Shown here piece after piece: positions 1 through 64,000 of a stretch of DNA of 64,000 nt. The DNA is from Candidatus Desulforudis audaxviator MP104C (lineage in GTDB: Bacteria > Bacillota > Desulfotomaculia > Desulfotomaculales > Desulforudaceae): positions 1,054,001 through 1,118,000 of the forward strand of contig NC_010424.1 of assembly GCF_000018425.1 (NCBI RefSeq). Reading direction: 5' to 3'. A program made the translations under genes and the position numbers. The first letter of the stretch is position 1. The number at the start of each line of letters is the position of its first letter. Below the pieces are notes generated by a model, which worked only from the letters and a program-made list of their open reading frames with translations, was not told the origin of the DNA and searched no databases.

Positions 1-540
1 CTGCCCAACACCGCGCAAATCCGTGAGTTCGCGATCCACAGGGAGCGGAAACCGGAAGCCGGGCGGGTGTGGGCCGACTTTCTGCTGGTGATATACTCCG
101 AGAAGAACCCCACCCGGGCCAGGGACTTGAGTGCGGGGGACCAGGGTTTGCGCGACAACCCGTTTGAACCGGCGGCTTCGGCCGGTATCACGGATGGTGG
201 CCTTCAGGGTTCCGGCTTTGCTGTTGATCAACCTGCCTATCCGTTCTCCGAACCGGACGTCAAGTGAATGTTCAAACCCGGCCGTTCCGGTCAGTGTCCC
301 GGCCCGGATAAAGCAGAATTCGGAATTATAAATTATAATCGGAATCAGAATACCACCAGAGCCTTTCCAGTACGGAATTCACTGAAGTGCGACAGAAGAA
401 CCGTCTCCGTGTCTCACGGAAGTGTATGGACGGTGACCAGGCTTGGCTGTAAACTGGAACCCAAACGATAATAATAGTGGCAGTTTCGAACCGGGAAGAC
501 TATCGGTGCAACGGTAATTTTTTGTCGGGAGGCTTTGCTT
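1..540. other. Left-edge region without a recognised gene
   Basis: I see no gene here that I can support. One plus frame (1-267) and one minus frame (about 379 down to 1) are both open, which is common in GC-rich DNA, and neither encodes a protein family I recognise. A short AT-rich patch at about 325-360, with directly repeated ATTATAA units, interrupts the GC-rich sequence. The last 100 bases hold the candidate promoter and the ribosome-binding site for tldD. The minus frame could be the tail of something beyond the left edge, but nothing seen proves it. Confidence 0.4.
443..472 (+). promoter_or_regulatory. Candidate sigma-A promoter upstream of tldD
   Basis: TTGGCT (443-448) and GATAAT (467-472) are separated by 18 bases and lie about 70 bases before the tldD start. 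The -10 box is good and the -35 box is weak. Assigned by eye only. Confidence 0.35.
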
Positions 541-2034
541 TTGGTTGACAAGGACTTGTTGAAAGAGACGCTCACCGTGGCCATGTCCCGGGGGGGCGAC
601 TTCGCGGACATTTTCGTGGAGTCCAGGCAGGTCACCGCCATCGGCTTGGAAGACGGCAAGGTCGAGCGGACGCAGTCGGGCACCGAGGCGGGCGCGGGCG
701 TGCGGGTGTGGTCCGGGGACGCCACGGCCTACGCCTACACGAACGAACTTGACCGGGAGGGCCTGCTGCGGGCGGCGCGCATTGCGGCTCAAGCCCTCGG
801 GAACGGGCGAAAGGACGTGACCGTAGACCTAGCTACCGCCAAGCCGCAGGTGACCTTCCGGGTGCGGGAGCTGCCCGGGGATGTCGCCGCGGAACGGAAG
901 GCGGAGATGGTGCAGGAGGCCGACCGCAGCGCCCGGGCGGTGGACACCGAACACATCAAACAAGTAATGGCCGGGTACGGGGATGTGGTTCAGGACGTGG
1001 TGATCGCAAACAGCACCGGCATGCACGTGGAAGACCGTCGCGTCCGTACCCGCTTCGTGGTTCAGGCTGTTGCCGCCGGTCACGGGGTGATCCAGACCGG
1101 CGTCGAGGCAGCGGCCGGTATTGTGGGTTTTGAACTTTTTGACACCCACGACCCCCGGCGGATGGGCGCTACGGCCGCTGAACGGGCGAAAGCGCTTTTG
1201 AGCGCTGCGCCCGCCCCCTCTGGACGCATGCCGGTGGTCCTTTCCGGAACGGCGGGGGGAACCATGGTGCATGAGGCGTGCGGCCACGGGTTGGAGGCCG
1301 ATCTGGTCCAGAAGGGGCTTTCGGTTTACGGGGGAAAAGAGGGACAGGAGGTGGCCGCGCCCACGATTACGGTGATTGATGACGCCACGCTGGCGGACCG
1401 GTACGGCTCGTATGCGTTTGATGACGAAGGGGTGCCGGCCCGGCCGGTGACCCTTATCCGGGAAGGCGTCCTCGAAGATTACCTCTATGACCGGTTATCG
1501 GCCAAAAAGAACGGGCGGGAGTCAAACGGGCACGGGCGCCGGGAATCTTACCAGCACCGGCCGATCCCCAGGATGGCCAACACCTATATCGCCGCGGGAA
1601 AGGATTCCCCGGACGAAATCCTGCGTGAAGCCGGGAACGGGCTCCTGGTCCGGAAGATGGGGGGCGGCCAGGTGAACACGACCACCGGGGATTTCGTGTT
1701 CGAGGTGGCTGAGGGGTACTTGATTCGTGACGGGCAGATCGGGCCGATGGTCCGGGGTGCGACCCTGACCGGCAACGGTCCGGAAGTCCTGCGACGGGTG
1801 GTCATGGTCGGTTCCGACCTGGGGTTCACTATCGGGACCTGCGGCAAGGACGGTCAAGGGGTGCCGGTGAGCGACGCCCAACCGACGATGCTGGTGGGCA
1901 GAAACCGCAAAGACTCCCCGATAGTGGTGGGCGGCACCCGGCAGATGGGGGATGGCCCCGAGGTGCGGGCGGTCAGGGGGCTTGTGGACGAGGAGTTTTC
2001 CGGTTGGCGTCCGAGGCGGATTCGCCGGCTCTAG
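541..2034 (+). CDS. tldD: TldD-type metalloprotease subunit
   Basis: TldD-family zinc protease, the catalytic partner of a TldD/TldE heterodimer that trims peptides; in other bacteria the pair matures ribosomal or secreted peptides and helps degrade unfolded substrates. The protein is 497 residues, normal for the family. It carries the family's HExxxH zinc motif at about H244-H249 (HEACGH), followed by GLEAD. The Gly-rich C-terminal half (MGGGQVNTTTGDF, FTIGTCGKDGQG) is typical. I prefer the TTG at 541 because GGGAGG at 527-532 lies 8 bases upstream; an in-frame TTG at 535 would be too close. The partner tldE follows after about 300 bases. The physiological substrate cannot be told from the window. 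Confidence 0.93.
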   Translation: MVDKDLLKETLTVAMSRGGDFADIFVESRQVTAIGLEDGKVERTQSGTEAGAGVRVWSGDATAYAYTNELDREGLLRAARIAAQALGNGRKDVTVDLATAKPQVTFRVRELPGDVAAERKAEMVQEADRSARAVDTEHIKQVMAGYGDVVQDVVIANSTGMHVEDRRVRTRFVVQAVAAGHGVIQTGVEAAAGIVGFELFDTHDPRRMGATAAERAKALLSAAPAPSGRMPVVLSGTAGGTMVHEACGHGLEADLVQKGLSVYGGKEGQEVAAPTITVIDDATLADRYGSYAFDDEGVPARPVTLIREGVLEDYLYDRLSAKKNGRESNGHGRRESYQHRPIPRMANTYIAAGKDSPDEILREAGNGLLVRKMGGGQVNTTTGDFVFEVAEGYLIRDGQIGPMVRGATLTGNGPEVLRRVVMVGSDLGFTIGTCGKDGQGVPVSDAQPTMLVGRNRKDSPIVVGGTRQMGDGPEVRAVRGLVDEEFSGWRPRRIRRL

Positions 2035-2330
2035 TGAAGAGCAAATGCTGTTGATAGCAGGAACAGGGAACAGGGTTGGGGAAATCCCCGTTTCGGATCA
2101 GCCTCTGGACCCGGGTTTGTGCATCGCCACGCCCGCAAAGAAGAAAAGAAAAATTCAAAATTGGACACTGAACGGGGTGAGCCCGTTCTTTTTATGCGGA
2201 TCAAATGGCAGGGTTTTAGGCGGGCGGCGGCGAACGCATTTTATATGCGCTACCGGGGAGAAATACTTATTGTACAATTCGGGGATGCTCACAAAACAGG
2301 GTCAAAACAGAAGGGAAGCTATGTTGCCCG

Positions 2331-3674
2331 ATGTCGGACACTGATTTTCTGGCCACCGCTGCCGGCGCCGTGGAAGCGGCGCTCGGGGCGGGTGCCGATG
2401 CAGCCGAAGCTTACTTGACGAGCGGCACCAGTATTGAGATCGAGGTCCGGGACGGCCGAGTTGAAACCACCAAGAGTGCGGCCGAAAAGGGGTTGGGACT
2501 GCGGGTTTTCCGGGGCCGCCGGTTCGGGTACGCCTATACCACTGACTTATCGCCCGGAGGGTTGAAGGAGATGGCCCGCCGGGCAGTGGCATGCGCCGCC
2601 CTGACCGCCGAGGACGAATTCCACCGTCTGCCTGATCCGGTCCCGGCATACCCGGAGGTCGATATCTTCGACCCCCGGCTGCCGGAGAAGAAAATTGACG
2701 AGAAGATTGAACTCGCCCGGCGGATGGAGGAAGTGGCGCGTGCCTACGATCCCCGGGTGACCATTGTAGAGAGTGCGACCTACCAGGATGGCCTGGTCGA
2801 GGTTGGGATTGTCAGCAGCGCGAACGTGTCCGCCTACTACCGGGGGTCGGCGTGCGGGCTGTACATCGCGCTGACCGCCCGGGAAGGTGAGGATCACCAG
2901 ACGGGTTTCGCCCTGGACTTCAAACCCCGCTTTGCCGATCTGAACCCGGAAGAGGTGGGCCGGGAAGCCGCCCAACGGGCGGTGCGCATGCTTGGGGCGC
3001 GCTCCCAGGCGGGAATGCAAGTGCCGGTGGTTTTCGACCCCTACGTGATGGTCAGTCTCCTGGGGGTACTGGCCCCGGCTCTGACGGCCGAGGCGGTCCA
3101 GAAGGGCCGTTCGCTGCTTGCGGGTCGCGTAGGCGAAGCGGTGGCCTCCGAACACGTGACCATTGTCGACGACGGCACCCTTGAGGGTGGAGTGCGGTCG
3201 GCACCGTTTGACGGGGAAGGAGTCCCCTCGTCCCGTTCGGTCCTGATCGAAAAGGGACTCCTGCAGGGATACCTTTATAACACCTACACGGCGGCGAAGG
3301 ACGGGGTGAGTTCCACCGGCAACGGGGTGCGATCGTCTTATAAAGGCGTGCCCGAGGTGGGCACCACGAATTTCTTCCTGGCCCCGGGAGAGAAGAGCCC
3401 GGAGGAACTGATCGGTGAGATTGATACGGGCTTCTACGTGGGTGAGGTAATGGGCATGCACACCGCCAATCCGATTTCCGGAGATTTCTCGGTGGGTGCC
3501 ACCGGACTCTGGATCGAAAACGGCCGGTTGGTTCGTCCGGTTCGGGGACTGGCGATCGCCGGGAACATCGGGGAGTTGCTGAAGGCAGTGGACGCGGTCG
3601 GAAAAGACCTGCGCTTCTTTGGGGGCAAGGGAGCGCCGACGGTGCGCATCAGCAGGCTTTCCGTCAGTGGTTGA
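2331..3674 (+). CDS. tldE: TldE/PmbA-type partner of TldD
   Basis: PmbA/TldE family, 447 residues, the non-catalytic partner that forms the closed proteolytic chamber with TldD. As expected for TldE it shares the overall TldD fold, with the [17 protein letters not shown] N-terminal region and a C-terminal [17 protein letters not shown] segment, but lacks the HExxxH zinc motif. The start is ATG 2331; the only purine-rich stretch (AAGGGA, 2311-2316) lies 14 bases upstream, so the start is less certain than the identity. The 296-base gap after tldD contains no recognisable gene. A TACAAT hexamer at 2273-2278 might be a -10 box, but it has no good -35 partner. aroQ begins 32 bases downstream. Confidence 0.9.
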
Positions 3675-3706
3675 GCAAGACGTTTGGGGGGAAGGGGTGT
3701 AGTCCG

Positions 3707-4159
3707 TTGCGCGTACTGGTGCTGCACGGCCCGAATCTGAATCTCCTGGGCCGGCGGGAGACCGGGATCTACGGTAATGAGACCCTGGCGGACATCGACG
3801 CCCGGTTGCAGGAACTGGCGTCCGAACTGGGCGTGGACCTCGAGTGCTTCCAGTCCAACTCGGAGGCGGCGTTGATCGAGCGCCTGCACGGCGCTCCCGG
3901 CACCGTGGACGCGGTGGTGTTCAATCCCGCGGGCTTCACCCACTACAGCATCGCCCTGCGGGACGCGGTGGCGGCGGTGGGCCTGCCGGTGGTGGAGGTG
4001 CACCTGACCAACATTCACGCCCGGGAGGAGTTTCGCCACCGGTCGGTGATTGCTCCGGTCGCGGCGGGACAAATCAGCGGTTTCGGAACGGCGGGTTACC
4101 TGCTGGGACTGCGGGCGGCCGTCGAACTGGTTTCGCGTGGGAAAATGAGTCGTGCTTAA
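3707..4159 (+). CDS. aroQ: 3-dehydroquinate dehydratase, type II
   Basis: Type II dehydroquinase, which converts 3-dehydroquinate to 3-dehydroshikimate in the shikimate pathway. The 150-residue length matches the small dodecameric family. Visible motifs are [13 protein letters not shown] at the N terminus with the following catalytic Tyr (GIYG), the [10 protein letters not shown] segment, and [17 protein letters not shown] containing the conserved catalytic His and substrate-binding Arg. I chose TTG 3707, because a strong GGGGGGAAGGGG sits about 9 bases upstream and known AroQ proteins begin right at this beta strand. The open frame runs further upstream to 3671, but that extension has no family match. 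It overlaps the next gene by 8 bases, so the two are probably translationally coupled. Confidence 0.95.
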
Positions 4160-5225
4160 GCGGGTGGAACGCGTAAAACAGTTGATCAGCAAGTCCGGGT
4201 TGGACGCCCTGATCGTCACCGGACGGGACAATGTCCGCTACTTGAGCGGTTTCACCGGTTCCGCCGGGGTACTGCTGGTCAGCGCCGAAAAAGCTTTGCT
4301 GTTCACCGATTCGAGATACGTCACGCAAGCCGCTGAAGAGGCGTACGCTTTTGAGATCATGGAGATCGAAAAAACGTGGCCGGAGCATCTAGCCGAAATC
4401 TTGTCGGAGCACCGGGACATGGCCGTGGGGTTTGAGAGCGAGCATGTCACCCACCAGCAGTTCCTGCGGATGGCGGAGGTCCTGGCGGCCGTGGAGCTTA
4501 AGCCGGTGAAGGATATGGTCGAGGGCTTGCGAGCGGTAAAGGAAGAACCCGAGATCGAGAAGATCCGGCGGGCGGTCAGCTTGGTGGATGAAGCCTTCGC
4601 CGAGATTCTGGATTACATCGAGGCGGGCCGGTCGGAGCGCGAGATCGCCCTGGAACTGGAGTTTCACCTGCGGCACCGCGGAGCGGAACGGATAGCCTTC
4701 GAGACAATTGTGGCTTCCGGGGCCCGCGCGGCGCTGCCGCACGGGGCGGCATCGGGGAAACTGCTGGAGCACGGTGACCTGGTGGTGATGGACTTCGGGG
4801 CGGTCTGTAACGGCTACTGCTCTGATTTCACCCGCACCGTGCTGGTCGGAGGCGCGCCCGAGCCCTGGCAGGAGGAGATCTTCGAGGTTGTGCTTGAGGC
4901 ACAGGGGGCCGGTATCGCTGCGGTACGGGCCGGCGTTCCGGCGAGCGAGGTGGACCGCGTGGTCCGGGAAGTGATCGCCGGCCGCGGCTACGGAGATTAT
5001 TTTGGGCACGGTTCCGGGCACGGGCTGGGGCTGCAGGTTCACGAACTGCCACGCCTGGACCGGTTCAGTACGGAGACCCTAGAAGCCGGCATGGTGGTCA
5101 CGGTTGAACCGGGCATCTACCTGCCCGGGCGGGGCGGCGTGCGCATCGAGGACGTGGTGGTGGTCCGGGAGAATGGTGCCGAGGTCCTGACCGGCACCGC
5201 CAAGGACCGATTGTTTAGCGTCTAG
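4152..5225 (+). CDS. Xaa-Pro aminopeptidase-like M24 peptidase
   Basis: M24 family metallopeptidase that removes N-terminal residues preceding proline, 357 residues. It has an N-terminal creatinase-like domain (about 1-125) and a C-terminal pita-bread domain. The dinuclear metal ligands are visible as the MDFGA and SDFTRTV aspartates, the His of GHGSGHGLG, the Glu of VEPGIYL and the Glu of GVRIEDV. It begins with GTG 4152 inside the end of aroQ and is followed 26 bases later by efp. The order aroQ - M24 peptidase (YqhT/PepQ-like) - efp is common in spore-forming Firmicutes. Exact substrate preference (prolidase versus aminopeptidase P) is not resolved. Confidence 0.9.
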
Positions 5226-5251
5226 GATACATTTTCGGAGGAGGCGGTAGT

Positions 5252-5809
5252 TTGATCTCCACTAACGAATTTCGCACCGGTCTGACCGTGGAAGTCGACG
5301 GGGACCCGTGCCAGGTCATCGAGTTCATGCACGTGAAACCGGGCAAAGGCTCGCCTTTTGTCCGGGCCAAGCTCAAGAACCTGCGCACCGGGGCCATCGC
5401 CGAGCGGACCTTCAACGCCGGGGAGAAACTCCCCCGGGCGATTCTGGAGCGCAAGGAGATGCAGTACCTCTACAATGACGGCGCAAACTACTATCTGATG
5501 GACAACGAAACCTACGACCAGGTGGGATTGAGCGCCGGTCAATTGGGGGACGGCGTGAAGTACCTGAAGGAAAACATGATCATCAACGTGGTCTACCACC
5601 GGGGCCAGGTCCTGGGCGTTGACCTGCCCAATACCGTCGAACTCACCGTAATTGAAACCACCCCGGGCATCAGGGGCGATACGGCTTCCGGCGGTTCGAA
5701 ACCGGCCGTTCTGGAGACCGGCGTGGTGCTCCAGGTGCCCCTGTTCGTGGAGGAAGGGGACGTAATCCAGGTGGATACTCGTTCCGGCGCCTACATAAAA
5801 CGAGCCTGA
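5252..5809 (+). CDS. efp: Elongation factor P
   Basis: Translation factor EF-P, which binds ribosomes stalled at polyproline stretches. The length of 185 residues and the three-domain beta-barrel pattern are standard: N-terminal KOW-like domain ([17 protein letters not shown]), central OB domain, and the C-terminal signature [11 protein letters not shown]. The loop carrying the modifiable residue reads [11 protein letters not shown], with Lys at the tip, so modification there is possible. The start is TTG 5252, preceded by a strong GGAGGAGG at about 5238-5245. An inverted repeat lies shortly downstream (5859-5879). Confidence 0.97.
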
Positions 5810-5858
5810 TGTTTAAAAATCCCCTTTACGGACGCATACTAGAAGAATCTTGGAAACC

Positions 5859-5879
5859 GGAGACCGGGCAGCGGTCTCC
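5859..5879 (+). terminator. Hairpin between efp and the next gene
   Basis: Inverted repeat GGAGACC (5859-5865) / GGTCTCC (5873-5879) with a 7-base loop. There is no T run after it, so it may be an RNA-processing or attenuation hairpin rather than a true intrinsic terminator. Confidence 0.4.
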
Positions 5880-5902
5880 CAGGAGAAGGGGGTTGGCTTT
5901 GA

Positions 5903-6325
5903 ATGACAAGACTTAAGGCCCGTGTGGCCTACTTGCAGGGCCTCGCCGCAGGCCTGGAAATGCCGGCCGATTCCAAAGAGGCCCGGCTCCTGGAGGGAAT
6001 CGTTGAAATCCTGGGTGAGTTTGCGGAGACGGTGGATGATCTCGAAGTGTCCCAGGAGCGGCTGGAGGATTACCTGGAGAGCATTGACGAAGATCTTTAC
6101 GGACTGGAGAGAGACATCTATCCCGACGAGGACGAGCATGGCATTGACACCCAGTACCTGGACGTCGTATGCCCGGAGTGCGAAGAGACGGTCGGTCTGG
6201 ATGACCGTCTGGCCGAGGACGGCGGCATTTCGATGGTCAATTGTCCCCACTGCGAGGGTGAGATTTCCGTGAAGCACAACCCGGGGCGTATGGACGCCCC
6301 CGACAACAGAAACGAAACCCACTAG
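5903..6325 (+). CDS. Small zinc-ribbon protein of the CD1247 type
   Basis: A 140-residue acidic protein with an N-terminal helical, probably coiled-coil half (about 1-75; LEGIVEILGEFAETVDDLE pattern) and a C-terminal zinc ribbon made of VCPECEE and NCPHCEG (CxxC...CxxC). I recognise it as the conserved hypothetical that often sits between efp and the spoIIIA operon in clostridia; no function is established that I know of. The start ATG 5903 follows AGGAGAAGGGGG at 5881-5892. It ends just before a strong terminator, so it is the last gene of the tldD-efp group. Confidence 0.7.
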   Translation: MTRLKARVAYLQGLAAGLEMPADSKEARLLEGIVEILGEFAETVDDLEVSQERLEDYLESIDEDLYGLERDIYPDEDEHGIDTQYLDVVCPECEETVGLDDRLAEDGGISMVNCPHCEGEISVKHNPGRMDAPDNRNETH

Positions 6326-6352
6326 GACACCCGGCCATAACCCGAAAGGTTC

Positions 6353-6388
6353 AAAAGAGCGGCGCTCTTCACGAGCGCCGCTCTTTTT
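6353..6388 (+). terminator. Strong intrinsic terminator before spoIIIA
   Basis: A GC-rich stem AGAGCGGCGCTC / GAGCGCCGCTCT with a 5-base loop (6368-6372), followed by TTTTT. It separates the vegetative group from the sporulation operon. Confidence 0.9.
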
Positions 6389-6417
6389 GGTCTAGAGCGG
6401 GTCGTGCGGCATACCTA
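6389..6417 (+). promoter_or_regulatory. Candidate sigma-E promoter of the spoIIIA operon
   Basis: CATACCTA at 6410-6417 resembles the sigma-E -10 box (CATACANT). GGTCTAGA at 6389-6396 sits 13 bases upstream at about the place of the -35 box, but matches it poorly. The position between the terminator and spoIIIAA, and the known sigma-E control of spoIIIA in Bacillus, support the idea. Confidence 0.4.
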
Positions 6418-6439
6418 TGTAACCAGGAGGGGACAAACC

Positions 6440-7441
6440 GTGATGCCTGCAAGTCAGTCTGGCGGCCGAACGCACGGGGATGTTTTGGGCTACTTCCCGG
6501 CCCTTCTCCGGAGCATACTTGAGCGGCTGCCCCCGTCCCTCTGGTCAGAACTGGAGGAAATCCGGCTCAGGGTTGGAAAACCCCTGGTTCTGGGCAGCGC
6601 CCGCGGTGAAATCATGGTGGGGGCCGACGGCCGGGCCGTAGCCGAACCGCATCAGGCCTACCGGGTGGGGGAAGACGATGTGGCCCGGACGGTCGAGTTG
6701 GTGACCGGTTCCTCGCTGTACGCGGTGGAAGACGAACTCCGTCAGGGGTTTGTCACCGTTCCGGGAGGGCATCGGGTTGGGCTGGCGGGCCGGGTGGTCA
6801 CCGACGGGGGTGCGGTGCGGACCATGAAACATCTCTCTGGGGTGAACTTCCGGATCAGCCGGGAGGTACCGGGGGCTGCGGACCGGGTGTTGCCCTGGCT
6901 GGTGCACGGTTCGCGGGCAACTTACAACACTCTGATCATTTCCCCGCCGGGCTGCGGCAAAACCACCCTGTTGCGGGACCTGGTGCGCCAGTTTTCCGCC
7001 GGGGTCCCCCGGCTCGGGTTCGCTGGCCTGACGGTGGGGGTGGTTGACGAGCGTTCGGAAATCGCCGGCTGTTACCGGGGCGTTCCTCAATTGGATGTCG
7101 GCCCCCGCACCGATGTTCTGGACGGCTGCCCCAAAGCGGAGGGGATGATGATGCTGCTCCGGGCGTTTTCCCCGGACGTGATCGCGACTGATGAGATCGG
7201 GCGGCGCGAGGATGTGACGGCGCTTGAGGAAATGCTGAACGCGGGCGTGAAGATTCTGGCCACCGCTCACGCCGCGTCGCTGGACGAGTTGCGGGGCCGG
7301 CCGGTGCTGCGCTACATCCTGCGCCGACGCATCATCGAGCGGTTCGTGATTCTGGAGTACGCGCGCGGCCCGGGAGCACTGAAGGCGATCATCGACGGGC
7401 ACACGCAGCGACCCATGGGGGTGTCCGCATGTTCAAGCTAG
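6440..7441 (+). CDS. spoIIIAA: Stage III sporulation protein AA (ATPase)
   Basis: Cytoplasmic secretion-type ATPase of the SpoIIIA-SpoIIQ channel that connects the mother cell to the forespore; it is thought to energise assembly or transport. The protein has about 333 residues. It carries Walker A (ISPPGCGKTTLL), a Walker B-like segment (VIATDEIGRRED) and the family segments VDERSEIAG and ATAHA. GTG 6440 and ATG 6443 are both in frame behind AGGAGGGG (6425-6432); spacing slightly favours 6440. It is the first gene of the eight-gene operon and overlaps spoIIIAB by 13 bases. Confidence 0.96.
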   Translation: MMPASQSGGRTHGDVLGYFPALLRSILERLPPSLWSELEEIRLRVGKPLVLGSARGEIMVGADGRAVAEPHQAYRVGEDDVARTVELVTGSSLYAVEDELRQGFVTVPGGHRVGLAGRVVTDGGAVRTMKHLSGVNFRISREVPGAADRVLPWLVHGSRATYNTLIISPPGCGKTTLLRDLVRQFSAGVPRLGFAGLTVGVVDERSEIAGCYRGVPQLDVGPRTDVLDGCPKAEGMMMLLRAFSPDVIATDEIGRREDVTALEEMLNAGVKILATAHAASLDELRGRPVLRYILRRRIIERFVILEYARGPGALKAIIDGHTQRPMGVSACSS

Positions 7442-7947
7442 CCGGGGCGGTGATCTTGATCGGCTCGGCCGGGGCCCTGGGATTGCTGGTGGCCCGGGGT
7501 TACGCGCGCCGCCCGCACGAACTGCGGGCCATGCACTCCGCCCTGAACCTGCTGGAGACCGAGATCGTTTACGCGGCCGCCCCATTGGCCGAAGCCCTGG
7601 AACAGGTCGGCAGCCGGGCGGAAAAGTGCGTATCCGGATTGTTTATCCGGGCCCAGGCCGAGCTGGCCGCCGGAGCGGGCACCACGGCGCAGGAGGCCTG
7701 GGAGTGGGCGCTGGCGCAGTACCAGCCGGACTCGTATCTCCGGCCTGAGGACCTGGCGGTCCTGGAGGGGGTGGGGAAGGTGCTTGGCACCTCCGACCGT
7801 CAGGATCAGGCCCGGCACCTGCGAGTGGCGCGCGAACGGCTCCAGGCGCAGATCCTGAAGGCCGAGGACGAGGCCCGGCGCAACGTCAGGCTGTGGAGGT
7901 ACCTGGGGTTCTTTGCCGGCTGTGCGGTAGTGTTGATTCTAGTCTGA
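7429..7947 (+). CDS. spoIIIAB: Stage III sporulation protein AB
   Basis: Membrane protein of the SpoIIIA complex, resembling a GspF-like platform half, 172 residues. It has an N-terminal transmembrane segment (about 4-22, LAGAVILIGSAGALGLLVA), a helical domain with the ELRAMHSALNLLETEI pattern typical of the family, and a C-terminal transmembrane helix (YLGFFAGCAVVLILV). ATG 7429 lies inside the end of spoIIIAA, consistent with translational coupling. spoIIIAC follows 11 bases later. Confidence 0.93.
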   Translation: MFKLAGAVILIGSAGALGLLVARGYARRPHELRAMHSALNLLETEIVYAAAPLAEALEQVGSRAEKCVSGLFIRAQAELAAGAGTTAQEAWEWALAQYQPDSYLRPEDLAVLEGVGKVLGTSDRQDQARHLRVARERLQAQILKAEDEARRNVRLWRYLGFFAGCAVVLILV

Positions 7948-7958
7948 GGAGGGGGAGC

Positions 7959-8162
7959 GTGAACGTAAGCATCGACCTGATCTTCAAGATTGCCGGAGTC
8001 GGCCTTCTCACCGCGGTACTCCATTCGTTGCTGAAGCATGCCGGCAAGGAAGACCAGGCCCACCTGGCCACCTTGGCCGGGGTGGCGATTGTCCTGATGT
8101 GGGTGATTGAATTGCTCGGCAACCTTTTTGCCCAGGTGAAGACGGTATTCCGGTTGTTCTAG
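7959..8162 (+). CDS. spoIIIAC: Stage III sporulation protein AC
   Basis: A 67-residue membrane protein with two hydrophobic helices (IDLIFKIAGVGLLTAVLHSLL and LATLAGVAIVLMWVIELLG). Length and pattern match SpoIIIAC, which with SpoIIIAD contributes to the mother-cell side of the channel. GTG 7959 lies about 5 bases after the GAGGAGGGGG stretch. The frame is open further upstream, but that part is a shadow of spoIIIAB. Confidence 0.93.
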   Translation: MNVSIDLIFKIAGVGLLTAVLHSLLKHAGKEDQAHLATLAGVAIVLMWVIELLGNLFAQVKTVFRLF

Positions 8163-8175
8163 GCAGGTGTCGGGC

Positions 8176-8562
8176 GTGGAAATCACCCAAATTGTAGGGT
8201 TTGGCCTGGTGGCGGCCGTCCTGGTAGTCATCCTGAGACAGTACAAGCCTGAAATCGCGCTCCTGGTGAGCCTCGCCGCCGGGATTATGCTCTTTATGAT
8301 GGTCCTCGGCAAGATCGGGGCGATTGTGGAAGTGCTCAAGGACCTTTCCAACCGGGCAAACGTAAACCTTGTGTATCTGGGCGTGATTCTGAAAATCGTG
8401 GGTATCGCCTACATCGCCGATTTTGGGGCCCAACTCTGCCGGGACGCCGGTGAGGGTGCCCTGGCGGCCAAGATTGAGTTCGCGGCGAAGATCCTGATCC
8501 TGGTCCTGGCCATTCCCATTGTGATGGCCGTGTTGGACATCCTGATGAAAATACTGGGTTAG
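8176..8562 (+). CDS. spoIIIAD: Stage III sporulation protein AD
   Basis: A membrane protein of 128 residues with four predicted hydrophobic segments. Its body contains the family hallmark KIVGIAYIADFGAQLCRDAGEGALAAKIE, close to SpoIIIAD of Bacillus. I prefer GTG 8176 (protein beginning MEITQIVGFGL), because SpoIIIAD proteins start at this point; an in-frame GTG at 8167 would add three residues. It acts with SpoIIIAC in the channel and is followed directly by spoIIIAE. Confidence 0.93.
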   Translation: MEITQIVGFGLVAAVLVVILRQYKPEIALLVSLAAGIMLFMMVLGKIGAIVEVLKDLSNRANVNLVYLGVILKIVGIAYIADFGAQLCRDAGEGALAAKIEFAAKILILVLAIPIVMAVLDILMKILG

Positions 8563-9738
8563 GTGGCGGTCGGTTTGTTACGGGGTTTGTGCGTCGGTCT
8601 GCTGGTGATTTTACTGTTCGGGGTTCCCGGGCTGTGCTGGGCGCAAGCGCCGGACGCCGGCGACGATCTGTTCCACGAACTCGACCTGCGCCGGGTTGAC
8701 GAGGCGGTCGGGGTGCTGCGCGCCGAAGTCGACAACGCCCTGCCCGACCTGGACTTCAAGAGCCTGGTGGCCTCCCTGGCGCGCGGCGAACTCGGATACA
8801 CTCCAGGGAACCTGGCCGCGGCTATCTGGCGGTACTTCTTCAAGGAGGTGCTCGCCAGTGCCGCCCTGTTGGGCAAGCTGGTGGTGCTGGCCGTGATCTG
8901 CGCGGTGCTCCAGAACATTTCCGGCGCCTTTGAGAAGTCCACCACCAGCCGAATGGCGTATACCGCGGTCTACCTGGCCCTCATCACCATCGCTCTGGGG
9001 TCGTTCGTCATCGCCCTGAATACGGGCCGGGAGGCGATAGAAAACATGGTGGTATTCATGCACGCCATGCTGCCGGTGATGCTGACCTTGTTGTGCGCGG
9101 TGGGCGGGTTTGCCTCGGCGGCGCTGATCCACCCGGTGATCGTGATTGTGATGAACGCCGCGGCCAACGTGGTCAAGAACGTGGTTTTTCCCTTGATCTT
9201 CTTTTCCGCTATCCTGGGAATGATCAGTCACCTGGCCACCGGGTTCTCCCTCTCCCGGCTGGCCGATTTCCTGCGGTTTGTGGGCCTGGGAATAATGGGC
9301 GTGCTGACTACGGTCTTCCTTGGGGTATTGACCATCCAGGGAGTCGCCAGCGCGGTGACCGAGGGCATAGCCTTCCGGACGGCCAAGTACGCCTCCCAGG
9401 CCTTCCTGCCGATAGTGGGGAAAATGTTTTCGGACGCGATGGAGATGATCGTCGGGTCGTCCCTGCTGGTGAAAAACGCGGTCGGTCTGGCCGGCCTGGT
9501 GCTCATTTTCTTGATGGCGCTTTTCCCCCTGCTCAAGATTATCGTCCTGGTGTTCATCTACAAGCTGGCCGCCGCGCTCGTCCAGCCGCTGGGGGAGTCC
9601 AGGCTCTCCGAGTGCCTGAACACCTTGGGCAACAGCATTGTCGCCGTTTTCGGCGTGGTGGCCACCTGTGCGCTCCTGTTCTTCTTTGCGCTGGCCTTGA
9701 TGGCCGGGCTCGGCAACCTGACCGTTATGCTGCGGTAG
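8563..9738 (+). CDS. spoIIIAE: Stage III sporulation protein AE
   Basis: Large polytopic subunit of the SpoIIIA complex, 391 residues. It starts with a signal-like segment (about 4-26, ending PGLCWAQA), then a soluble segment with the ELGYTPGNL motif, and then about seven hydrophobic helices. The GTG start at 8563 begins one base after the spoIIIAD stop, so translation is probably coupled. Length agrees with the Bacillus protein. Confidence 0.94.
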   Translation: MAVGLLRGLCVGLLVILLFGVPGLCWAQAPDAGDDLFHELDLRRVDEAVGVLRAEVDNALPDLDFKSLVASLARGELGYTPGNLAAAIWRYFFKEVLASAALLGKLVVLAVICAVLQNISGAFEKSTTSRMAYTAVYLALITIALGSFVIALNTGREAIENMVVFMHAMLPVMLTLLCAVGGFASAALIHPVIVIVMNAAANVVKNVVFPLIFFSAILGMISHLATGFSLSRLADFLRFVGLGIMGVLTTVFLGVLTIQGVASAVTEGIAFRTAKYASQAFLPIVGKMFSDAMEMIVGSSLLVKNAVGLAGLVLIFLMALFPLLKIIVLVFIYKLAAALVQPLGESRLSECLNTLGNSIVAVFGVVATCALLFFFALALMAGLGNLTVMLR

Positions 9739-9755
9739 GAGGTGTGGTCGGCGCC

Positions 9756-10334
9756 TTGGAAACACTGCAGAGTCTGGTGCGGGAACTGGTGATCCTTGTA
9801 ATCCTGGCTGTGGTTCTGGAGCTTTTGTTGCCGGAGGGCGACCTGCGCCGGTACGTCCGCATGGTCCTGGGGCTTTTGATCATCGTTGCGGTACTGCAGG
9901 CGGCGGTGAGCTTCTGGAACCGGGATCTGGCCGCCGACCTTTCGTGGGTCACCCTCGGGCAGCCCGACCGGGCAGGGACCCGGGAGATTCTGCGGGAGGG
10001 GGAACGGCTGTGGCAGGTGGGACAGACCCGGGCCCTGGACGAGTACGAAGAAGGGTTGGCCCGCCAGATCCGGGCCCTGGCCGGGCTGAATCAGGAAGTA
10101 CCCGTAGCGGACGTGCGCGTGCGGCTCGAAGAAGGAAGAGCGGTCGGGGAGTTCGGACGCCTCAAGGAGGTGATATTGATTCTGGGCGTGCAGCACGGGG
10201 ACGCGGGCGACGTGCCGGTCGGCGCGTTCCCGGCAGCGGAGCCCGCGGTCGATCCGCAAGCGGTCGCCAGGCTCCGCGGGCTGGTAGCCGACTTCTACGG
10301 CCTGACCCGCGAGCAGGTCAGTGTGCGGTACTGA
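9756..10334 (+). CDS. spoIIIAF: Stage III sporulation protein AF
   Basis: A 192-residue protein with two N-terminal membrane helices (about 5-24 and 33-52; LVILVILAVVLELLLP, MVLGLLIIVAVLQAAVSFW) and a soluble C-terminal domain of about 130 residues with the ring-forming fold typical of SpoIIIAF. TTG 9756 is favoured because the protein then starts as the Bacillus one does; AGGAGGT at 9737-9743 is 12 bases upstream, a little long. GTG 9744 is in frame but overlaps the ribosome-binding site. Confidence 0.9.
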   Translation: METLQSLVRELVILVILAVVLELLLPEGDLRRYVRMVLGLLIIVAVLQAAVSFWNRDLAADLSWVTLGQPDRAGTREILREGERLWQVGQTRALDEYEEGLARQIRALAGLNQEVPVADVRVRLEEGRAVGEFGRLKEVILILGVQHGDAGDVPVGAFPAAEPAVDPQAVARLRGLVADFYGLTREQVSVRY

Positions 10335-10360
10335 TTTGTGGGATGGAGGTGTGATAACCG

Positions 10361-10972
10361 ATGAAACTAAGTGATTTGATTGCCGGCGCGACCGGTGGCG
10401 GGTCCAAGAAGCACCAGAAGGTTGTGCTGCTGGTATTGGCCGCGCTCGGCGTGTTTCTTTTGCTTCTGGGGCACCTTGATCTTGGCGGACCGCAACCGAC
10501 GGTGCCCGTGAACGCACTGACGGTACCCGAGCCGGGGGGCTCGCCCCCCCTCCAGGCCCGTTTACAGATCCAGTCCGAAGAGGAATACCTGGCACGTACG
10601 ATGGAGGTGATGCTCCAGCAGATCTCCGGGGCGGGCCGGGTGGACGTGGTCATCCGGCTGGAGGGATCAACCACCTCCGAATACGCGCTCAACCAGACCA
10701 CCGGCCGGAGAGTGATCGATGAAAAAGACCCGGCCGGCACCACCCGGGTGACCACGGAGGTGAACGATTCCGGGCAGTTGGTGGTGGTCCGAGGGGACCG
10801 GGGATACGAGATGCCGGTGGTGGAGCGGGAAACGGCACCCCGGGTGACCGGCGTCCTCGTGGTGGCCGAGGGTGCCCGGAACCCCGAGATCAAGGCGGAG
10901 CTCTTCCGGGCCACCCGGGTCGCTTTGGGAGTGGAACCGCACCGGATTCTGGTGCTGCCCAAAAAGTTCTAA
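10361..10972 (+). CDS. spoIIIAG: Stage III sporulation protein AG
   Basis: Channel ring protein of 203 residues. It has one N-terminal membrane helix (about 20-40, VVLLVLAALGVFLLLLGHL) followed by an intermembrane domain with GRVDVVIRLE and VTGVLVVAEGARNPEIKAEL segments resembling type III secretion ring-building modules. It is known to form the large ring between the two sporulation membranes. ATG 10361 is clear. spoIIIAH follows 13 bases later. Confidence 0.94.
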   Translation: MKLSDLIAGATGGGSKKHQKVVLLVLAALGVFLLLLGHLDLGGPQPTVPVNALTVPEPGGSPPLQARLQIQSEEEYLARTMEVMLQQISGAGRVDVVIRLEGSTTSEYALNQTTGRRVIDEKDPAGTTRVTTEVNDSGQLVVVRGDRGYEMPVVERETAPRVTGVLVVAEGARNPEIKAELFRATRVALGVEPHRILVLPKKF

Positions 10973-10985
10973 GGAGGATGGCCTG

Positions 10986-11516
10986 GTGCGATTCTGGACC
11001 TTTGAACGTAAATCCTTGCGGATAGTGGGCCTTTTGGTCTTGGCCTCAATCCTGGTCTGCGCCTGGGTGCTGCGACCACCGGTTCAGGACCCGGAAGTCC
11101 CGCCTCGGCCGGAAGCCGTGGAACCGGCCGCCGATGAACCGGCGGCTGAATCGGAAGGGAACTTTTTTATCGAGTACCGCCTCGAGCGGGAAATGTCCCG
11201 GGGGCGTCAGGTCGAATTACTGAAAACGGTGGCGCAGGATCCCGGCGCCGGTGAGACCCAACGGGCGGCAGCCCAGGAGCGGCTGCTTCAAATCACCCGG
11301 GACCTGGAACGGGAAACCAGCCTGGAGAATATCCTGCGGGCGAAAGGCTTTCGCGATGCGGCGGTGTTCTTTCAAGAAAACCGGGCCACCGTGGTGGTGC
11401 CGGATCTGACTTCCGAAGAGCAGGCGACCGGCATCATCAACTTGGTTGTACGCGGGGCGGGGATCATGCCGGAGGACGTGACGGTTATCGGACATCCGGG
11501 CGAATTTAGGTCATAA
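10986..11516 (+). CDS. spoIIIAH: Stage III sporulation protein AH
   Basis: Last gene of the spoIIIA operon, 176 residues. It has a short N-terminal cytoplasmic stretch, one membrane helix (about 12-30), a proline-rich linker (PPVQDPEVPPRPEAVEP) and the extracytoplasmic SpoIIIAH domain that interlocks with forespore SpoIIQ, recognised by FIEYRLEREMSRGRQVELL and SEEQATGIINLVVRGAGI. GTG 10986 follows AAGGAGG at 10971-10977 with 8-base spacing. The SpoIIQ partner is not in this window. Confidence 0.94.
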   Translation: MRFWTFERKSLRIVGLLVLASILVCAWVLRPPVQDPEVPPRPEAVEPAADEPAAESEGNFFIEYRLEREMSRGRQVELLKTVAQDPGAGETQRAAAQERLLQITRDLERETSLENILRAKGFRDAAVFFQENRATVVVPDLTSEEQATGIINLVVRGAGIMPEDVTVIGHPGEFRS

Positions 11517-11670
11517 TTGCCATATTTGATGGTACAAGGGCAAAAATCTTCTTGTTTTTTGTATACTTGTAACCCGCCTATTTCCAAAACCCGCTAGGCT
11601 CCGTTATAATCAAGTCACGCTGGTTATTGCGGCGAAAGCGGGCTTTGCTCAGCGCGGGAGGTATGATTAT

Positions 11671-13515
11671 TTGTCTGTGCTACGGATTACCGACACTACT
11701 TTGCGGGACGGCCATCAGAGCCTATGGGCCACGCGGATGCGTACCGCCGACATGCTGCCGATCCTTGAGAAACTGGACGCGGTGGGTTACCACTCGCTGG
11801 AGGTTTGGGGCGGGGCTACCTTTGACGTGTGCTTGCGCTATCTGAACGAAGACCCCTGGGAACGTTTACGCCTGATCAAAAAGCACGTCCGGAACACACC
11901 CCTGCAGATGCTCTTGCGCGGTCAATCCCTGGTGGGGTACACCCACTACCCGGACGATATCGTCGAAGCGTTTGTGCACCGGATGGTGGCCAACGGGATC
12001 GACATCATACGGGTATTCGACGCCTTGAACGATGTCCGGAACATGGTGACCTCCATCCGGGCCGCCAGGCAAGCCGGGGCACACGTACAGGCGGCGGTGG
12101 TGTATACGGTCAGCCCCGTGCACACCACCGAACATTTTCTCCGGACCGCCTTGGACCTGGCCGAACTGGGGGCCGATTCCATCTGCATCAAGGACATGGC
12201 TGGGCTGTTGGCCCCCTATAAAGCCTACGAATTGGTGAGCCTGTTCAAAAAAGAGCTGCAGCTACCGGTACAGCTGCACTGCCACTACATCGGCGGTATG
12301 GCCGTGGGCGCCTACCTGAAGGCGGCCGAGGCGGGGGTTGACGTTGTCGACACCGCTTCTGTGCCGCTGGCCTTCGGTGCCTCTCAACCTCCGGTGGAAA
12401 CCGTGGTGCGGGCCCTGCGGGGAACACCCTACGATACCAAACTGCGGATCCGGGTCCTGTTCGAGATCGCCGAGTACTTTGAGGAAGTGAGGCGCCGGGA
12501 AGGGTATGATCGGGGTGTAACCCGTATTCACGACATGCGCGTCTTTGACCATCAGGTTCCCGGAGGCATGATTTCCAACCTGGTTTCCCAGCTTGAGGAA
12601 CAGAAATCCCTGCACCGGCTGGAGGAGGTGCTGGCCGAGATACCGCGAGTACGGGCGGAACTCGGCTACCCGCCGCTCGTGACCCCGACCAGCCAGATCG
12701 TCGGTACCCAGGCTGTCTTAAACGTACTGACCGGTCAGCGTTACAAGCTGGTGCCCGGCGAGGTCAAGAACTACGTCCAGGGTCTTTACGGAAAGCCGCC
12801 GGGCGAGCTGAATCCGGAAGTCATGCGTGACATCCTCGGTGACAATGAGCCCATTACCTGTCGGCCGGCCGACTTGTTGGAACCGAGACTGGAAAAAATG
12901 AGAAAGGAAATCGGTGCCCTCGCTACCAGCGAGGAGGACGTCCTATCGTACGCCCTGTTCCCGCAAGTGGCCAAAAAGTTTTTCGAGGCCCGCCTGGCGC
13001 CGGAAAAGAAGGAAAATCGACCCGCCCCGGTTAATAAGCCAGGTGCAGTGAAGGGCAAGGAGGCAAGAAGCATGAACTTGGAGGAAATTAGGGAACTCGT
13101 CAAGCTGCTGGATCGAACCGACATCAAGGAGTTCTGCCTGGAAAGCCAAGGGATCAAGATTGTGATCAAGAAGGGCGGAACCGGGGAGGAGAACCGTCCT
13201 CCAGAACAGGCCACCCCGCTGGAGGGAGGCGCCAAACCCGCGGTCCAGGCACCGCCGCACGAGCCGGCGGCGAACACGGTGACCGTTACAGCTCCTATGG
13301 TGGGCACGTTTTACAGTTCGCCGGCTCCCGACGCGCCGCCCTACGTCGAGGTGGGTTCCAAGGTGCAGGAGGGCCAGGTGCTGTGCATCATCGAAGCGAT
13401 GAAACTAATGAACGAAATTGAGGCGGAAGTAGCCGGAGAGATTGTGGACATATTGGTTGGGAATGGGCAGCCAGTGGAATACGGGCAGCCACTGTTTGTG
13501 ATTGCCCCTAAATAA
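11671..13515 (+). CDS. pycB: Pyruvate carboxyltransferase (PycB/OadA) fused to AccB-type biotin carrier
   Basis: Biotin-dependent carboxyltransferase, 614 residues. Residues about 1-285 are the HMGL-like transferase barrel (ITDTTLRDGHQS at the N terminus, CIKDMAG with the reactive Lys); about 290-450 is the conserved carboxylase C-terminal domain. A linker (about 451-467) leads into a second unit that looks like a complete AccB: an N-terminal region (NLEEIRELVKLLD), a Pro/Ala-rich linker and a biotinyl domain with EAMKLMN, biotinylated at about K578. So the carrier is AccB-like, not a bare OadA biotinyl domain. TTG 11671 follows GGGAGGT at 11656-11662. With the next gene it probably makes a two-subunit pyruvate carboxylase. 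A TATAAT at 11605-11610 lacks a clear -35 partner. Confidence 0.9.
   Translation: MSVLRITDTTLRDGHQSLWATRMRTADMLPILEKLDAVGYHSLEVWGGATFDVCLRYLNEDPWERLRLIKKHVRNTPLQMLLRGQSLVGYTHYPDDIVEAFVHRMVANGIDIIRVFDALNDVRNMVTSIRAARQAGAHVQAAVVYTVSPVHTTEHFLRTALDLAELGADSICIKDMAGLLAPYKAYELVSLFKKELQLPVQLHCHYIGGMAVGAYLKAAEAGVDVVDTASVPLAFGASQPPVETVVRALRGTPYDTKLRIRVLFEIAEYFEEVRRREGYDRGVTRIHDMRVFDHQVPGGMISNLVSQLEEQKSLHRLEEVLAEIPRVRAELGYPPLVTPTSQIVGTQAVLNVLTGQRYKLVPGEVKNYVQGLYGKPPGELNPEVMRDILGDNEPITCRPADLLEPRLEKMRKEIGALATSEEDVLSYALFPQVAKKFFEARLAPEKKENRPAPVNKPGAVKGKEARSMNLEEIRELVKLLDRTDIKEFCLESQGIKIVIKKGGTGEENRPPEQATPLEGGAKPAVQAPPHEPAANTVTVTAPMVGTFYSSPAPDAPPYVEVGSKVQEGQVLCIIEAMKLMNEIEAEVAGEIVDILVGNGQPVEYGQPLFVIAPK
13072..13515 (+). 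CDS. accB: Possible internally initiated stand-alone AccB (biotin carboxyl carrier protein)
   Basis: Inside the fusion gene, in the same frame, AAGGAGG (13057-13063) lies exactly 8 bases before ATG 13072, where the AccB homology begins. Translation from here would give a 147-residue protein, close to normal AccB length, with the MNLEEIRELV start and the EAMKLMN biotin site. This suggests that one gene may yield both a fused pyruvate carboxylase subunit and free carrier for acetyl-CoA carboxylase, whose accD and accA lie at 54-56 kb without an accompanying accB. The sequence shows the signal; its use is inference. Confidence 0.55.
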   Translation: MNLEEIRELVKLLDRTDIKEFCLESQGIKIVIKKGGTGEENRPPEQATPLEGGAKPAVQAPPHEPAANTVTVTAPMVGTFYSSPAPDAPPYVEVGSKVQEGQVLCIIEAMKLMNEIEAEVAGEIVDILVGNGQPVEYGQPLFVIAPK

Positions 13516-13534
13516 ATGCCTCGAGGAGAATTAA

Positions 13535-14875
13535 ATGGAGAAGGTATTGATTGCGAATCGGGGAGAGATCGCGCTCCGGATTATTCGTGCCTGCCGCGAA
13601 CTGGGCTTAAAGACGGTCGCCGTCTATTCGGAGGCCGACCGTGACAGCCTGCCAGTTCGTCTGGCGGACCAAGCCTACTGCATCGGTCCGGCGGACGTGA
13701 CCCGCAGTTACCTGAACATCGCCGCCATCATCAGCGCCGCCGAACTATCGGGGGCCGACGCCATCCACCCGGGCTACGGTTTTCTGGCCGAAAACGCCCA
13801 CTTCGCCGAAGTCTGCGAAAGCTGCGGCCTCACTTTTGTCGGGCCGCCTGTTGAGGCTATCGCCAAAATGGGGGCCAAAGCGGAAGCACTGGAACTGGTT
13901 AGGAAAATGGGCGTGCCCATCGTGCCGGGCTCGGGAGGGGCCGTAAACGGATTAGACCACGCCCTCGCGGTGGCGGAGGAAATCGGGTATCCCGTCCTGA
14001 TCAAGGCTTCCGCCGGTGGTGGCGGACGGGGGATGCGGGTGGCCCACAACAAGTCCGACCTGTCCCGGGCCCTGCAGGCGGCCCAGAGCGAAGCCCAGAA
14101 CGCGTTCGGCAGTGGCGACGTCTACCTGGAAAAGTATATCGAGGAGCCGCGTCACATCGAGATTCAGGTTTTCGGGGACCGGCACGGCAACATTCTATCC
14201 CTCGGGGAGCGGGACTGTTCCATCCAACGGCGGAACCAGAAACTGCTCGAAGAGGCGCCGTCCACCGCACTCACTCCGGAGCTGCGCCGGCAGATGGGGG
14301 ATGCGGCCGTGCGGGCGGCGCAGTCTGTGGGCTACTACAACTCCGGTACGGTGGAATTTCTGCTAGACCGCGAGAACCGGTTTTACTTCATCGAAATGAA
14401 CACCCGGATTCAGGTCGAACACCCGGTAACGGAAATGGTGACCGGCCTGGACCTGGTGAAGGAACAGATCCGGGTGGCCGCCGGAGAAAAGCTGTCGTTC
14501 GGTAAGGACGACGTGAAGATTAACGGCTGGGCGATCGAGTGCCGGATCAACGCCGAGGACCCCTGGGCGAACTTCGGTCCGCGGGCGGGCCGGATTACGG
14601 CTTACCTCCCGGCGGGCGGGCCGGGGATACGGGTGGACAGCGCGGTCTATCCCGGTTGCGTAGTGCCCCCTTACTACGACTCCCTGTTGGCCAAGCTGGT
14701 GGCCTGGGGCCGGGACCGCGACGAAGCCATCGACCGGGCCGAGCGGGCACTCGCGGAATTCGTGGTTGAGGGAGTGCCGACCACGATACCTTTCCACCAG
14801 CGGGTGTTGTCCAACGCCTTTTTCCGGAGGGGCGAGGTCTACACCAATTTCGTCCAGCGGCGCATATTCCCCTGA
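13535..14875 (+). CDS. accC: Biotin carboxylase subunit (AccC/PycA)
   Basis: ATP-grasp enzyme that carboxylates the biotin carrier with bicarbonate and ATP, 446 residues, normal for the stand-alone subunit. It has the N-terminal motif [16 protein letters not shown], the Gly-rich ATP loop [12 protein letters not shown], the FGDRHGN and [12 protein letters not shown] segments, the metal-binding [16 protein letters not shown] and a C-terminal domain. ATG 13535 follows GAGGAGA. It is the only biotin carboxylase in the window, so it may serve both pyruvate carboxylase and acetyl-CoA carboxylase. Sequence alone does not separate AccC from PycA. Confidence 0.94.
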
Positions 14876-14906
14876 GAACACGGAACCTGGAATAGATCTA
14901 ACCCGG

Positions 14907-14936
14907 TTGTATTATATCCTGATCCTGGTATACAAT
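14907..14936 (+). promoter_or_regulatory. Candidate sigma-A promoter of asp23
   Basis: TTGTAT (14907-14912) and TACAAT (14931-14936) are separated by 18 bases. A TG two bases before the overlapping TATACA suggests an extended -10 element. It lies about 40 bases before the asp23 start. Confidence 0.6.
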
Positions 14937-14972
14937 AAAAAGAAACCAAGAACATTCAGGAGGTGCTAGTGA

Positions 14973-15371
14973 ATGGCTGAGCAGGTTTCCGAAGTGAAGG
15001 GAGAAATAGGGGCCGTACGGATTGCCAACGAAGTGGTAGCCATTGTGGCCGGCCTGGCCGCGATTGAGGTTCCGGGCCTGTCCGGAATGAGCGGCGGAGT
15101 GGTCGGAGGCATCGCCGAGCGGCTGGGGCGCAAGAATCTGGCCAAGGGGGTCAAGGTAGAAGTCGGAGAAAGGGAAGCGGCCATTGATCTGTACGTGATT
15201 GTCGACTTCGGGGTCCGCATCCCGGATGTCGCCACCCAGGTTCAGACCAGCGTTAAACGGGCCGTTGAAACAATGACCGGTTTGAAGGTTGTGGAAGTGA
15301 ACGTACACGTTCAGGGTGTGGCCTTCGGCAAGGAAGAAGAGCCGGAGGAAGTAGAAACACGGGTCCGGTAG
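14973..15371 (+). CDS. Asp23/Gls24 family envelope-stress protein
   Basis: 132-residue Asp23/Gls24-domain protein. The hallmark pattern is visible: NEVVAIVAGLAAIEVPGLSGM, then DLYVIVDFGVRIPDVA, then VEVNVHVQGVAF. In Staphylococcus, Asp23 is an abundant cell-envelope stress protein anchored to the membrane by AmaP; here the next gene encodes that anchor. ATG 14973 follows AGGAGG at about 14959-14964. It probably heads an operon with amaP, DUF2273, nusB and xseA. Confidence 0.92.
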   Translation: MAEQVSEVKGEIGAVRIANEVVAIVAGLAAIEVPGLSGMSGGVVGGIAERLGRKNLAKGVKVEVGEREAAIDLYVIVDFGVRIPDVATQVQTSVKRAVETMTGLKVVEVNVHVQGVAFGKEEEPEEVETRVR

Positions 15372-15389
15372 CGCCAAGGAGGTTAGAGC

Positions 15390-15917
15390 ATGGGGCCGTT
15401 TGACCGCGGCCTGTTGGCGATATACGCCTTGGCCGTGTCTGCAAGCATCGTGATCGGGATCTTAATTTTCACCGGGGTTGTGGCCCCAACCCAACTAGAA
15501 GTGCTTCTTCGCCCGGAACACAACGCATTGGCGACGGGTGTTCTGGGCGTCTTTCTTTTGGCGGGACTGCGGCTTCTGGGAGTCAGCCTGCGCCGGAAAA
15601 AGGAAAGCCAGGCCATTGTGGACGAGAGCGCTCTCGGACAGGTGCGGGTGTCGCTGACCGCGCTTGAGAACCTGATTGAGAAGGTGGTGTCTCCGGTACC
15701 CGGGATTCGGGAGGTACGGCCCAAGGTAGGTCCTGAGGACGGAGGCATCGGAATTCGCCTGAAGGTGATCGCCAGCCCCGACATAAACGTGCCCGAAATG
15801 TCACGGGTGATACAGCAGTTGGTTCAGGATCAGATCCGCGAGGTCACCGGTCTCACGGTAAACCGGGTAAGAATTGAAATAGAGAACTTTGCCATTTCGA
15901 AGGGCCGGGTGGAGTAG
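15390..15917 (+). CDS. amaP: AmaP-type membrane anchor for Asp23
   Basis: 175-residue protein with two N-terminal transmembrane helices (about 8-32 and 50-67) and a cytoplasmic Asp23-like domain at the C terminus (ALENLIEKVVSPVPGIREV, VNRVRIEIENFA). This is the arrangement of the alkaline-shock-response membrane anchor AmaP. ATG 15390 is preceded by AAGGAGG. Position directly between asp23 and a DUF2273 gene matches the cluster known from many Firmicutes. Confidence 0.85.
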   Translation: MGPFDRGLLAIYALAVSASIVIGILIFTGVVAPTQLEVLLRPEHNALATGVLGVFLLAGLRLLGVSLRRKKESQAIVDESALGQVRVSLTALENLIEKVVSPVPGIREVRPKVGPEDGGIGIRLKVIASPDINVPEMSRVIQQLVQDQIREVTGLTVNRVRIEIENFAISKGRVE

Positions 15918-15931
15918 CGAGGTGGTTCTCT

Positions 15932-16147
15932 TTGTTCACAAGACTGATTGATATTTTGGATGGACACTGGGGTAAGGTCGGCGGCGTCGTCCTGGGACTA
16001 CTGTTCGGGTGGTTTGCCATCAGCTACGGGTTCTGGCGGGCGTTGTTCGTGGCGTTAATGGTGGCGTTCGGCTACTACATCGGTAAGCAGGTGGACGAAC
16101 GCACCGACTGGGAGAAACTCTGGGACCGCTTCCGGCGCGGTCATTAG
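15932..16147 (+). CDS. DUF2273 small membrane protein
   Basis: 71 residues, with two hydrophobic segments (VGGVVLGLLFGWFAISYG and ALFVALMVAFGYYIG) and a short charged C terminus. Matches the DUF2273 proteins that accompany Asp23 and AmaP and are suspected, without proof known to me, to form part of the same membrane assembly. TTG 15932 follows GAGGTGG with 6-base spacing. nusB starts on the base after its stop. Confidence 0.85.
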   Translation: MFTRLIDILDGHWGKVGGVVLGLLFGWFAISYGFWRALFVALMVAFGYYIGKQVDERTDWEKLWDRFRRGH

Positions 16148-16573
16148 GTGACGCGGTTGAAGAGAAGACGTCAGAGAGAGACCGCCCTGCAGGTTCTTTT
16201 TCAGGCTGAAGTCGCCCGCATTTCCGGAGAACGTGCCTTTGCGCGGACCATGGAGTTGTTCGGCCTGAATACCGAGGATTTTGCTTACGCCCAAGAACTG
16301 GTGGACGGCGTTTTGGCGAAGGTGGACCGGCTCGACAGAATAATCTCCCGGGTGAGTCACGAATGGCGCCTGGAACGAATGGCCAACGTAGACCGGAATA
16401 TTATCCGGCTGGCGCTCTACGAAGTGTTCTTCCGTGACGACATCCCGATCAACGTGGCGGTGAACGAGGCGCTTGAGTTGGCCAGGACGTTCGGAACTGA
16501 GGACTCGCGGCGGTTTGTGAATGGGATTCTGGGCAAAGTGGTGGAAGAGCCGGAGGAATATCGTCCGGAATAG
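16148..16573 (+). CDS. nusB: Transcription antitermination factor NusB
   Basis: NusB binds boxA RNA with S10 and promotes antitermination, chiefly in rRNA operons. The protein has 141 residues with the conserved RRRQRETALQVLFQ start, FAYAQELVDGV, NVDRNIIRLALYEVFF, and the C-terminal AVNEALELARTFGTEDSRRFVNGILGKV region that defines the family. GTG 16148 directly follows the DUF2273 stop and has no strong ribosome-binding site, suggesting translational coupling. Confidence 0.96.
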   Translation: MTRLKRRRQRETALQVLFQAEVARISGERAFARTMELFGLNTEDFAYAQELVDGVLAKVDRLDRIISRVSHEWRLERMANVDRNIIRLALYEVFFRDDIPINVAVNEALELARTFGTEDSRRFVNGILGKVVEEPEEYRPE

Positions 16574-16595
16574 AAAAGCTGATTTTTGGGGACCG

Positions 16596-17816
16596 GTGGC
16601 GCGCGAAATGCGAATCGTCAGTGTACGGGAGTTGACCGGGTACATCAAAGAGCGCCTGGAATCCGATCCTTTTCTGGCCCACGTCTGGGTACGCGGCGAG
16701 GTGTCGGCCTGTACCCGCCATCCGTCGGGCCATCTTTATTTCTTTCTGAAAGATGAAGCCGCCCGAATCCGCGTGGTGATGTTTCGTTCCCAGGTCTCCC
16801 GTCTGGGGGTTCCCCTCGAGAACGGGACGACGGTGGTGGTGCGTGGATACCTGGGAGTCTACGAACGCAACGGGGAGTACCAGCTTTACGCACAGGGCGC
16901 GGAGGCCGAAGGCGCCGGAAAGCTGCACGCCGCCCTGGAACGCCTGAAGGAAAAGCTGCAGCGCGAGGGACTTTTTGACCCGGCCCGCAAGCGGGCTCTC
17001 CCCGCCCTGCCGGATACGGTGGGGGTGGTCACCTCCCCGGTGGGTGCGGCCTTGAAGGATATCCTGACGATAATGCGCCGGAGGTGGCCGCCGGCCCGGG
17101 TGCTGCTGGCCCCGGTATCCGTGCAGGGGGAGACCGCCCCCTATGAAATCGCGCAGGCCATCCGCGCCTTGAACGGGGCCGGCGGGGTGGACGTGATCAT
17201 TGTCGGCCGGGGAGGCGGTGCGCCGGAGGAACTGGCGGCCTTCAACACCGAAGTGGTAGCGCGTGCCATCTTTGAATCTAGGATACCGGTGGTATCAGCC
17301 GTGGGTCACGAGAAAGACGTCACGGTCGCCGACCTGGTGGCCGATTGGCGCGCTCCTACCCCATCGGCGGCCGCCGAGGCGGTTGTACCTGATCAGCGGG
17401 CGGTACGGGAGCGCCTCGCGGCCGTGGAATCCCGCTTGGGCCGGGCGGTTCGTCACCGCCTGGCGGTTTACCGGGTTCGGCTGGAGGCGTTGCGGCAGCG
17501 CCCGGTAATGGCGAGTCCCGGAGTGTTGTGCCGGCGCCGTCGGGAAGTGGTGCGGAGCCTTGAAGAGCGCTTGGGCGGGGCGATCGGCCGGCGTACCGGA
17601 GAAGGACGGTCCCGGCTGGCGGTGCTTTCTGGCCGGCTCGAGGCCTTAAGTCCCCTGCAGGTGCTGGCACGGGGGTACAGCATCTGCCGGCGGGCTGACG
17701 GACGGATCGTCCGGGACGCGGACGGTGTTTCTCCGGGGGAGCGGGTGATCATTTGGCTGCACGCGGGAGGACTTTCCTGCCTGGTGGAAGAAACATTTCC
17801 GAGCCGGAACCCGTGA
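16596..17816 (+). CDS. xseA: Exodeoxyribonuclease VII large subunit
   Basis: Catalytic subunit of exonuclease VII, which degrades single-stranded DNA to short oligonucleotides. About 406 residues. N-terminal OB domain (VWVRGEVSACTRHPSGHLYFFLKD), then the catalytic core (VGVVTSPVGAALKDILTI, IVGRGGGAPEELAAFN, PVVSAVGHEKDVT) and a long helical arm at the C terminus. GTG 16596 is favoured, with GGGG just upstream; ATG 16608 is also possible. The small subunit xseB lies 1.6 kb downstream, separated by folD and fchA. Confidence 0.95.
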   Translation: MAREMRIVSVRELTGYIKERLESDPFLAHVWVRGEVSACTRHPSGHLYFFLKDEAARIRVVMFRSQVSRLGVPLENGTTVVVRGYLGVYERNGEYQLYAQGAEAEGAGKLHAALERLKEKLQREGLFDPARKRALPALPDTVGVVTSPVGAALKDILTIMRRRWPPARVLLAPVSVQGETAPYEIAQAIRALNGAGGVDVIIVGRGGGAPEELAAFNTEVVARAIFESRIPVVSAVGHEKDVTVADLVADWRAPTPSAAAEAVVPDQRAVRERLAAVESRLGRAVRHRLAVYRVRLEALRQRPVMASPGVLCRRRREVVRSLEERLGGAIGRRTGEGRSRLAVLSGRLEALSPLQVLARGYSICRRADGRIVRDADGVSPGERVIIWLHAGGLSCLVEETFPSRNP

Positions 17817-17916
17817 CCGAAGTCAATCGGGAAGCATAAGGACGGCGCTTCAGGGCTGGATGGGCGCTCCGGAAATCCGGCGGCGTATCGATTCGGGCAC
17901 TTCAGGGAGGCATTAA

Positions 17917-18780
17917 ATGACGACCCTGTTGGACGGAAAAGCGGTAGCGACGGTGATCCGGCAAGAGATTGCCGCGGCCGTAGGCGAATACTCCCAGCGG
18001 GGCATCAGGCCGCGCCTGGATGCCGTGCTGGTAGGCGATGACCCGGAAGCGGTGCATTACGTCCGGGCCAAGGAGCGGGTGGCGAAAAGCCTAGGCATCG
18101 AGTTCAGGTTGCACCGACTCCCCGGCGCAACCAACGACGGTGAGTTCCTGGAAAGGCTGCAGGCCTTGAATGCCGACTCTGCGGTGCACGGGATTATTCT
18201 TGAGTTGCCGCTGCCGCGCCACTTGGACCGGGAGCGGGCGCTGGAGTCGATTTCGCCGCTCAAGGATGTGGACGGGGTGCACCCGCTGAACAGGGGCCGC
18301 CTGATGTCGGGGATCGAGGGCCTGTACCCGGCCACGCCCTTGAGCTGCCTCCGGATTTTACGGGCCTACGGCATTGAAATTGCCGGCAAACACGCTGTGA
18401 TTGTTGGCCGGGGTGAGACTGTCGGCAAACCGTTGGTTTTTCTGTTGCTGGGCGAAAATGCCACGGTGACGGTGTGCCACACCCGGACGGCTGACCTGGC
18501 CGGACACACCCGGCAGGCCGACCTTTTGGTGACCGCGGCCGGGAGAGCCGGACTGATCGGGGCAGGGATGGTTAAACCGGGAGCGGTGGTGGTGGACGCC
18601 GGGATCAGCGCGGTGGATGGGAGTCTCCGGGGGGACGTGGATTTCGAGACGGTCCGCGGGGTGGCCTCGGCCATCACGCCGGTGCCGGGCGGGGTTGGCA
18701 GTGTTACCACCGTGCTGGTGATGAAAAACCTGTTGCAGGCGATGAAGATGCAAGGCGTAGATGGCGGGGGAAACCGGTAA
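17917..18780 (+). CDS. folD: Methylenetetrahydrofolate dehydrogenase / methenyl-THF cyclohydrolase
   Basis: Bifunctional FolD, interconverting methylene-, methenyl- and 10-formyl-tetrahydrofolate; in acetogenic or acetate-oxidising anaerobes it also serves the methyl branch of the Wood-Ljungdahl pathway. 287 residues. Catalytic YVRAK (Tyr and Lys spaced as in the family), LPLPRHL, the nucleotide-binding VIVGRGETVGKPL and the C-terminal TPVPGGVGSVTTVLVMKN are present. The common consensus is GRSxxVGKP; here Gly-Glu-Thr replaces Ser-x-x. ATG 17917 follows GGGAGG. The stop overlaps the fchA start (TAATG). Confidence 0.96.
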   Translation: MTTLLDGKAVATVIRQEIAAAVGEYSQRGIRPRLDAVLVGDDPEAVHYVRAKERVAKSLGIEFRLHRLPGATNDGEFLERLQALNADSAVHGIILELPLPRHLDRERALESISPLKDVDGVHPLNRGRLMSGIEGLYPATPLSCLRILRAYGIEIAGKHAVIVGRGETVGKPLVFLLLGENATVTVCHTRTADLAGHTRQADLLVTAAGRAGLIGAGMVKPGAVVVDAGISAVDGSLRGDVDFETVRGVASAITPVPGGVGSVTTVLVMKNLLQAMKMQGVDGGGNR

Positions 18781-19436
18781 TGGACTATCGTGAGTGGTCT
18801 TTGGGCGAGTTTTTGGAGCGTGCCGGGTCGGGGGACCCGACACCGGGGGGCGGCAGTGCGGCCGCGGTCGCGGGGGCGCTGGGGGCGGCGATGGCGGCGA
18901 TGGTTGCCGAACTGACTCTCGGCCGGGCCCGTTACCGAGACGTGGAGCCCGAGGTGCGGGCGCTGTTGAAGGAAGCGGGGGGCTTGCGCCGGGAATTGGA
19001 GACCCTGGCGAGCGAAGATTCTACCGCTTTTGCGCGATTGCTCGAAACGTATAGAATGGCCCAAAATACCGACCAGGAGCAGGAGGAGCGCCGTATGGCC
19101 ATTCAGGCGGCCCTGAGCCAGGCGGCGGAAGTCCCGCTGGAGGTGGCGCGAGCCGGGCTGGAGACCCTCAGGCTGGCTGAGCGCCTGGCGGCCATCGGCA
19201 ACGAACAGGCCCTGAGTGACGCCGGGGTGGCCGCTTACCTCGCGGCGGCATCCGTGAGGAGCGCACTGATGAACGTGCTGATCAACGCCCGTCAAATAGA
19301 GGAGCGGGCTTTGGTGGAACGGCTGGTGCGAGAAACGAAGCGGCTCGGCGATCAGGCGGCCGAGGTTGAGAAACTTGTGGAACGGACGGTGGTCCGGCGG
19401 CTTGGGCTTGCGATGGGGAGGAACGGGGGGAAGTGA
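18780..19436 (+). CDS. fchA: Methenyltetrahydrofolate cyclohydrolase (FchA / cyclodeaminase-like)
   Basis: Formiminotransferase-cyclodeaminase family protein of 218 residues, all-helical. The hallmark segment near the N terminus, [20 protein letters not shown], is present. In purinolytic and acetogenic clostridia this stand-alone domain hydrolyses methenyl-THF to formyl-THF. It overlaps folD by one base and xseB by four, so it is clearly in the operon. Because FolD usually carries cyclohydrolase activity as well, the pair suggests heavy one-carbon flux or a division of labour; this is inference. Confidence 0.85.
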   Translation: MDYREWSLGEFLERAGSGDPTPGGGSAAAVAGALGAAMAAMVAELTLGRARYRDVEPEVRALLKEAGGLRRELETLASEDSTAFARLLETYRMAQNTDQEQEERRMAIQAALSQAAEVPLEVARAGLETLRLAERLAAIGNEQALSDAGVAAYLAAASVRSALMNVLINARQIEERALVERLVRETKRLGDQAAEVEKLVERTVVRRLGLAMGRNGGK

Positions 19437-19660
19437 GCGGCAGAAGCTTTGAAGAGGCCCTGCGGCGCCTGGAGGAGATCGTGCAGCTTCTGGAAAAGGG
19501 CGAAATGCCACTGGAGGAGGCCTTGGACCTTTTTGCCGAGGGAGTGGAACTGGCCGGCCACTGTCACGGGATGCTGGACGCGGCCGAACAGCGTTTGGAG
19601 GTACTGGCGCGTAACGGGACCGGCCGTAACCGGGCGGGTGATGGAGGCGGTGAGTTTTGA
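19433..19660 (+). CDS. xseB: Exodeoxyribonuclease VII small subunit
   Basis: 75-residue XseB, two-helix protein that binds the arm of XseA. The conserved pattern FEEALRRLEEIVQLLEKGEMPLEEALDLF is unmistakable. GTG 19433 overlaps the end of fchA in a GTGA junction. Its own stop overlaps the TTG start of ispA, so expression of xseB and ispA is coupled. Confidence 0.96.
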   Translation: MSGRSFEEALRRLEEIVQLLEKGEMPLEEALDLFAEGVELAGHCHGMLDAAEQRLEVLARNGTGRNRAGDGGGEF

Positions 19661-20550
19661 GCATGTTTTTGCAGGCACTGGCTGCAAAGGCGGAAACAAT
19701 CGACGCGGCGCTGGACCGATACCTGCGGCAGGCTTCGGAGAATCCCCCGGTTATTCACGAAGCGATGCGGTACAGTGTGTTTGCCGGCGGCAAGCGGCTC
19801 CGTCCGGCCCTGACCCTCGCCGCCGCGCAAGCCGTGGGAGCCCCGGAAAGACTGGTGCTGCCGGCGGCCTGTGCGATTGAGCTGATCCACACGTACTCCC
19901 TGATTCACGATGACCTGCCCGCCATGGACAACGATGACTTGAGGCGGGGCAAACCGACCAACCACCGGGTGTTCGGCGAGGCGGTGGCGCTGTTGGCCGG
20001 AAGCGCCCTTTTCGCCCTGGCGTTTGAGGTCCTCGCCGGGTGCCGCCGGGACGGAGGGCTTGCGGCCGAACGAATCCTGGCGGTCGTAGAGGAGGTCGCC
20101 GCGGCCTGTGGCACAGCGGGTTTGATCGGGGGCCAAGCGCTCGACGTGGTATCCGTCTCCCGAACCGTCAGTGAGGCGGAACTGGAAGCCGTACATCGGG
20201 CCAAAACCGGAGCGCTCTTCCGGGCGGCGGTGCGGGCCGGAGCGGTCTTGGGGGGCGCCAGTCCGGTCCAGCTGGAGCGGCTGACCGTATTTGCCGAACA
20301 TTTCGGGCTGGCCTTCCAGATCACTGACGACATTCTGGACGTCACCGGATACGCTGAGCAGACCGGCAAGGCGGTGGGCAGCGATGCCCGGAACAGAAAA
20401 CACACTTACGTTTCGGTGTGCGGCCTAGAAGCGGCTCGGCGGCGCGGTGCCGAAAGTTCTGCGGCCGCCCTGGCAGCCCTTGAAGAGTTTGGGCCTGAGG
20501 CGGATTTCCTGCGCCAGGCGGCGGAATTCATCGTGTCACGAGAATTTTAA
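19657..20550 (+). CDS. ispA: Geranylgeranyl/farnesyl diphosphate synthase (IspA type)
   Basis: Trans-prenyl diphosphate synthase, joining IPP to allylic diphosphates to make FPP for quinone and cell-wall lipid carriers. 297 residues. First Asp-rich motif DDLPAMDNDD (from about D85), second motif DDILD, and the GGKRLRPAL and GGQALDV segments are intact. TTG 19657 overlaps the xseB stop; ATG 19663 is an alternative start. The gene stands immediately upstream of OLE RNA, the conserved position of that RNA in many Firmicutes. Confidence 0.95.
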   Translation: MSMFLQALAAKAETIDAALDRYLRQASENPPVIHEAMRYSVFAGGKRLRPALTLAAAQAVGAPERLVLPAACAIELIHTYSLIHDDLPAMDNDDLRRGKPTNHRVFGEAVALLAGSALFALAFEVLAGCRRDGGLAAERILAVVEEVAAACGTAGLIGGQALDVVSVSRTVSEAELEAVHRAKTGALFRAAVRAGAVLGGASPVQLERLTVFAEHFGLAFQITDDILDVTGYAEQTGKAVGSDARNRKHTYVSVCGLEAARRRGAESSAAALAALEEFGPEADFLRQAAEFIVSREF

Positions 20551-20613
20551 GCGGAAAAGGTGAAGCCGAGGTTTAGAGGCCTCGGACCGGAGTTTAGGAT
20601 GCGTTCAGGGAGA

Positions 20614-20642
20614 TTGCCCCGAACCCGGCCGTATGCTATGAT
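20614..20642 (+). promoter_or_regulatory. Probable promoter of OLE RNA
   Basis: TTGCCC (20614-20619), a 17-base spacer and TATGAT (20637-20642) with TG one base before the -10 (extended -10). Start of transcription would fall near 20650, about 30 bases before the closing stem of the OLE RNA. This suggests the RNA is not made only by read-through from ispA. A hairpin CCGAGG...CCTCGG lies just upstream, at about 20565-20583. Confidence 0.6.
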
Positions 20643-20678
20643 TACGTGCAGGACAAAAGCTAAAACAGAGCCAAGTTT

Positions 20679-21260
20679 GGGTAAGTGACGCAGTATCCTA
20701 GTCAGAAACCCCTTTTGCGAAGGCGGGCCTAAAAATCCGCTAAGGGCACATCGATGAAGTTCCTGGTGCCGGCTGCCGACGCCCAGTCGGGGGCTGGTGC
20801 TGGGGGTTAAGGGGATGGGGCGAGCTGCAACGGCATGCAGGCGTTGACCCCGTCCCCGCGGAGACCCAAGTGCGTGGGGAGCGCGGCGAACTACGGCTTG
20901 GGGTGTAAACCTGTACGTGGGGAGAAGCTGCGTGCAGTGTAGCCTGCCTTGAGTGGTCATGGTGGATGCCGCCGAATGCGCCCCTGGACGCGGGGGCCCC
21001 TGCCGATGGGGTGCAGGTTGAAACCATGACTGCAAAAGAGGCTAGGGAAGGGGTCTTCTGTCGGGGAAAGCTCCTAGGCTGTCCGAAAGGGGCGGGCTGG
21101 GGATTGCAGTGTAGTCTGAGTGGTAATCCAGTACCGGTGCCGGCAACGGTCCGGGGACGGCCTTAAAGGGAAACCGCCCGTTCGGCGACGGCGGGTGGCG
21201 GTTCGGGAAAACCTGCTGGACCTAAGCTACAATATTTATCCAACCCGCTGTCACTTACCC
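20679..21260 (+). ncRNA. ole: OLE RNA (ornate large extremophilic RNA)
   Basis: About 580 bases without a plausible gene, bounded by a perfect 11-base complementary pair: GGGTAAGTGAC at 20679-20689 and GTCACTTACCC at 21250-21260. The size, the very rich internal pairing, and the position between ispA and a four-helix membrane protein followed by dxs are those of OLE RNA, first described by the Breaker group in anaerobic and extremophilic Firmicutes. The known RNA forms a membrane-associated ribonucleoprotein with OapA, encoded here by the next gene, and is linked to tolerance of cold, alcohol and magnesium stress. I recognise it by layout and pairing; a covariance-model search would confirm the exact ends. 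Confidence 0.88.
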
Positions 21261-21349
21261 CTGAGTTATTCAGGTCAGACCTTAAAAGGCGGAAGTTGTA
21301 CCGCTGCCGGTCGTCGAGGCCTGACTGCGATTTAGAGGTGTTCACGCCA

Positions 21350-21937
21350 TTGGCGAACGACAACGGCCCTCCATCCTACCGGCACCTGGTGATGGTGGGT
21401 CTGGGAACCCTGGTGGCGACCATTGTCATCAGCCTGTTTGCCGAGACAACGGTCAGGCAGGTGGCGAACCTTGGGATCGCCCTCTTTCTACTGGTGATAA
21501 TCATCGCCATCAACGTGGTTTTTGATATTATCGGAACCGCCGCGGCGGCGTCCCGGGAGGCGCCGTTTCACGCCAAGGCGGCCAAGAAGGTATTCGGGGC
21601 GCAGCACAGTGTGTACCTGGTGCGAAACCGGGATAAGGTGGCCAACTTCACCCAGGACGTAATCGGCGACATCGCCGGCATCGTGGCCGGGGCATTGGGC
21701 ATCGGCCTGATCACACGGGTGGTCCTGACACATCCCGACATAGACGCCATCGTTTTCAGCGTTTTGATCACGGCGGTGATCGCCTCCCTGATTGTCACCG
21801 GCAAGGCTTACGGCAAAAGGATCGCCGTCCGGAGAGCCACTCAAATCATTTTTATAGTCGGCAAAATTCTGGCTGGATTCGAAAGACTGGTTTTTTGGCG
21901 CGCCGAGCCCGGCCGTCGCCAGCGCAAGTCTCGTTAA
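21350..21937 (+). CDS. oapA: OLE-associated protein A (OapA), membrane RNA-binding protein
   Basis: 195-residue integral membrane protein with four hydrophobic segments (about 11-31, 40-65, 105-127 and 138-160). An Asp-x-x-x-Asp pair (DVIGD) begins the third helix, and a basic loop (HAKAAKKVFG) follows the second. This pattern and the location right after OLE RNA identify OapA, which anchors the RNA to the membrane. TTG 21350 is chosen because AGAGGTG (21334-21340) lies 9 bases upstream; GTG 21338 is in frame but overlaps that site. dxs follows after 15 bases. Confidence 0.88.
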   Translation: MANDNGPPSYRHLVMVGLGTLVATIVISLFAETTVRQVANLGIALFLLVIIIAINVVFDIIGTAAAASREAPFHAKAAKKVFGAQHSVYLVRNRDKVANFTQDVIGDIAGIVAGALGIGLITRVVLTHPDIDAIVFSVLITAVIASLIVTGKAYGKRIAVRRATQIIFIVGKILAGFERLVFWRAEPGRRQRKSR

Positions 21938-21952
21938 GGGAATGATCGCTTC

Positions 21953-23857
21953 TTGGGATTGCTGGACGGAATAAGCCACTTGACCGATCTCCGGGCGCTG
22001 ACCCCGGATCAGCTTGACGAACTCGCCGCCGAGCTCCGCGATCTGATTGTGTCCACCGTCTCCCGCACCGGCGGGCATCTGGCCCCCAACCTGGGAGTCG
22101 TCGAACTGACGCTGGCCCTGCACTACGTATTCCGGGCTCCCGACGACCGGATCGTCTGGGACGTAGGCCACCAGTGCTATGTGCACAAAATTCTCACCGG
22201 CCGCAAGTCGCAGTTTCACACCCTGCGCCAGTTCGAAGGCTTGAGCGGGTTTCCGAACCGGAACGAAAGCGAGTACGACTGCTTCGGCACCGGGCACAGC
22301 AGCACCTCGATTTCCGCCGCGCTGGGCATGGCTCTTGCCCGGGATTTAAGCGGGGAGGACCGAAACGTGGTGGCAGTGATCGGGGACGGTGCACTTTCGG
22401 GCGGGATGGCCTTCGAAGCGCTGAACCAGGCCGGTCACCTGGGATGCCGGCTCATTGTCGTTTTAAACGACAACGAAATGTCCATTGCCAGAAACGTGGG
22501 CGCCATGGCCCGTTACCTCTCCCGGCTGCGCACCGACCCAATGTACTCTCGGAGCAAGGACGAAGTGGAGTCGCTCTTGCGGCGGATCCCCGCCATCGGT
22601 CCACGGGTGCTCGGCTGGATTGAACGTATCAAGGACAGTCTGAAATACCTGGTGGTCGCCGGGATGCTGTTTGAGGAGTTGGGTTTCACTTACCTGGGCC
22701 CGATCGACGGACACAATATCCCCGCGATGCTGAACGTGTTCCGGCAGGCCCAGGCGGTTGAAGGTCCGGTGCTGGTGCACGTCCTGACCAAAAAGGGCAA
22801 AGGATATGCCCCGGCCGAGAAAAACCCGGATAAGTTTCACGGGGTCGGCCCGTTCGACCCGGCAACGGGGAATACGCCTACCGACGCCAGGGTTTCGTTC
22901 ACCGAAGTATTCGGCCGGACACTGGTTCAACTGGCCGAAGCGGACAGCCGCATCCTGGCGATCACCGCTGCAATGACGTCGGGTACCGGCCTGGGGCCGT
23001 TTTCACGCCGGTTCCCGCAGCGTTTCTTTGACGTGGGGATCGCGGAGCAGCACGCGGTCACTCTGGCCGCCGGGCTGGCGGTTGAAGGCTACCGTCCGGT
23101 GGTGGCCATATATTCCACCTTCTTGCAGCGGGCCTACGATCAGGTGCTGCACGACGTGTGTCTCCAGAAGCTTCCCGTGGTGTTCGCCCTGGACCGGGGT
23201 GGGATCGTCGGCGAAGACGGTGTCACCCACCAGGGAGTGTTCGATTTCTCCTTCCTGCGCCCGGTTCCCAACCTGGTGATGATGGCCCCGAAAGACGAAA
23301 ACGAATTCCAGCACATGCTGAAAACGGCCGTGGAACACGAGGGTCCGATCGCCGTGCGCTACCCGCGGGGCACGGGAACGGGCTGCGCGCTGGACCAGGA
23401 TCTCGTGGCGTTGCCCATCGGACGGGCGGAAGTGCTCCGCGAAGGGGACGATATTACGTTGATCGCTATCGGAAACATGGTGCCGACGGCGGTCAAAGCC
23501 GCCGAAATTCTGGCTGAACGGGGAATAGAAGCGTCCGTGGTCAACGCCCGGTTCGTGAAGCCGCTGGACGAGAAGTGCATCTGCCATTACGCCCGCCGCA
23601 CCGGGCGCCTGATCACATTGGAGGAAAACGTGATCGCCGGCGGATTCGGCAGTGCCGTTCAGGAACTCCTTGTCGCTAAGGGCCTTACCGACGTCCGGGT
23701 ACAGTTGATCGGCCTTCCCGATGTGTTTATCGAGCACGGTGCCCCGCACCTGCTGCGGGCCAAGTACGGGTTGACCGTGGACCGCGTGGTCCGCACGGCG
23801 GAAAGTGAGAAAAGAAAGCGGGCCAGGCTGAAGCTGGCGCCGAGGTTGCTGAGGTAA
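21953..23857 (+). CDS. dxs: 1-deoxy-D-xylulose-5-phosphate synthase
   Basis: Thiamine-diphosphate enzyme that condenses pyruvate and glyceraldehyde 3-phosphate in the first step of the MEP isoprenoid pathway. 634 residues. It shows [15 protein letters not shown], the ThDP motif [18 protein letters not shown]...NDNEMSI, the transketolase-type [13 protein letters not shown] with its catalytic Glu, and a C-terminal transketolase domain. TTG 21953 is the likely start. Together with upstream ispA it makes an isoprenoid group around OLE RNA. Confidence 0.97.
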
Positions 23858-23860
23858 GGC

Positions 23861-24685
23861 GTGAGCCGCAAGGAAAGACTGGATATTCTCCTGCACTCCA
23901 GGGGCTGTTTCCCCAGCCGCGAACGCGCCCGGTCGGCGATCATGGCCGGGGTTGTTTTTGTAAACGGGGTCCGGGTGGACAAGCCGGGAACGAAGTTGGA
24001 CCCTCATGCGGATATTGAAGTCCGCGGCCCGGACCTGGCGTTCGTGAGCCGTGGGGGTTTCAAATTGGAGAAGGCACTGCAGGTTTTCGGGATTGACCTG
24101 CAGGGAAAAGTGGTTCTGGACGTCGGCGCGTCCACCGGGGGATTCACCGACTGCGCCCTGAAGCACGGGGCGGCCCTGGTCTACGCCGTCGACGTCGGGT
24201 ACGGCCAGTTGGACTGGAGTTTGCGCCGGGACCCGCGGGTGGTGGTCCTGGAGCGGACCAACATCCGTCACCTTTCACCGGCGGCCCTGGAAGTACGTCC
24301 TTCTTTCTTCACCATTGACGTTTCCTTTATCTCCCTGAGGCTCGTTTTCCCCAGGGTCGACGAACTGACCGCGCCCGGTGCGGAGGGGGTAGTCCTGGTC
24401 AAGCCGCAGTTCGAGGCCGGGCGGAACCTGGTGGGGAAAAAGGGCGTGGTACGGGACCCGGACGTGCACGTCCAGGTGCTGCTGGGCGTCCTGAAGGAGG
24501 CGCAAACCCTGGGGTGGGGAGTGCGGGCGCTGGATTACTCCCCGGTGCGCGGTCCACAGGGCAATATCGAATATCTGGTATACTTTCAGAAAGGGCGGCC
24601 GGCAGCGCCCGACTTGCCGGCCGGCGTGCGGCGGGTGGTGGATGAAGCGCACGGTGCGCTGTCCGGACCTGGTGGACCCGTTTGA
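23861..24685 (+). CDS. tlyA: TlyA family S4-domain rRNA 2'-O-methyltransferase
   Basis: 274 residues: N-terminal S4 RNA-binding domain (RLDILLHSRGCFPSRERARSAI) followed by an FtsJ/RrmJ-like methyltransferase domain with the SAM motif DVGASTGGFTDC and KPQFEAGR. Homologues methylate ribosomal RNA ribose positions. GTG 23861 begins 3 bases after dxs. The gene order dxs-tlyA-nadK-argR-recN is widespread in Firmicutes. Confidence 0.9.
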   Translation: MSRKERLDILLHSRGCFPSRERARSAIMAGVVFVNGVRVDKPGTKLDPHADIEVRGPDLAFVSRGGFKLEKALQVFGIDLQGKVVLDVGASTGGFTDCALKHGAALVYAVDVGYGQLDWSLRRDPRVVVLERTNIRHLSPAALEVRPSFFTIDVSFISLRLVFPRVDELTAPGAEGVVLVKPQFEAGRNLVGKKGVVRDPDVHVQVLLGVLKEAQTLGWGVRALDYSPVRGPQGNIEYLVYFQKGRPAAPDLPAGVRRVVDEAHGALSGPGGPV

Positions 24686-24703
24686 ACGAAAGGAAGATCA
24701 CCT

Positions 24704-25555
24704 TTGAAAAACATCGCCCTGGTGATTAACCGGCTGATCCCCCGCTCCCGGATAGAGCCCGTGGTTGATCAGATCGCCGCGCGGTGTGCCGGATGTGATA
24801 TGACCGCGGTGTACGTGGAGAACGAGTCCGGTGAATGGAAGGGGTTGGCCGAGGCCCGGCGCTTGGGGATCGACCTGGTGATCACCCTCGGCGGGGACGG
24901 CACTGTTTTGGCCGGTAGCAGGATGTTCGCCGACCTGGGGGTGCCGATAATGGGCGTGCGCTTGGGCAGGCTCGGGTTCTTGAGCGAGGTGGAGCCGGCC
25001 GGGGTGGCCGCGGCGCTGGAGGACCTGGCAAATGGGCGGTTTTTCACCGAGAACCGGCTGATGCTCGAGTCCCGGTTGCTCCGGCACGGTGAGATCCTGC
25101 ACCGCGGATTCTGCCTGAACGATGTTGTGCTGTCCCGGGGTGCGACCCTGCGAGCGATCGAGTTGGAGTTTGAAATTGACGGTGAGCCGGTAGCCCGGTA
25201 TGCGGGCGACGGGCTGATCGTCTCCACGCCTACGGGTTCCACCGCTTATTCACTGTCGGCTGGGGGACCCATACTGGCCCCGGACCTCGGGGCTGTCCTG
25301 GTCACTCCGCTTTGCCCGCACAGTCTCTGGATCCGCCCGTTGGTGGTGGGTCCAGAAAGCAGGATCCGGGTGTACCTGACGCGTCCGGCCGTAAAGCCTG
25401 AGGTGGTCCTGGACGGGCAAGAAAGCTGGACGATCCGGGAAGGAGACGTTTTGCAGGTCCGGCGGTCGGAGTACCCCTGCCGTTTGGTAAGGTTCGAGCC
25501 GAAAAGCTGCTATCAACTCGTGCGCCGCAAATTTCAAGGGGAAAACGCCCGGTGA
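24704..25555 (+). CDS. nadK: NAD kinase
   Basis: ATP- or polyphosphate-dependent NAD kinase, source of NADP. 283 residues with the GGDGTVL motif, the CLNDVVLSRG segment that binds the nicotinamide ribose side, and the C-terminal GDGLIVSTPTGSTAYSLSAGGP signature. TTG 24704 follows AAGGAAGATC. Located between tlyA and argR in the conserved order. Confidence 0.96.
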   Translation: MKNIALVINRLIPRSRIEPVVDQIAARCAGCDMTAVYVENESGEWKGLAEARRLGIDLVITLGGDGTVLAGSRMFADLGVPIMGVRLGRLGFLSEVEPAGVAAALEDLANGRFFTENRLMLESRLLRHGEILHRGFCLNDVVLSRGATLRAIELEFEIDGEPVARYAGDGLIVSTPTGSTAYSLSAGGPILAPDLGAVLVTPLCPHSLWIRPLVVGPESRIRVYLTRPAVKPEVVLDGQESWTIREGDVLQVRRSEYPCRLVRFEPKSCYQLVRRKFQGENAR

Positions 25556-25637
25556 AGCGCCTCGATACTGTAGTTGCACTGGTCCGCCGCTACATTGCCC
25601 GCCTGGGCGATCATCCTTGAAAAGGTTGGTGAGACGA

Positions 25638-26090
25638 GTGAAGGCGAGACGCCAACGTAAAATCATTGAAATTATTCACCGGCAGGTGATAGCCACCCAG
25701 GCGGAACTGGCGCAGGTGCTGCGCAAGGCCGGTTTTGCAGTCACCCAGGCCACGGTCTCCCGGGACGTAAAGGAACTGGGCCTCCTGAAGGCTTCCGACG
25801 GTCAGACGGTGCGGTACCTGCCCCCGGGGGAACAGCCGGTGGCCGCTGCCGAGGAGCGGATGGTGCGCCTGTTTCGGGATTACGTGTGGGAAGTTAACGC
25901 CAATGAGAGCCTCGTGATCGTCAAGACCCTCCCGGGGGCGGCCCAGGGGGTGGCCTCCGCGCTCGACTACGCGCGGTGGCCTGAGATTCTCGGCACCGTG
26001 GCCGGTGATGATACGATTTTTGTTGCCGTGAAGTCGCAGCGGGATGTCGGCGGCATCAGGGAGCGCCTGGCCGGTTTGCTGGAGGGGTGA
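25638..26090 (+). CDS. argR: Arginine repressor ArgR/AhrC
   Basis: Hexameric transcription factor that represses arginine synthesis and activates catabolism when arginine is bound. About 150 residues. The winged-helix domain holds FAVTQATVSRDVKELGL, and the C-terminal arginine-binding domain holds VIVKTLPGAAQGVASALD and TVAGDDTIFVAV, whose GDD motif binds arginine. I prefer GTG 25638 because the protein then aligns with AhrC; TTG 25617 in frame would add seven basic residues. No arginine genes are in the window. It abuts recN. Confidence 0.92.
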   Translation: MKARRQRKIIEIIHRQVIATQAELAQVLRKAGFAVTQATVSRDVKELGLLKASDGQTVRYLPPGEQPVAAAEERMVRLFRDYVWEVNANESLVIVKTLPGAAQGVASALDYARWPEILGTVAGDDTIFVAVKSQRDVGGIRERLAGLLEG

Positions 26091-26094
26091 GGGC

Positions 26095-27813
26095 GTGATT
26101 GAAAGGCTGGTCGTACGAAACTTTGTCTTAATTGACCACCTGGAAGTCGAATTTGGGCCGGGACTTAATGTGCTTACCGGGGAGACCGGCACGGGAAAGT
26201 CCCTGCTGATCGATGCCCTGGAGGTGGTTCTGGGGCGGCGGGCATCACCGGACTATGTGCGCGCCGGGGCCGACCGGGCCTACCTGGAGGTAGTATTCGG
26301 CCTTCAGGGCGGGAATCCGGTCCTCGGCGAACTGGAGAACGCGGGCATGGAGGCGGAGGAGGGTCTCTTGATCCTCAGCCGGGAATTGTTCGGCAACGGG
26401 CGGAATGTCTACCGGATCGGCGGCCGCACCGTGCCGCTGTCAATTTTCCGGGAGATCGGCCGGCACCTCGTGGATTTCCACGGGCAGGGTGAACAGCAGT
26501 CTCTGCTCCGGGAGAGTCGTCACGGCGAATTGCTGGACCGGGTGGGCGGCCCCGAACTCAGATCGGCAGTGGAGCGTCTGGAACATCTCTTCCGGGACTG
26601 GGCTGAAGCCCGGCGGGTGCTGGAGCAATACCGCCACGACGCGATGGAGCGGGCCCGGCGCCTGGACGTACTGAGCCTGCAGGTTCAGGAGATAGACCGT
26701 GCCGGCCTGGAGCCGGAAGAAGAGGAAAGCCTCCGGGAGGAGCGGGGCTTTCTCGTGAACGCCGAACAGATCGCCCACCTGGCGGGTGAGAGCTACCAGG
26801 TGCTGTACGGGGCGGAAGATCACGGGCCGGCCGCCGTGGTCCAGATCGGGCGGGCACTGGAGAACCTGCGCGCTTTGAGCCGGATATGCCAGGAGGCGCG
26901 GGACGCCGTGCCCATTCTGGAATCGGTCTTAAACCAGGTGCAGGAAACTGCTCGGGATCTCCTGGCGCTCCGGGAGCGGGCGCGGTTTGACCCCGGACGG
27001 CTGGACAGGGTTGAAGCGCGGTTGGCGCTGATCGAGGGGCTCAAGCGTAAGTACGGGGCGACGCTGGACGATATACTCCGCTTCCGAGAGACGGCGGCCG
27101 CGGAACGTGACCGCCTGCTCGGAAGCGAAGAGGAGATTGCGGGCTTGGAAAAGCGCATCGCCACTTTAAGTGCCGAATGGGAGGCGTTAGCGGCCGAGGT
27201 TTCGGCGGGTCGCCGCAAAACGGCTGCGGCGTTGGAGGAGGGTGTAACCCTCGAACTCCGGGAACTGGAGTTTGCGAATCTCGAGTTCCGGGTGGACTTC
27301 CAGCCCCTTGACGGGCCGAATGCTCGCGGGCGGGAGCAGGCGGTGTTTTTGTTTTCCGCGAATCCCGGAGAGCCGCTGAAGTCCCTGGCCCGAATTGCAT
27401 CCGGCGGCGAGCTTTCCCGGATAATGCTGGCCCTAAAGAAACTCCTGGCCGAGGTGGACGAAACGCCCACGCTGATTTTTGACGAGGTGGACGCCGGAGT
27501 CGGTGGGCGGGCGATGCAAGCGGTAGCCGAAAAGCTGTCGGCGGTCGGCCGGAAACACCAGGTCATCTGCGTGACGCATGCGCCGCAGATCGCCTGTCAC
27601 GCTAACCGGCACCTGCAGATCGGAAAGGAGACGGCCGGGGGAACGACCCGGACGGTTGTCCGGGAGTTGGATGAAGAAGAGCGCCTGGAAGAGTTGGCCC
27701 GGATGCTCGCTGGCGGCCGCGAGATTACCGACGCGGCCCGGAAGCACGCCTTTGAGATGCGTAAATCCGTCACCGATTCACGTTCACGTGGGCTTCGGGA
27801 GTCCGATAACTGA
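26095..27813 (+). CDS. recN: DNA repair protein RecN
   Basis: SMC-like ATPase acting early in double-strand break repair, 572 residues. Walker A (LTGETGTGKSLLIDAL) near the N terminus, a central coiled coil (about 150-360), the ABC signature ARIASGGELSRIML and Walker B TLIFDEVDAGVGG. GTG 26095 follows GGAGGGG, which lies in the end of argR, with 7-base spacing. It ends the long asp23-recN gene train. Confidence 0.96.
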   Translation: MIERLVVRNFVLIDHLEVEFGPGLNVLTGETGTGKSLLIDALEVVLGRRASPDYVRAGADRAYLEVVFGLQGGNPVLGELENAGMEAEEGLLILSRELFGNGRNVYRIGGRTVPLSIFREIGRHLVDFHGQGEQQSLLRESRHGELLDRVGGPELRSAVERLEHLFRDWAEARRVLEQYRHDAMERARRLDVLSLQVQEIDRAGLEPEEEESLREERGFLVNAEQIAHLAGESYQVLYGAEDHGPAAVVQIGRALENLRALSRICQEARDAVPILESVLNQVQETARDLLALRERARFDPGRLDRVEARLALIEGLKRKYGATLDDILRFRETAAAERDRLLGSEEEIAGLEKRIATLSAEWEALAAEVSAGRRKTAAALEEGVTLELRELEFANLEFRVDFQPLDGPNARGREQAVFLFSANPGEPLKSLARIASGGELSRIMLALKKLLAEVDETPTLIFDEVDAGVGGRAMQAVAEKLSAVGRKHQVICVTHAPQIACHANRHLQIGKETAGGTTRTVVRELDEEERLEELARMLAGGREITDAARKHAFEMRKSVTDSRSRGLRESDN

Positions 27814-27848
27814 CAAGCGGCAATTCCCGCAAACCCGCGACCCCTATC

Positions 27849-27878
27849 TTGCCAGTAAGCCCAGGAGTTTGGTATAAT
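27849..27878 (+). promoter_or_regulatory. Sigma-A promoter of gatCAB
   Basis: TTGCCA (27849-27854), 18-base spacer, TATAAT (27873-27878), with TGG before the -10 box (extended -10). Transcription would start near 27885, just before gatC. Confidence 0.7.
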
Positions 27879-27907
27879 AACAGCGATTTTTGCGGGGTGA
27901 TGCCGGT

Positions 27908-28189
27908 ATGTTGACGAAATCCGAAGTGGAACATGTGGCTTTGCTTGCCAGGCTTGACCTGAGCGAAGAGGAGATTGAACTCTACACCACGCAGTTGGCC
28001 AAAATTCTGGAATACGCGGCGGTCTTGGACCAACTGGATACCTCAGAAGTGCCTCCGACTGCCCACGTACTGCCCTTACAGAACGTTTTTCGGGAGGATC
28101 TGGTCGGCGAGCACCTGGCACCCGAGGATGTGCTTGCGAACGCTCCCGAGAAAGAGGAAGGGTTTTTCAAGGTTCCCCGGATTTTCTAA
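27908..28189 (+). CDS. gatC: Asp-tRNA(Asn)/Glu-tRNA(Gln) amidotransferase subunit C
   Basis: GatC, 93 residues, the small subunit that wraps GatA and stabilises GatB binding. Conserved pattern: VEHVALLARLDLSEEEIELY, LDQLDTSEVPPTAH and the C-terminal FFKVPRIF. ATG 27908 is the likely start. Gap to gatA is 121 bases, unusually long for this operon, and holds no gene. Confidence 0.95.
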   Translation: MLTKSEVEHVALLARLDLSEEEIELYTTQLAKILEYAAVLDQLDTSEVPPTAHVLPLQNVFREDLVGEHLAPEDVLANAPEKEEGFFKVPRIF

Positions 28190-28310
28190 TCAACGGTGAC
28201 GCCGTCCCGGCGCACCTTTTCACCTGGGAACAAACGAACCAGGTAGATTGTATTGTTTAGTTGGCCCTGGAGATGAGATCGGTGCCGCTTTAGGGGGGTG
28301 GTTTTAGCCG

Positions 28311-29789
28311 GTGAGACTCTATGATTTGACGGCCCACAGGCTTCGAGAACTGTTGTTGGGGCGGGAGGTCTCAGCGGCTGAACTCTGCCGGTCGGTGCTG
28401 AACCGGATCGACGAGGTGGAAGGGCGGGTCAAGGCGTACGTTACCCTGGACCGTGAGGGGGCCTTGCGGCAGGCGGCCGCGGTGGACCGTGAGTTGCAAA
28501 ACGGCCGGGAATTACCGCCTTTAGCCGGAATTCCGTTCGCCATCAAGGATAACATATGCCTGCGGGGCCTTCCGGCCACCTGCTCGTCAAAGATTTTGCA
28601 CAATTGGGTGCCTCCATACGACGCCACCGTGGTCGAAAAGCTGAAAGACCAACAGACGGTGATCCTCGGTAAAACCAATATGGATGAGTTCGCCATGGGC
28701 TCTTCAACGGAGCATTCGGCTTTCTTCACCACGCGCAACCCCTGGGACCCGAAACGGGTGCCGGGCGGTTCGAGCGGGGGGTCGGCGGCGGCGGTGGCCG
28801 CCGGCAGCGCAATCTGCGCGCTGGGCTCCGATACCGGCGGTTCGATCCGCCAACCGGCCTCGTTCTGCGGGGTGGTGGGAATGAAACCCACCTACGGGCT
28901 GGTTTCCCGCTACGGGCTGGTGGCCTTTGCCTCCTCCCTGGACCAGATCGGGCCTTTGACCAGGGACGTGACCGATTGCGCCCTGGTCATGAACGCGATC
29001 TGCGGCCATGATCATCGGGATTCCACATCCGTTCCGAAAGAGGTGCCGGACTTCACCTCGTTCCTGGTCGATGACGTCAAGGGAATGCGCATCGGTCTTC
29101 CCCGGGAGTACTTTCCCGCCGAGCTGGATGACGGAGTGCGACGGATCGTGATGGAGGCCGTGTCGGTGTTTGAAGAACGTGGGGCGTACGTCGAGGAAAC
29201 CAGCCTGCCGCATACCGAGTATGCCCTGCCGGTGTACTACCTGATCGCCCCCGCCGAGGCCAGTTCCAACCTCGCGCGCTACGACGGGGTCCGATACGGG
29301 TACCGAGCCCCGGAGTGCGAAGACGTGTTGGATATGTTCCGGGTGAGCAGGAGCAGGGGGTTCGGGGCGGAAGTAAAACGCCGGATAATGCTCGGCACCT
29401 ACGCACTTTCGGCCGGCTATTATGATGCATACTACCTGAAGGCCCTAAAAGTGCGGACTTTGATCCGCCGGGACTTCGAGGAAGCCTTCGAGAAGTTTGA
29501 CGTGCTGCTTTCGCCGACCGCTCCGGAAACAGCGTTTATCATTGGGGCCAAGACCGAAGATCCCATCCGGATGTACCTGTCCGACATATTCACTCTGGCG
29601 GTGAACCTCGCCGGTTTGCCGGGGATGTCGGTACCTGCTGGTTTCGTGGCGGGATTGCCGGTCGGGATTCAATTCATCGGCAAGCCGTTCGCGGAAGGCA
29701 CCTTGCTCCGCATGGGCTACGCCTTCCAGCAGAGCACCGATCACCACCGGCAGCGGCCTCCGGAAACCCCAGGGGGTGAAATCTCTTGA
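28311..29789 (+). CDS. gatA: Asp-tRNA(Asn)/Glu-tRNA(Gln) amidotransferase subunit A
   Basis: Amidase subunit that releases ammonia from glutamine for transamidation of misacylated tRNA. 492 residues. Catalytic triad of the amidase-signature family is visible: Lys in FAIKDNI, Ser in [12 protein letters not shown] and the Ser nucleophile in [18 protein letters not shown] 28311 follows a G-rich stretch. It overlaps gatB by four bases. Confidence 0.97.
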
Positions 29790-31231
29790 ACAAGTACGAA
29801 GCGGTGATCGGTCTAGAGGTACACGTTGAACTGCAGACCGATTCCAAGATATTCTGCCCATCGAGCACCGAATTCGGCAGCCGGCACAACTCGCAGGTGT
29901 GTCCGGTGTGCCTTGGGCTGCCCGGAACCCTGCCGGTGTTGAACCGCAAGGTCGTGGAGTACGGCATTCGGGTGGCGCTGGCCCTGAACTGTTCGATCGC
30001 CCGTTTCAGCAAGTTCGATCGCAAGAACTACTTCTACCCGGATCTGCCCAAGAACTACCAGATCTCGCAGTACGACCTACCCCTGGCCTACGAGGGCCAC
30101 CTGGATTACGAAACCGACGACGGTACCACACACCGGTGCGGCATCGCCAGGATTCATATGGAGGAGGACGCCGGGAAGCTGATTCACCGGGAAGGGTCGG
30201 AGAACGAGCCCCCGTACTCACTGGTCGACTATAACCGGACCGGCGTACCCTTGCTGGAGATCGTTTCGGCCCCGGACATCCGTTCGGCGGAGGAAGCCCG
30301 GGCCTACCTGAATGAACTCAAGACGGTCATTCAGTACACCGGGGTTTCGGACTGCAAGATGGAAGAAGGGTCGCTGCGGTGCGACGCTAACGTGTCGGTA
30401 CGCCCGCGGGGTGAGGAAACCCTGGGCACCAAGACCGAAATCAAGAACCTGAACTCCTTCCGGGCGGTGCAGAGGGCCCTGGCCTACGAGATTGAGCGCC
30501 AGATCGGACGCCTGGAAACCGGGCAGCAGATCGTGCAGGAAACGCGGTCCTGGGATGAGGAAAAAGGCGTGACCGTGCCCATGCGCAGTAAAGAGGAAGC
30601 ACATGACTACCGCTATTTCCCCGAGCCCGACCTGGTGCCCCTGGTGATCAGCCCCTCCTGGGTGGATGACGTCCGACGCAAATTGCCGGAGTTGCCCCAG
30701 GCGAAGCGAGACCGCTACCTGAAGGAATATCAACTGCCGGCCTACGACACTCGGGTGCTCACCGGTTCCCCGAGCCTAGCCGGCTACTTTGAAGAGTGTG
30801 TCCGCCTTTATCCCGAACCGAAGGCGGTGGCGAATTGGGTGATGGGGGATTTGAGCCGCCTGCTGAATGCCGCCCCGGTGGCAATCGAGGACTGCCGGGT
30901 GCGGCCCGCCGGCCTTTGCGCCCTGCTGCGCCTGATCGACGACGGCACGATCAGCGGCAAGATCGCCAAAGCGGTCCTGGAGGAGATGTTCATCACCGGG
31001 AAAGATCCCCGGACCATAATCGCGGAAAAGGGGCTGGTGCAGATCACCGACACCGACGCCCTGGAAACGGTGGTTGACGAGGTGATCGCTGGACATCCGG
31101 ACACCGTCCGGGACTACCGTAACGGAAAAACCAGGGCGCTGGGTTTCCTGGTGGGTCAGGTCATGAAATCGACCGGGGGACGGGCCAACCCCAACCTGGT
31201 CAACGACCTCCTGAAGAAGAGACTGGATTGA
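29786..31231 (+). CDS. gatB: Asp-tRNA(Asn)/Glu-tRNA(Gln) amidotransferase subunit B
   Basis: GatB, 481 residues, activates the misacylated tRNA with ATP and receives ammonia from GatA. Shows [15 protein letters not shown], the zinc-site region [31 protein letters not shown] and the C-terminal YqeY-like domain ending [15 protein letters not shown] 29786 overlaps gatA. Presence of GatCAB implies that this organism makes Gln-tRNA and/or Asn-tRNA by the indirect route. Confidence 0.97.
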
Positions 31232-31301
31232 AAAACGGTCCGGTGTTTTGGGTTCATGTTTTTCGTTTAGTAACTAGGGAGTAAAGAAAGGGAGAGGGGT
31301 T

Positions 31302-32462
31302 ATGGAACAGCAGGAGCGTAAAATCTTCGTTGTGGATACCACGCTGCGGGACGGGGAGCAAACGGCGGGCGTGGTGTTTGCCAACCACGAAAAGGTGCGG
31401 ATCGCCAAGCTCCTGGACGAGTTAGGAGTACACCAGATCGAGGCCGGTATTCCGGTGATGGGTGGTGACGAGGAGAAGGCGATCCGGAAAATCTGCGGCC
31501 TGGGCCTGAAGGCCAGCATTATGGGTTGGAACCGGCCGGTGATCAAAGATATCGAGCACTCCCTGGCCTGCGGGGTGGACGCCGTGGCCATCTCCATCTC
31601 CACTTCGGACATCCATATCAAGCACAAACTGCAAGCCAGCCGGGAGTGGGTCCTGGAGCAGATGGTTAACGCGACCCGGTTTGCCAAGGAACAAGGGGTG
31701 TACATTTCGGTGAACGCCGAAGACGCGTCCCGGAGCGACCCCGACTTTCTGGTGGAGTTCGCGAAGGCCGCTCAGGAGGCCGGGGCCGACCGCCTGCGGT
31801 ACTGCGACACGGTGGGTATCCTGGAACCCTTCGTCACTTATAACAACATCAAGTACATCCGGGAGCGGGTGGACCTGGATATTGAGATGCACACGCACGA
31901 CGACTTCGGCATGGCCACCGCCAACGCCCTGGCAGGCGTGCTGGCCGGTGCCAACTACGTCGGGGTCACGGTATTAGGACTGGGAGAGCGTGCCGGAAAC
32001 GCGGCTCTGGAGGAGGTCGTCATGGCCCTGAAATACCTCCATAACATCGACCTGAACTTCAACACCGAGATGTTCCGGGAGGTGGCCGAATACGTGTCCC
32101 GCGCGTCCGGGCGCGAACTGCCCGCCTGGAAGGCCATCGTCGGGTCGAACATGTTCCGCCATGAATCAGGCATCCACGCCGACGGCGCGTTGAAGTTCCC
32201 CGGGACCTACGAGGCCTTCACCCCGGAAGAGGTGGGCCTGCAGCGGCAGATCGTGATCGGCAAGCATTCCGGTACGGCCGCCGTGCGCGCCAAGTTCGCG
32301 GAGTACGGTATCGAGCTCACCCGGCACCAGGCGCAGGAATTGCTTCCGGTAATCAGGGCCCTGGCCGTGTCGCTCAAACGCTCACTATTTGACAAGGAAC
32401 TGGTATACATTTTCGAAGATCATTTCGGAAAGAGGAGCAAGCATGGGTCTGAACATCATTGA
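31302..32462 (+). CDS. Homocitrate synthase-like enzyme, probably Re-citrate synthase
   Basis: HMGL-barrel Claisen condensing enzyme of the homocitrate synthase / NifV / Re-citrate synthase group, 386 residues. N-terminal VDTTLRDGEQTAGV, HTHDDFGMATANALAG with the metal-binding His pair, GLGERAGNAALEEV and FRHESGIHADG are all seen. ATG 31302 follows GGGAGAGGGG. The partners downstream are an aconitase-like pair and an isocitrate dehydrogenase-like enzyme. In Clostridium kluyveri a protein of this family is an Re-citrate synthase, so I infer acetyl-CoA + oxaloacetate to citrate. Homocitrate synthase (NifV, or lysine via aminoadipate) is the main alternative. Confidence 0.75.
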   Translation: MEQQERKIFVVDTTLRDGEQTAGVVFANHEKVRIAKLLDELGVHQIEAGIPVMGGDEEKAIRKICGLGLKASIMGWNRPVIKDIEHSLACGVDAVAISISTSDIHIKHKLQASREWVLEQMVNATRFAKEQGVYISVNAEDASRSDPDFLVEFAKAAQEAGADRLRYCDTVGILEPFVTYNNIKYIRERVDLDIEMHTHDDFGMATANALAGVLAGANYVGVTVLGLGERAGNAALEEVVMALKYLHNIDLNFNTEMFREVAEYVSRASGRELPAWKAIVGSNMFRHESGIHADGALKFPGTYEAFTPEEVGLQRQIVIGKHSGTAAVRAKFAEYGIELTRHQAQELLPVIRALAVSLKRSLFDKELVYIFEDHFGKRSKHGSEHH

Positions 32463-33699
32463 GAAAATACTATCCCGTAAGAGCGGACGCGCAGTGCGTG
32501 TCGGGGACATTGTGGTGGCCGAAGTTGATTTCGTGATGGGCCAGGACGGTACTTCGCCCCTGGCCATCAACGCGTTCCGCGCGATGGGGGGGAAGGCCCT
32601 GTTCGACCCGGCGAAGGTGGCGCTGGTGATCGACCACAGCGCGCCCAGCCCCTCCGAAGGTGTCTCCAACCTGCATAAATTCATGCGGAACTTCGCCCGG
32701 GAAACCGGGTGCCACCTGTACGACGTAGGTGACGGGGTGTGCCACCAATTGATGCTGGAATCGGGAGCGGTCGGGCCGGGTTCCTTAGTCGTTGGCGCCG
32801 ACTCGCATACCTGCACCTACGGAGCGTTGAACGCCTTCGCCACCGGGGTGGGGTCGACCGATCTCGCCGCCGCCCTGATCTCCGGCCGGATGTGGTTCAA
32901 GGTGCCGCCCACGCTGAAGTTCGTTTGCCACGGGATACTGCCTCCCGGAGTGTACAGCAAGGACCTGATCCTATTTCTGATCGGACAGGTCACCGCCGAC
33001 GGGGCCACCTACATGTCGGTCGAGTTCAGCGGAGAGGCGGTCCGGGCACTGTCGATGGAGGCCCGGTTCACCATCTCGAACATGGCCGTGGAGATGGGCG
33101 CGAAGGCGGGGCTGATGGAGGCGGATGAGCGGACGGCCGAATGGGTAGCCCGGTACAGCCGGCGCACGTTCGAGCCGGCCGCACCCGATCCGGATGCGGT
33201 TTACGAACGAATACTGGAGTTTGACGTGTCCGGGTTGGAGCCGCAAGTCGCCCGGCCCCACCGGGTGGACAACGTGGCTCCGCTCAGTGAGGTGGCCGGC
33301 TTGCCGGTGGACGAGGCCGTTCTGGGGACCTGCACGAACGGGCGTCTGGAGGACTTGCGGATCGCCGCGGCTCTCGTCAGGAGGTACCGGGTGTCCCCGA
33401 GGGTGCGTTTCATTGTGGCGCCCGCCTCGCGGCACGTGTACCTGCAGGCGCTGCGGGACGGCACCCTGGAGACGCTGGTGCAGGCCGGGGCCGCGGTGGT
33501 CACTCCGGGCTGCGGCCCGTGTGTGGGTACACACAACGGCGTGCCCGCCGATGGCGAACGGGTGATCTCGACCGCCAACCGGAACTTCAAAGGCCGCATG
33601 GGGAACCGGAACGCGGAGATTTACCTGGCTTCACCAGCGGCGGTGGCCGCGGCGGCCCTGACCGGTGAGATCACCGACCCCAGAGAATTCTTGAAGTAG
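32443..33699 (+). CDS. Aconitase/isopropylmalate dehydratase family, large subunit
   Basis: LeuC/homoaconitase-like [4Fe-4S] hydratase, 418 residues. Cluster ligands are seen in GTCTNGR and in GCGPCVG; active-site segments VGADSHTCTYGAL and TANRNFKGRMGN are intact. ATG 32443 follows GAGGAG and overlaps the preceding gene by 20 bases, so the two are coupled. It could act as isopropylmalate isomerase, homoaconitase or a two-subunit aconitase. The downstream dehydrogenase, which looks like an isocitrate enzyme, favours citrate/isocitrate isomerisation. No leuA or leucine-type leuB accompanies it. Confidence 0.85.
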   Translation: MGLNIIEKILSRKSGRAVRVGDIVVAEVDFVMGQDGTSPLAINAFRAMGGKALFDPAKVALVIDHSAPSPSEGVSNLHKFMRNFARETGCHLYDVGDGVCHQLMLESGAVGPGSLVVGADSHTCTYGALNAFATGVGSTDLAAALISGRMWFKVPPTLKFVCHGILPPGVYSKDLILFLIGQVTADGATYMSVEFSGEAVRALSMEARFTISNMAVEMGAKAGLMEADERTAEWVARYSRRTFEPAAPDPDAVYERILEFDVSGLEPQVARPHRVDNVAPLSEVAGLPVDEAVLGTCTNGRLEDLRIAAALVRRYRVSPRVRFIVAPASRHVYLQALRDGTLETLVQAGAAVVTPGCGPCVGTHNGVPADGERVISTANRNFKGRMGNRNAEIYLASPAAVAAAALTGEITDPREFLK

Positions 33700-33707
33700 G
33701 TGACGAG

Positions 33708-34208
33708 ATGCTGCTCTCGGGTAAAGCGCATAAATTTGGTGATGATGTAAACACGGACTATATCATTTCGGGCAAGTACAAGTTTAAGACCCTGGACATG
33801 GCTGAGTTGGCCCGCCACGTAATGGAGGACCTGGACCCCGACTTCCACCGGAAGATCACGGCCGGGGATTTCATTGTGGCCGGACGGAACTTTGGCTGCG
33901 GGTCGTCCCGTGAGCAGGCGCCGCTGGCCATCAAGCACGCCGGCATCTCCGCGGTGGTGGCAAGGTCCTTCGCCCGAATCTTCTACCGGAACGCAATCAA
34001 CACCGGTCTGCCGGTTATCGAGTGCGACACCCGGGCCATCGAACCGGGTGACGAACTGGAGGTGGACCTGGGAGCCGGAATTCTCAGAAACCGCACTCGG
34101 GACATCGAGATCAAGATCACGCCGCTGCCCCGGGTGATGTTGAAGATATTGAACGACGGCGGCCTGGCCGCGCATTTCCGGAAATACGGGGGTTTTAACC
34201 TGGAGTAG
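33708..34208 (+). CDS. Aconitase/isopropylmalate dehydratase family, small subunit
   Basis: LeuD-like swivelling-domain subunit, 166 residues, partner of the preceding large subunit. Conserved features: GDDVNTDYII, NFGCGSSREQAP and ARSFARIFYRNAINTGLP. The substrate-specificity loop following DYIISG reads KYKFKT, unlike the usual isopropylmalate type as I remember it, and in keeping with a citrate or homocitrate substrate. ATG 33708 lies 8 bases after the large-subunit stop. The protein follows the short archaeal/clostridial type rather than the long E. coli LeuD. Confidence 0.85.
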   Translation: MLLSGKAHKFGDDVNTDYIISGKYKFKTLDMAELARHVMEDLDPDFHRKITAGDFIVAGRNFGCGSSREQAPLAIKHAGISAVVARSFARIFYRNAINTGLPVIECDTRAIEPGDELEVDLGAGILRNRTRDIEIKITPLPRVMLKILNDGGLAAHFRKYGGFNLE

Positions 34209-34231
34209 GGGGGGGCGGACAAGCCGCCGCT

Positions 34232-34280
34232 GGGCTCCGTGCTACGCGCCGACGGCAGGGCACGGCTCGTCGCGGAGCCC
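34232..34280 (+). other. Structured intergenic element before the dehydrogenase gene
   Basis: Perfect 8-base inverted repeat GGGCTCCG (34232-34239) / CGGAGCCC (34273-34280) with further pairing inside (GTGC/GCAC). It lies in a 196-base gap within the otherwise compact operon. No T run follows. It could be a processing hairpin or a dispersed repeat; other genome copies cannot be seen from this window. Confidence 0.4.
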
Positions 34281-34404
34281 TGGCACGCCGCCTGCGGATA
34301 TGGAGGTCGGATGCCAGAGGTTTGAGACCGGATAGGGAAGAAGACGTTCCACACCGTTGATTGTCGACTGGAAAGCAAAATAATAGTCTTCGGAGGCGTT
34401 TGGT

Positions 34405-35415
34405 TTGACGCACACCGTAACCTTTATTCCCGGGGACGGGGTCGGTCCTGAGATCATGGCGGTGGCCCGGCATGTACTGGAGGCGTCCGGTGCGTCCCTG
34501 GCATGGGAAGAAGTGCGGGCGGGCGAGGCGGTGATTCCCGAGTTCGGCACGCCTCTGCCGCAGGAGGTTCTGGATTCCATCCGCAAAAACCGGGTGGCGC
34601 TGAAAGGGCCGCTGACCACGCCGGTAGGGCGAGGGTTCCGCAGTGTAAACGTCACTTTGCGTCAGGAACTGGAGCTCTACGCGAACGTCCGGCCGGCCCG
34701 GTCCCTGCCGGGAATCCGATCCCGTTACGAAAACGTTGACCTGATCGTGGTCCGGGAAAACACCGAGGACCTCTACGCGGGCATCGAGCACTGGTGCGGC
34801 CGGGATGCGGCCGAGAGCATCAAGCTGATTACCCGGCCGGCCTCGGAGCGTATCGTCCGCTTCGCCTTCGAACTGGCCCGGCGTGAGCGGCGCCGGAAGG
34901 TCACCGCCGTGCACAAGGCCAACATTATGAAGTTCACCGACGGGCTCTTCCTGGAGTGCGCCCGCAAGGTCGCGGAAGGTTACCCCGACGTGACCTACGA
35001 AGAATGGATTGTGGACGCAATGGCCATGAAGCTGGTTCAAGCGCCAGAAAACTTCGACGTGCTGGTCATGCCGAACCTGTACGGAGACATCCTTTCCGAT
35101 TTGTGTGCTGGTCTGGTGGGGGGCCTGGGTGTGGCTCCGGGCGCCAACATCGGCGAAAAGGCAGCCGTTTTCGAACCGGTCCACGGGAGCGCCCCCAAGT
35201 ATACCGGCCAGAACAAGGTCAATCCGCTGGCCGCCGTTCTTTCGGGCGTGATGCTGCTGCGTCATTTAGGTGAAGCCGAGGCGGCCGAACGGGTCATGCG
35301 CGGCGTGCTTGCGGTCTTGGAACAGGGGGACACCCTCACCTACGATCTGGGGGGTACGGCGGGTACTGACGAGATGGGTGCGGCCATCATCCGCGCCATG
35401 GCAAAGACGTCCTGA
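34405..35415 (+). CDS. icd: NAD(P)-dependent isocitrate dehydrogenase-like (IDH/IMDH family)
   Basis: Beta-decarboxylating dehydrogenase, 336 residues. The segment [18 protein letters not shown] matches the isocitrate-specific Ser-x-Asn pattern of IDH, not the pattern of isopropylmalate or homoisocitrate enzymes, and [14 protein letters not shown] resembles mitochondrial NAD-IDH. Metal and substrate residues in [11 protein letters not shown], the catalytic Lys region [12 protein letters not shown], and [12 protein letters not shown] are present. The nucleotide loop reads [17 protein letters not shown] 34405 follows CGGAGGCG with 8-base spacing. It should yield 2-oxoglutarate from isocitrate, closing the partial oxidative branch begun by the three preceding genes. 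Cofactor is inferred as NAD. Confidence 0.82.
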
Positions 35416-35473
35416 CATTTCATCTCCAGATGGTATGATTTAGATAAAATAAGCTTTCCGCTTCGCGGTCCGG

Positions 35474-35497
35474 CCCCGGGTAAAACCCCGGGGTTTT
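35474..35497 (+). terminator. Intrinsic terminator after the citrate-to-2-oxoglutarate operon
   Basis: CCCCGGG (35474-35480) pairs with CCCGGGG (35487-35493) across a 6-base loop and is followed by TTTTG. It lies 59 bases after the isocitrate dehydrogenase stop. Confidence 0.85.
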
Positions 35498-35601
35498 GTA
35501 TTCCGGTGTAAAATGCTCCGACCCGGATGGAATAAGCGCTGTGCCCGTTACAAATCCTAAGGTGAATAACATTTCGAACAGAGGGGGAAAAGCCGGAGGT
35601 A

Positions 35602-36852
35602 ATGCGCGTATTGATGCTTTCATGGGAGTACCCTCCAAAGACGATCGGCGGCCTGGCCCAACACGTGTACGATCTAAATGCAGCCTTGAGTCGGGAGGGC
35701 GTAGAAGTTCACCTGTTAACCTGCTCGGCTCCGGGGGCGTCCGACTACGAGATGCAGGGAAACATTCATATCCACCGCGTGCACCCCTTCCAGGTTTCGG
35801 CGCCGGACTTCGTGACCTGGGTGTTGCAGTTCAACAACGCCATACTGGAACGGGCGATCAGCCTGTTCGAAAGGGTGGGCGCCTTCCGGGTGGTCCACGC
35901 CCACGACTGGCTGGTGGCCTTTGCGGCCCGGGCAGTCAAGCACGCCAGGCATCTCCCGCTGGTGGCCACAATTCACGCTACCGAATTCGGCCGGAACCAG
36001 GGACTGCACAACGCGACCCAAAACTACATCAGCAACGTGGAGTGGTGGCTGACGTTTGAAGCGTGGAAGGTGATCGTGTGCAGCAGGTACATGGAGAATG
36101 AACTCAAGTACATCTTCCAGCTCCCGGCGGACAAGATCCGGGTGATTCCCAACGGGGTGGATCCGGAGAACTACAGGCTGCGTTCGGACCGGGTCAAGCG
36201 CAGCTTCTACGCGGCGCCGGAGGAAAGAATCGTGTTCTACGTCGGCCGCCTGGTCCAGGAAAAGGGGGTGCAGGTGCTCTTGGACGCCGTGCCTCAGATT
36301 CTTGCGCGGATGCCCAACACCAAGTTTGTCATCGGCGGTAAGGGGCCGCACCTGGAAGAATTGCGGGCCCAGGTGGACAGAATGGGTATCGCGCCGCGCA
36401 TCTACTTCACCGGCTACATCGACGACGAGGTCAGGAACGCGCTTTACCACTGGGCCGACGTGGCGGTGTTCCCGAGCCTATATGAACCGTTCGGTATCGT
36501 GGCCCTGGAGGCGATGGCGGCCAAGACGCCGGTGGTGGCCTCCAATACCGGGGGTTTGAGCGAGATCATTGAGCACGGCCTGGACGGCTTCAAGGTGCCG
36601 CCGGGGGACAGTCGGGCATTGGCCGAGCACATTCTCCTGGTGCTTCAAAACCCGGCCCAGGCGAAAATGCTCCATGAACGCGCTTTCCGGAAGGTGCGGG
36701 AACAGTACGGTTGGAGGAAAGTCGCCCGCGAAACCGCCCGGCTGTACCGGGAGGTCTGGAGCGAACGCCAGTCCGCGCCGTGGCCGACCCTTGAAGACCG
36801 GCCCGGACGGATCCTCGGCCGGGTGTATCAGCTCTTCGAACGCTATTCCTAA
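35602..36852 (+). CDS. GT4 family glycosyltransferase (glycogen/maltosyl synthase-like)
   Basis: 416-residue retaining glycosyltransferase with GT-B fold. N-terminal [17 protein letters not shown], acceptor-domain [11 protein letters not shown], and C-terminal nucleotide-sugar domain with [45 protein letters not shown] and EHGLDGF. The first motif and the E-x7-E pattern are those of GT4 enzymes close to glycogen synthase and alpha-maltose-1-phosphate synthase. Neighbouring nucleotidyltransferase, GH57 and GH15 genes suggest alpha-glucan metabolism, but the substrate is not proven. ATG 35602 has GGAGG only 2 bases upstream, so a slightly later start is possible. Confidence 0.85.
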
Positions 36853-36887
36853 AGACCAGGAATTTCAGAAGACGACGGAGGGATCTT

Positions 36888-39344
36888 GTGAAGGCGATCA
36901 TCATGGCGGGCGGCGAGGGTTCCCGGCTGCGTCCGCTGACCTGCAACCGTCCCAAACCTATGGTCCCGGTGCTGAACCGGCCGGTGATGTCCTACTGCAT
37001 CGATCTTCTGAAAAAGCACGGGATCACTGAGATCGGGGTCACCCTGCAGTACCTGCCCGAGGCCATCAAGGAGCACTTCGGTGACGGGTCCGAGTATGGG
37101 GTCCGGCTGCACTACTTTGTCGAGAACACTCCCCTGGGAACGGCCGGCAGCGTAAAGAACGCCGGGGAATTCCTGGACCGGACCTTTTTGGTGATCAGCG
37201 GCGATGCGCTGACCGACCTGGACCTGTCAAAAGCGATCGAGATTCACCGGAGTCAGGGTGCGGCCGGCACGCTGGTGCTAACCCGGGTGGAATGCCCGCT
37301 GGAATACGGGGTGGTGATTACCGGGGGCGGCGGGCGGATCATCAGGTTCCTGGAAAAACCGGGCTGGGGCGAGGTGTTCAGTGATACGGTAAACACCGGG
37401 ATCTACGTCCTGGAACCTGATGTGCTGAACTATTTTACCGCCGGCCAGGAGTTTGACTTCTCAAAAGACCTTTTCCCGCTATTGATGCGGGAGAACAGAC
37501 CGTTGTTCGGGGTAGTGCTTTCCGGTTACTGGTGCGACATCGGGAACCTGCAGCAGTATTTGCAGGCGCAGTACGACGGGCTCGCCGGCAAGGTACGGCT
37601 GGAGATTCCAGGCCGGGAGATTGAACCCGGGGTGTGGGTCGGCGAGCAGGTTGCGCTTGATTCCGGGGTGACGGTGAAAGGTCCGGTCCTGATCGGGAAC
37701 CACAGCCATATCGGAAGCGGGGCGACCCTGGAACCGTTCACCGTGGTGGGCGACGGGTGCTTCATCCAACCGGGTGCGTCGGTGAAGCGGAGCATCCTGT
37801 GGGAGCGGGTGTTTGTGGGGCGGAACGCGGCCCTCCGCGGCGCGGTCCTGTGCAGCCGGGTCCAGGTGCAGGCGGACGCCGGGGTGTACGAAGGCGCTGT
37901 GGTGGGCGACGGTTCAGTGATCAAAGAAGGGGGGACCATAAAACCCGAAGTGAAGGTCTGGCCCCACAAGCTGGTGGAAAGCGGTGCCACGGTGAGTGAA
38001 AGCCTGATCTGGGGCACCAGGCTTTCCAAGAGCGTGTTCGGCGCCCAGGGGATCAGCGGGCTGGTGAACGTGGAAATTACCCCCGAATTCGCCGGCCGCG
38101 TGGCGGCCGCTTACGGCTCCACCCTGAACGGCGGGCGCGTGGCGGTGAGTTGCGACGCCTTCCCGCCCAGCGCGATGCTGAAACAGGCGGTAGTGGCCGG
38201 TCTCCAGAGCACCGGGGCCCGGGTGTCCATCCTTGGGCGGGGCATCCTGCCGATGCACCGGTTCGGCGTCCGGGCCCTGGAGTGTGCCGGGGGGATGCAC
38301 GTCCAGCTCTCAACCCGGAAACCGGACGTGGTGACGCTGGTGTTCACTAACTCCAACGGGGCCAACATTTCCCGCGCCCAGGAGCGGAAGATCGAAAACC
38401 TGCTAGCCCGTGAGGATTTCGTCAGGACTAAACCCGGACGGATTTGTGACCCGGAATACGCGCCGGCGATGCCGGAGGCCTATCTACAAAGCCTGTTGCG
38501 GGAAGCCGACCGCCAGGCCTTGCGGAATGCGGGTTTCAGCCTGCTGCTGGCCTACGACGAGGCCAGCCTGAGTGCCTACGTGCCCCCGCTGGCCCGCGAA
38601 CTCGGGCTGACGGTGGAAAACGTCAATGGCATTCAGGATACGGCCCGGGCCCGCAGTTGGTCCGAGTACCAGGAAATCTTGCCGCTTCTGGCCGCGGCCG
38701 TGACCAAACAGAAGGCCGGCGGCGGAGCCGTGCTGGACGCCAACGGGGAATACCTGATCCTGATTGACGACCGGGGCCGGGTGATTCAGGACGACCTGCT
38801 CACCGCTCTCATCGCTCTCTACGTCTTCAAGACCCGGGGCGGACCCGTGATTGTGCCGGTAACCGCCCCCCGGGTGATCGATGCGCTGGCCGACAGATAC
38901 CGGAGCCGGGTGGTCCGGACAAAGACCGCGCCCCAGGAGTACGTGCAGGAGGTGCTGCGCCGGGACATCACTCAGTTCTTTCTCCACTTCGACGCCTTGT
39001 CCGCCCTGGTACGTATTCTCAACCTGGTGGCCGAGCGGGGGACGACCCTGTCCAGACTGGTGGACGAGATTCCGGATTTCTACCTGACCAAGAGGGAGAT
39101 CCCGGTCTCCTGGCAGGCCAAAGGGCGCGTGATCCGCAAACTCATCGAAGAGGAGGACAAGGGGGAGCTGGAACTCCTGGACGGGGTGAAGGTGTTCCAC
39201 CGGGAAGGATGGGCTCTGGTGCTCCCCGACCCCGAAAAACCGGTGTGCCGGGTGTACAGTGAGGCCGCCTCCATGGAGGTCGCCGAGGAACTCACGAACA
39301 TGTACGTGGACAAAATCAATCAAATCCTGGCGGCCCCGGAGTAG
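36888..39344 (+). CDS. Sugar-phosphate nucleotidyltransferase fused to degenerate phosphohexomutase
   Basis: 818 residues in three parts. About 1-235 is a nucleotidyltransferase ([34 protein letters not shown] metal site). About 245-370 is a left-handed beta helix with hexapeptide-like repeats. About 370-810 is a phosphoglucomutase/phosphomannomutase-like domain. The mutase part lacks the catalytic TASHNP serine motif (LSTRKPD stands in its place) and the DGDxDR metal loop ([11 protein letters not shown] instead), so it is probably not an active mutase. GTG 36888 follows GGAGGG. Such proteins are annotated mannose-1-phosphate guanylyltransferase; the true sugar is open, and glucose-1-phosphate is possible given the alpha-glucan neighbours. 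Confidence 0.85.
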
Positions 39345-39527
39345 CCGGATGACCAGAGGGTATATTCCCCATAACACTTCGTGATAACTGCGAACGGGCG
39401 ATCCGGGGGCCGGTTTGACCGGCAGCGCTCCCCACTTTACCTAGAAATCCCGGAACAACTGGCTTTGCGGGGCATACCCGGACCCGCTTTTCGCCATACT
39501 CTTCCCTTTTCTGCACGGTCGCAAAAA

Positions 39528-39560
39528 CTGGTTTATAAAACATAATCATCAATAAACCAG
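39528..39560 (+). promoter_or_regulatory. AT-rich perfect hairpin upstream of hydrogenase genes
   Basis: CTGGTTTAT (39528-39536) is perfectly complementary to ATAAACCAG (39552-39560) across a 15-base loop. It may be a regulator-binding dyad or an RNA hairpin. The palindrome TTGACTGTCAA follows within 6 bases. Confidence 0.45.
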
Positions 39561-39647
39561 GTATCTTGACTGTCAAACTGGGGTATGGTAGTTTGTCCGT
39601 TAGAGAGTAAGAGTACCCCCCTTGTGTCAAACCCAAACCGGCGCTCG

Positions 39648-39776
39648 TTAGGAAGGAGTGGGTGTAGCAGCCACCGCGCCGGGGGTCGTCCAGTCGGCCC
39701 CAGGATTTCTCGCGCTCCGGTTGTCCCGGCAAGGCCCGTACCACAGGTGCAGGTCCTAAAGGGTGCTTCCCAGGAC
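39648..39776 (+). ncRNA. Candidate structured leader RNA (switch-like)
   Basis: TTAGGA (39648-39653) and TCCTAA (39754-39759) can close a 112-base domain containing three small hairpins (39661-39675, 39681-39701 and 39717-39729). The closing 3' strand overlaps GTCCT (39753-39757), which can instead pair with AGGAC (39772-39776) and is reinforced by GGG/CCC inside. The two folds are mutually exclusive, as in riboswitches. No known class is matched, and there is no T run after the second hairpin. Found by eye; conservation is untested. Confidence 0.35.
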
Positions 39777-40024
39777 TCCTAGTCTATGCCCTTTGTTATC
39801 TAGAACGCATGTCCCGGTCATTTTCTTTCCATAATCTGTCGTATCAAAGAGTAGAGAATGTGCTGGTGGCAACACCGGGCCAGGAAGAGTGTTTTGGCGG
39901 CGCCGTTACCAGTCAGGTAACCGACCGGCATCTCAAAAGCGCGGGGCAAAGTGTAAACGCAATGATTTTTCCATTATGACACCGGAGACACCTAGTTTCA
40001 AAAGAAGGAGAGGAGGCAGTCGAG

Positions 40025-40981
40025 TTGCGCAAGCTTACCAGGCGGGAATTCGTAAAAATGTGCGGTATGTCCGCCGCCGGGCTGAGCCTGATGTCGCTGC
40101 TGGGTCCCCAGATCACCCACGCACTGGCCAAGGCGGTCGAGGACAAGGTGCCCGTCGTCTGGATTCAGGGTGCGAGCTGCACCGGATGTTCGGTTTCGCT
40201 CCTGAATGCCGTGGATCCGTCCATTGAGAAAGTGCTGCTCGAGGTTATCAGCCTGCGCTACCACCCGAACATAATGGCCGCTTCCGGGTATCTGGGCACC
40301 GCGGTCATCGAGGATGTGGCCGCCCGGTTCGCCGGGGAGTTCATCCTGGTCGTCGAAGGCGGCATACCGGTGAACGAGAAGGGCAAGTATTGCGTAATCG
40401 GCAAATTCGGTAAGAAAGAAATGACCGCCCACGAGGCTCTGCTGACCCTGGGCGCCAAAGCCAAGGCGGTCGTGGCCGCCGGTCAATGTGCCGCCTTCGG
40501 CGGGATCCCGGCAGGGGCTCCGAACCCGACCGGTGTGTTGGGCGTTGACGCGGTGCTCAATCCGATGCGCTATCGCCGGCCGCTGGCTAAAAACGTGATC
40601 AATATTTCCAACTGCCCGCTGCATCCGGACCACTTCCTCGGCACCCTCACCTATGTGTTGACCTATAACGAAATCCCCGAACTTGACCGTTACGGGCGCC
40701 CGGTGATGTTTTACGGGCAGTCCATTCACGACAACTGCCCCCGGCGGCCTGACTTTGAAGCCGGCCGTTTCGCCGCCGTAATCGGGGACGAGGGCTGTCT
40801 GGCAGGCCTGGGCTGCAAGGGGTTTATTGCTATGTCGGATTGTCCGCGACGGGGCTGGAACAGCGGGACAAACTGGTGCATCGCGGCCGGGGCGCCGTGT
40901 TATGCTTGTTCGGAGCAGATCTTTCCGGACGGGTGTTCCCCGATTTACGGTGCGATGCCGGTAACCGGGAACGGCAGATAA
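40025..40981 (+). CDS. [NiFe] hydrogenase small subunit, Tat-exported
   Basis: Electron-transfer subunit of a group 1-like membrane-bound [NiFe] hydrogenase, 318 residues. N-terminal Tat signal with twin arginines (LTRREFVKMCG) and a hydrophobic stretch up to about residue 35. Proximal cluster ligands start with SCTGCSVSLL; others include AGQCAAFGG, CPLHPDH, the His/Cys of the medial-distal region (SIHDNCPRR, CLAGLGCKG, DCPRRGWN) and CSEQIFPDGCSP. TTG 40025 follows AAGGAGAGGAGG. It heads an operon with the large subunit, a ferredoxin-type protein and a NrfD/HybB-type membrane protein, so electrons probably pass to menaquinone. Confidence 0.93.
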   Translation: MRKLTRREFVKMCGMSAAGLSLMSLLGPQITHALAKAVEDKVPVVWIQGASCTGCSVSLLNAVDPSIEKVLLEVISLRYHPNIMAASGYLGTAVIEDVAARFAGEFILVVEGGIPVNEKGKYCVIGKFGKKEMTAHEALLTLGAKAKAVVAAGQCAAFGGIPAGAPNPTGVLGVDAVLNPMRYRRPLAKNVINISNCPLHPDHFLGTLTYVLTYNEIPELDRYGRPVMFYGQSIHDNCPRRPDFEAGRFAAVIGDEGCLAGLGCKGFIAMSDCPRRGWNSGTNWCIAAGAPCYACSEQIFPDGCSPIYGAMPVTGNGR

Positions 40982-41000
40982 TTCGTGGAGGTGATGTTTT

Positions 41001-42458
41001 ATGGCTGGCGCACGGAAAATAGTTGTGGATCCGGTAACCCGGATTGAGGGCCACCTGAAAATCGAGGTCGAGTTGGACGGGAACCGGGTGCACGACGCCT
41101 GGTCCACGGGCCTGCTTTTCCGTGGTTTGGAAATCATCTTAAAAGGGCGTGATCCGCGGGACGCCCAGCATATCACCCAACGCATCTGCGGCGTCTGACC
41201 GATCTCGCACGGCATCAGTTCGGTGCTATGTCTCGATGACGCCTTTGGGATCATTCCGCCTAAGAACGGCCGTATTCTGAGAAACCTGATTCAGGGTGCC
41301 AACCTGATTCAGTCACACATTCTTCATTTTTACCATCTGGCCGCGCTTGACTACGTGAAGGGACCGGAAACCGCGCCTTTCGTGCCGCGTTACGAGGGCG
41401 ACTATCGTTTACCGCCGGACGTGACAGCGGTGGTGGTGGGACACTACATCCAGGCGTTAGCGATGCGCCGCAAAGCCCACGAAATGGCAGCGATCTTCGG
41501 GGCGAAAATACCCCACACCACGGTGTTTATCCCCGGTGGCGTAACCTCCACGGTCACGGCTGAGCAGGTGGAGGCCTACGCCCAAAAACTCCGCGAACTG
41601 ATTTCCTTCATCGACAACGTGTATATCCCCGATGTGCTGGCGGTGGCCGGCGCCTACGAGGACTGGTTCTCAGTCGGCGTGGGCACCAAGAACCTGCTGT
41701 CCTACGGCGCTTACCCGTTGACGGACGAGAAAGACCCGAATGGAAAGAACCTCTTCTTCACCCGCGGGGTCTACGCGGGAGGCTCGTTTATGCCGATGTC
41801 CGCCGATCATATCCGTGAACACGTCACGCACTCGTGGTACGAGTCAAAGGCTGGCGGCAAGCACCCCTTCGAGGGAGAGACGGTGCCGGCGGTGGACAAA
41901 CGGGGTGGGTATTCCTGGATCAAGGCTCCCCGGTACGAGTCCTATTCCTGTGAAGTCGGGGCCCTGGCCCGGCAGTGGGTCGGACGCGACCCGCAGGTGA
42001 TCGGTCTTGGGGACAAAGCCTTCTCTGTGATGGGACGGCATTTCGCCCGGGCGATCGAGACGACCAAGGTCGCGCACGCCATGCTGGGCTGGCTCGAAGA
42101 ACTGGAGCCTGGGCAGCCCGCCTTCCGGCCGCACGATGTCCCGGAGAAAGCCAAGGGCTTCGGCCTGACCGAAGCGCCGCGGGGTGCCCTGGGGCACTGG
42201 ATCGAGATCGAAAACCACGTGATCAAGAACTACCAGGCCGTGGTGCCCAGCACCTGGAACATCGGGCCGCGGGACGACAAGGGCGTCCGGGGACCGCTGG
42301 AAGAAGCGCTGGTGGGGACCGAGGTGGCCGACCCGGACAACCCGATCGAACTGGTCCGGATCGTGCGCGCATTCGACCCCTGCATCGCCTGCGCCGTCCA
42401 CGTGATGGAGGTGCGCGGTGGTTCCGGCGTCTCCAGGTTTGTGGTCTCCGGCCGTTAA
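41001..42458 (+). CDS. [NiFe] hydrogenase large subunit with in-frame TGA (selenocysteine) in the N-terminal metal motif
   Basis: Catalytic subunit, 485 residues if TGA at 41196-41198 is read as selenocysteine. Before it the frame encodes [18 protein letters not shown] and ends RICGV; directly after it the same frame continues PISHG and remains homologous to the end. The N-terminal motif RxCGxCxxxH is thus R-I-C63-G-V-U66-P-I-S-H70. In Desulfovibrio-type enzymes this second position is a cysteine bridging Ni and Fe. The C-terminal motif D459-P-C461-I-A-C464-A-V-H467 is all cysteine, followed by an 18-residue tail expected to be removed by a maturation protease. ATG 41001 follows GGAGGTG. Pseudogene or sequencing error is less likely: there is exactly one TGA, exactly at a catalytic Cys, and the NFU gene at 62.7 kb has a parallel TGA. 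Confidence 0.88.
41199..41226 (+). promoter_or_regulatory. Possible SECIS hairpin in the hydrogenase gene
   Basis: Eight bases after the TGA, GCAC (41207-41210) can pair with GTGC (41223-41226) over a 12-base loop that begins GG. Bacterial SECIS elements lie just downstream of the UGA and often have G at the start of the loop. The stem is short and the loop large, so this is weak on its own. Confidence 0.35.
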
Positions 42459-42481
42459 TACTTTTGAGGAGGTGCTAGGCA

Positions 42482-43324
42482 ATGGAACTGGTCGAAAGGG
42501 TGGCTAAGCGCGATCCAGAACGTATGCTGGGAATTTTGTTCGACGGTAGCAAATGTATCGGCTGCCGGGCCTGCCAGATGGCGTGCAAAGAAGCGAATGA
42601 CCTGCCGTACGTTCCGCTGATGGATGCCCAAAACCCGCGGGGCGCGACCGAGAGTGAAAACTGGAACCAACCGCGCCTGGCGGCCTACAACTACATTGTG
42701 ATGAACACTTACCTGGCCCAGGGCAAGGACGGCGGGAAGAAATGGCATCACGTGCGCCGGGCCTGCCTTCACTGCCAGAATCCGCTGTGCTTCGAAGTCT
42801 GTTTCGTGCACTCCTATCGGAAGACTCCGGAGGGCCCGGTCGTTTACGCCCATCCGGAGATCTGCGTCGGCTGCCGGTACTGCCAACTGGCTTGCCCGTT
42901 CCTCACCGTGACATTGGAGTGGGACGATGTGTTTTCCCGGATAAGCAAGTGCCATATGTGCTACCCCTTGGTACAGCAGGGCGGGACGCCCGCCTGTGTG
43001 ACGGCCTGCCCGACCGACGCGCTGAAGTTCGGCAAGCGGGAGGCGTTGCTTCAGGAAGCCAAGGCCCGGATCGCGGCCGCGCCGGATAAGTACGTCGATC
43101 ACGTTTTCGGGGAGAAAGAGGTCGGCGGAACCGGAGTGCTGTACATCTCGGAGGCTCCCTTTGAGGAACTCGGGTTCAACACCGACGTTATGCAAAAGAG
43201 CCCCACGAAGTACACGTGGAAATACATGCAAAAGGCGCCCATTCTGGCCATAAGCCTGCCGATTCTTTTCGCCGCGCTGTATGTGACCACCAAGCGGCGC
43301 GCCGAGAACGAAGGCGGGCACTAG
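42482..43324 (+). CDS. Ferredoxin-type electron-transfer subunit (HybA-like)
   Basis: 280 residues carrying four [4Fe-4S] binding sets: CIGCRACQMACKEAND, CLHCQNPLCFEVCFVHS, CVGCRYCQLACPF and CHMCYPLVQQGGTPACVTACPTD. A hydrophobic helix near the C terminus (about 252-268, ILAISLPILFAALYVTT) can anchor it. Unlike E. coli HybA it shows no Tat signal at the N terminus, so export would need a partner, or it faces the cytoplasm. ATG 42482 follows GAGGAGGTG. It links the hydrogenase small subunit to the membrane quinone module encoded next. Confidence 0.9.
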   Translation: MELVERVAKRDPERMLGILFDGSKCIGCRACQMACKEANDLPYVPLMDAQNPRGATESENWNQPRLAAYNYIVMNTYLAQGKDGGKKWHHVRRACLHCQNPLCFEVCFVHSYRKTPEGPVVYAHPEICVGCRYCQLACPFLTVTLEWDDVFSRISKCHMCYPLVQQGGTPACVTACPTDALKFGKREALLQEAKARIAAAPDKYVDHVFGEKEVGGTGVLYISEAPFEELGFNTDVMQKSPTKYTWKYMQKAPILAISLPILFAALYVTTKRRAENEGGH

Positions 43325-43366
43325 TCGGTGAACGACAAAACATATGGATAAGAGGAGGGTACATCC

Positions 43367-44572
43367 GTGTACGACGAAAGGTATACGAACCGGTTTGGTT
43401 TCCGGCTGACCCCGCTCCGCTGGGCCATGCTGGCCTTTCTCGTCTTCTTCGCGGTGGTCGCCGGCTACCGGTTCGCCTTCGGCCTGGGTGATTCGGGCGG
43501 CTTTATGGGTCCGGTGACCAACTTGAACGACGAGTGGACCTGGGGCTTGTGGAAGTGGCTGGTATTCCCCGCGGTCGCGTTGGCCGGCTGCGGTTACGGC
43601 ACCGTGTTCCTGGCGCACATCCTGCACATCAAGGCGTTCCGGCCGGTCATCCGGGTGGCGATGGTCGTATCGCTCTTGGGCTACACCATCGCGATGACCG
43701 GATTGCTCTTTGACATCACCGTCTACTACAACTTCTGGCGTCCGTTCGTGTACTGGGGCTACACCTCGATCCTGTTTGAAGTGCTCTGGTGTATGACCCT
43801 GTACTGGACCATACAGATCCTGGAGTTCGGGCACATCGCCTTCGAGCGGATTGACGCGCCGCGGATCTACAACCTGCTGGACAAGGCGATGCCGCTTCTG
43901 ATCTGCGTGGGCATCATGCTCCCGTCGCTGCACCAGGCGTCCCTGGGCGGGCTCTTCATCGCCACCGTCAACCTGTATCCCACCTGGTGGTCGACGTGGG
44001 TCCCGTGGTTCTTCATGATCTCCTCCCTGTACGTCGGCCCGGCGGTGGTGGCCTTTTCCTGCTGGGCGCTGGCCCGGATCTACGGCAAGGACTTCAACGA
44101 CTACATGCCGTCCTTGAGCAAACTGACCCTGGTGGGGGCCTACCTGATGGTCTTCTACCTGGTCTTGAAGGTGTGGGACCTGACGGCGCGCGGGGCCTGG
44201 GGTTACGTGTTCAACGGCACGTTGCAGGCGAACATGTACCTTTTGGAGATGGTGCCGTTCTTCCTGGTGCCGCTGGTGATGTTTCTGGTACCGTCCATCC
44301 GGAACTCGGTTGGGGGGCTCATTACCGCTTCGATCCTGAGTTCGACCGGTGTGATCCTGAACCGCACTAACGTGGTCTTCACCGGGATGGCCCAGGCCTA
44401 CGAGCGGTCTTACTTTCCGACCTGGATGGAGTGGGTCGGGTTAATCGGCCTTTTGGTGGGTGCGGTCCTGGTGATCCTCTTCTTCGTGGAGAACTTCCGC
44501 GTGCTGGAAGGGGACCCCGAACATCACGCCAAGAAGGAACCCGCGAAGAAGCCGGTGAGCGTGCACGCCTAA
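43367..44572 (+). CDS. NrfD/HybB family membrane subunit
   Basis: 401-residue polytopic membrane protein with about ten hydrophobic helices, of the NrfD/PsrC/HybB type that exchanges electrons with menaquinone without heme. Recognisable segments are DEWTWGLWKWLVFPAVALAG, RPFVYWGYTSILFEVLWC, PSLHQASLGGLF and the late SIRNSVGGLITASILSSTGVILNR. GTG 43367 follows GAGGAGGG. It closes the hydrogenase operon and is followed by two terminator hairpins. No maturation genes (hypA-F or endopeptidase) are in the window. Confidence 0.93.
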   Translation: MYDERYTNRFGFRLTPLRWAMLAFLVFFAVVAGYRFAFGLGDSGGFMGPVTNLNDEWTWGLWKWLVFPAVALAGCGYGTVFLAHILHIKAFRPVIRVAMVVSLLGYTIAMTGLLFDITVYYNFWRPFVYWGYTSILFEVLWCMTLYWTIQILEFGHIAFERIDAPRIYNLLDKAMPLLICVGIMLPSLHQASLGGLFIATVNLYPTWWSTWVPWFFMISSLYVGPAVVAFSCWALARIYGKDFNDYMPSLSKLTLVGAYLMVFYLVLKVWDLTARGAWGYVFNGTLQANMYLLEMVPFFLVPLVMFLVPSIRNSVGGLITASILSSTGVILNRTNVVFTGMAQAYERSYFPTWMEWVGLIGLLVGAVLVILFFVENFRVLEGDPEHHAKKEPAKKPVSVHA

Positions 44573-44574
44573 CA

Positions 44575-44595
44575 AAAAAGGTCAGACACCTTTTT
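44575..44595. terminator. Bidirectional terminator after the hydrogenase operon
   Basis: AAAAAGG (44575-44581) pairs with CCTTTTT (44589-44595) across a 7-base loop. With its A and T runs it can end transcription from both the hydrogenase operon and the converging GH57 gene. Confidence 0.75.
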
Positions 44596-44598
44596 CTC

Positions 44599-44636
44599 AG
44601 CGGACCGGAGGACAAAGATCCCCCGGTCCGCTATTT
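44599..44636. terminator. Second terminator hairpin between converging operons
   Basis: Perfect 10-base stem AGCGGACCGG (44599-44608) / CCGGTCCGCT (44623-44632), followed by ATTTT on the plus strand. It sits between the hydrogenase operon and the minus-strand GH57 gene. Confidence 0.75.
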
Positions 44637-44674
44637 TGGAAACTGTCTCCTAAAAAGACTTTTTCGCATCCTTG

Positions 44675-46264
44675 CTATTTGGCGGATTTGGCGTACACGG
44701 CATAGTCGATTTCCGGAAAGATGTTGTTTTTGTCTTCCAGTTCCTCAAGCCAGTGACGCTCGATCCGCTGTTCGCGGACCTGGTGCCAGAGCCCCTTGAA
44801 GTTCAGCAAGTGGGTCTTGGTCCGCCGTACGGCGTACTCCACCATTGTATCCGTGGCCATGATGAAGGCCCAGTCGCTGGCTTGGGCGAGCAGCAGCTCG
44901 CGGGCCGCCTGATTCAGCGCCCGGCGTTCCAGGGCGTCGGCGTGCGGGTAGTCGCGGGCCAGCGCGGTCATTTGCTCCGCCGCCCAGTGGAGGTGCCGGT
45001 AAATCCAGTCGTTGGTGTGGTTGAGCCACACCTCGTGGTAACCCTTGTTGCCCCAGCTGGATGAGCAGGGAACGGCGACCTGGTTGCAGGGGAAGCACTT
45101 GAGATACTCCGAGGGAGTGGTCAACTCCACGGTATCCTGGTCATAGGCGATCTTGCGGGCGATTGATTCCAGCCACTCGGGCCCCTCAAACCACCAGTGC
45201 CCGAAAAGCTCGGCGTCGTAGGGTGCCACGATCAGGGGCGGCCGGTCCATGACCCCGGACAAGTAGCGTACCTGGTGTTCACGGTTGAATATGAAGTTCC
45301 CGGCATGCTCGTCCACTCTGGCCCGGGCCCATTTCGGGACGTACGGCTCCTTGTGGTTGCCGGTGCCGGTAATCCGGTAGTACTTGAAGCCGGTGTGCAC
45401 CCGCAGGCCGTTCGGGTGAATATACGGTTTGACGTACTCGAAATCCAGGTCGAATCCGATGTCCCGGTAATACTCCCGGTAGTCGAAATCGCCCGGATAG
45501 CCCTCCTTGGCACTCCAGACCTGTTTAGATGATTCCACGTCTCGTGCGAAGGCGGCCACCCCCGACGGGCAGTAGATCGGGGCGAAAATGCCGAAGCGCG
45601 GGCGGTGGGATGCGAAAAGCAGGCCGTGGGTATCTGTGAAGAAATACCGGATGTTGTACTCTCTCAGGATCTCGTCCAAACCGGCGATGTAGGCGCATTC
45701 CGGCAGCCACAGACCGGCGGGGTCCCGGTCAAAGCACTGACGGAAGGTGTTGACCCCGATTTCTATCTGGGCGCGCACCGCCGCGGGGTGGACCATCATA
45801 AAGGGCAGATAGCCGTGTGTGGCGGCAGATGTAATCAGTTCCACCCGGCCCGTATCGAACAGCTTTTTGAAAGCCAGGATCAGGTTCTTGCCGTAGCGAT
45901 GGGCATAGGAGTTCCGGGCGCCGTGCAGGCGGCCGTGATACATTAGGGCCGTTTCGTGATACGGCGTTCCCCGGGTGCGGTGTACCTCCCGGTCGGCCAG
46001 CTCAAGCATTCTGTCGAGGTGTTGAAGGTAGCGGTGCTGTAAAAAGGGGTCTCCGAACATCGACAAAAGGGTCGGCGACAAAGAGACCGTTAGTTTAAAC
46101 GGCACCCCGTCGTTCAGCAGCCGTTCCAGGCCCCAGATGAGCGGGATATACGTTTCGGTGACGGCCTCGTGGTACCATTTTTCCTCCAAGGAATAAGAGT
46201 GTTCGGGGTGCCGCACAAAAGGCAGGTGGGCATGTAGTACCAGCGCCAGGTATCCTTTCGCCAC
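44675..46264 (-). CDS. GH57 family glycoside hydrolase (probable 1,4-alpha-glucan branching enzyme)
   Basis: 529 residues of the GH57 family with DUF1957-like C-terminal helices. N-terminal LVLHAHLPFVRHPE, the nucleophile region GLWLPECAY and the acid/base region APYDAELFGHWWFEG are as in the branching enzymes of Thermus and Thermococcus. It would introduce alpha-1,6 branches into linear glucan. GTG at 46264 overlaps the stop of the upstream DUF4912 gene by one base, so both are co-transcribed on the minus strand. Amylopullulanase activity is the main alternative within the family. Confidence 0.88.
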   Translation of the reverse strand: MAKGYLALVLHAHLPFVRHPEHSYSLEEKWYHEAVTETYIPLIWGLERLLNDGVPFKLTVSLSPTLLSMFGDPFLQHRYLQHLDRMLELADREVHRTRGTPYHETALMYHGRLHGARNSYAHRYGKNLILAFKKLFDTGRVELITSAATHGYLPFMMVHPAAVRAQIEIGVNTFRQCFDRDPAGLWLPECAYIAGLDEILREYNIRYFFTDTHGLLFASHRPRFGIFAPIYCPSGVAAFARDVESSKQVWSAKEGYPGDFDYREYYRDIGFDLDFEYVKPYIHPNGLRVHTGFKYYRITGTGNHKEPYVPKWARARVDEHAGNFIFNREHQVRYLSGVMDRPPLIVAPYDAELFGHWWFEGPEWLESIARKIAYDQDTVELTTPSEYLKCFPCNQVAVPCSSSWGNKGYHEVWLNHTNDWIYRHLHWAAEQMTALARDYPHADALERRALNQAARELLLAQASDWAFIMATDTMVEYAVRRTKTHLLNFKGLWHQVREQRIERHWLEELEDKNNIFPEIDYAVYAKSAK

Positions 46265-46998
46265 TAGTTGTCACGCCCCCTTCCAACCACCATTTCCGGC
46301 GAACTGATACCAAAGGGGGCGACGCCCAGGCGCTCCTTCATTTCCTCGATTACCAGCGGGGAACTGACCCCGAAATGAATTCTGGTAAGCGAGCGGTAGA
46401 TATCTTCGATCCACATCCACTCCTCGTCCAAGCGGTCGGAAAGAGTGGCGCGGGGGGTGGTGACGATATTGGAGCGAAGCAGAAACACAAACTCGCCATT
46501 GGGCATCAGCCGGCCAAGGTCGACGCAGTAGGTCCGGTCGGGGTTGCCCACCTCTATGTGCCAGTTGTCCGCATCGGCGGACAAAGGGATGTCTACGTAG
46601 CTGTTTGCGTTCCCGCCGTTAAACGCCTCGACGCCGGTGACATCATAAACCCGGAGCACCGGGCGGGAGACCTGCCACGCCCTGCGGCCGCGGCTGGCCT
46701 GGAAGCTTTCCTTCGCGGCCGCGATTTCCCAGTATGCATAAAGCCAGAAAGGGTCCCGGGCCATCAACACCAGGCGGTCCTGTCCATAGCTCCTGGGCAG
46801 TTCCAGCACGTGGTGGGGGGTCGGGGTCCAGGTGGTCGGGCCGGGATCCGGCGTAATCTCGCGCGCCAATTCATGATCGAATTCCCGCGTTCTAATGGTC
46901 TGCGCCGCGGGCTCGTGGGCTTTGCCTTTGCGGGTCAATAAAAAAATCCCCGCGACCAGGGCGACCAGGCCGACAATAACCCAGATTAACGCAGTCAT
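46264..46998 (-). CDS. DUF4912 domain protein with N-terminal membrane anchor
   Basis: 244 residues. A single hydrophobic helix at the N terminus (LIWVIVGLVALVAGIFLLT) is followed by a soluble DUF4912 domain: LPRSYGQDRLVLMARDPFWLYAYWEI, RVYDVTG, YVDIPLSADADNWHIEVG and the VFLLRSNIVTTPR segment. The family is often next to GH57 genes in Firmicutes; its fold suggests carbohydrate binding but its function is not established to my knowledge. ATG at 46998 is preceded on the minus strand by AAGGGGGC. Confidence 0.85.
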   Translation of the reverse strand: MTALIWVIVGLVALVAGIFLLTRKGKAHEPAAQTIRTREFDHELAREITPDPGPTTWTPTPHHVLELPRSYGQDRLVLMARDPFWLYAYWEIAAAKESFQASRGRRAWQVSRPVLRVYDVTGVEAFNGGNANSYVDIPLSADADNWHIEVGNPDRTYCVDLGRLMPNGEFVFLLRSNIVTTPRATLSDRLDEEWMWIEDIYRSLTRIHFGVSSPLVIEEMKERLGVAPFGISSPEMVVGRGRDN

Positions 46999-47147
46999 AA
47001 TGCTGCCCCCTTTGCGAACACTATTTAGAGGAGAGATTGGCACTCTCTTTCACGTAAGAAAATGAAAAGCGGCAAAAAGCTCTTTTTAGTATTCCCCCCG
47101 CACATGGCTTTATTTAAAAAACATCTTGCAAAACTGGAGGTTTAAGC

Positions 47148-49139
47148 TTGCCGCGCGACATTGTTCTGGGCAACGGCTCGATGTTGGTCAACCTTGACCG
47201 GAACCTGAGTCTCAGGGATTTATACTACCCGTTTGTGGGCATGGAAAACCATATTGCGGGCGGTAGATGTTTGCTGGGCGTCTGGGTTGACGGGCAGTTC
47301 AGCTGGGTTCAGAACCCGCAGTGGCAGAAAGAGGCCGGGTATGTGCCCGGCACCCTGATATCACTGGTGCGGGCTGTACACAGCGGTCTCGGCCTGGAGG
47401 TGACTGTGGAAGACGCGGTGCACTACCGGCAAAACCTCTTTCTGCGCCGTATTCACGTCCGGAACCGGTGGCGGGACCGCCGCGAACTGCGGCTTTTCTT
47501 TGTAAACGATTTCCACGTCGGGGGCTGGGATATCGGAGACACCGCCCTGTATGACCCCATTTCCCGGGCGGTGTGCCATTACAAGCGGGACTACTATTTC
47601 TACGTGAGCGGCAACTGTCAGGGACAGCCCATCTACCAGTACCATGTCCAGAAACGGTTCGGCGGCCGCGAAGGCAGTGCGCGAGACGCCGAAGACGGCG
47701 TGTTGAGCGGCAACCCCATTGACCAGGGCTCGGTGGACAGCACCATCAGTTTCCGGGCGGCGCTGGAACCGGAGGGCGAAGTCCAAGCGGACCTTTGGAT
47801 CGCGGCAGGCCGGAGCCTGGACGAGGTACGCAACCTGCACGCCTGGGTGGCGGACAACGAGGCGGACCGGTTGATGAACGAGACCGCCAGCTTCTGGCGG
47901 CACTGGTTGGCGCTCGCGGAGCGCGACTGGGCTGATTTGCCGGCGGAAGTGGTGGCGCTTTTCAAGACCAGCCTGCTGGTGACGCGCACCCAGATCGACA
48001 ACAACGGAGCTGTTCTGGCCGCGAACGATACCGACATCCTGAGCACCAACCGGGATCACTATTCGTACGTGTGGCCGCGTGATGGCGCCCTGGTGGCGCG
48101 TATGCTGGACGGCGCCGGCTACCACGAAATTACGGCGGCCTTCTATCGTTTTTGCGCCCGGACCATCAGTCGCGAAGGCTACTTCTACCACAAATACAAC
48201 CCGGACGGAACGGTGGGCTCAAGCTGGCATCCCTGGACGGCCGAGGTGGAGGAAGGGCTGCCGATCCAAGAGGACGGAACCGGACTGGTGCTCTGGGGAC
48301 TCTGGAAACATTTTGAGTATACCGGAAACGTGGAGTTCCTGGCCTCGCTGTACCTGTCCGTGGTCAAGCCCGCGGCCGACTTCATGGTCCGTTACCGCGA
48401 ACCGCGCACCGGCCTGCCGCACCAGAGTTTTGACCTCTGGGAGGAACGCAAGGGCGTGTTCACCTTCACCGCCGCAGCCGTTTGGGCCGGGCTGACTGCC
48501 GCCGCCCGCTGCGCGCGGCTTCTGGGCGACGGTGCGGCTCAGGAGAAATGGGAGGAAGCGGCGGGAAAGGTGCACGCCGGCATCCTGCGGGAACTCTTCG
48601 ATCCGGAACTGAACCGGTTCATCCGGGGGCGCTTCAAAGGGGGTGACGGGTCCTGGGTCGAGGACCACGCTCTGGACGCCAGCCTTTACTGGATCTCCGG
48701 GCTGGGAGTCCTGCCCCCCGACGATCCCCGGGTGAAAGCGACCATGCAGGCCGTGGCGGAGGGATTGTGGGTGAAGACCGACATCGGAGGCGTGGCGCGG
48801 TACGCCAACGACTACTATTTCAAACGGAGCGACGATATCGAAAAAGTACCAGGCAATCCCTGGTTCATCTGTACCCTATGGTTGGCGAACTGGTACGTCG
48901 ATTCGGCAGAGACACCGGCGGAACTGGCGAAGGCCCGCGAACTCCTGAAATGGGCCCACCGTTACCGGCTGGACACAGGCATACTGCCGGAGCAAGTGCA
49001 CCCCTACACGGGCGAGCCGCTTTCGGTGGCGCCCCTGACCTGGTCCCACGCCACCTTTTGCCAGGTGGTGTTAAGCTACCTGGCCAAATGGCACGCCTTC
49101 CGGGACTTGCCACTGAAACCGGAGAGCGGTTATGATTAG
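47148..49139 (+). CDS. GH15 family glucoamylase-like glycoside hydrolase
   Basis: 663 residues: an N-terminal beta-sandwich domain (about 1-270, beginning DIVLGNGSMLVNLDRN) and a C-terminal (alpha/alpha)6 barrel. The barrel shows YVWPRDGALVARMLD, DLWEERKGVFTFT with the catalytic Glu, and GILPEQVHPYTG with the second catalytic Glu. Members release glucose from alpha-glucans or act on trehalose. TTG 47148 follows TGGAGG. No signal peptide is seen, so it works inside the cell, fitting turnover of stored glucan. It is divergent from the GH57-DUF4912 pair. Confidence 0.9.
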   Translation: MPRDIVLGNGSMLVNLDRNLSLRDLYYPFVGMENHIAGGRCLLGVWVDGQFSWVQNPQWQKEAGYVPGTLISLVRAVHSGLGLEVTVEDAVHYRQNLFLRRIHVRNRWRDRRELRLFFVNDFHVGGWDIGDTALYDPISRAVCHYKRDYYFYVSGNCQGQPIYQYHVQKRFGGREGSARDAEDGVLSGNPIDQGSVDSTISFRAALEPEGEVQADLWIAAGRSLDEVRNLHAWVADNEADRLMNETASFWRHWLALAERDWADLPAEVVALFKTSLLVTRTQIDNNGAVLAANDTDILSTNRDHYSYVWPRDGALVARMLDGAGYHEITAAFYRFCARTISREGYFYHKYNPDGTVGSSWHPWTAEVEEGLPIQEDGTGLVLWGLWKHFEYTGNVEFLASLYLSVVKPAADFMVRYREPRTGLPHQSFDLWEERKGVFTFTAAAVWAGLTAAARCARLLGDGAAQEKWEEAAGKVHAGILRELFDPELNRFIRGRFKGGDGSWVEDHALDASLYWISGLGVLPPDDPRVKATMQAVAEGLWVKTDIGGVARYANDYYFKRSDDIEKVPGNPWFICTLWLANWYVDSAETPAELAKARELLKWAHRYRLDTGILPEQVHPYTGEPLSVAPLTWSHATFCQVVLSYLAKWHAFRDLPLKPESGYD

Positions 49140-49492
49140 CTAGGAGACCGCTGCAAAACTACGCCTGGCTTTGTCAGGCTTGCCGTCCGGTGCTCACGTA
49201 CCACCCAGTACGCTCCGCGCCGTCCGGCTTCGCCTTTCGCGCCATGCTTGTTTTTCGCGGCCTCCAGGCTTTTGAAACAGTCATCCAGCAAGGTGTCTCG
49301 CACCTAATTTTCTTGTGTGATTTCTGGTTCTGCAACACGCTCCTAGCGCTACTAAGTTAAGTTAAGTTGATCCGGAGACTGTTGAGAAAACCTTAAGCCT
49401 TCTTCTTACCTTACCGTGGCTGGAAATCTTGCCAAACTGAGCTTTGAGGTTCTGGCGAAAAACTCAACTTGGTGTAAGAGGGTGAGCGAAAC
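49140..49492 (+). repeat. 353-bp intergenic region, structured and possibly repetitive
   Basis: No gene seen. It contains the hairpin GCCTG (49163-49167) / CAGGC (49175-49179), a directly repeated GCCGTCCGG (49182-49190 and 49219-49227), two GTAC units between them (49198 and 49208), and a run of three AAGTT repeats (about 49354-49368). Such composition resembles dispersed intergenic repeats of clostridial genomes, but no other copy lies in this window. Confidence 0.45.
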
Positions 49493-49912
49493 ATGACTGG
49501 TGAAGTTTCGGACGCCGAACTCCGCGAGCTGTTACAACCGGGCCGCAGAGTGGCGGTGGTGGGCCTCTCGCCCAAACCGGACCGCGACAGCCACCGGGTG
49601 GCGGCCTACCTCCAGGCAAAAGGTTTCCGCGTTCTTCCGGTCCATCCCAAGGCCCGGGAGATTCTCGGGGAGCCGGTCTATGCCCGTCTAGAAGAGGTGC
49701 CCCCGCCGGTGGACATGGTATACATTTTTCGCAAGGGTTCCGAAGTGCTCCCGTTTGTGGAGACGGCCGCCGGGTTGCGGCCGCTGGCGGTCTGGCTGCC
49801 TCTGGGGGTGACCAGCCCGGAAGCGGTCGAGGTGGCCCGGAGGTACGGCTTTCTCCTGGTGATGGACCGCTGCATGATGATCGAGCACGCTAGGCTCGCA
49901 GGAGGGTCGTAA
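49493..49912 (+). CDS. CoA-binding domain protein (YccU type)
   Basis: 139-residue single-domain Rossmann protein of the CoA_binding_2 family: RRVAVVGLSPKPDRDSHRVAAYL, VLPVHPKAREILGEPVY and MDRCMMIEH. Members bind coenzyme A or a related nucleotide; no reaction is established. ATG 49493 follows GAGGGTGAG. It stands one base upstream of trmL. Confidence 0.9.
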   Translation: MTGEVSDAELRELLQPGRRVAVVGLSPKPDRDSHRVAAYLQAKGFRVLPVHPKAREILGEPVYARLEEVPPPVDMVYIFRKGSEVLPFVETAAGLRPLAVWLPLGVTSPEAVEVARRYGFLLVMDRCMMIEHARLAGGS

Positions 49913-50374
49913 ATGGTGCACGTTGTCCTGGTGGAACCGGAGATCCCCCAGAATACCGGAAACATCGCCCGTACCTGCGCGGCCACCGGCTCGGTCCTGC
50001 ACCTGGTTCACCCGCTGGGATTCTCGGTTTCCAACCGGTATCTGAAGCGGGCCGGACTGGACTACTGGCATCTGGTTGAAGTGCACCACCACCCCAGTTT
50101 TGACGAGGTTTGCCGGCGCTACCCCGATCGGCCCTTTTTCTTTGCCACTGCGCGTCGGGGTCGTCGCTACACCGATGCCCGATACCCGGACGGGTCCTTT
50201 TTGGTGTTCGGCAAGGAAACCACCGGGCTACCGGCGGAACTCCTCGAAGCGAACGCCGAGCAGTGCGTGCGGCTGCCCCAGCGGGAACCAGCCCGGTCCT
50301 TGAATCTGTCCAACGCTGTGGCCGTGCTGGTGTACGAGGCGCTGCGCCAGCAGGGCTTTCCGGGACTCCGCTGA
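49913..50374 (+). CDS. trmL: tRNA (cytidine(34)-2'-O)-methyltransferase
   Basis: SpoU/TrmD-type knotted methyltransferase, 153 residues, modifying the wobble ribose of certain tRNA-Leu species (interesting given the tRNA-Leu(CAA) at 62.5 kb). N-terminal VLVEPEIPQNTGNIARTCAATG, FGKETTGLP and the C-terminal RSLNLSNAVAVLVYEALRQ are the three SpoU motifs. ATG 49913 follows CAGGAGGG. dnaE follows 77 bases later. Confidence 0.95.
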   Translation: MVHVVLVEPEIPQNTGNIARTCAATGSVLHLVHPLGFSVSNRYLKRAGLDYWHLVEVHHHPSFDEVCRRYPDRPFFFATARRGRRYTDARYPDGSFLVFGKETTGLPAELLEANAEQCVRLPQREPARSLNLSNAVAVLVYEALRQQGFPGLR

Positions 50375-50451
50375 ATAGTTGTCAACTTTTCCCTCCCGGC
50401 AGGAAACACCGCCGGTTTTCCCGAATCCCTACCCGGGAGGCGAAGGCTTTC

Positions 50452-53400
50452 GTGACTGACTTTGTCCATCTGCACACCCACACCGAATACAGCTTGCTGG
50501 ACGGGGCGGCCCGCATCAAAGACCTAGTCCGGCGGGCGGCTGAATTTGGTATGCCCGCCCTGGCGATTACGGACCACGGGACCATGTTCGGGGTGGTCGA
50601 GTTTTACAAGGCCTGCCGGAACGCGGGTGTCAAGCCGGTCATCGGCTGCGAGGTCTACGTGGCACCGCGCACCCGGCACGACCGCCAGTCCGGCATTGAC
50701 GACAAGCTGGCGCACCTGGTGCTCCTGGCCGAGAACGAGCGGGGTTACAGGAACCTGCTCCGACTGGTCTCGCTTTCGTTTACAGAAGGTTTTTATTACA
50801 AACCCCGGATCGACCGGGAGATTCTGGCGACACACCGGGAGGGCCTGATCGCCCTGAGCGCGTGCTTGGCGGGAGAGATCCCGGAACTGATACTGGCCGG
50901 GAAGCCGGACCGAGCCCTGGAAACAGCCGCTGAATACCGTGACCTCTTCGGGAAAAACTTCTACCTGGAACTCCAGGATCACGGCCTGCCGGGACAGTCA
51001 GTCGTGAACCGTGGCCTGGTCGATATTGGCAAACGGCTGGGGATTGAGCTGGTAGCCACCAACGACGTCCACTACGTGGAGCGGGAACAGGCGGAAAACC
51101 AGGACATCCTCCTGTGTATCCAGACGGGGAAGACGGTGCACGATGCCGGGCGGCTGCGGTTTGAGGGCGACCAATTCTATTTCAAGAGCGGGGGCGAAAT
51201 GGCCCGCCTGTTTGCGGAGTTGCCCGCAGCCTTGGCGAACACCCGGCTGATCGCCGAACGCTGCAACCTCACCCTCGACTTTGAAACGCTCCACCTACCC
51301 GAATACCGGGTACCGCCCAACTACGATGCGGACACCTACCTGGCCGAGTTGTGCCACCAGGGTCTCGCGCGGCGTTATTCCCCGGTCAGCGATGACATCC
51401 GCCGCCGGCTCGACTACGAGCTGAGGGTCATCGCGGAGATGAAGTACAGTTCCTACTTTCTAATCGTTTGGGATTTCATCCGGTTTGCCCGTGAAAAGGG
51501 CATTCTAGTGGGGCCGGGCCGGGGTTCGGCGGCCGGCAGCCTAGTGGCCTATTCCCTCGGGATCACGAACATCGACCCCCTGGCTTACGGCCTGCTGTTC
51601 GAACGGTTCCTGAATCCCGAGCGGATCTCCCTGCCGGACATCGACAGCGACTTCTGTTTTGAACGCCGGGGGGAAGTCATCGACTACGTGTTCGAAAAAT
51701 ACGGCCGCGACTGCGTGGCCCAGATCATCACCTTCGGGACCATGGCCGCCCGCGCCGCCGTGCGCGACGTGGGGCGGGCGCTGGGGCTGCCCTATGCCGA
51801 GGTGGACCGGATCGCGAAGCTCATCCCCGGCGAACCGGGGATGAGCATTGAAAAAGCGCTTGAGCGATCACCCGAACTTGCCGAACTGTACGAGCGGGAT
51901 GAAAACGTGCGCAAGGTGCTTGAGGCGGCCCGTGCCCTGGAAGGGATGCCCCGGCACGCGTCCATACACGCCGCGGGGGTGGTGATCGCCAAAGAGAAGC
52001 TCACCAACTACGTCCCGCTGTACCGCACTTCGGACGGGGTAGTGGCCACCCAGTTCTCCATGGAAGCCATCGAGGAGCTTGGTCTTCTGAAAATGGACCT
52101 TTTGGGCTTGCGCACACTGACGGTGATCGGGGACACGGTGGAATTGATCCGGCGTCACCGGGGGCAGAAGCTCGAGATGGAGACCATCCCGCTGGACGAC
52201 CCGGCGACTTACGATCTCCTGGGACGCGGGGATACCGCTGGCGTTTTTCAGCTGGAGTCCAGCGGGATGCGCAGCATTCTACGCGAACTCCGCCCGGAGG
52301 TTTTTGAAGACGTGATCGCCCTGGTGGCCCTGTACCGACCCGGACCCCTGGGCAGCAGGATGGTTGAGGATTTCATCAAACGCAAGCACGGCAAGACCGA
52401 GGTGCAGTACCTCCACCCGAAGTTAAGGCCGATTTTGAAGGACACCTACGGGGTAATCCTGTACCAGGAACAGGTAATGCGCATTGCCAGCGACCTGGCC
52501 GGTTTCAGTCTCGGGGAGGCGGACCTCTTGCGCCGGGCTATGGGCAAGAAGAAGCCCGAAATCATCGCCGGGTTGCGCGATCAATTCCTGGAGGGCGCCA
52601 CGGCGCACGGGGTGGACCCGGCGGTGGCCGGGCAGATTTTCGACCTGATGGCCTATTTCGCCGGCTACGGCTTCAACAAGTCCCACAGCGCCGCCTACGC
52701 GCTGATTGCGTACCAGACCGCCTACCTGAAGGCGAATTACCCGATCGAGTATATGGCGGCACTGTTGACCTCTGTCAGGGATAGTCCGGAGAAGGTCTCC
52801 AGCTACGTGGAGGAGTGCCGGCGCCTGGGGATCGAGGTGCTCCCGCCGGACGTGAATGAAAGCCGCAAGGACTTCACGGTGGTGGGTGACAAGATCAGGT
52901 TTGGTTTGGCCGGGGTAAGGAACGTGGGAGAGGCGGCGGTGAACGCGGTCATCGAGACCCGCGAACGGAACGGTCCGTTCAGGAGCCTGCCGGATTTCTG
53001 CTCCCGGTTGGATGGAAAGGTGGTCAACAAACGAATGGTGGAGAGCCTGATCCGGGCCGGCGCTTTTTCCAGCCTCGGTTTCCGGAGGACGCAGCTTCTG
53101 GCCGTGATGGACGAGGCTTTGAGCTTCTCCCAACGATTGCAGAAGGAAAAGGAATCAGGCCAGTTGAGCCTCTTCGGGGACTGGGGGGATTTCGGGGGGG
53201 AGGGAACGGCGGCGGCCGCTCCGGAAATAGTGGTGCCGCACCTGGCGGAGTTCGAGCGCCACGAGATTCTGGCCATGGAAAAGGAAATGCTCGGGCTATA
53301 CTTAAGCGGTCACCCCCTGCAGGAGTTCAAGGACACCTTGCGCCGCCTGACGACGGTTAATGCCGTGGAGATTCCGGAGCTGAACCCCGGGCAGCAGGTC

Positions 53401-53679
53401 ATCCTCGGTGGGCTGGTGGTTGGGTTGAAGACGATCACCACCCGCAAAGGGGAGCCGATGTGTTTCTTGAACCTGGAGGACCTGACGTCACGCGCCGAGA
53501 TCGTAATTTTCCCCAGGGTCTATGCCCGTTTCCGGCACCTGTTGCGGCCGGACGCGGTGATACTGGTCAACGGCACCGTGAATAATAACGGGGAAGGGAA
53601 CAAGATCGTGGGAGACTATATCACGGACCTCGAACCGGGCGGTCCTGACCTGCTCGAGAACCACCCGTTCGGGGGCTGA
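50452..53679 (+). CDS. dnaE: DNA polymerase III alpha subunit DnaE
   Basis: 1075-residue DnaE-type replicative polymerase. N-terminal PHP domain (FVHLHTHTEYSLLDGA, ALAITDHGTMFG), polymerase core with GPGRGSAAGSLVAY and the catalytic PDIDSDF, then the GYGFNKSHSAAYAL region, helix-hairpin-helix, and a C-terminal OB domain (VILGGLVVGLKTITTRKG). GTG 50452 follows GGGAGG with 11-base spacing; the longer open frame upstream is a trmL shadow. Firmicutes usually also have PolC, which is not in this window. Confidence 0.97.
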   Translation: MTDFVHLHTHTEYSLLDGAARIKDLVRRAAEFGMPALAITDHGTMFGVVEFYKACRNAGVKPVIGCEVYVAPRTRHDRQSGIDDKLAHLVLLAENERGYRNLLRLVSLSFTEGFYYKPRIDREILATHREGLIALSACLAGEIPELILAGKPDRALETAAEYRDLFGKNFYLELQDHGLPGQSVVNRGLVDIGKRLGIELVATNDVHYVEREQAENQDILLCIQTGKTVHDAGRLRFEGDQFYFKSGGEMARLFAELPAALANTRLIAERCNLTLDFETLHLPEYRVPPNYDADTYLAELCHQGLARRYSPVSDDIRRRLDYELRVIAEMKYSSYFLIVWDFIRFAREKGILVGPGRGSAAGSLVAYSLGITNIDPLAYGLLFERFLNPERISLPDIDSDFCFERRGEVIDYVFEKYGRDCVAQIITFGTMAARAAVRDVGRALGLPYAEVDRIAKLIPGEPGMSIEKALERSPELAELYERDENVRKVLEAARALEGMPRHASIHAAGVVIAKEKLTNYVPLYRTSDGVVATQFSMEAIEELGLLKMDLLGLRTLTVIGDTVELIRRHRGQKLEMETIPLDDPATYDLLGRGDTAGVFQLESSGMRSILRELRPEVFEDVIALVALYRPGPLGSRMVEDFIKRKHGKTEVQYLHPKLRPILKDTYGVILYQEQVMRIASDLAGFSLGEADLLRRAMGKKKPEIIAGLRDQFLEGATAHGVDPAVAGQIFDLMAYFAGYGFNKSHSAAYALIAYQTAYLKANYPIEYMAALLTSVRDSPEKVSSYVEECRRLGIEVLPPDVNESRKDFTVVGDKIRFGLAGVRNVGEAAVNAVIETRERNGPFRSLPDFCSRLDGKVVNKRMVESLIRAGAFSSLGFRRTQLLAVMDEALSFSQRLQKEKESGQLSLFGDWGDFGGEGTAAAAPEIVVPHLAEFERHEILAMEKEMLGLYLSGHPLQEFKDTLRRLTTVNAVEIPELNPGQQVILGGLVVGLKTITTRKGEPMCFLNLEDLTSRAEIVIFPRVYARFRHLLRPDAVILVNGTVNNNGEGNKIVGDYITDLEPGGPDLLENHPFGG

Positions 53680-53714
53680 ACTTTCGGGGATGACGGGTAT
53701 TGCCGTTCGTATCC

Positions 53715-53744
53715 TTGTCAACCAGGTTTTAGATGTGGTATCAT
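53715..53744 (+). promoter_or_regulatory. Sigma-A promoter of mtrB
   Basis: TTGTCA (53715-53720), 18-base spacer, TATCAT (53739-53744), ending 32 bases before the mtrB start. Confidence 0.6.
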
Positions 53745-53776
53745 ACAACTGAAGTTGACAGCGAGGTGCACCGAAT

Positions 53777-54016
53777 ATGGGTGATTCCTGGGCATCGGAA
53801 TATGTGATCATCAAAGCTCTGGAAAACGGGGTAACGATCATGGGTCTTACCCGGGGGCGGGAAACCAAGTTCCATCACACGGAAAAATTGGACCGGGGCG
53901 AAATAATGGTGGCCCAGTTTACCGAGCACACGGCGGCAATCAAGATCCGGGGCCGGGCTGAAGTCTACACCAGACACGGGATGATCTGCACTGAGAATCA
54001 CGGTATCCAGGGCTGA
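53777..54016 (+). CDS. mtrB: Trp RNA-binding attenuation protein (TRAP)
   Basis: 79-residue homologue of Bacillus MtrB, which forms an 11-subunit ring, binds tryptophan and wraps (G/U)AG repeats in the trp leader RNA to stop transcription or translation. The match runs along the whole length: YVIIKALENGVTIMGLTRG, TKFHHTEKLDRGE and AQFTEHTAAIKIRG. The Lys-Phe-His RNA-contact region and the Thr-rich tryptophan-binding strand are kept. It stands between dnaE and the acc genes; no trp genes or anti-TRAP are in the window, so the target is elsewhere. Confidence 0.95.
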   Translation: MGDSWASEYVIIKALENGVTIMGLTRGRETKFHHTEKLDRGEIMVAQFTEHTAAIKIRGRAEVYTRHGMICTENHGIQG

Positions 54017-54109
54017 CGCTCTGGATATAATTCTTTCTAGTCAAAAAAGGAATTTCGGACCGAAGGGTGAAGGTACTTTTGGTGACTGGAAGGAATGGAG
54101 GCTTTTCCC

Positions 54110-54298
54110 GTGTGGACCGTAGTTTATATTACCCCGAACGTGACTGAAGCAGAAACCATCCGGGATCACTTGAGCCGCGAGGGTGTGCTGGTCAGACTGC
54201 GCAAGATCGGTCCGGAAGACGGTGACGGCCAATCACTGGAGATTCTGGTGCCTGAAGCCGAAGTTGGTGAAGCGCTAGAAGTACTGAACACCTTGTAG
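54110..54298 (+). CDS. Small DUF2007-like protein
   Basis: 62 residues with a beta-alpha-beta pattern: VVYITPNVTEAETIRDHLSREGVLVRLRKIG then SLEILVPEAEVGEALEVLNTL. This resembles the putative signal-transducing DUF2007 fold; no function is known. GTG 54110 is chosen because GGAGG lies 8 bases upstream; ATG 54095 would place the ribosome-binding site inside the gene. It precedes accD by 30 bases and may be co-transcribed with it. Confidence 0.7.
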   Translation: MWTVVYITPNVTEAETIRDHLSREGVLVRLRKIGPEDGDGQSLEILVPEAEVGEALEVLNTL

Positions 54299-54328
54299 GA
54301 ACGAAAGAGGTGGAGAGTCGTTTTTGAC

Positions 54329-55156
54329 TTGTTCAAGAAATCCAAGTACTTTACGGTCCGGCCGGAAACAAAGCGGGAAATACCGGAGGGCCTCTGGATC
54401 AAGTGCCAGTGCGGCGCGATTCTCTTTGCCAAGGACCTGGAGCGGAACCTGAAAGTCTGCCAGAAATGTGCCCACCACTTCCGGCTCACCGCGAGGGAAC
54501 GGATTAGGATCACACTGGATACGGAGGATTTCGAAGAACTGGACGCCGGGCTTGCCCCGCGGGACCTGCTGGGATTCCCCGGCTATGCCGAGCGGCTGGC
54601 GGCGAACCAGAAGCAGACCGGGCTGAATGAAGCCGCGATCAGCGCCGAGGGAACCATTGGCGGTCACCGGGTGGTGCTGGTGGTCATGGATTCCCATTTC
54701 ATTATGGGCAGCATGGGTACGGTGGTCGGGGAGAAAGTGGCCCGCGCCGCCGAACACGCTGTACGGAACAGACTGCCGCTGATTGTATTTTCTGCTTCCG
54801 GGGGGGCCCGGATGCAAGAAGGGATTCTCTCCCTTATGCAGATGGCCAAAACGGCGGCGGCCATCGGCCGATTGGATAGCGCCGGCCTGCTGTACGTGTC
54901 GGTGCTTACCGATCCGACCATGGGCGGGGTCAGTGCGAGCTTTGCTTTTCTGGGGGACATCATCTTGGCTGAGCCCGGAGCGCTCATTGGGTTTGCCGGG
55001 CCGCGGGTGATCGAGCAGACTATCCGGCAGAAATTGCCGGACGGCTTTCAACAGGCGGAGTTTTTGCAGGAGCACGGGTTTGTCGACGCGGTGGTGCCCC
55101 GCAGCCGGCTGAAGGACACACTGATCAAGATTATTGGTATGCACCAAGCGGGGTGA
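54329..55156 (+). CDS. accD: Acetyl-CoA carboxylase carboxyltransferase subunit beta
   Basis: 275 residues, zinc-containing beta subunit of the carboxyltransferase that makes malonyl-CoA. N-terminal zinc ribbon CQCG...CQKC, then the crotonase-type core with SASGGARMQEGILSLMQM and DPTMGGVSASFAFLGD. TTG 54329 is the likely start. It is followed directly by accA, but neither accB nor accC is near; those functions map to 11.7-14.9 kb. Confidence 0.96.
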   Translation: MFKKSKYFTVRPETKREIPEGLWIKCQCGAILFAKDLERNLKVCQKCAHHFRLTARERIRITLDTEDFEELDAGLAPRDLLGFPGYAERLAANQKQTGLNEAAISAEGTIGGHRVVLVVMDSHFIMGSMGTVVGEKVARAAEHAVRNRLPLIVFSASGGARMQEGILSLMQMAKTAAAIGRLDSAGLLYVSVLTDPTMGGVSASFAFLGDIILAEPGALIGFAGPRVIEQTIRQKLPDGFQQAEFLQEHGFVDAVVPRSRLKDTLIKIIGMHQAG

Positions 55157-55163
55157 CACATTA

Positions 55164-56111
55164 ATGCCGACTGTGTTTGATTTTGAACGGCCGATCTCGG
55201 AACTGGAGACCAAGATTGAGGAGTTAAAGCAGTTTTCCGCCGAGAAGGGGCTGGATTTGAAACACGAAATCGAGGTGCTCGCCGAACGGGCGGCCACGCT
55301 TAAGAAAACCATTTACGGCGACCTGAGCCCTTGGCAGAAGGTGCTCATTGCGCGGCACCCGGACCGTCTGGGCTCGCGGGACTACATTGAGAGCTTCTGC
55401 TCCGAGTTCATCGAGCTCCACGGGGACCGGGCCTTCGGCGACGATCCCGCCGTGATCGGCGGTATCGGCCGGATGAACGGCTATGTGGTCACCGTGGTGG
55501 GTCACCAAAAGGGTCGGGACACCAAGGAGAACCTGGCCCGCAACTTCGGTATGATTCACCCGGAGGGGTGCCGGAAGGTGCTGCGGCTGGCCAGGCAGGC
55601 CGAAAAGTTCCAGCGGCCGCTGATTTGCCTGATCGACACTCCCGGGGCACACTGCGGCATCGGGGCGGAGGAACGCGGGCAGGCCGAAGCCATCGCCCGG
55701 AACATATCGGCTCTAAGCACACTACGGGTGCCGATCGTCGTGGTGGTCATCGGTGAGGGGGGCAGCGGTGGCGCACTGGCGCTGGGGATCGGGGACCGCC
55801 TGTTAATGCAGGAGCACGCCGTTTTTTCCGTCAGTTCCCCGGAAGCCTGTGCCAGCATATTGTGGAAGGATGCGGGCCGGGCCCGTGAAGCTGCGGAGGT
55901 GCTGAAAATGACCGCCCAGGATCTGCTCTCCCTGGGAGTGATCGATGAGATTGTTCCCGAACCCTTGGGCGGCGTCCACCGGGATCCGGGGCAGGCGGTG
56001 GAGATGCTTCGGGAAAGCCTGTTCCGGAACCTTGATGAACTTTGCCGAATGGACCTCGAACAATTACTGCAAGCCCGCTATCATAAATACCGGACAATCG
56101 GAAACTTATAA
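55164..56111 (+). CDS. accA: Acetyl-CoA carboxylase carboxyltransferase subunit alpha
   Basis: 315 residues, alpha subunit partner of AccD. Helical N terminus (ISELETKIEELKQF), then the core with FIELHGDRAFGDDPA, GHQKGRDTKEN, IDTPGAHCGIGAEERGQAEAIARN and GEGGSGGALALGIGD. ATG 55164 follows GGGGTG. Together AccA and AccD need a biotinylated carrier, which probably comes from the AccB unit of the pyruvate carboxylase fusion. Confidence 0.97.
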   Translation: MPTVFDFERPISELETKIEELKQFSAEKGLDLKHEIEVLAERAATLKKTIYGDLSPWQKVLIARHPDRLGSRDYIESFCSEFIELHGDRAFGDDPAVIGGIGRMNGYVVTVVGHQKGRDTKENLARNFGMIHPEGCRKVLRLARQAEKFQRPLICLIDTPGAHCGIGAEERGQAEAIARNISALSTLRVPIVVVVIGEGGSGGALALGIGDRLLMQEHAVFSVSSPEACASILWKDAGRAREAAEVLKMTAQDLLSLGVIDEIVPEPLGGVHRDPGQAVEMLRESLFRNLDELCRMDLEQLLQARYHKYRTIGNL

Positions 56112-56132
56112 GTTTAAGAACTAATGCATCAT

Positions 56133-56155
56133 CCCCGACCAGATCGGGGGTGTTT
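56133..56155 (+). terminator. Terminator-like hairpin between accA and pfkA
   Basis: CCCCGA (56133-56138) pairs with TCGGGG (56144-56149) across a short loop, followed by GTGTTTG. The T run is short, so termination may be partial. Confidence 0.55.
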
Positions 56156-56201
56156 GTCTATGACCGCCCATGCGGCCATTGACGCAAGCCGGAAGGAGTA
56201 G

Positions 56202-57170
<969 letters not shown>

Positions 57171-57184
57171 GGGTGGGGGTATTT

Positions 57185-58942
57185 TTGCGCCATACTAAAA
57201 TAATCTGCACCATTGGCCCAGCTTCGGAATCGGTCGAGGTGCTAAGCCGGATGGTCGAATCCGGGATGAACATTTCCCGCCACAATTTCTCCCACGGTTC
57301 CCGGGAGGAACACCGCCGCCGCATCAACAACGTCCGCACGGCCGCCGCGCGGACCGGCAGAACGGTCGGCATAATGGTCGACCTCCGGGGTCCCAAGATC
57401 AGAATCGGCGATCTGGAGCCCGAGCCGGTCGAACTCAAGGCCGGGGATGAACTGACCCTAACCACCGAGGTAATCAAGGGAAACCGCCGCCGCATTTCGG
57501 TCGATTACCAGCCGTTGCCCCGGGAGGTGGGGCCGGGTAACACCATTTTGCTTGGCGACGGTCTGGTCGGGCTGGAAGTGTTGCGGGTTGAGGGGAGCGA
57601 GGTGCTCTGCCGGGTTCTGAACGACGCCTTGCTGACCAGCCGGAAGGGCGTGAATCTGCCGGGTGTGCGGACATCGATCCCCACCGTCACCGAGAAAGAC
57701 ATCAGGGACCTTCATTTCGCCTTGGAGTTGGGCTTTGATTTTGTGGCCGCCTCGTTCGTGCGGCGGGCAGAGGACATCCTTTCGGTGCGCGCAATCCTGG
57801 AGAAGTTCGAATCAGAAGCGCACATCGTGGCCAAGATCGAGACCTGGGAGGCGGTCGAGAACCTGGACGACATCATTAAGGTGACGGACGCGGTGATGGT
57901 GGCACGCGGTGACTTGGGGCTGGAGATCGCCGCCGAGGAAGTGCCCCTGGTTCAGAAAAAGATCATCGCCCGTTGCAACCTGGCCGGCAAGCCGGTGATC
58001 ACCGCGACTCAGATGCTGGAATCAATGATCCACAACCCGCGTCCAACCAGGGCCGAGGCTAGTGACGTGGCCAACGCGATTTTGGACGGTACGGACGCCG
58101 TGATGCTTTCGGCGGAAACCGCGACCGGGGAATACCCGGTGGCCGCGGTGGAAACCATGGACCGCATCGCCCGTCGGGCGGAAGCCGACCTTCCCTACGG
58201 AATGCTGCTTCACCAGCGGCACCGGGACATCTCCCGCCGCACGGTCACCGACGCCATCAGCTACGCCACCTGTGCCACCGCCGCCGACCTCGACGCCGCC
58301 GCCATCATTACGGCTACCCAGACCGGGTATACGGCGCGGATGGTGGCCAAGTACCGGCCAGCGAGGCCGATTGTGGCCGTAACACCTCGGGAAGACGTGG
58401 TGCGGCGCCTGACCCTGTTGTGGGGGGTGCAGCCGGTCTACGTTCAAGAGGAGATCGAGGACACCGACCGGATGATCTCGGCCTCCATTGAAGCCGCCCT
58501 GGCCGCCGGTCTCATCCGCGGCGGCGACCTGGTGGTGATCACCGCCGGCGTGCCGGTGGGCCTGCACGGCAGCACCAACCTGCTCAAAGTGCACACCGTG
58601 GGCAATGTCCTGGCCCGGGGCATCGGGATCGGCAACCAGGCGGTGACCGGCAGCCTGAAAATCGCGCACAGCGCTGCGGAAGCCCTGGTCAAGATCGAGC
58701 CGGGGGACATCCTGGTCACCCGGGCCACCGACCGGGATTATGTTCCGGCGATCGAAAAGTCATCCGGAGTGATCACCGAAGTCGGCGGGCTGACCTCACA
58801 CGCCGCCGTGGTGTGCCTGCAGTTCAACCTGCCGGTGATCGTGGGGGTTACGGGGGCGACCGAGATTCTTGACGAAGGGGCGATTGTGACCATCGACGCG
58901 TTGCGGGGGTTGGTTTACAGCGGCGCCACCCGCGTGCTCTAG
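57185..58942 (+). CDS. pyk: Pyruvate kinase with C-terminal PEP-utiliser domain
   Basis: 585 residues, longer than the 470-residue minimal enzyme. Barrel with TKIICTIGPASES, the FSHGSREEH segment, MVDLRGPKIRIG, DVMVARGDLGLEI-like MVARGDLGLEI, and TQMLESMIHNPRPTRAEASDVANAILDG (read in parts). The extra domain, after about residue 490, has GGLTSHAAVVCLQF with the His position of PEP-utilising enzymes, as in Geobacillus pyruvate kinase. TTG 57185 follows GGGTGGGGG. Carbon flow through pfkA and pyk matches glucan storage genes elsewhere in the window. Confidence 0.96.
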   Translation: MRHTKIICTIGPASESVEVLSRMVESGMNISRHNFSHGSREEHRRRINNVRTAAARTGRTVGIMVDLRGPKIRIGDLEPEPVELKAGDELTLTTEVIKGNRRRISVDYQPLPREVGPGNTILLGDGLVGLEVLRVEGSEVLCRVLNDALLTSRKGVNLPGVRTSIPTVTEKDIRDLHFALELGFDFVAASFVRRAEDILSVRAILEKFESEAHIVAKIETWEAVENLDDIIKVTDAVMVARGDLGLEIAAEEVPLVQKKIIARCNLAGKPVITATQMLESMIHNPRPTRAEASDVANAILDGTDAVMLSAETATGEYPVAAVETMDRIARRAEADLPYGMLLHQRHRDISRRTVTDAISYATCATAADLDAAAIITATQTGYTARMVAKYRPARPIVAVTPREDVVRRLTLLWGVQPVYVQEEIEDTDRMISASIEAALAAGLIRGGDLVVITAGVPVGLHGSTNLLKVHTVGNVLARGIGIGNQAVTGSLKIAHSAAEALVKIEPGDILVTRATDRDYVPAIEKSSGVITEVGGLTSHAAVVCLQFNLPVIVGVTGATEILDEGAIVTIDALRGLVYSGATRVL

Positions 58943-59042
58943 GCGGGACCAAGTCTCCATGACATGAAAGCCCCCCGGGTAAATCTGCCGCGGATGCGGC
59001 CGGTCCAGCGGGATATCCTAAGTCCGGGAAGGGGGATGACCG

Positions 59043-59630
59043 TTGGATTCCGTCCTCGACTGTCTGTCGGCGTTGGGACTGGGCGGCGTGGTGCTGGGAA
59101 CGGTTCTGGAAGCCTTGGGAGTGCCCTTCTTTCCCGGGGCGGTGGTCATGATTCTGGCCGGGGTGCTGGTGCACCAGGGAGCCCTGAATTTCCCGGCTAC
59201 GCTCGGAGCGGCCTTCGGCGGATACACGGTGGGCTCGGTGCTGGCCTACCTGCTCGGCAAAAATGTGGGCACCCCGTTCTTCCGGCGGTACGGGCGCTTC
59301 CTGCACGTTTCGCCCGAGAAACTGATGCAGGCGCAAACCCTGCCGGCTTATTCAGCTGGTTTTTTTGTGCTTCTGGGCCGGTTCGTGCCCGGTGTCGGCA
59401 ACCTCACGCCTTACCTGGCCGGTTTGGCCCAGCTTCAGGTGGGCTGGTTCCTTTTATACAACTCGCTTTACGCCTTGGGCTGGGGGACCGTTTACCTTGG
59501 AGTGGGGATGTTTTTTGGTTCCCGGTGGCCGGCGATCATCACCTTCATCCAACCGCGCCTGCTCGGAATCGCCGTGCTTGGGGGACTGGCGGTTGTAGCG
59601 GTCATGATGCACCTGGATCGAAAACGGTGA
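59043..59630 (+). CDS. DedA family membrane protein
   Basis: 195 residues with about five hydrophobic segments. Family landmarks are GVPFFPGAVVMILAGVLVHQGA, GYTVGSVLAYLLGKNVG, then the key FVLLGRFVPGVGNLTPYLAGLAQL containing the conserved Arg and Gly-rich reentrant motif. DedA proteins are implicated in lipid-carrier (undecaprenyl phosphate or phosphatidylethanolamine) flipping and in membrane potential balance. TTG 59043 follows GGGAAGGGGG. Confidence 0.9.
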   Translation: MDSVLDCLSALGLGGVVLGTVLEALGVPFFPGAVVMILAGVLVHQGALNFPATLGAAFGGYTVGSVLAYLLGKNVGTPFFRRYGRFLHVSPEKLMQAQTLPAYSAGFFVLLGRFVPGVGNLTPYLAGLAQLQVGWFLLYNSLYALGWGTVYLGVGMFFGSRWPAIITFIQPRLLGIAVLGGLAVVAVMMHLDRKR

Positions 59631-59659
59631 CTGCCGGCCTGACCGCCCTGGGCGTTTTC

Positions 59660-59857
59660 CTAAGGTTTCGAGTGGGCGCAGTAGGCTTTGATGCAGTTTC
59701 CTTTGGAACTGCGGAACAGGTCTTTGAACAGCCGGTCGAAAAGTTCTTGTTTAAGGCACAAGACACCACCGGGGTTTACCGGGGTGCCGTTGACGAACAT
59801 GTTGAAGTAAACCAAGCCGTTTACCTCCCGAACCACGGTCAGCGTATAATGGTTCAT
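59660..59857 (-). CDS. Small uncharacterised protein
   Basis: 65 residues beginning MNHYTLTVVREVNGLVYFNM, with CLKQELFDRLFKDLF in the middle and two Cys near the C terminus (NCIKAYC). On the minus strand GGGAGGG lies 6 bases before the ATG at 59857, and the reading frame has normal codon composition, so I think it is real. I do not recognise the family. It converges with dedA. Confidence 0.6.
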   Translation of the reverse strand: MNHYTLTVVREVNGLVYFNMFVNGTPVNPGGVLCLKQELFDRLFKDLFRSSKGNCIKAYCAHSKP

Positions 59858-59881
59858 CTTGGACCCTCCCATACTAATCAT

Positions 59882-60297
59882 ATCCTAGTCTGATAAACCA
59901 GAATCCAGAATAAGGAACAAAAAACCAGATCAGAATGACAGCAAAACCTTTCCGGTAACTAAATTCGCTACATCGTCCATTGTTTGGCCCCGGATCAAAT
60001 ATTCTCTTACATTTACATTTTGCACGCAGATGTTTACAGCATAGGGATAAATCATAGTTGTCTAGTCCTATTAGCTGTGAATTATCTTTCTTCTTGCCAT
60101 CTTATGCAGTTGTCTGCATAATAGGCCCTAAACGCGGGTCCGAAGGATACCTTCTCGGACTAGTTATAACCTGGTTCCGGGAATGATTTGGACAGGCGAA
60201 CGTTATTCCCTGCTGCACCGTGGGATGTTTTCGGGGGGTTGCAGGAGGCGGGCGAAGACGCGCCGAAAAGTCATCCAGGGACGGGAAGGAGTGTGAG
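59882..60297. other. 416-bp intergenic region upstream of apgM
   Basis: Noticeably AT-rich in its first 220 bases, then GC-rich. Contains a hairpin GTCCGAAGG...CCTTCTCGGAC (60138-60160). Promoters for the small minus-strand gene and for apgM are expected here, but I could not define boxes with confidence. No gene seen. Confidence 0.5.
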
Positions 60298-61515
60298 GTG
60301 CTTTTGAAATACCTGGTGTTGGTGGGAGACGGGATGGCCGACGAGCCCCGGCCGGAACTGGATGGGATGACGCCGCTGCAATACGCCCGGACGCCACACA
60401 TGGACCTCGTGGCGGCTTGTGGGGAGATCGGGCAGGTACGGACGGTGCCGGCCGGGTACCAACCGGGCAGTGACGTGGCCAATCTCTCGGTGCTGGGTTA
60501 CGACCCGCAGAAGTATTATACCGGACGGGCGCCGCTGGAGGCGGTGAGCATGGGGATCGACTTGCAGGAACGGGACGTCGCCTTCCGCTGTAACCTGGTT
60601 ACCCTCACCGACGCGGAACCCTACGAGGAACGGGAAATGGTCGACTACAGCGCCGGTGAAATCAGCACGGCCGAGGCCCGCGAACTGATTCTCTTTTTGG
60701 ATCGGGAGCTTGGTTCCGAAGCGCTCCGCTTCTATCCGGGCGTCAGCTACCGGCACCTGCTGGTATGGCGGGAAGGACCCGTGGAAACCCGGCTCACCCC
60801 GCCGCACGACATTCCGGGAATGGAGGTGCGCGCGCACTTGCCGGCGGGGGTTGGTGACGGGGTACTGAAATCGCTGATGGTACGGAGCGCCGAACTGCTC
60901 GCCGGACATCCCGTGAACCGGGCACGCCGGCAGCGAAACGAGCGCACGGCAAACTCCATCTGGTTCTGGGGGCAGGGCCGCCGGCCGGCCCTGCCTCCGT
61001 TCCGCGACCTCTTCGGTCTGCAGGGAGCGGTGATCTCGGCCGTCGACCTGATCAAGGGCATCGGGCTGTGCGCCGGCCTGGAAAGCATCGAGGTCGAAGG
61101 CGCGACCGGGACGATTCACACCAACTTCCGCGGAAAAGCGGTGGCGGCGCTGAACGCCCTTGCTTCCGGAGCCGATTTCGTCCTGATCCACGTGGAGGCT
61201 CCGGACGAGGCCAGTCACCACGGGGATTTAGAAACGAAAATACGGGCGATCGAAGAGATCGACCAGCGAGTGTTGGGGGAGGTCCTCCGCGGGGCGAGGG
61301 ACATCGGCCCTCTCAGGATAATGGTTCTTCCAGACCACCCCACGCCGCTCCGAACCAGGACCCATTCCGCCGACCCGGTGCCCTTCGCCATACTGCGGGA
61401 AGGAACCGGGGGTGGTCGTAAGGCGGAACGGGGGTTTGACGAAGTCTCAGCCGCGCGAAGCGGTGTCTATTTTAGAATCGGCTGCAAGCTGATGCCTTAC
61501 TTCATCAGGCGCTAG
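60298..61515 (+). CDS. apgM: 2,3-bisphosphoglycerate-independent phosphoglycerate mutase, archaeal type (ApgM)
   Basis: 405 residues of the alkaline-phosphatase superfamily ApgM, converting 3- to 2-phosphoglycerate. N-terminal metal site VLVGDGMAD, nucleophile Ser in GSDVANLSVLGYDP, and the C-terminal metal ligands HVEAPDEASHHGD and VLPDHPTP. GTG 60298 is preferred, with GGGAAGGAG 6 bases upstream. This archaeal-type enzyme is frequent in thermophilic and anaerobic bacteria. It converges with sod. Confidence 0.93.
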   Translation: MLLKYLVLVGDGMADEPRPELDGMTPLQYARTPHMDLVAACGEIGQVRTVPAGYQPGSDVANLSVLGYDPQKYYTGRAPLEAVSMGIDLQERDVAFRCNLVTLTDAEPYEEREMVDYSAGEISTAEARELILFLDRELGSEALRFYPGVSYRHLLVWREGPVETRLTPPHDIPGMEVRAHLPAGVGDGVLKSLMVRSAELLAGHPVNRARRQRNERTANSIWFWGQGRRPALPPFRDLFGLQGAVISAVDLIKGIGLCAGLESIEVEGATGTIHTNFRGKAVAALNALASGADFVLIHVEAPDEASHHGDLETKIRAIEEIDQRVLGEVLRGARDIGPLRIMVLPDHPTPLRTRTHSADPVPFAILREGTGGGRKAERGFDEVSAARSGVYFRIGCKLMPYFIRR

Positions 61516-61605
61516 CGGATGGCAGGCAACGGGCCTTTCGGCAAACGCCGGAAGACCCTTCAAGCTCTCGGCGGCCAACAGGCGGGTCTGGTGATCCTTT
61601 TCGGT

Positions 61606-62199
61606 TCAGTCCCCGGCGGATTCGAGCCGGCGGTTCACATCTTCCCAGTTCACCAGGTTCCACCAGGCTTCAACCCAGGCGGCGCGCTTGTTCTGGTACT
61701 TTAAGTAGTAGGCGTGCTCCCAGACGTCGCAGGCCAGGAGCGGCACCGTGTTCCAGAGCGCCAAGTTCTGGTGCTTTTCCACGGTGAGTACCTCCAGGCG
61801 TCCGAAGTTGCGGTTCCAGCAGAGCAGGGCCCAGCCGGAACCCTCGACCACCGTCGCGGCGGTGGAAAAGTACTTTTGGAAGACCTCAAAGCTCCCGAAG
61901 TCAGCTTCGATCCGGGCTGCAATGGCGCCATGAGGATGTCCGCCTCCGTCCGGGCGCATATTTTCCCAGAACAGGGCGTGCAGTTGGTGACCGGCGCCGT
62001 GGAAGGCCAGCTCACGCTCCCAGTGCTTCACCAGGGCGTAGTCACCCTTGTCGCGAGCGTCAGCCAGTTTGGCCTCGGCGTTGTTCAGGCCGTCCACGTA
62101 GGCCTTGTGGTGCGCGCCATGGTGCAGCCGCACGGTCTGTTCATCCAGGTGGGGCTCTAGGGCGTCATAGGCGTATGGCAGAGGAGGAAGACTGTGCAT
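61606..62199 (-). CDS. sodA: Fe/Mn superoxide dismutase
   Basis: 197 residues. Metal-ligand regions are intact: HHGAHHKAYVDGLN, the FHGAGHQLHALFWENM segment, and C-terminal DVWEHAYYLKYQNKRAAWVEAWW supplying Asp and His. Protects against superoxide; its presence in an apparent anaerobe suggests exposure to oxygen. Metal choice (Fe or Mn) is not resolved. ATG at 62199 is preceded by AAGGAGG on the minus strand, 9 bases away. No signal peptide. Confidence 0.95.
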   Translation of the reverse strand: MHSLPPLPYAYDALEPHLDEQTVRLHHGAHHKAYVDGLNNAEAKLADARDKGDYALVKHWERELAFHGAGHQLHALFWENMRPDGGGHPHGAIAARIEADFGSFEVFQKYFSTAATVVEGSGWALLCWNRNFGRLEVLTVEKHQNLALWNTVPLLACDVWEHAYYLKYQNKRAAWVEAWWNLVNWEDVNRRLESAGD

Positions 62200-62390
62200 C
62201 GATCTAAACCTCCTTTTTGATTTATCCTGATTCTGACACAACCTGCCCCGGGCACGCAAGTCCGGTTCGTCCCCCGGGCTCACCAAATGGACAAGGTTTT
62301 AGGGTGGAGGGTGGCGCCGTGCTGGTCACGGGCCTGGCCGGGGTGACACGGTACACCTGGGACGGCCGACAGATCGTCCGTAGGTAACAC

Positions 62391-62431
62391 AAGAAGCCCG
62401 CGGCTGGCTAACCTCCACTCGCCGCGGGTTT
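62391..62431 (-). terminator. Terminator of tRNA-Leu
   Basis: CCCGCGG (62397-62403) and CCGCGGG (62422-62428) form a GC stem; on the minus strand it is followed by CTTCTTGT. It lies just beyond the 3' end of the tRNA. Confidence 0.65.
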
Positions 62432-62443
62432 GCTGTTCATTTC

Positions 62444-62531
<88 letters not shown>

Positions 62532-62544
62532 ACGACACACCTGA

Positions 62545-62574
62545 ATTATACCATACCCCGCGCGGTCCGGGCAA
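62545..62574 (-). promoter_or_regulatory. Promoter of tRNA-Leu
   Basis: On the minus strand TTGCCC, an 18-base spacer and TATAAT, with TGG before the -10 box (extended -10). It ends 13 bases before the tRNA 5' end. Confidence 0.75.
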
Positions 62575-62662
62575 GAAAGACGGGGAACAAAATCAGCCCT
62601 GGGAACAAGAAGGGCAACCGGGAAGAAAATACCTGGATTGGTTTGCCTTTGCATAATTGATT

Positions 62663-62690
62663 TTGACAAGGTAAACTATGAGAATAATAA
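62663..62690 (+). promoter_or_regulatory. Candidate promoter of the NFU selenoprotein gene
   Basis: TTGACA (62663-62668), 16-base spacer, TAATAA (62685-62690), 25 bases before the GTG start. The -35 is perfect and the -10 is fair. Confidence 0.5.
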
Positions 62691-62715
62691 AACATGCGCG
62701 TGGGGAGGTCCGGAT

Positions 62716-62937
62716 GTGAGGGAGAAAGTCGAGGAAGTGTTGAACAAGGTTCGTCCCTATCTGCAGCGGGACGGAGGAGATGTGGAATTGGTCGATGTCA
62801 AGGACGGCGTTGTCCATGTGCGGCTCAAAGGGGCCTGTCGAGGCTGACCGATGTCTACTGTCACCCTCAAGCAGGGAATTGAGCGGTCGCTCAAGGAAGC
62901 GGTTCCCGAAGTCAAACGGGTGGTCCAGATCTTTTAA
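62716..62937 (+). CDS. NFU-domain iron-sulfur protein with in-frame TGA (selenocysteine) in the CxxC motif
   Basis: 73 residues if TGA at 62845-62847 is decoded as selenocysteine. The NFU (NifU C-terminal) domain is recognised before the TGA ([26 protein letters not shown]) and, in the same frame, directly after it ([22 protein letters not shown]). The Fe-S ligand motif CxxC is therefore C41-R-G-U44. NFU proteins carry or transfer [4Fe-4S] clusters. GTG 62716 follows GGGGAGG. If the TGA were a stop, the product would lose its second ligand and the C-terminal half. The parallel case in the hydrogenase supports recoding. Confidence 0.87.
62848..62876 (+). promoter_or_regulatory. Possible SECIS hairpin in the NFU gene
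   Basis: Sixteen bases after the TGA, CCCT (62864-62867) pairs with AGGG (62873-62876) around loop CAAGC. The distance from the UGA fits bacterial SECIS elements. The stem is short as drawn. Confidence 0.4.
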
Positions 62938-62945
62938 GGTCGAAT

Positions 62946-62972
62946 CCCCCCCCCCCCCCTCACGGGGGGGGG
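62946..62972 (+). repeat. Homopolymer hairpin C14-TCAC-G9
   Basis: A run of 14 C (62946-62959), then TCAC, then 9 G (62964-62972), able to form a perfect nine-pair G-C hairpin. It begins nine bases after the NFU stop codon. No T run follows. It could act as a terminator-like or RNA-protecting structure, and the run length is expected to vary. Confidence 0.7.
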
Positions 62973-63089
62973 CATGGTGAAGAGGTTGGACTGTCCCGCC
63001 ACGGGGAAGAATACTATTACCAGGAAACCTAAATACTGGATTAATTGGGAGAGTTATTGGTAGTGCACGGGGCTTGACTGCGGATTTCC

Positions 63090-63118
63090 TTGACAGACAG
63101 TGGATAAGCCATTACAAT
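63090..63118 (+). promoter_or_regulatory. Strong sigma-A promoter of rny
   Basis: Consensus TTGACA (63090-63095), 17-base spacer, TACAAT (63113-63118). Transcription from about 63125 would give a leader of nearly 200 bases before rny. The rest of the 384-base gap (62938-63321) holds the C/G hairpin and no supported gene. Confidence 0.8.
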
Positions 63119-63321
63119 TATGTTTGGGAGAAAATAGAATTGGCATTTACCTCATCGGTTTAAGGATAAATAACCGAATACGGCATCATGGAGCATATGC
63201 CTTAGAGCGCATGCGGGTGTTTCCGTGGAGTAGGTGCCAGTCGTTTTCTGCCGGGGTATCCTCGGTTTTTCTATTTTGTTTTCTATTTTCAATGTCTAAT
63301 TGAGTAAGGGAGGTGAACTTC

Positions 63322-64000
63322 TTGCTTGAAAACACAGCAATAATAATCGCCATCACTACCGGATTCGTAGCATTTATCGGTGGGTATTTCCTGCGCAAGC
63401 TGCTGGGTGAGATGAAAATCACGTCCGCGGAGGAGCGGGCCAGGTTGGTACTTGAGGAGGCGGCCAAAGAGGCTGAATCCAAGAAGAGAGAGGCAGTGGT
63501 TGAGGCCAAGGAAGAGATCCTGAAACTTCGGAACGAGGTAGAGCGGGAAAGCCGGGAACGGCGCAGTGAGCTGCAGCGCCAGGAACGGCGTCTGGTGCAG
63601 AAGGAAGAGAGTCTGGACCGCAAACTAGAAGCCCTGGAGAAAAAGGAGGAAAACCTGGCCAAAAGAGAGACTGAACTGGCTAAAATGCACGAGGAACTGA
63701 AGGCGCTGCACCAGAAAGAGCTGCAGGAACTGGAACGGATTTCCGGCCTTTCCACCGAGGAGGCCAGGCAGATTCTGCTGCAGGACGTGGAGAAAGAAAT
63801 CCAGCAGGAAGCAGCATTGCTGGTCAAGGAGATCGAGGGGCGGGCCAAGGAGGAGGCCGACCGGCGGGCCCGGAATATTATTTCTCTAGCCATTCAACGC
63901 TGTGCGGCTGACCATGTGGCCGAATCGACAGTGGCGGTGATCCCGCTGCCCAACGAGGAAATGAAGGGACGGATCATCGGGCGTGAGGGACGCAACATCC
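63322..64000 (+). CDS. rny: Ribonuclease Y (partial, 3' end outside the window)
   Basis: Membrane-anchored endoribonuclease that starts mRNA decay in Firmicutes. Seen here are about 226 residues: an N-terminal transmembrane helix (about 5-22, [17 protein letters not shown]), a long highly charged coiled coil (about 30-180, rich in Glu, Lys, Arg), and the beginning of the KH domain ([21 protein letters not shown], the [10 protein letters not shown] motif). The HD catalytic domain lies beyond the right edge. TTG 63322 follows AAGGGAGGTGA with 5-base spacing. Confidence 0.95.

Follow-up and report, generated by a model that had tools for sequence, protein, structure and literature searches.

OLE RNAs are among the largest and least understood structured RNAs of bacteria. 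The question raised by the candidate OLE locus of Candidatus Desulforudis audaxviator MP104C, a bacterium from a deep mine, is whether it holds a complete RNA together with its partner proteins, and whether this RNA is transcribed from a promoter of its own although it lies in a compact run of genes. Here, we address this question in the window (the whole stretch of DNA that was analysed, 64,000 nucleotides), in the closed D. audaxviator genome (2,349,476 bp), and in OLE loci throughout its class and phylum.

A full-length OLE RNA and its partner genes

The identity of the RNA is given by a covariance-model search which, like a search for oapB and oapC elsewhere in the genome, had been proposed as a check by a sequence-only reading of this DNA. 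The match to Rfam family RF01071 (OLE), at 20669-21270 on the forward strand, covers the full model (positions 1-616) with 487.6 bits (E 5e-140), against a gathering cut-off of 50 bits, which bears out the earlier view that the RNA is complete. The same reading had described a 582-base RNA closed by a perfect 11-base stem, and this is exact to the base. The OLE RNA extends on the forward strand from 20679 to 21260 (582 nt), and the 5' strand of its terminal stem, GGGTAAGTGAC (20679-20689), pairs at all 11 positions with the 3' strand, GTCACTTACCC (21250-21260). This closing stem is absent from the consensus structure line of OLE in Rfam. It is kept in relatives by compensating base changes: all 11 pairs are present in 43 of 88 loci, and 91% of closing-stem cells pair. 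Exchanging partners at random among the loci lowers this figure to 77.6%, and the highest value in 1000 shuffles was 80.3%. The RNA also folds better than its shuffles (z -4.1 for the stretch 20681-21260). On the basis of sequence and literature, the k-turn strand GGGCACAUCGAUGAAG (20744-20759, forward) is the predicted OapC site. Counting from a published primer (PMC12054373), 20751-20752 correspond to U84 and C85 of the Halalkalibacterium (Bacillus) halodurans OLE, and both bases are kept; the k-turn mutants U84C, U84A and C85A have been studied (PMC9723947). The whole-genome search gave a single copy, so a second OLE is rejected, as is a plasmid-borne origin of the locus, since there were no matches among 72,556 plasmids.

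The gene order at the locus is xseB-ispA-OLE-oapA-dxs-tlyA. This synteny is found in nearly all OLE loci of the class, and OapA adjoins OLE in 67 of 67 loci of the phylum. Upstream lies ispA, encoding a polyprenyl synthetase (19657-20550, forward; PF00348, E 1.9e-59), and downstream dxs (21953-23857, forward; PF13292, E 3.1e-126), so that the OLE-OapA locus sits where it had been placed, in the order ispA-promoter-OLE-oapA-dxs. The oapA gene (21350-21937, forward) most likely starts at the TTG at 21350, behind AGAGGTG (21334-21340), as suggested by a family alignment with 18 relatives; the same alignment disfavours the upstream TTG at 21296 called by the ORF finder. The predicted protein combines the two features by which OapA can be recognized, a distant similarity to CNNM/DUF21 (22.5 bits against PF01595, under the cut-off of 28.4) and a DxxxD motif, D104-V-I-G-D108, in which both D residues are invariant in the 19 aligned sequences. 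CNNM domains, unlike OapA, are without this motif (PMC11332333). One genome of the class (97% complete) has OLE and gave no match in the OapA search. It was set aside as a case of OLE without OapA, because its best dxs match begins at a contig end and oapA may sit in an assembly gap.

The two other partner genes are both present elsewhere in the D. audaxviator genome. We found oapB between map and infA (C1:268749-269081), with an E of 6.1e-10 to the solved OLE-associated protein B (7k9b), and oapC/ybxF before rpsL, with an E of 1.1e-13 to 3v7e. OapC has wider uses. Two near-identical transposase genes (L043:1102-2517 and L044:11853-13238) lie in the ribosomal-protein region, one of them directly upstream of oapC/ybxF, a place from which it is absent in a congener (G047). 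OLE and MpfA have been reported to be anticorrelated (PMC11332333), but in this class the anticorrelation is not strict. A CNNM match over the cut-off occurs in 36 of 113 genomes, 32 of which also have OLE, which means that about one third of the OLE genomes (32 of 101) encode an MpfA-type protein and that strict exclusion is rejected here. D. audaxviator itself encodes such a protein, with CNNM, CBS and CorC_HlyC domains (L045:3308-4603; C1:2111307-2112602), and G047, which is without OLE, has none.

A conserved extended -10 promoter upstream of OLE

The predicted OLE promoter (20614-20642, forward) can be written as TTGCCC-N17-TGCTATGAT, with a -35 box TTGCCC at 20614-20619, a 17-nt spacer, and an extended -10 element TGC-TATGAT at 20634-20642. 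It thus has the TGn, the -10 of at least 5/6, and the spacer of 16-18 from a -35 that characterize sigma-A extended -10 promoters. Its -35 is weak (4/6 consensus), as is usual for promoters of this type. Two promoter-like sites were found in a 6-kb region where 0.8 were expected, which makes the OLE site alone only mildly unusual; the promoter is convincing because it is conserved across relatives, not because of its single-site score. A consensus scan of the 130 nt that precede the closing stem was run on 88 OLE genes of the class, with a threshold of 11/14. This was reached by 94.3% of them, while TGn with a -10 of at least 5/6 is present in 96.6%. In the controls at the same score, the rate was 1.4% for dinucleotide shuffles, 1.1% for random upstream stretches of the locus, 1.1% before oapA, 0 of 78 before dxs and 0 of 77 before ispA. 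The threshold had been set on the class loci and was applied once, unchanged, to 65 new OLE loci of the phylum, of which 83.1% passed against 2.8% in the control; OLE loci are related by descent and do not count as independent trials, and the phylum set comes from other families, dozens of them. The extended -10 is also found at 14 named OLE loci outside the class, several of which have weaker -35 boxes. The shuffles and the controls before oapA, dxs and ispA reject a chance origin, and the promoter first noticed from the sequence of this one locus has held up across the class and the phylum.

This conservation points to a separate transcription start for OLE, expected near 20649-20650. No intrinsic-terminator-like site was found by scanning between ispA and the promoter, and read-through from ispA may therefore contribute. 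Similarly, since no terminator-like or strong promoter-like site was found between OLE, oapA and dxs at the D. audaxviator locus, transcription would run through oapA and probably into dxs. In H. halodurans, a polycistronic transcript has been reported (PMC12265935), and OLE is on record as having a promoter of its own as well as belonging to an operon (PMC9723947). Known for one species, a dedicated OLE promoter thus appears, as judged by sequence conservation, to be general.

Deleted and free-standing OLE genes

In the two closest sequenced relatives, G046 (73% complete) and G047 (97% complete), both of the genus Desulforudis, neither OLE nor OapA was detected. A renewed OLE search of both with laxer filters was again empty, with a model that matched in 101 genomes, which rejects the idea that OLE had been overlooked by a strict filter. 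Their dxs protein shares 92% identity with that of D. audaxviator, and their DNA aligns with the window to about 20645 and resumes from 21935, OLE and oapA being replaced by a short scar. The junctions lie inside contigs of two separate assemblies (G046, contig C19, about 21500-21580; G047, contig C1, about 250400-250465). This state is a loss, because OLE and oapA are at their usual position in four genomes that belong to the same family but are less closely related. The promoter is intact in both congeners, with its TG-(-10) 102-110 nt before the dxs start, compared with 1319 in D. audaxviator. A second deletion common to both genomes has removed the last part of the map-oapB spacer together with codons 1-72 of oapB, its first two thirds (G047, contig C4, near 130616; G046, contig C41, near 5012). 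The flanking infA and map are 100% and 94-95% identical, respectively, and the oapB remnant in G046 is in addition frame-broken. The oapC gene is intact in G047 (87%), and the G046 contig ends before it. OLE, OapA and OapB have therefore been lost while OapC stayed, the last being seen in G047 only. The link between the loss of oapB and that of OLE is suggestive; four other OLE-less genomes keep OapB, so that the former need not follow from the latter. Two near relatives without the RNA, OapA and OapB amount to a natural knock-out of the complex. With the whole ribonucleoprotein present in one species of the genus and not in these two, OLE function can be approached by comparing genomes and physiology.

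A short dispersed repeat (GGTCAGACCTYAAAA... / GGTCAGACCTYAAAAACTTCAAA...), which is perhaps a miniature mobile element, ends at 21273-21287 (forward) in the OLE-oapA spacer and recurs at six other places in the genome. Its pattern GGTCWGAMCTYAAAA has seven exact occurrences in D. audaxviator, including that at 21273, while the backward pattern, even with one mismatch allowed, gave one match per strand. A related copy lies at the deletion junction of the congeners, whose scar has inverted ends GGTCTGACCTCAAAA / GGTCAGAACTCAAAA, and a small mobile repeat may thus have taken part in the deletion of ole-oapA.

Another departure concerns nine OLE genes from two families that do not adjoin oapA and form one clade (support 1.0). 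Since OapA is beside OLE in all 67 loci sampled from the phylum, this free-standing arrangement is clade-specific. These genes keep the extended -10 promoter, and within about 10-15 nt after each lies a hairpin with a tail rich in T, usually of the form GCAACCC...GGGTTGC (the scan gave six of these hairpins, and three were read by eye off the sequence). Their neighbours vary between genomes, and in six of the genomes oapA directly follows ispA and precedes dxs, without an intervening OLE. In one genome, that of Peptococcaceae bacterium BRH_c4b, the free-standing form coexists with a canonical OLE. Free-standing RNAs are shorter, spanning 559-596 nt over the model, and in the copy that was examined the interior of one long stem is missing (within model positions 311-356). 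Downstream of one of them lies a TwoAYGGAY RNA motif (RF01731, 45.8 bits; L073:3755-3912, reverse strand). These genes offer a ready-made trans-complementation test.

A ribonucleoprotein gene set compared with known systems

Taken together, the locus and the rest of the genome very probably constitute a functional, full-length OLE ribonucleoprotein gene set, with OLE transcribed from its own extended -10 promoter. An alternative is that the promoter is that of the oapA-dxs operon, with OLE as a long structured leader acting in cis. This would fit the near absence of promoter-like sites before oapA or dxs, and the retention of the promoter in the congeners without OLE and oapA, some 0.1 kb ahead of the start of dxs, as if dxs still needed it. 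We nevertheless consider a leader unlikely, because the nine OLE genes far from oapA-dxs have their own promoter, and in most of them a terminator-like hairpin right after the RNA, and because OLE binds proteins in trans in H. halodurans (PMC9723947, PMC12054373); cis and trans roles can, moreover, coexist.

That OLE might be made solely by read-through of the ispA operon, the promoter-like sequence being due to chance, is far less probable still. The polycistronic transcription reported for H. halodurans (PMC12265935) and the lack of a terminator-like site between ispA and OLE are compatible with it, but not the conservation of the promoter, which is found at 94% and 83% of the OLE loci and in 1-3% of the controls, nor its persistence in free-standing copies, nor the own promoter reported for this bacterium (PMC9723947). 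It is equally hard to see the locus as a decaying relic, even if OLE is lost from two congeners and the D. audaxviator spacer holds an extra repeat end, when the model match is full-length, the closing stem perfect, and oapA, oapB and oapC all intact.

For the preferred reading, an intact gene set with its own promoter, we envisage initiation near 20650 by RNA polymerase carrying the housekeeping sigma factor, and a transcript that covers OLE, oapA and probably dxs, to which read-through from ispA may add. The OLE RNA would then probably be excised at the closing stem, a processed RNA of about 630 nt having been reported in H. halodurans. On assembly into the ribonucleoprotein it would be joined, going by the literature, by OapA in the membrane, by OapC bound at the k-turn and by OapB bound to the 3' domain, and the OapB and OapA contact sites in D. 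audaxviator are predicted from sequence similarity. The particle would serve stress adaptation, as the literature suggests, and for its activity the leading guess is a role in handling metal ions with the MpfA-like OapA. Whether OLE is, more broadly, an autonomous unit seems to us evenly balanced. Its dedicated promoter would travel along with it, feed dxs and outlive a deleted ole-oapA. In one lineage it would have become free-standing (promoter-OLE-terminator) and work away from oapA, one genome having both forms, and in Desulforudis the RNA, OapA and OapB would have been lost together while OapC stayed. If this is true, Desulforudis provides a natural comparison with and without the complex.

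The promoter shares with extended -10 sigma-A promoters the TGn before a TATAAT-like hexamer and a spacer of 16-18, and shows no difference from them. Likewise, the RNA is full-length (602 nt over the Rfam model) and shows no difference from the full-length OLE class of Fernando and Breaker 2024 (PMC11332333). The free-standing copy that was examined bears some resemblance to the published shortened variants. With the OLE-OapA locus of H. halodurans, D. audaxviator has in common the RNA family, the adjoining oapA and an own promoter within the operon (PMC9723947), and both genomes contain the OapB and OapC genes. The difference is that H. halodurans is without mpfA (PMC11332333), whereas D. 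audaxviator has an MpfA-type protein in addition to its OLE ribonucleoprotein genes.
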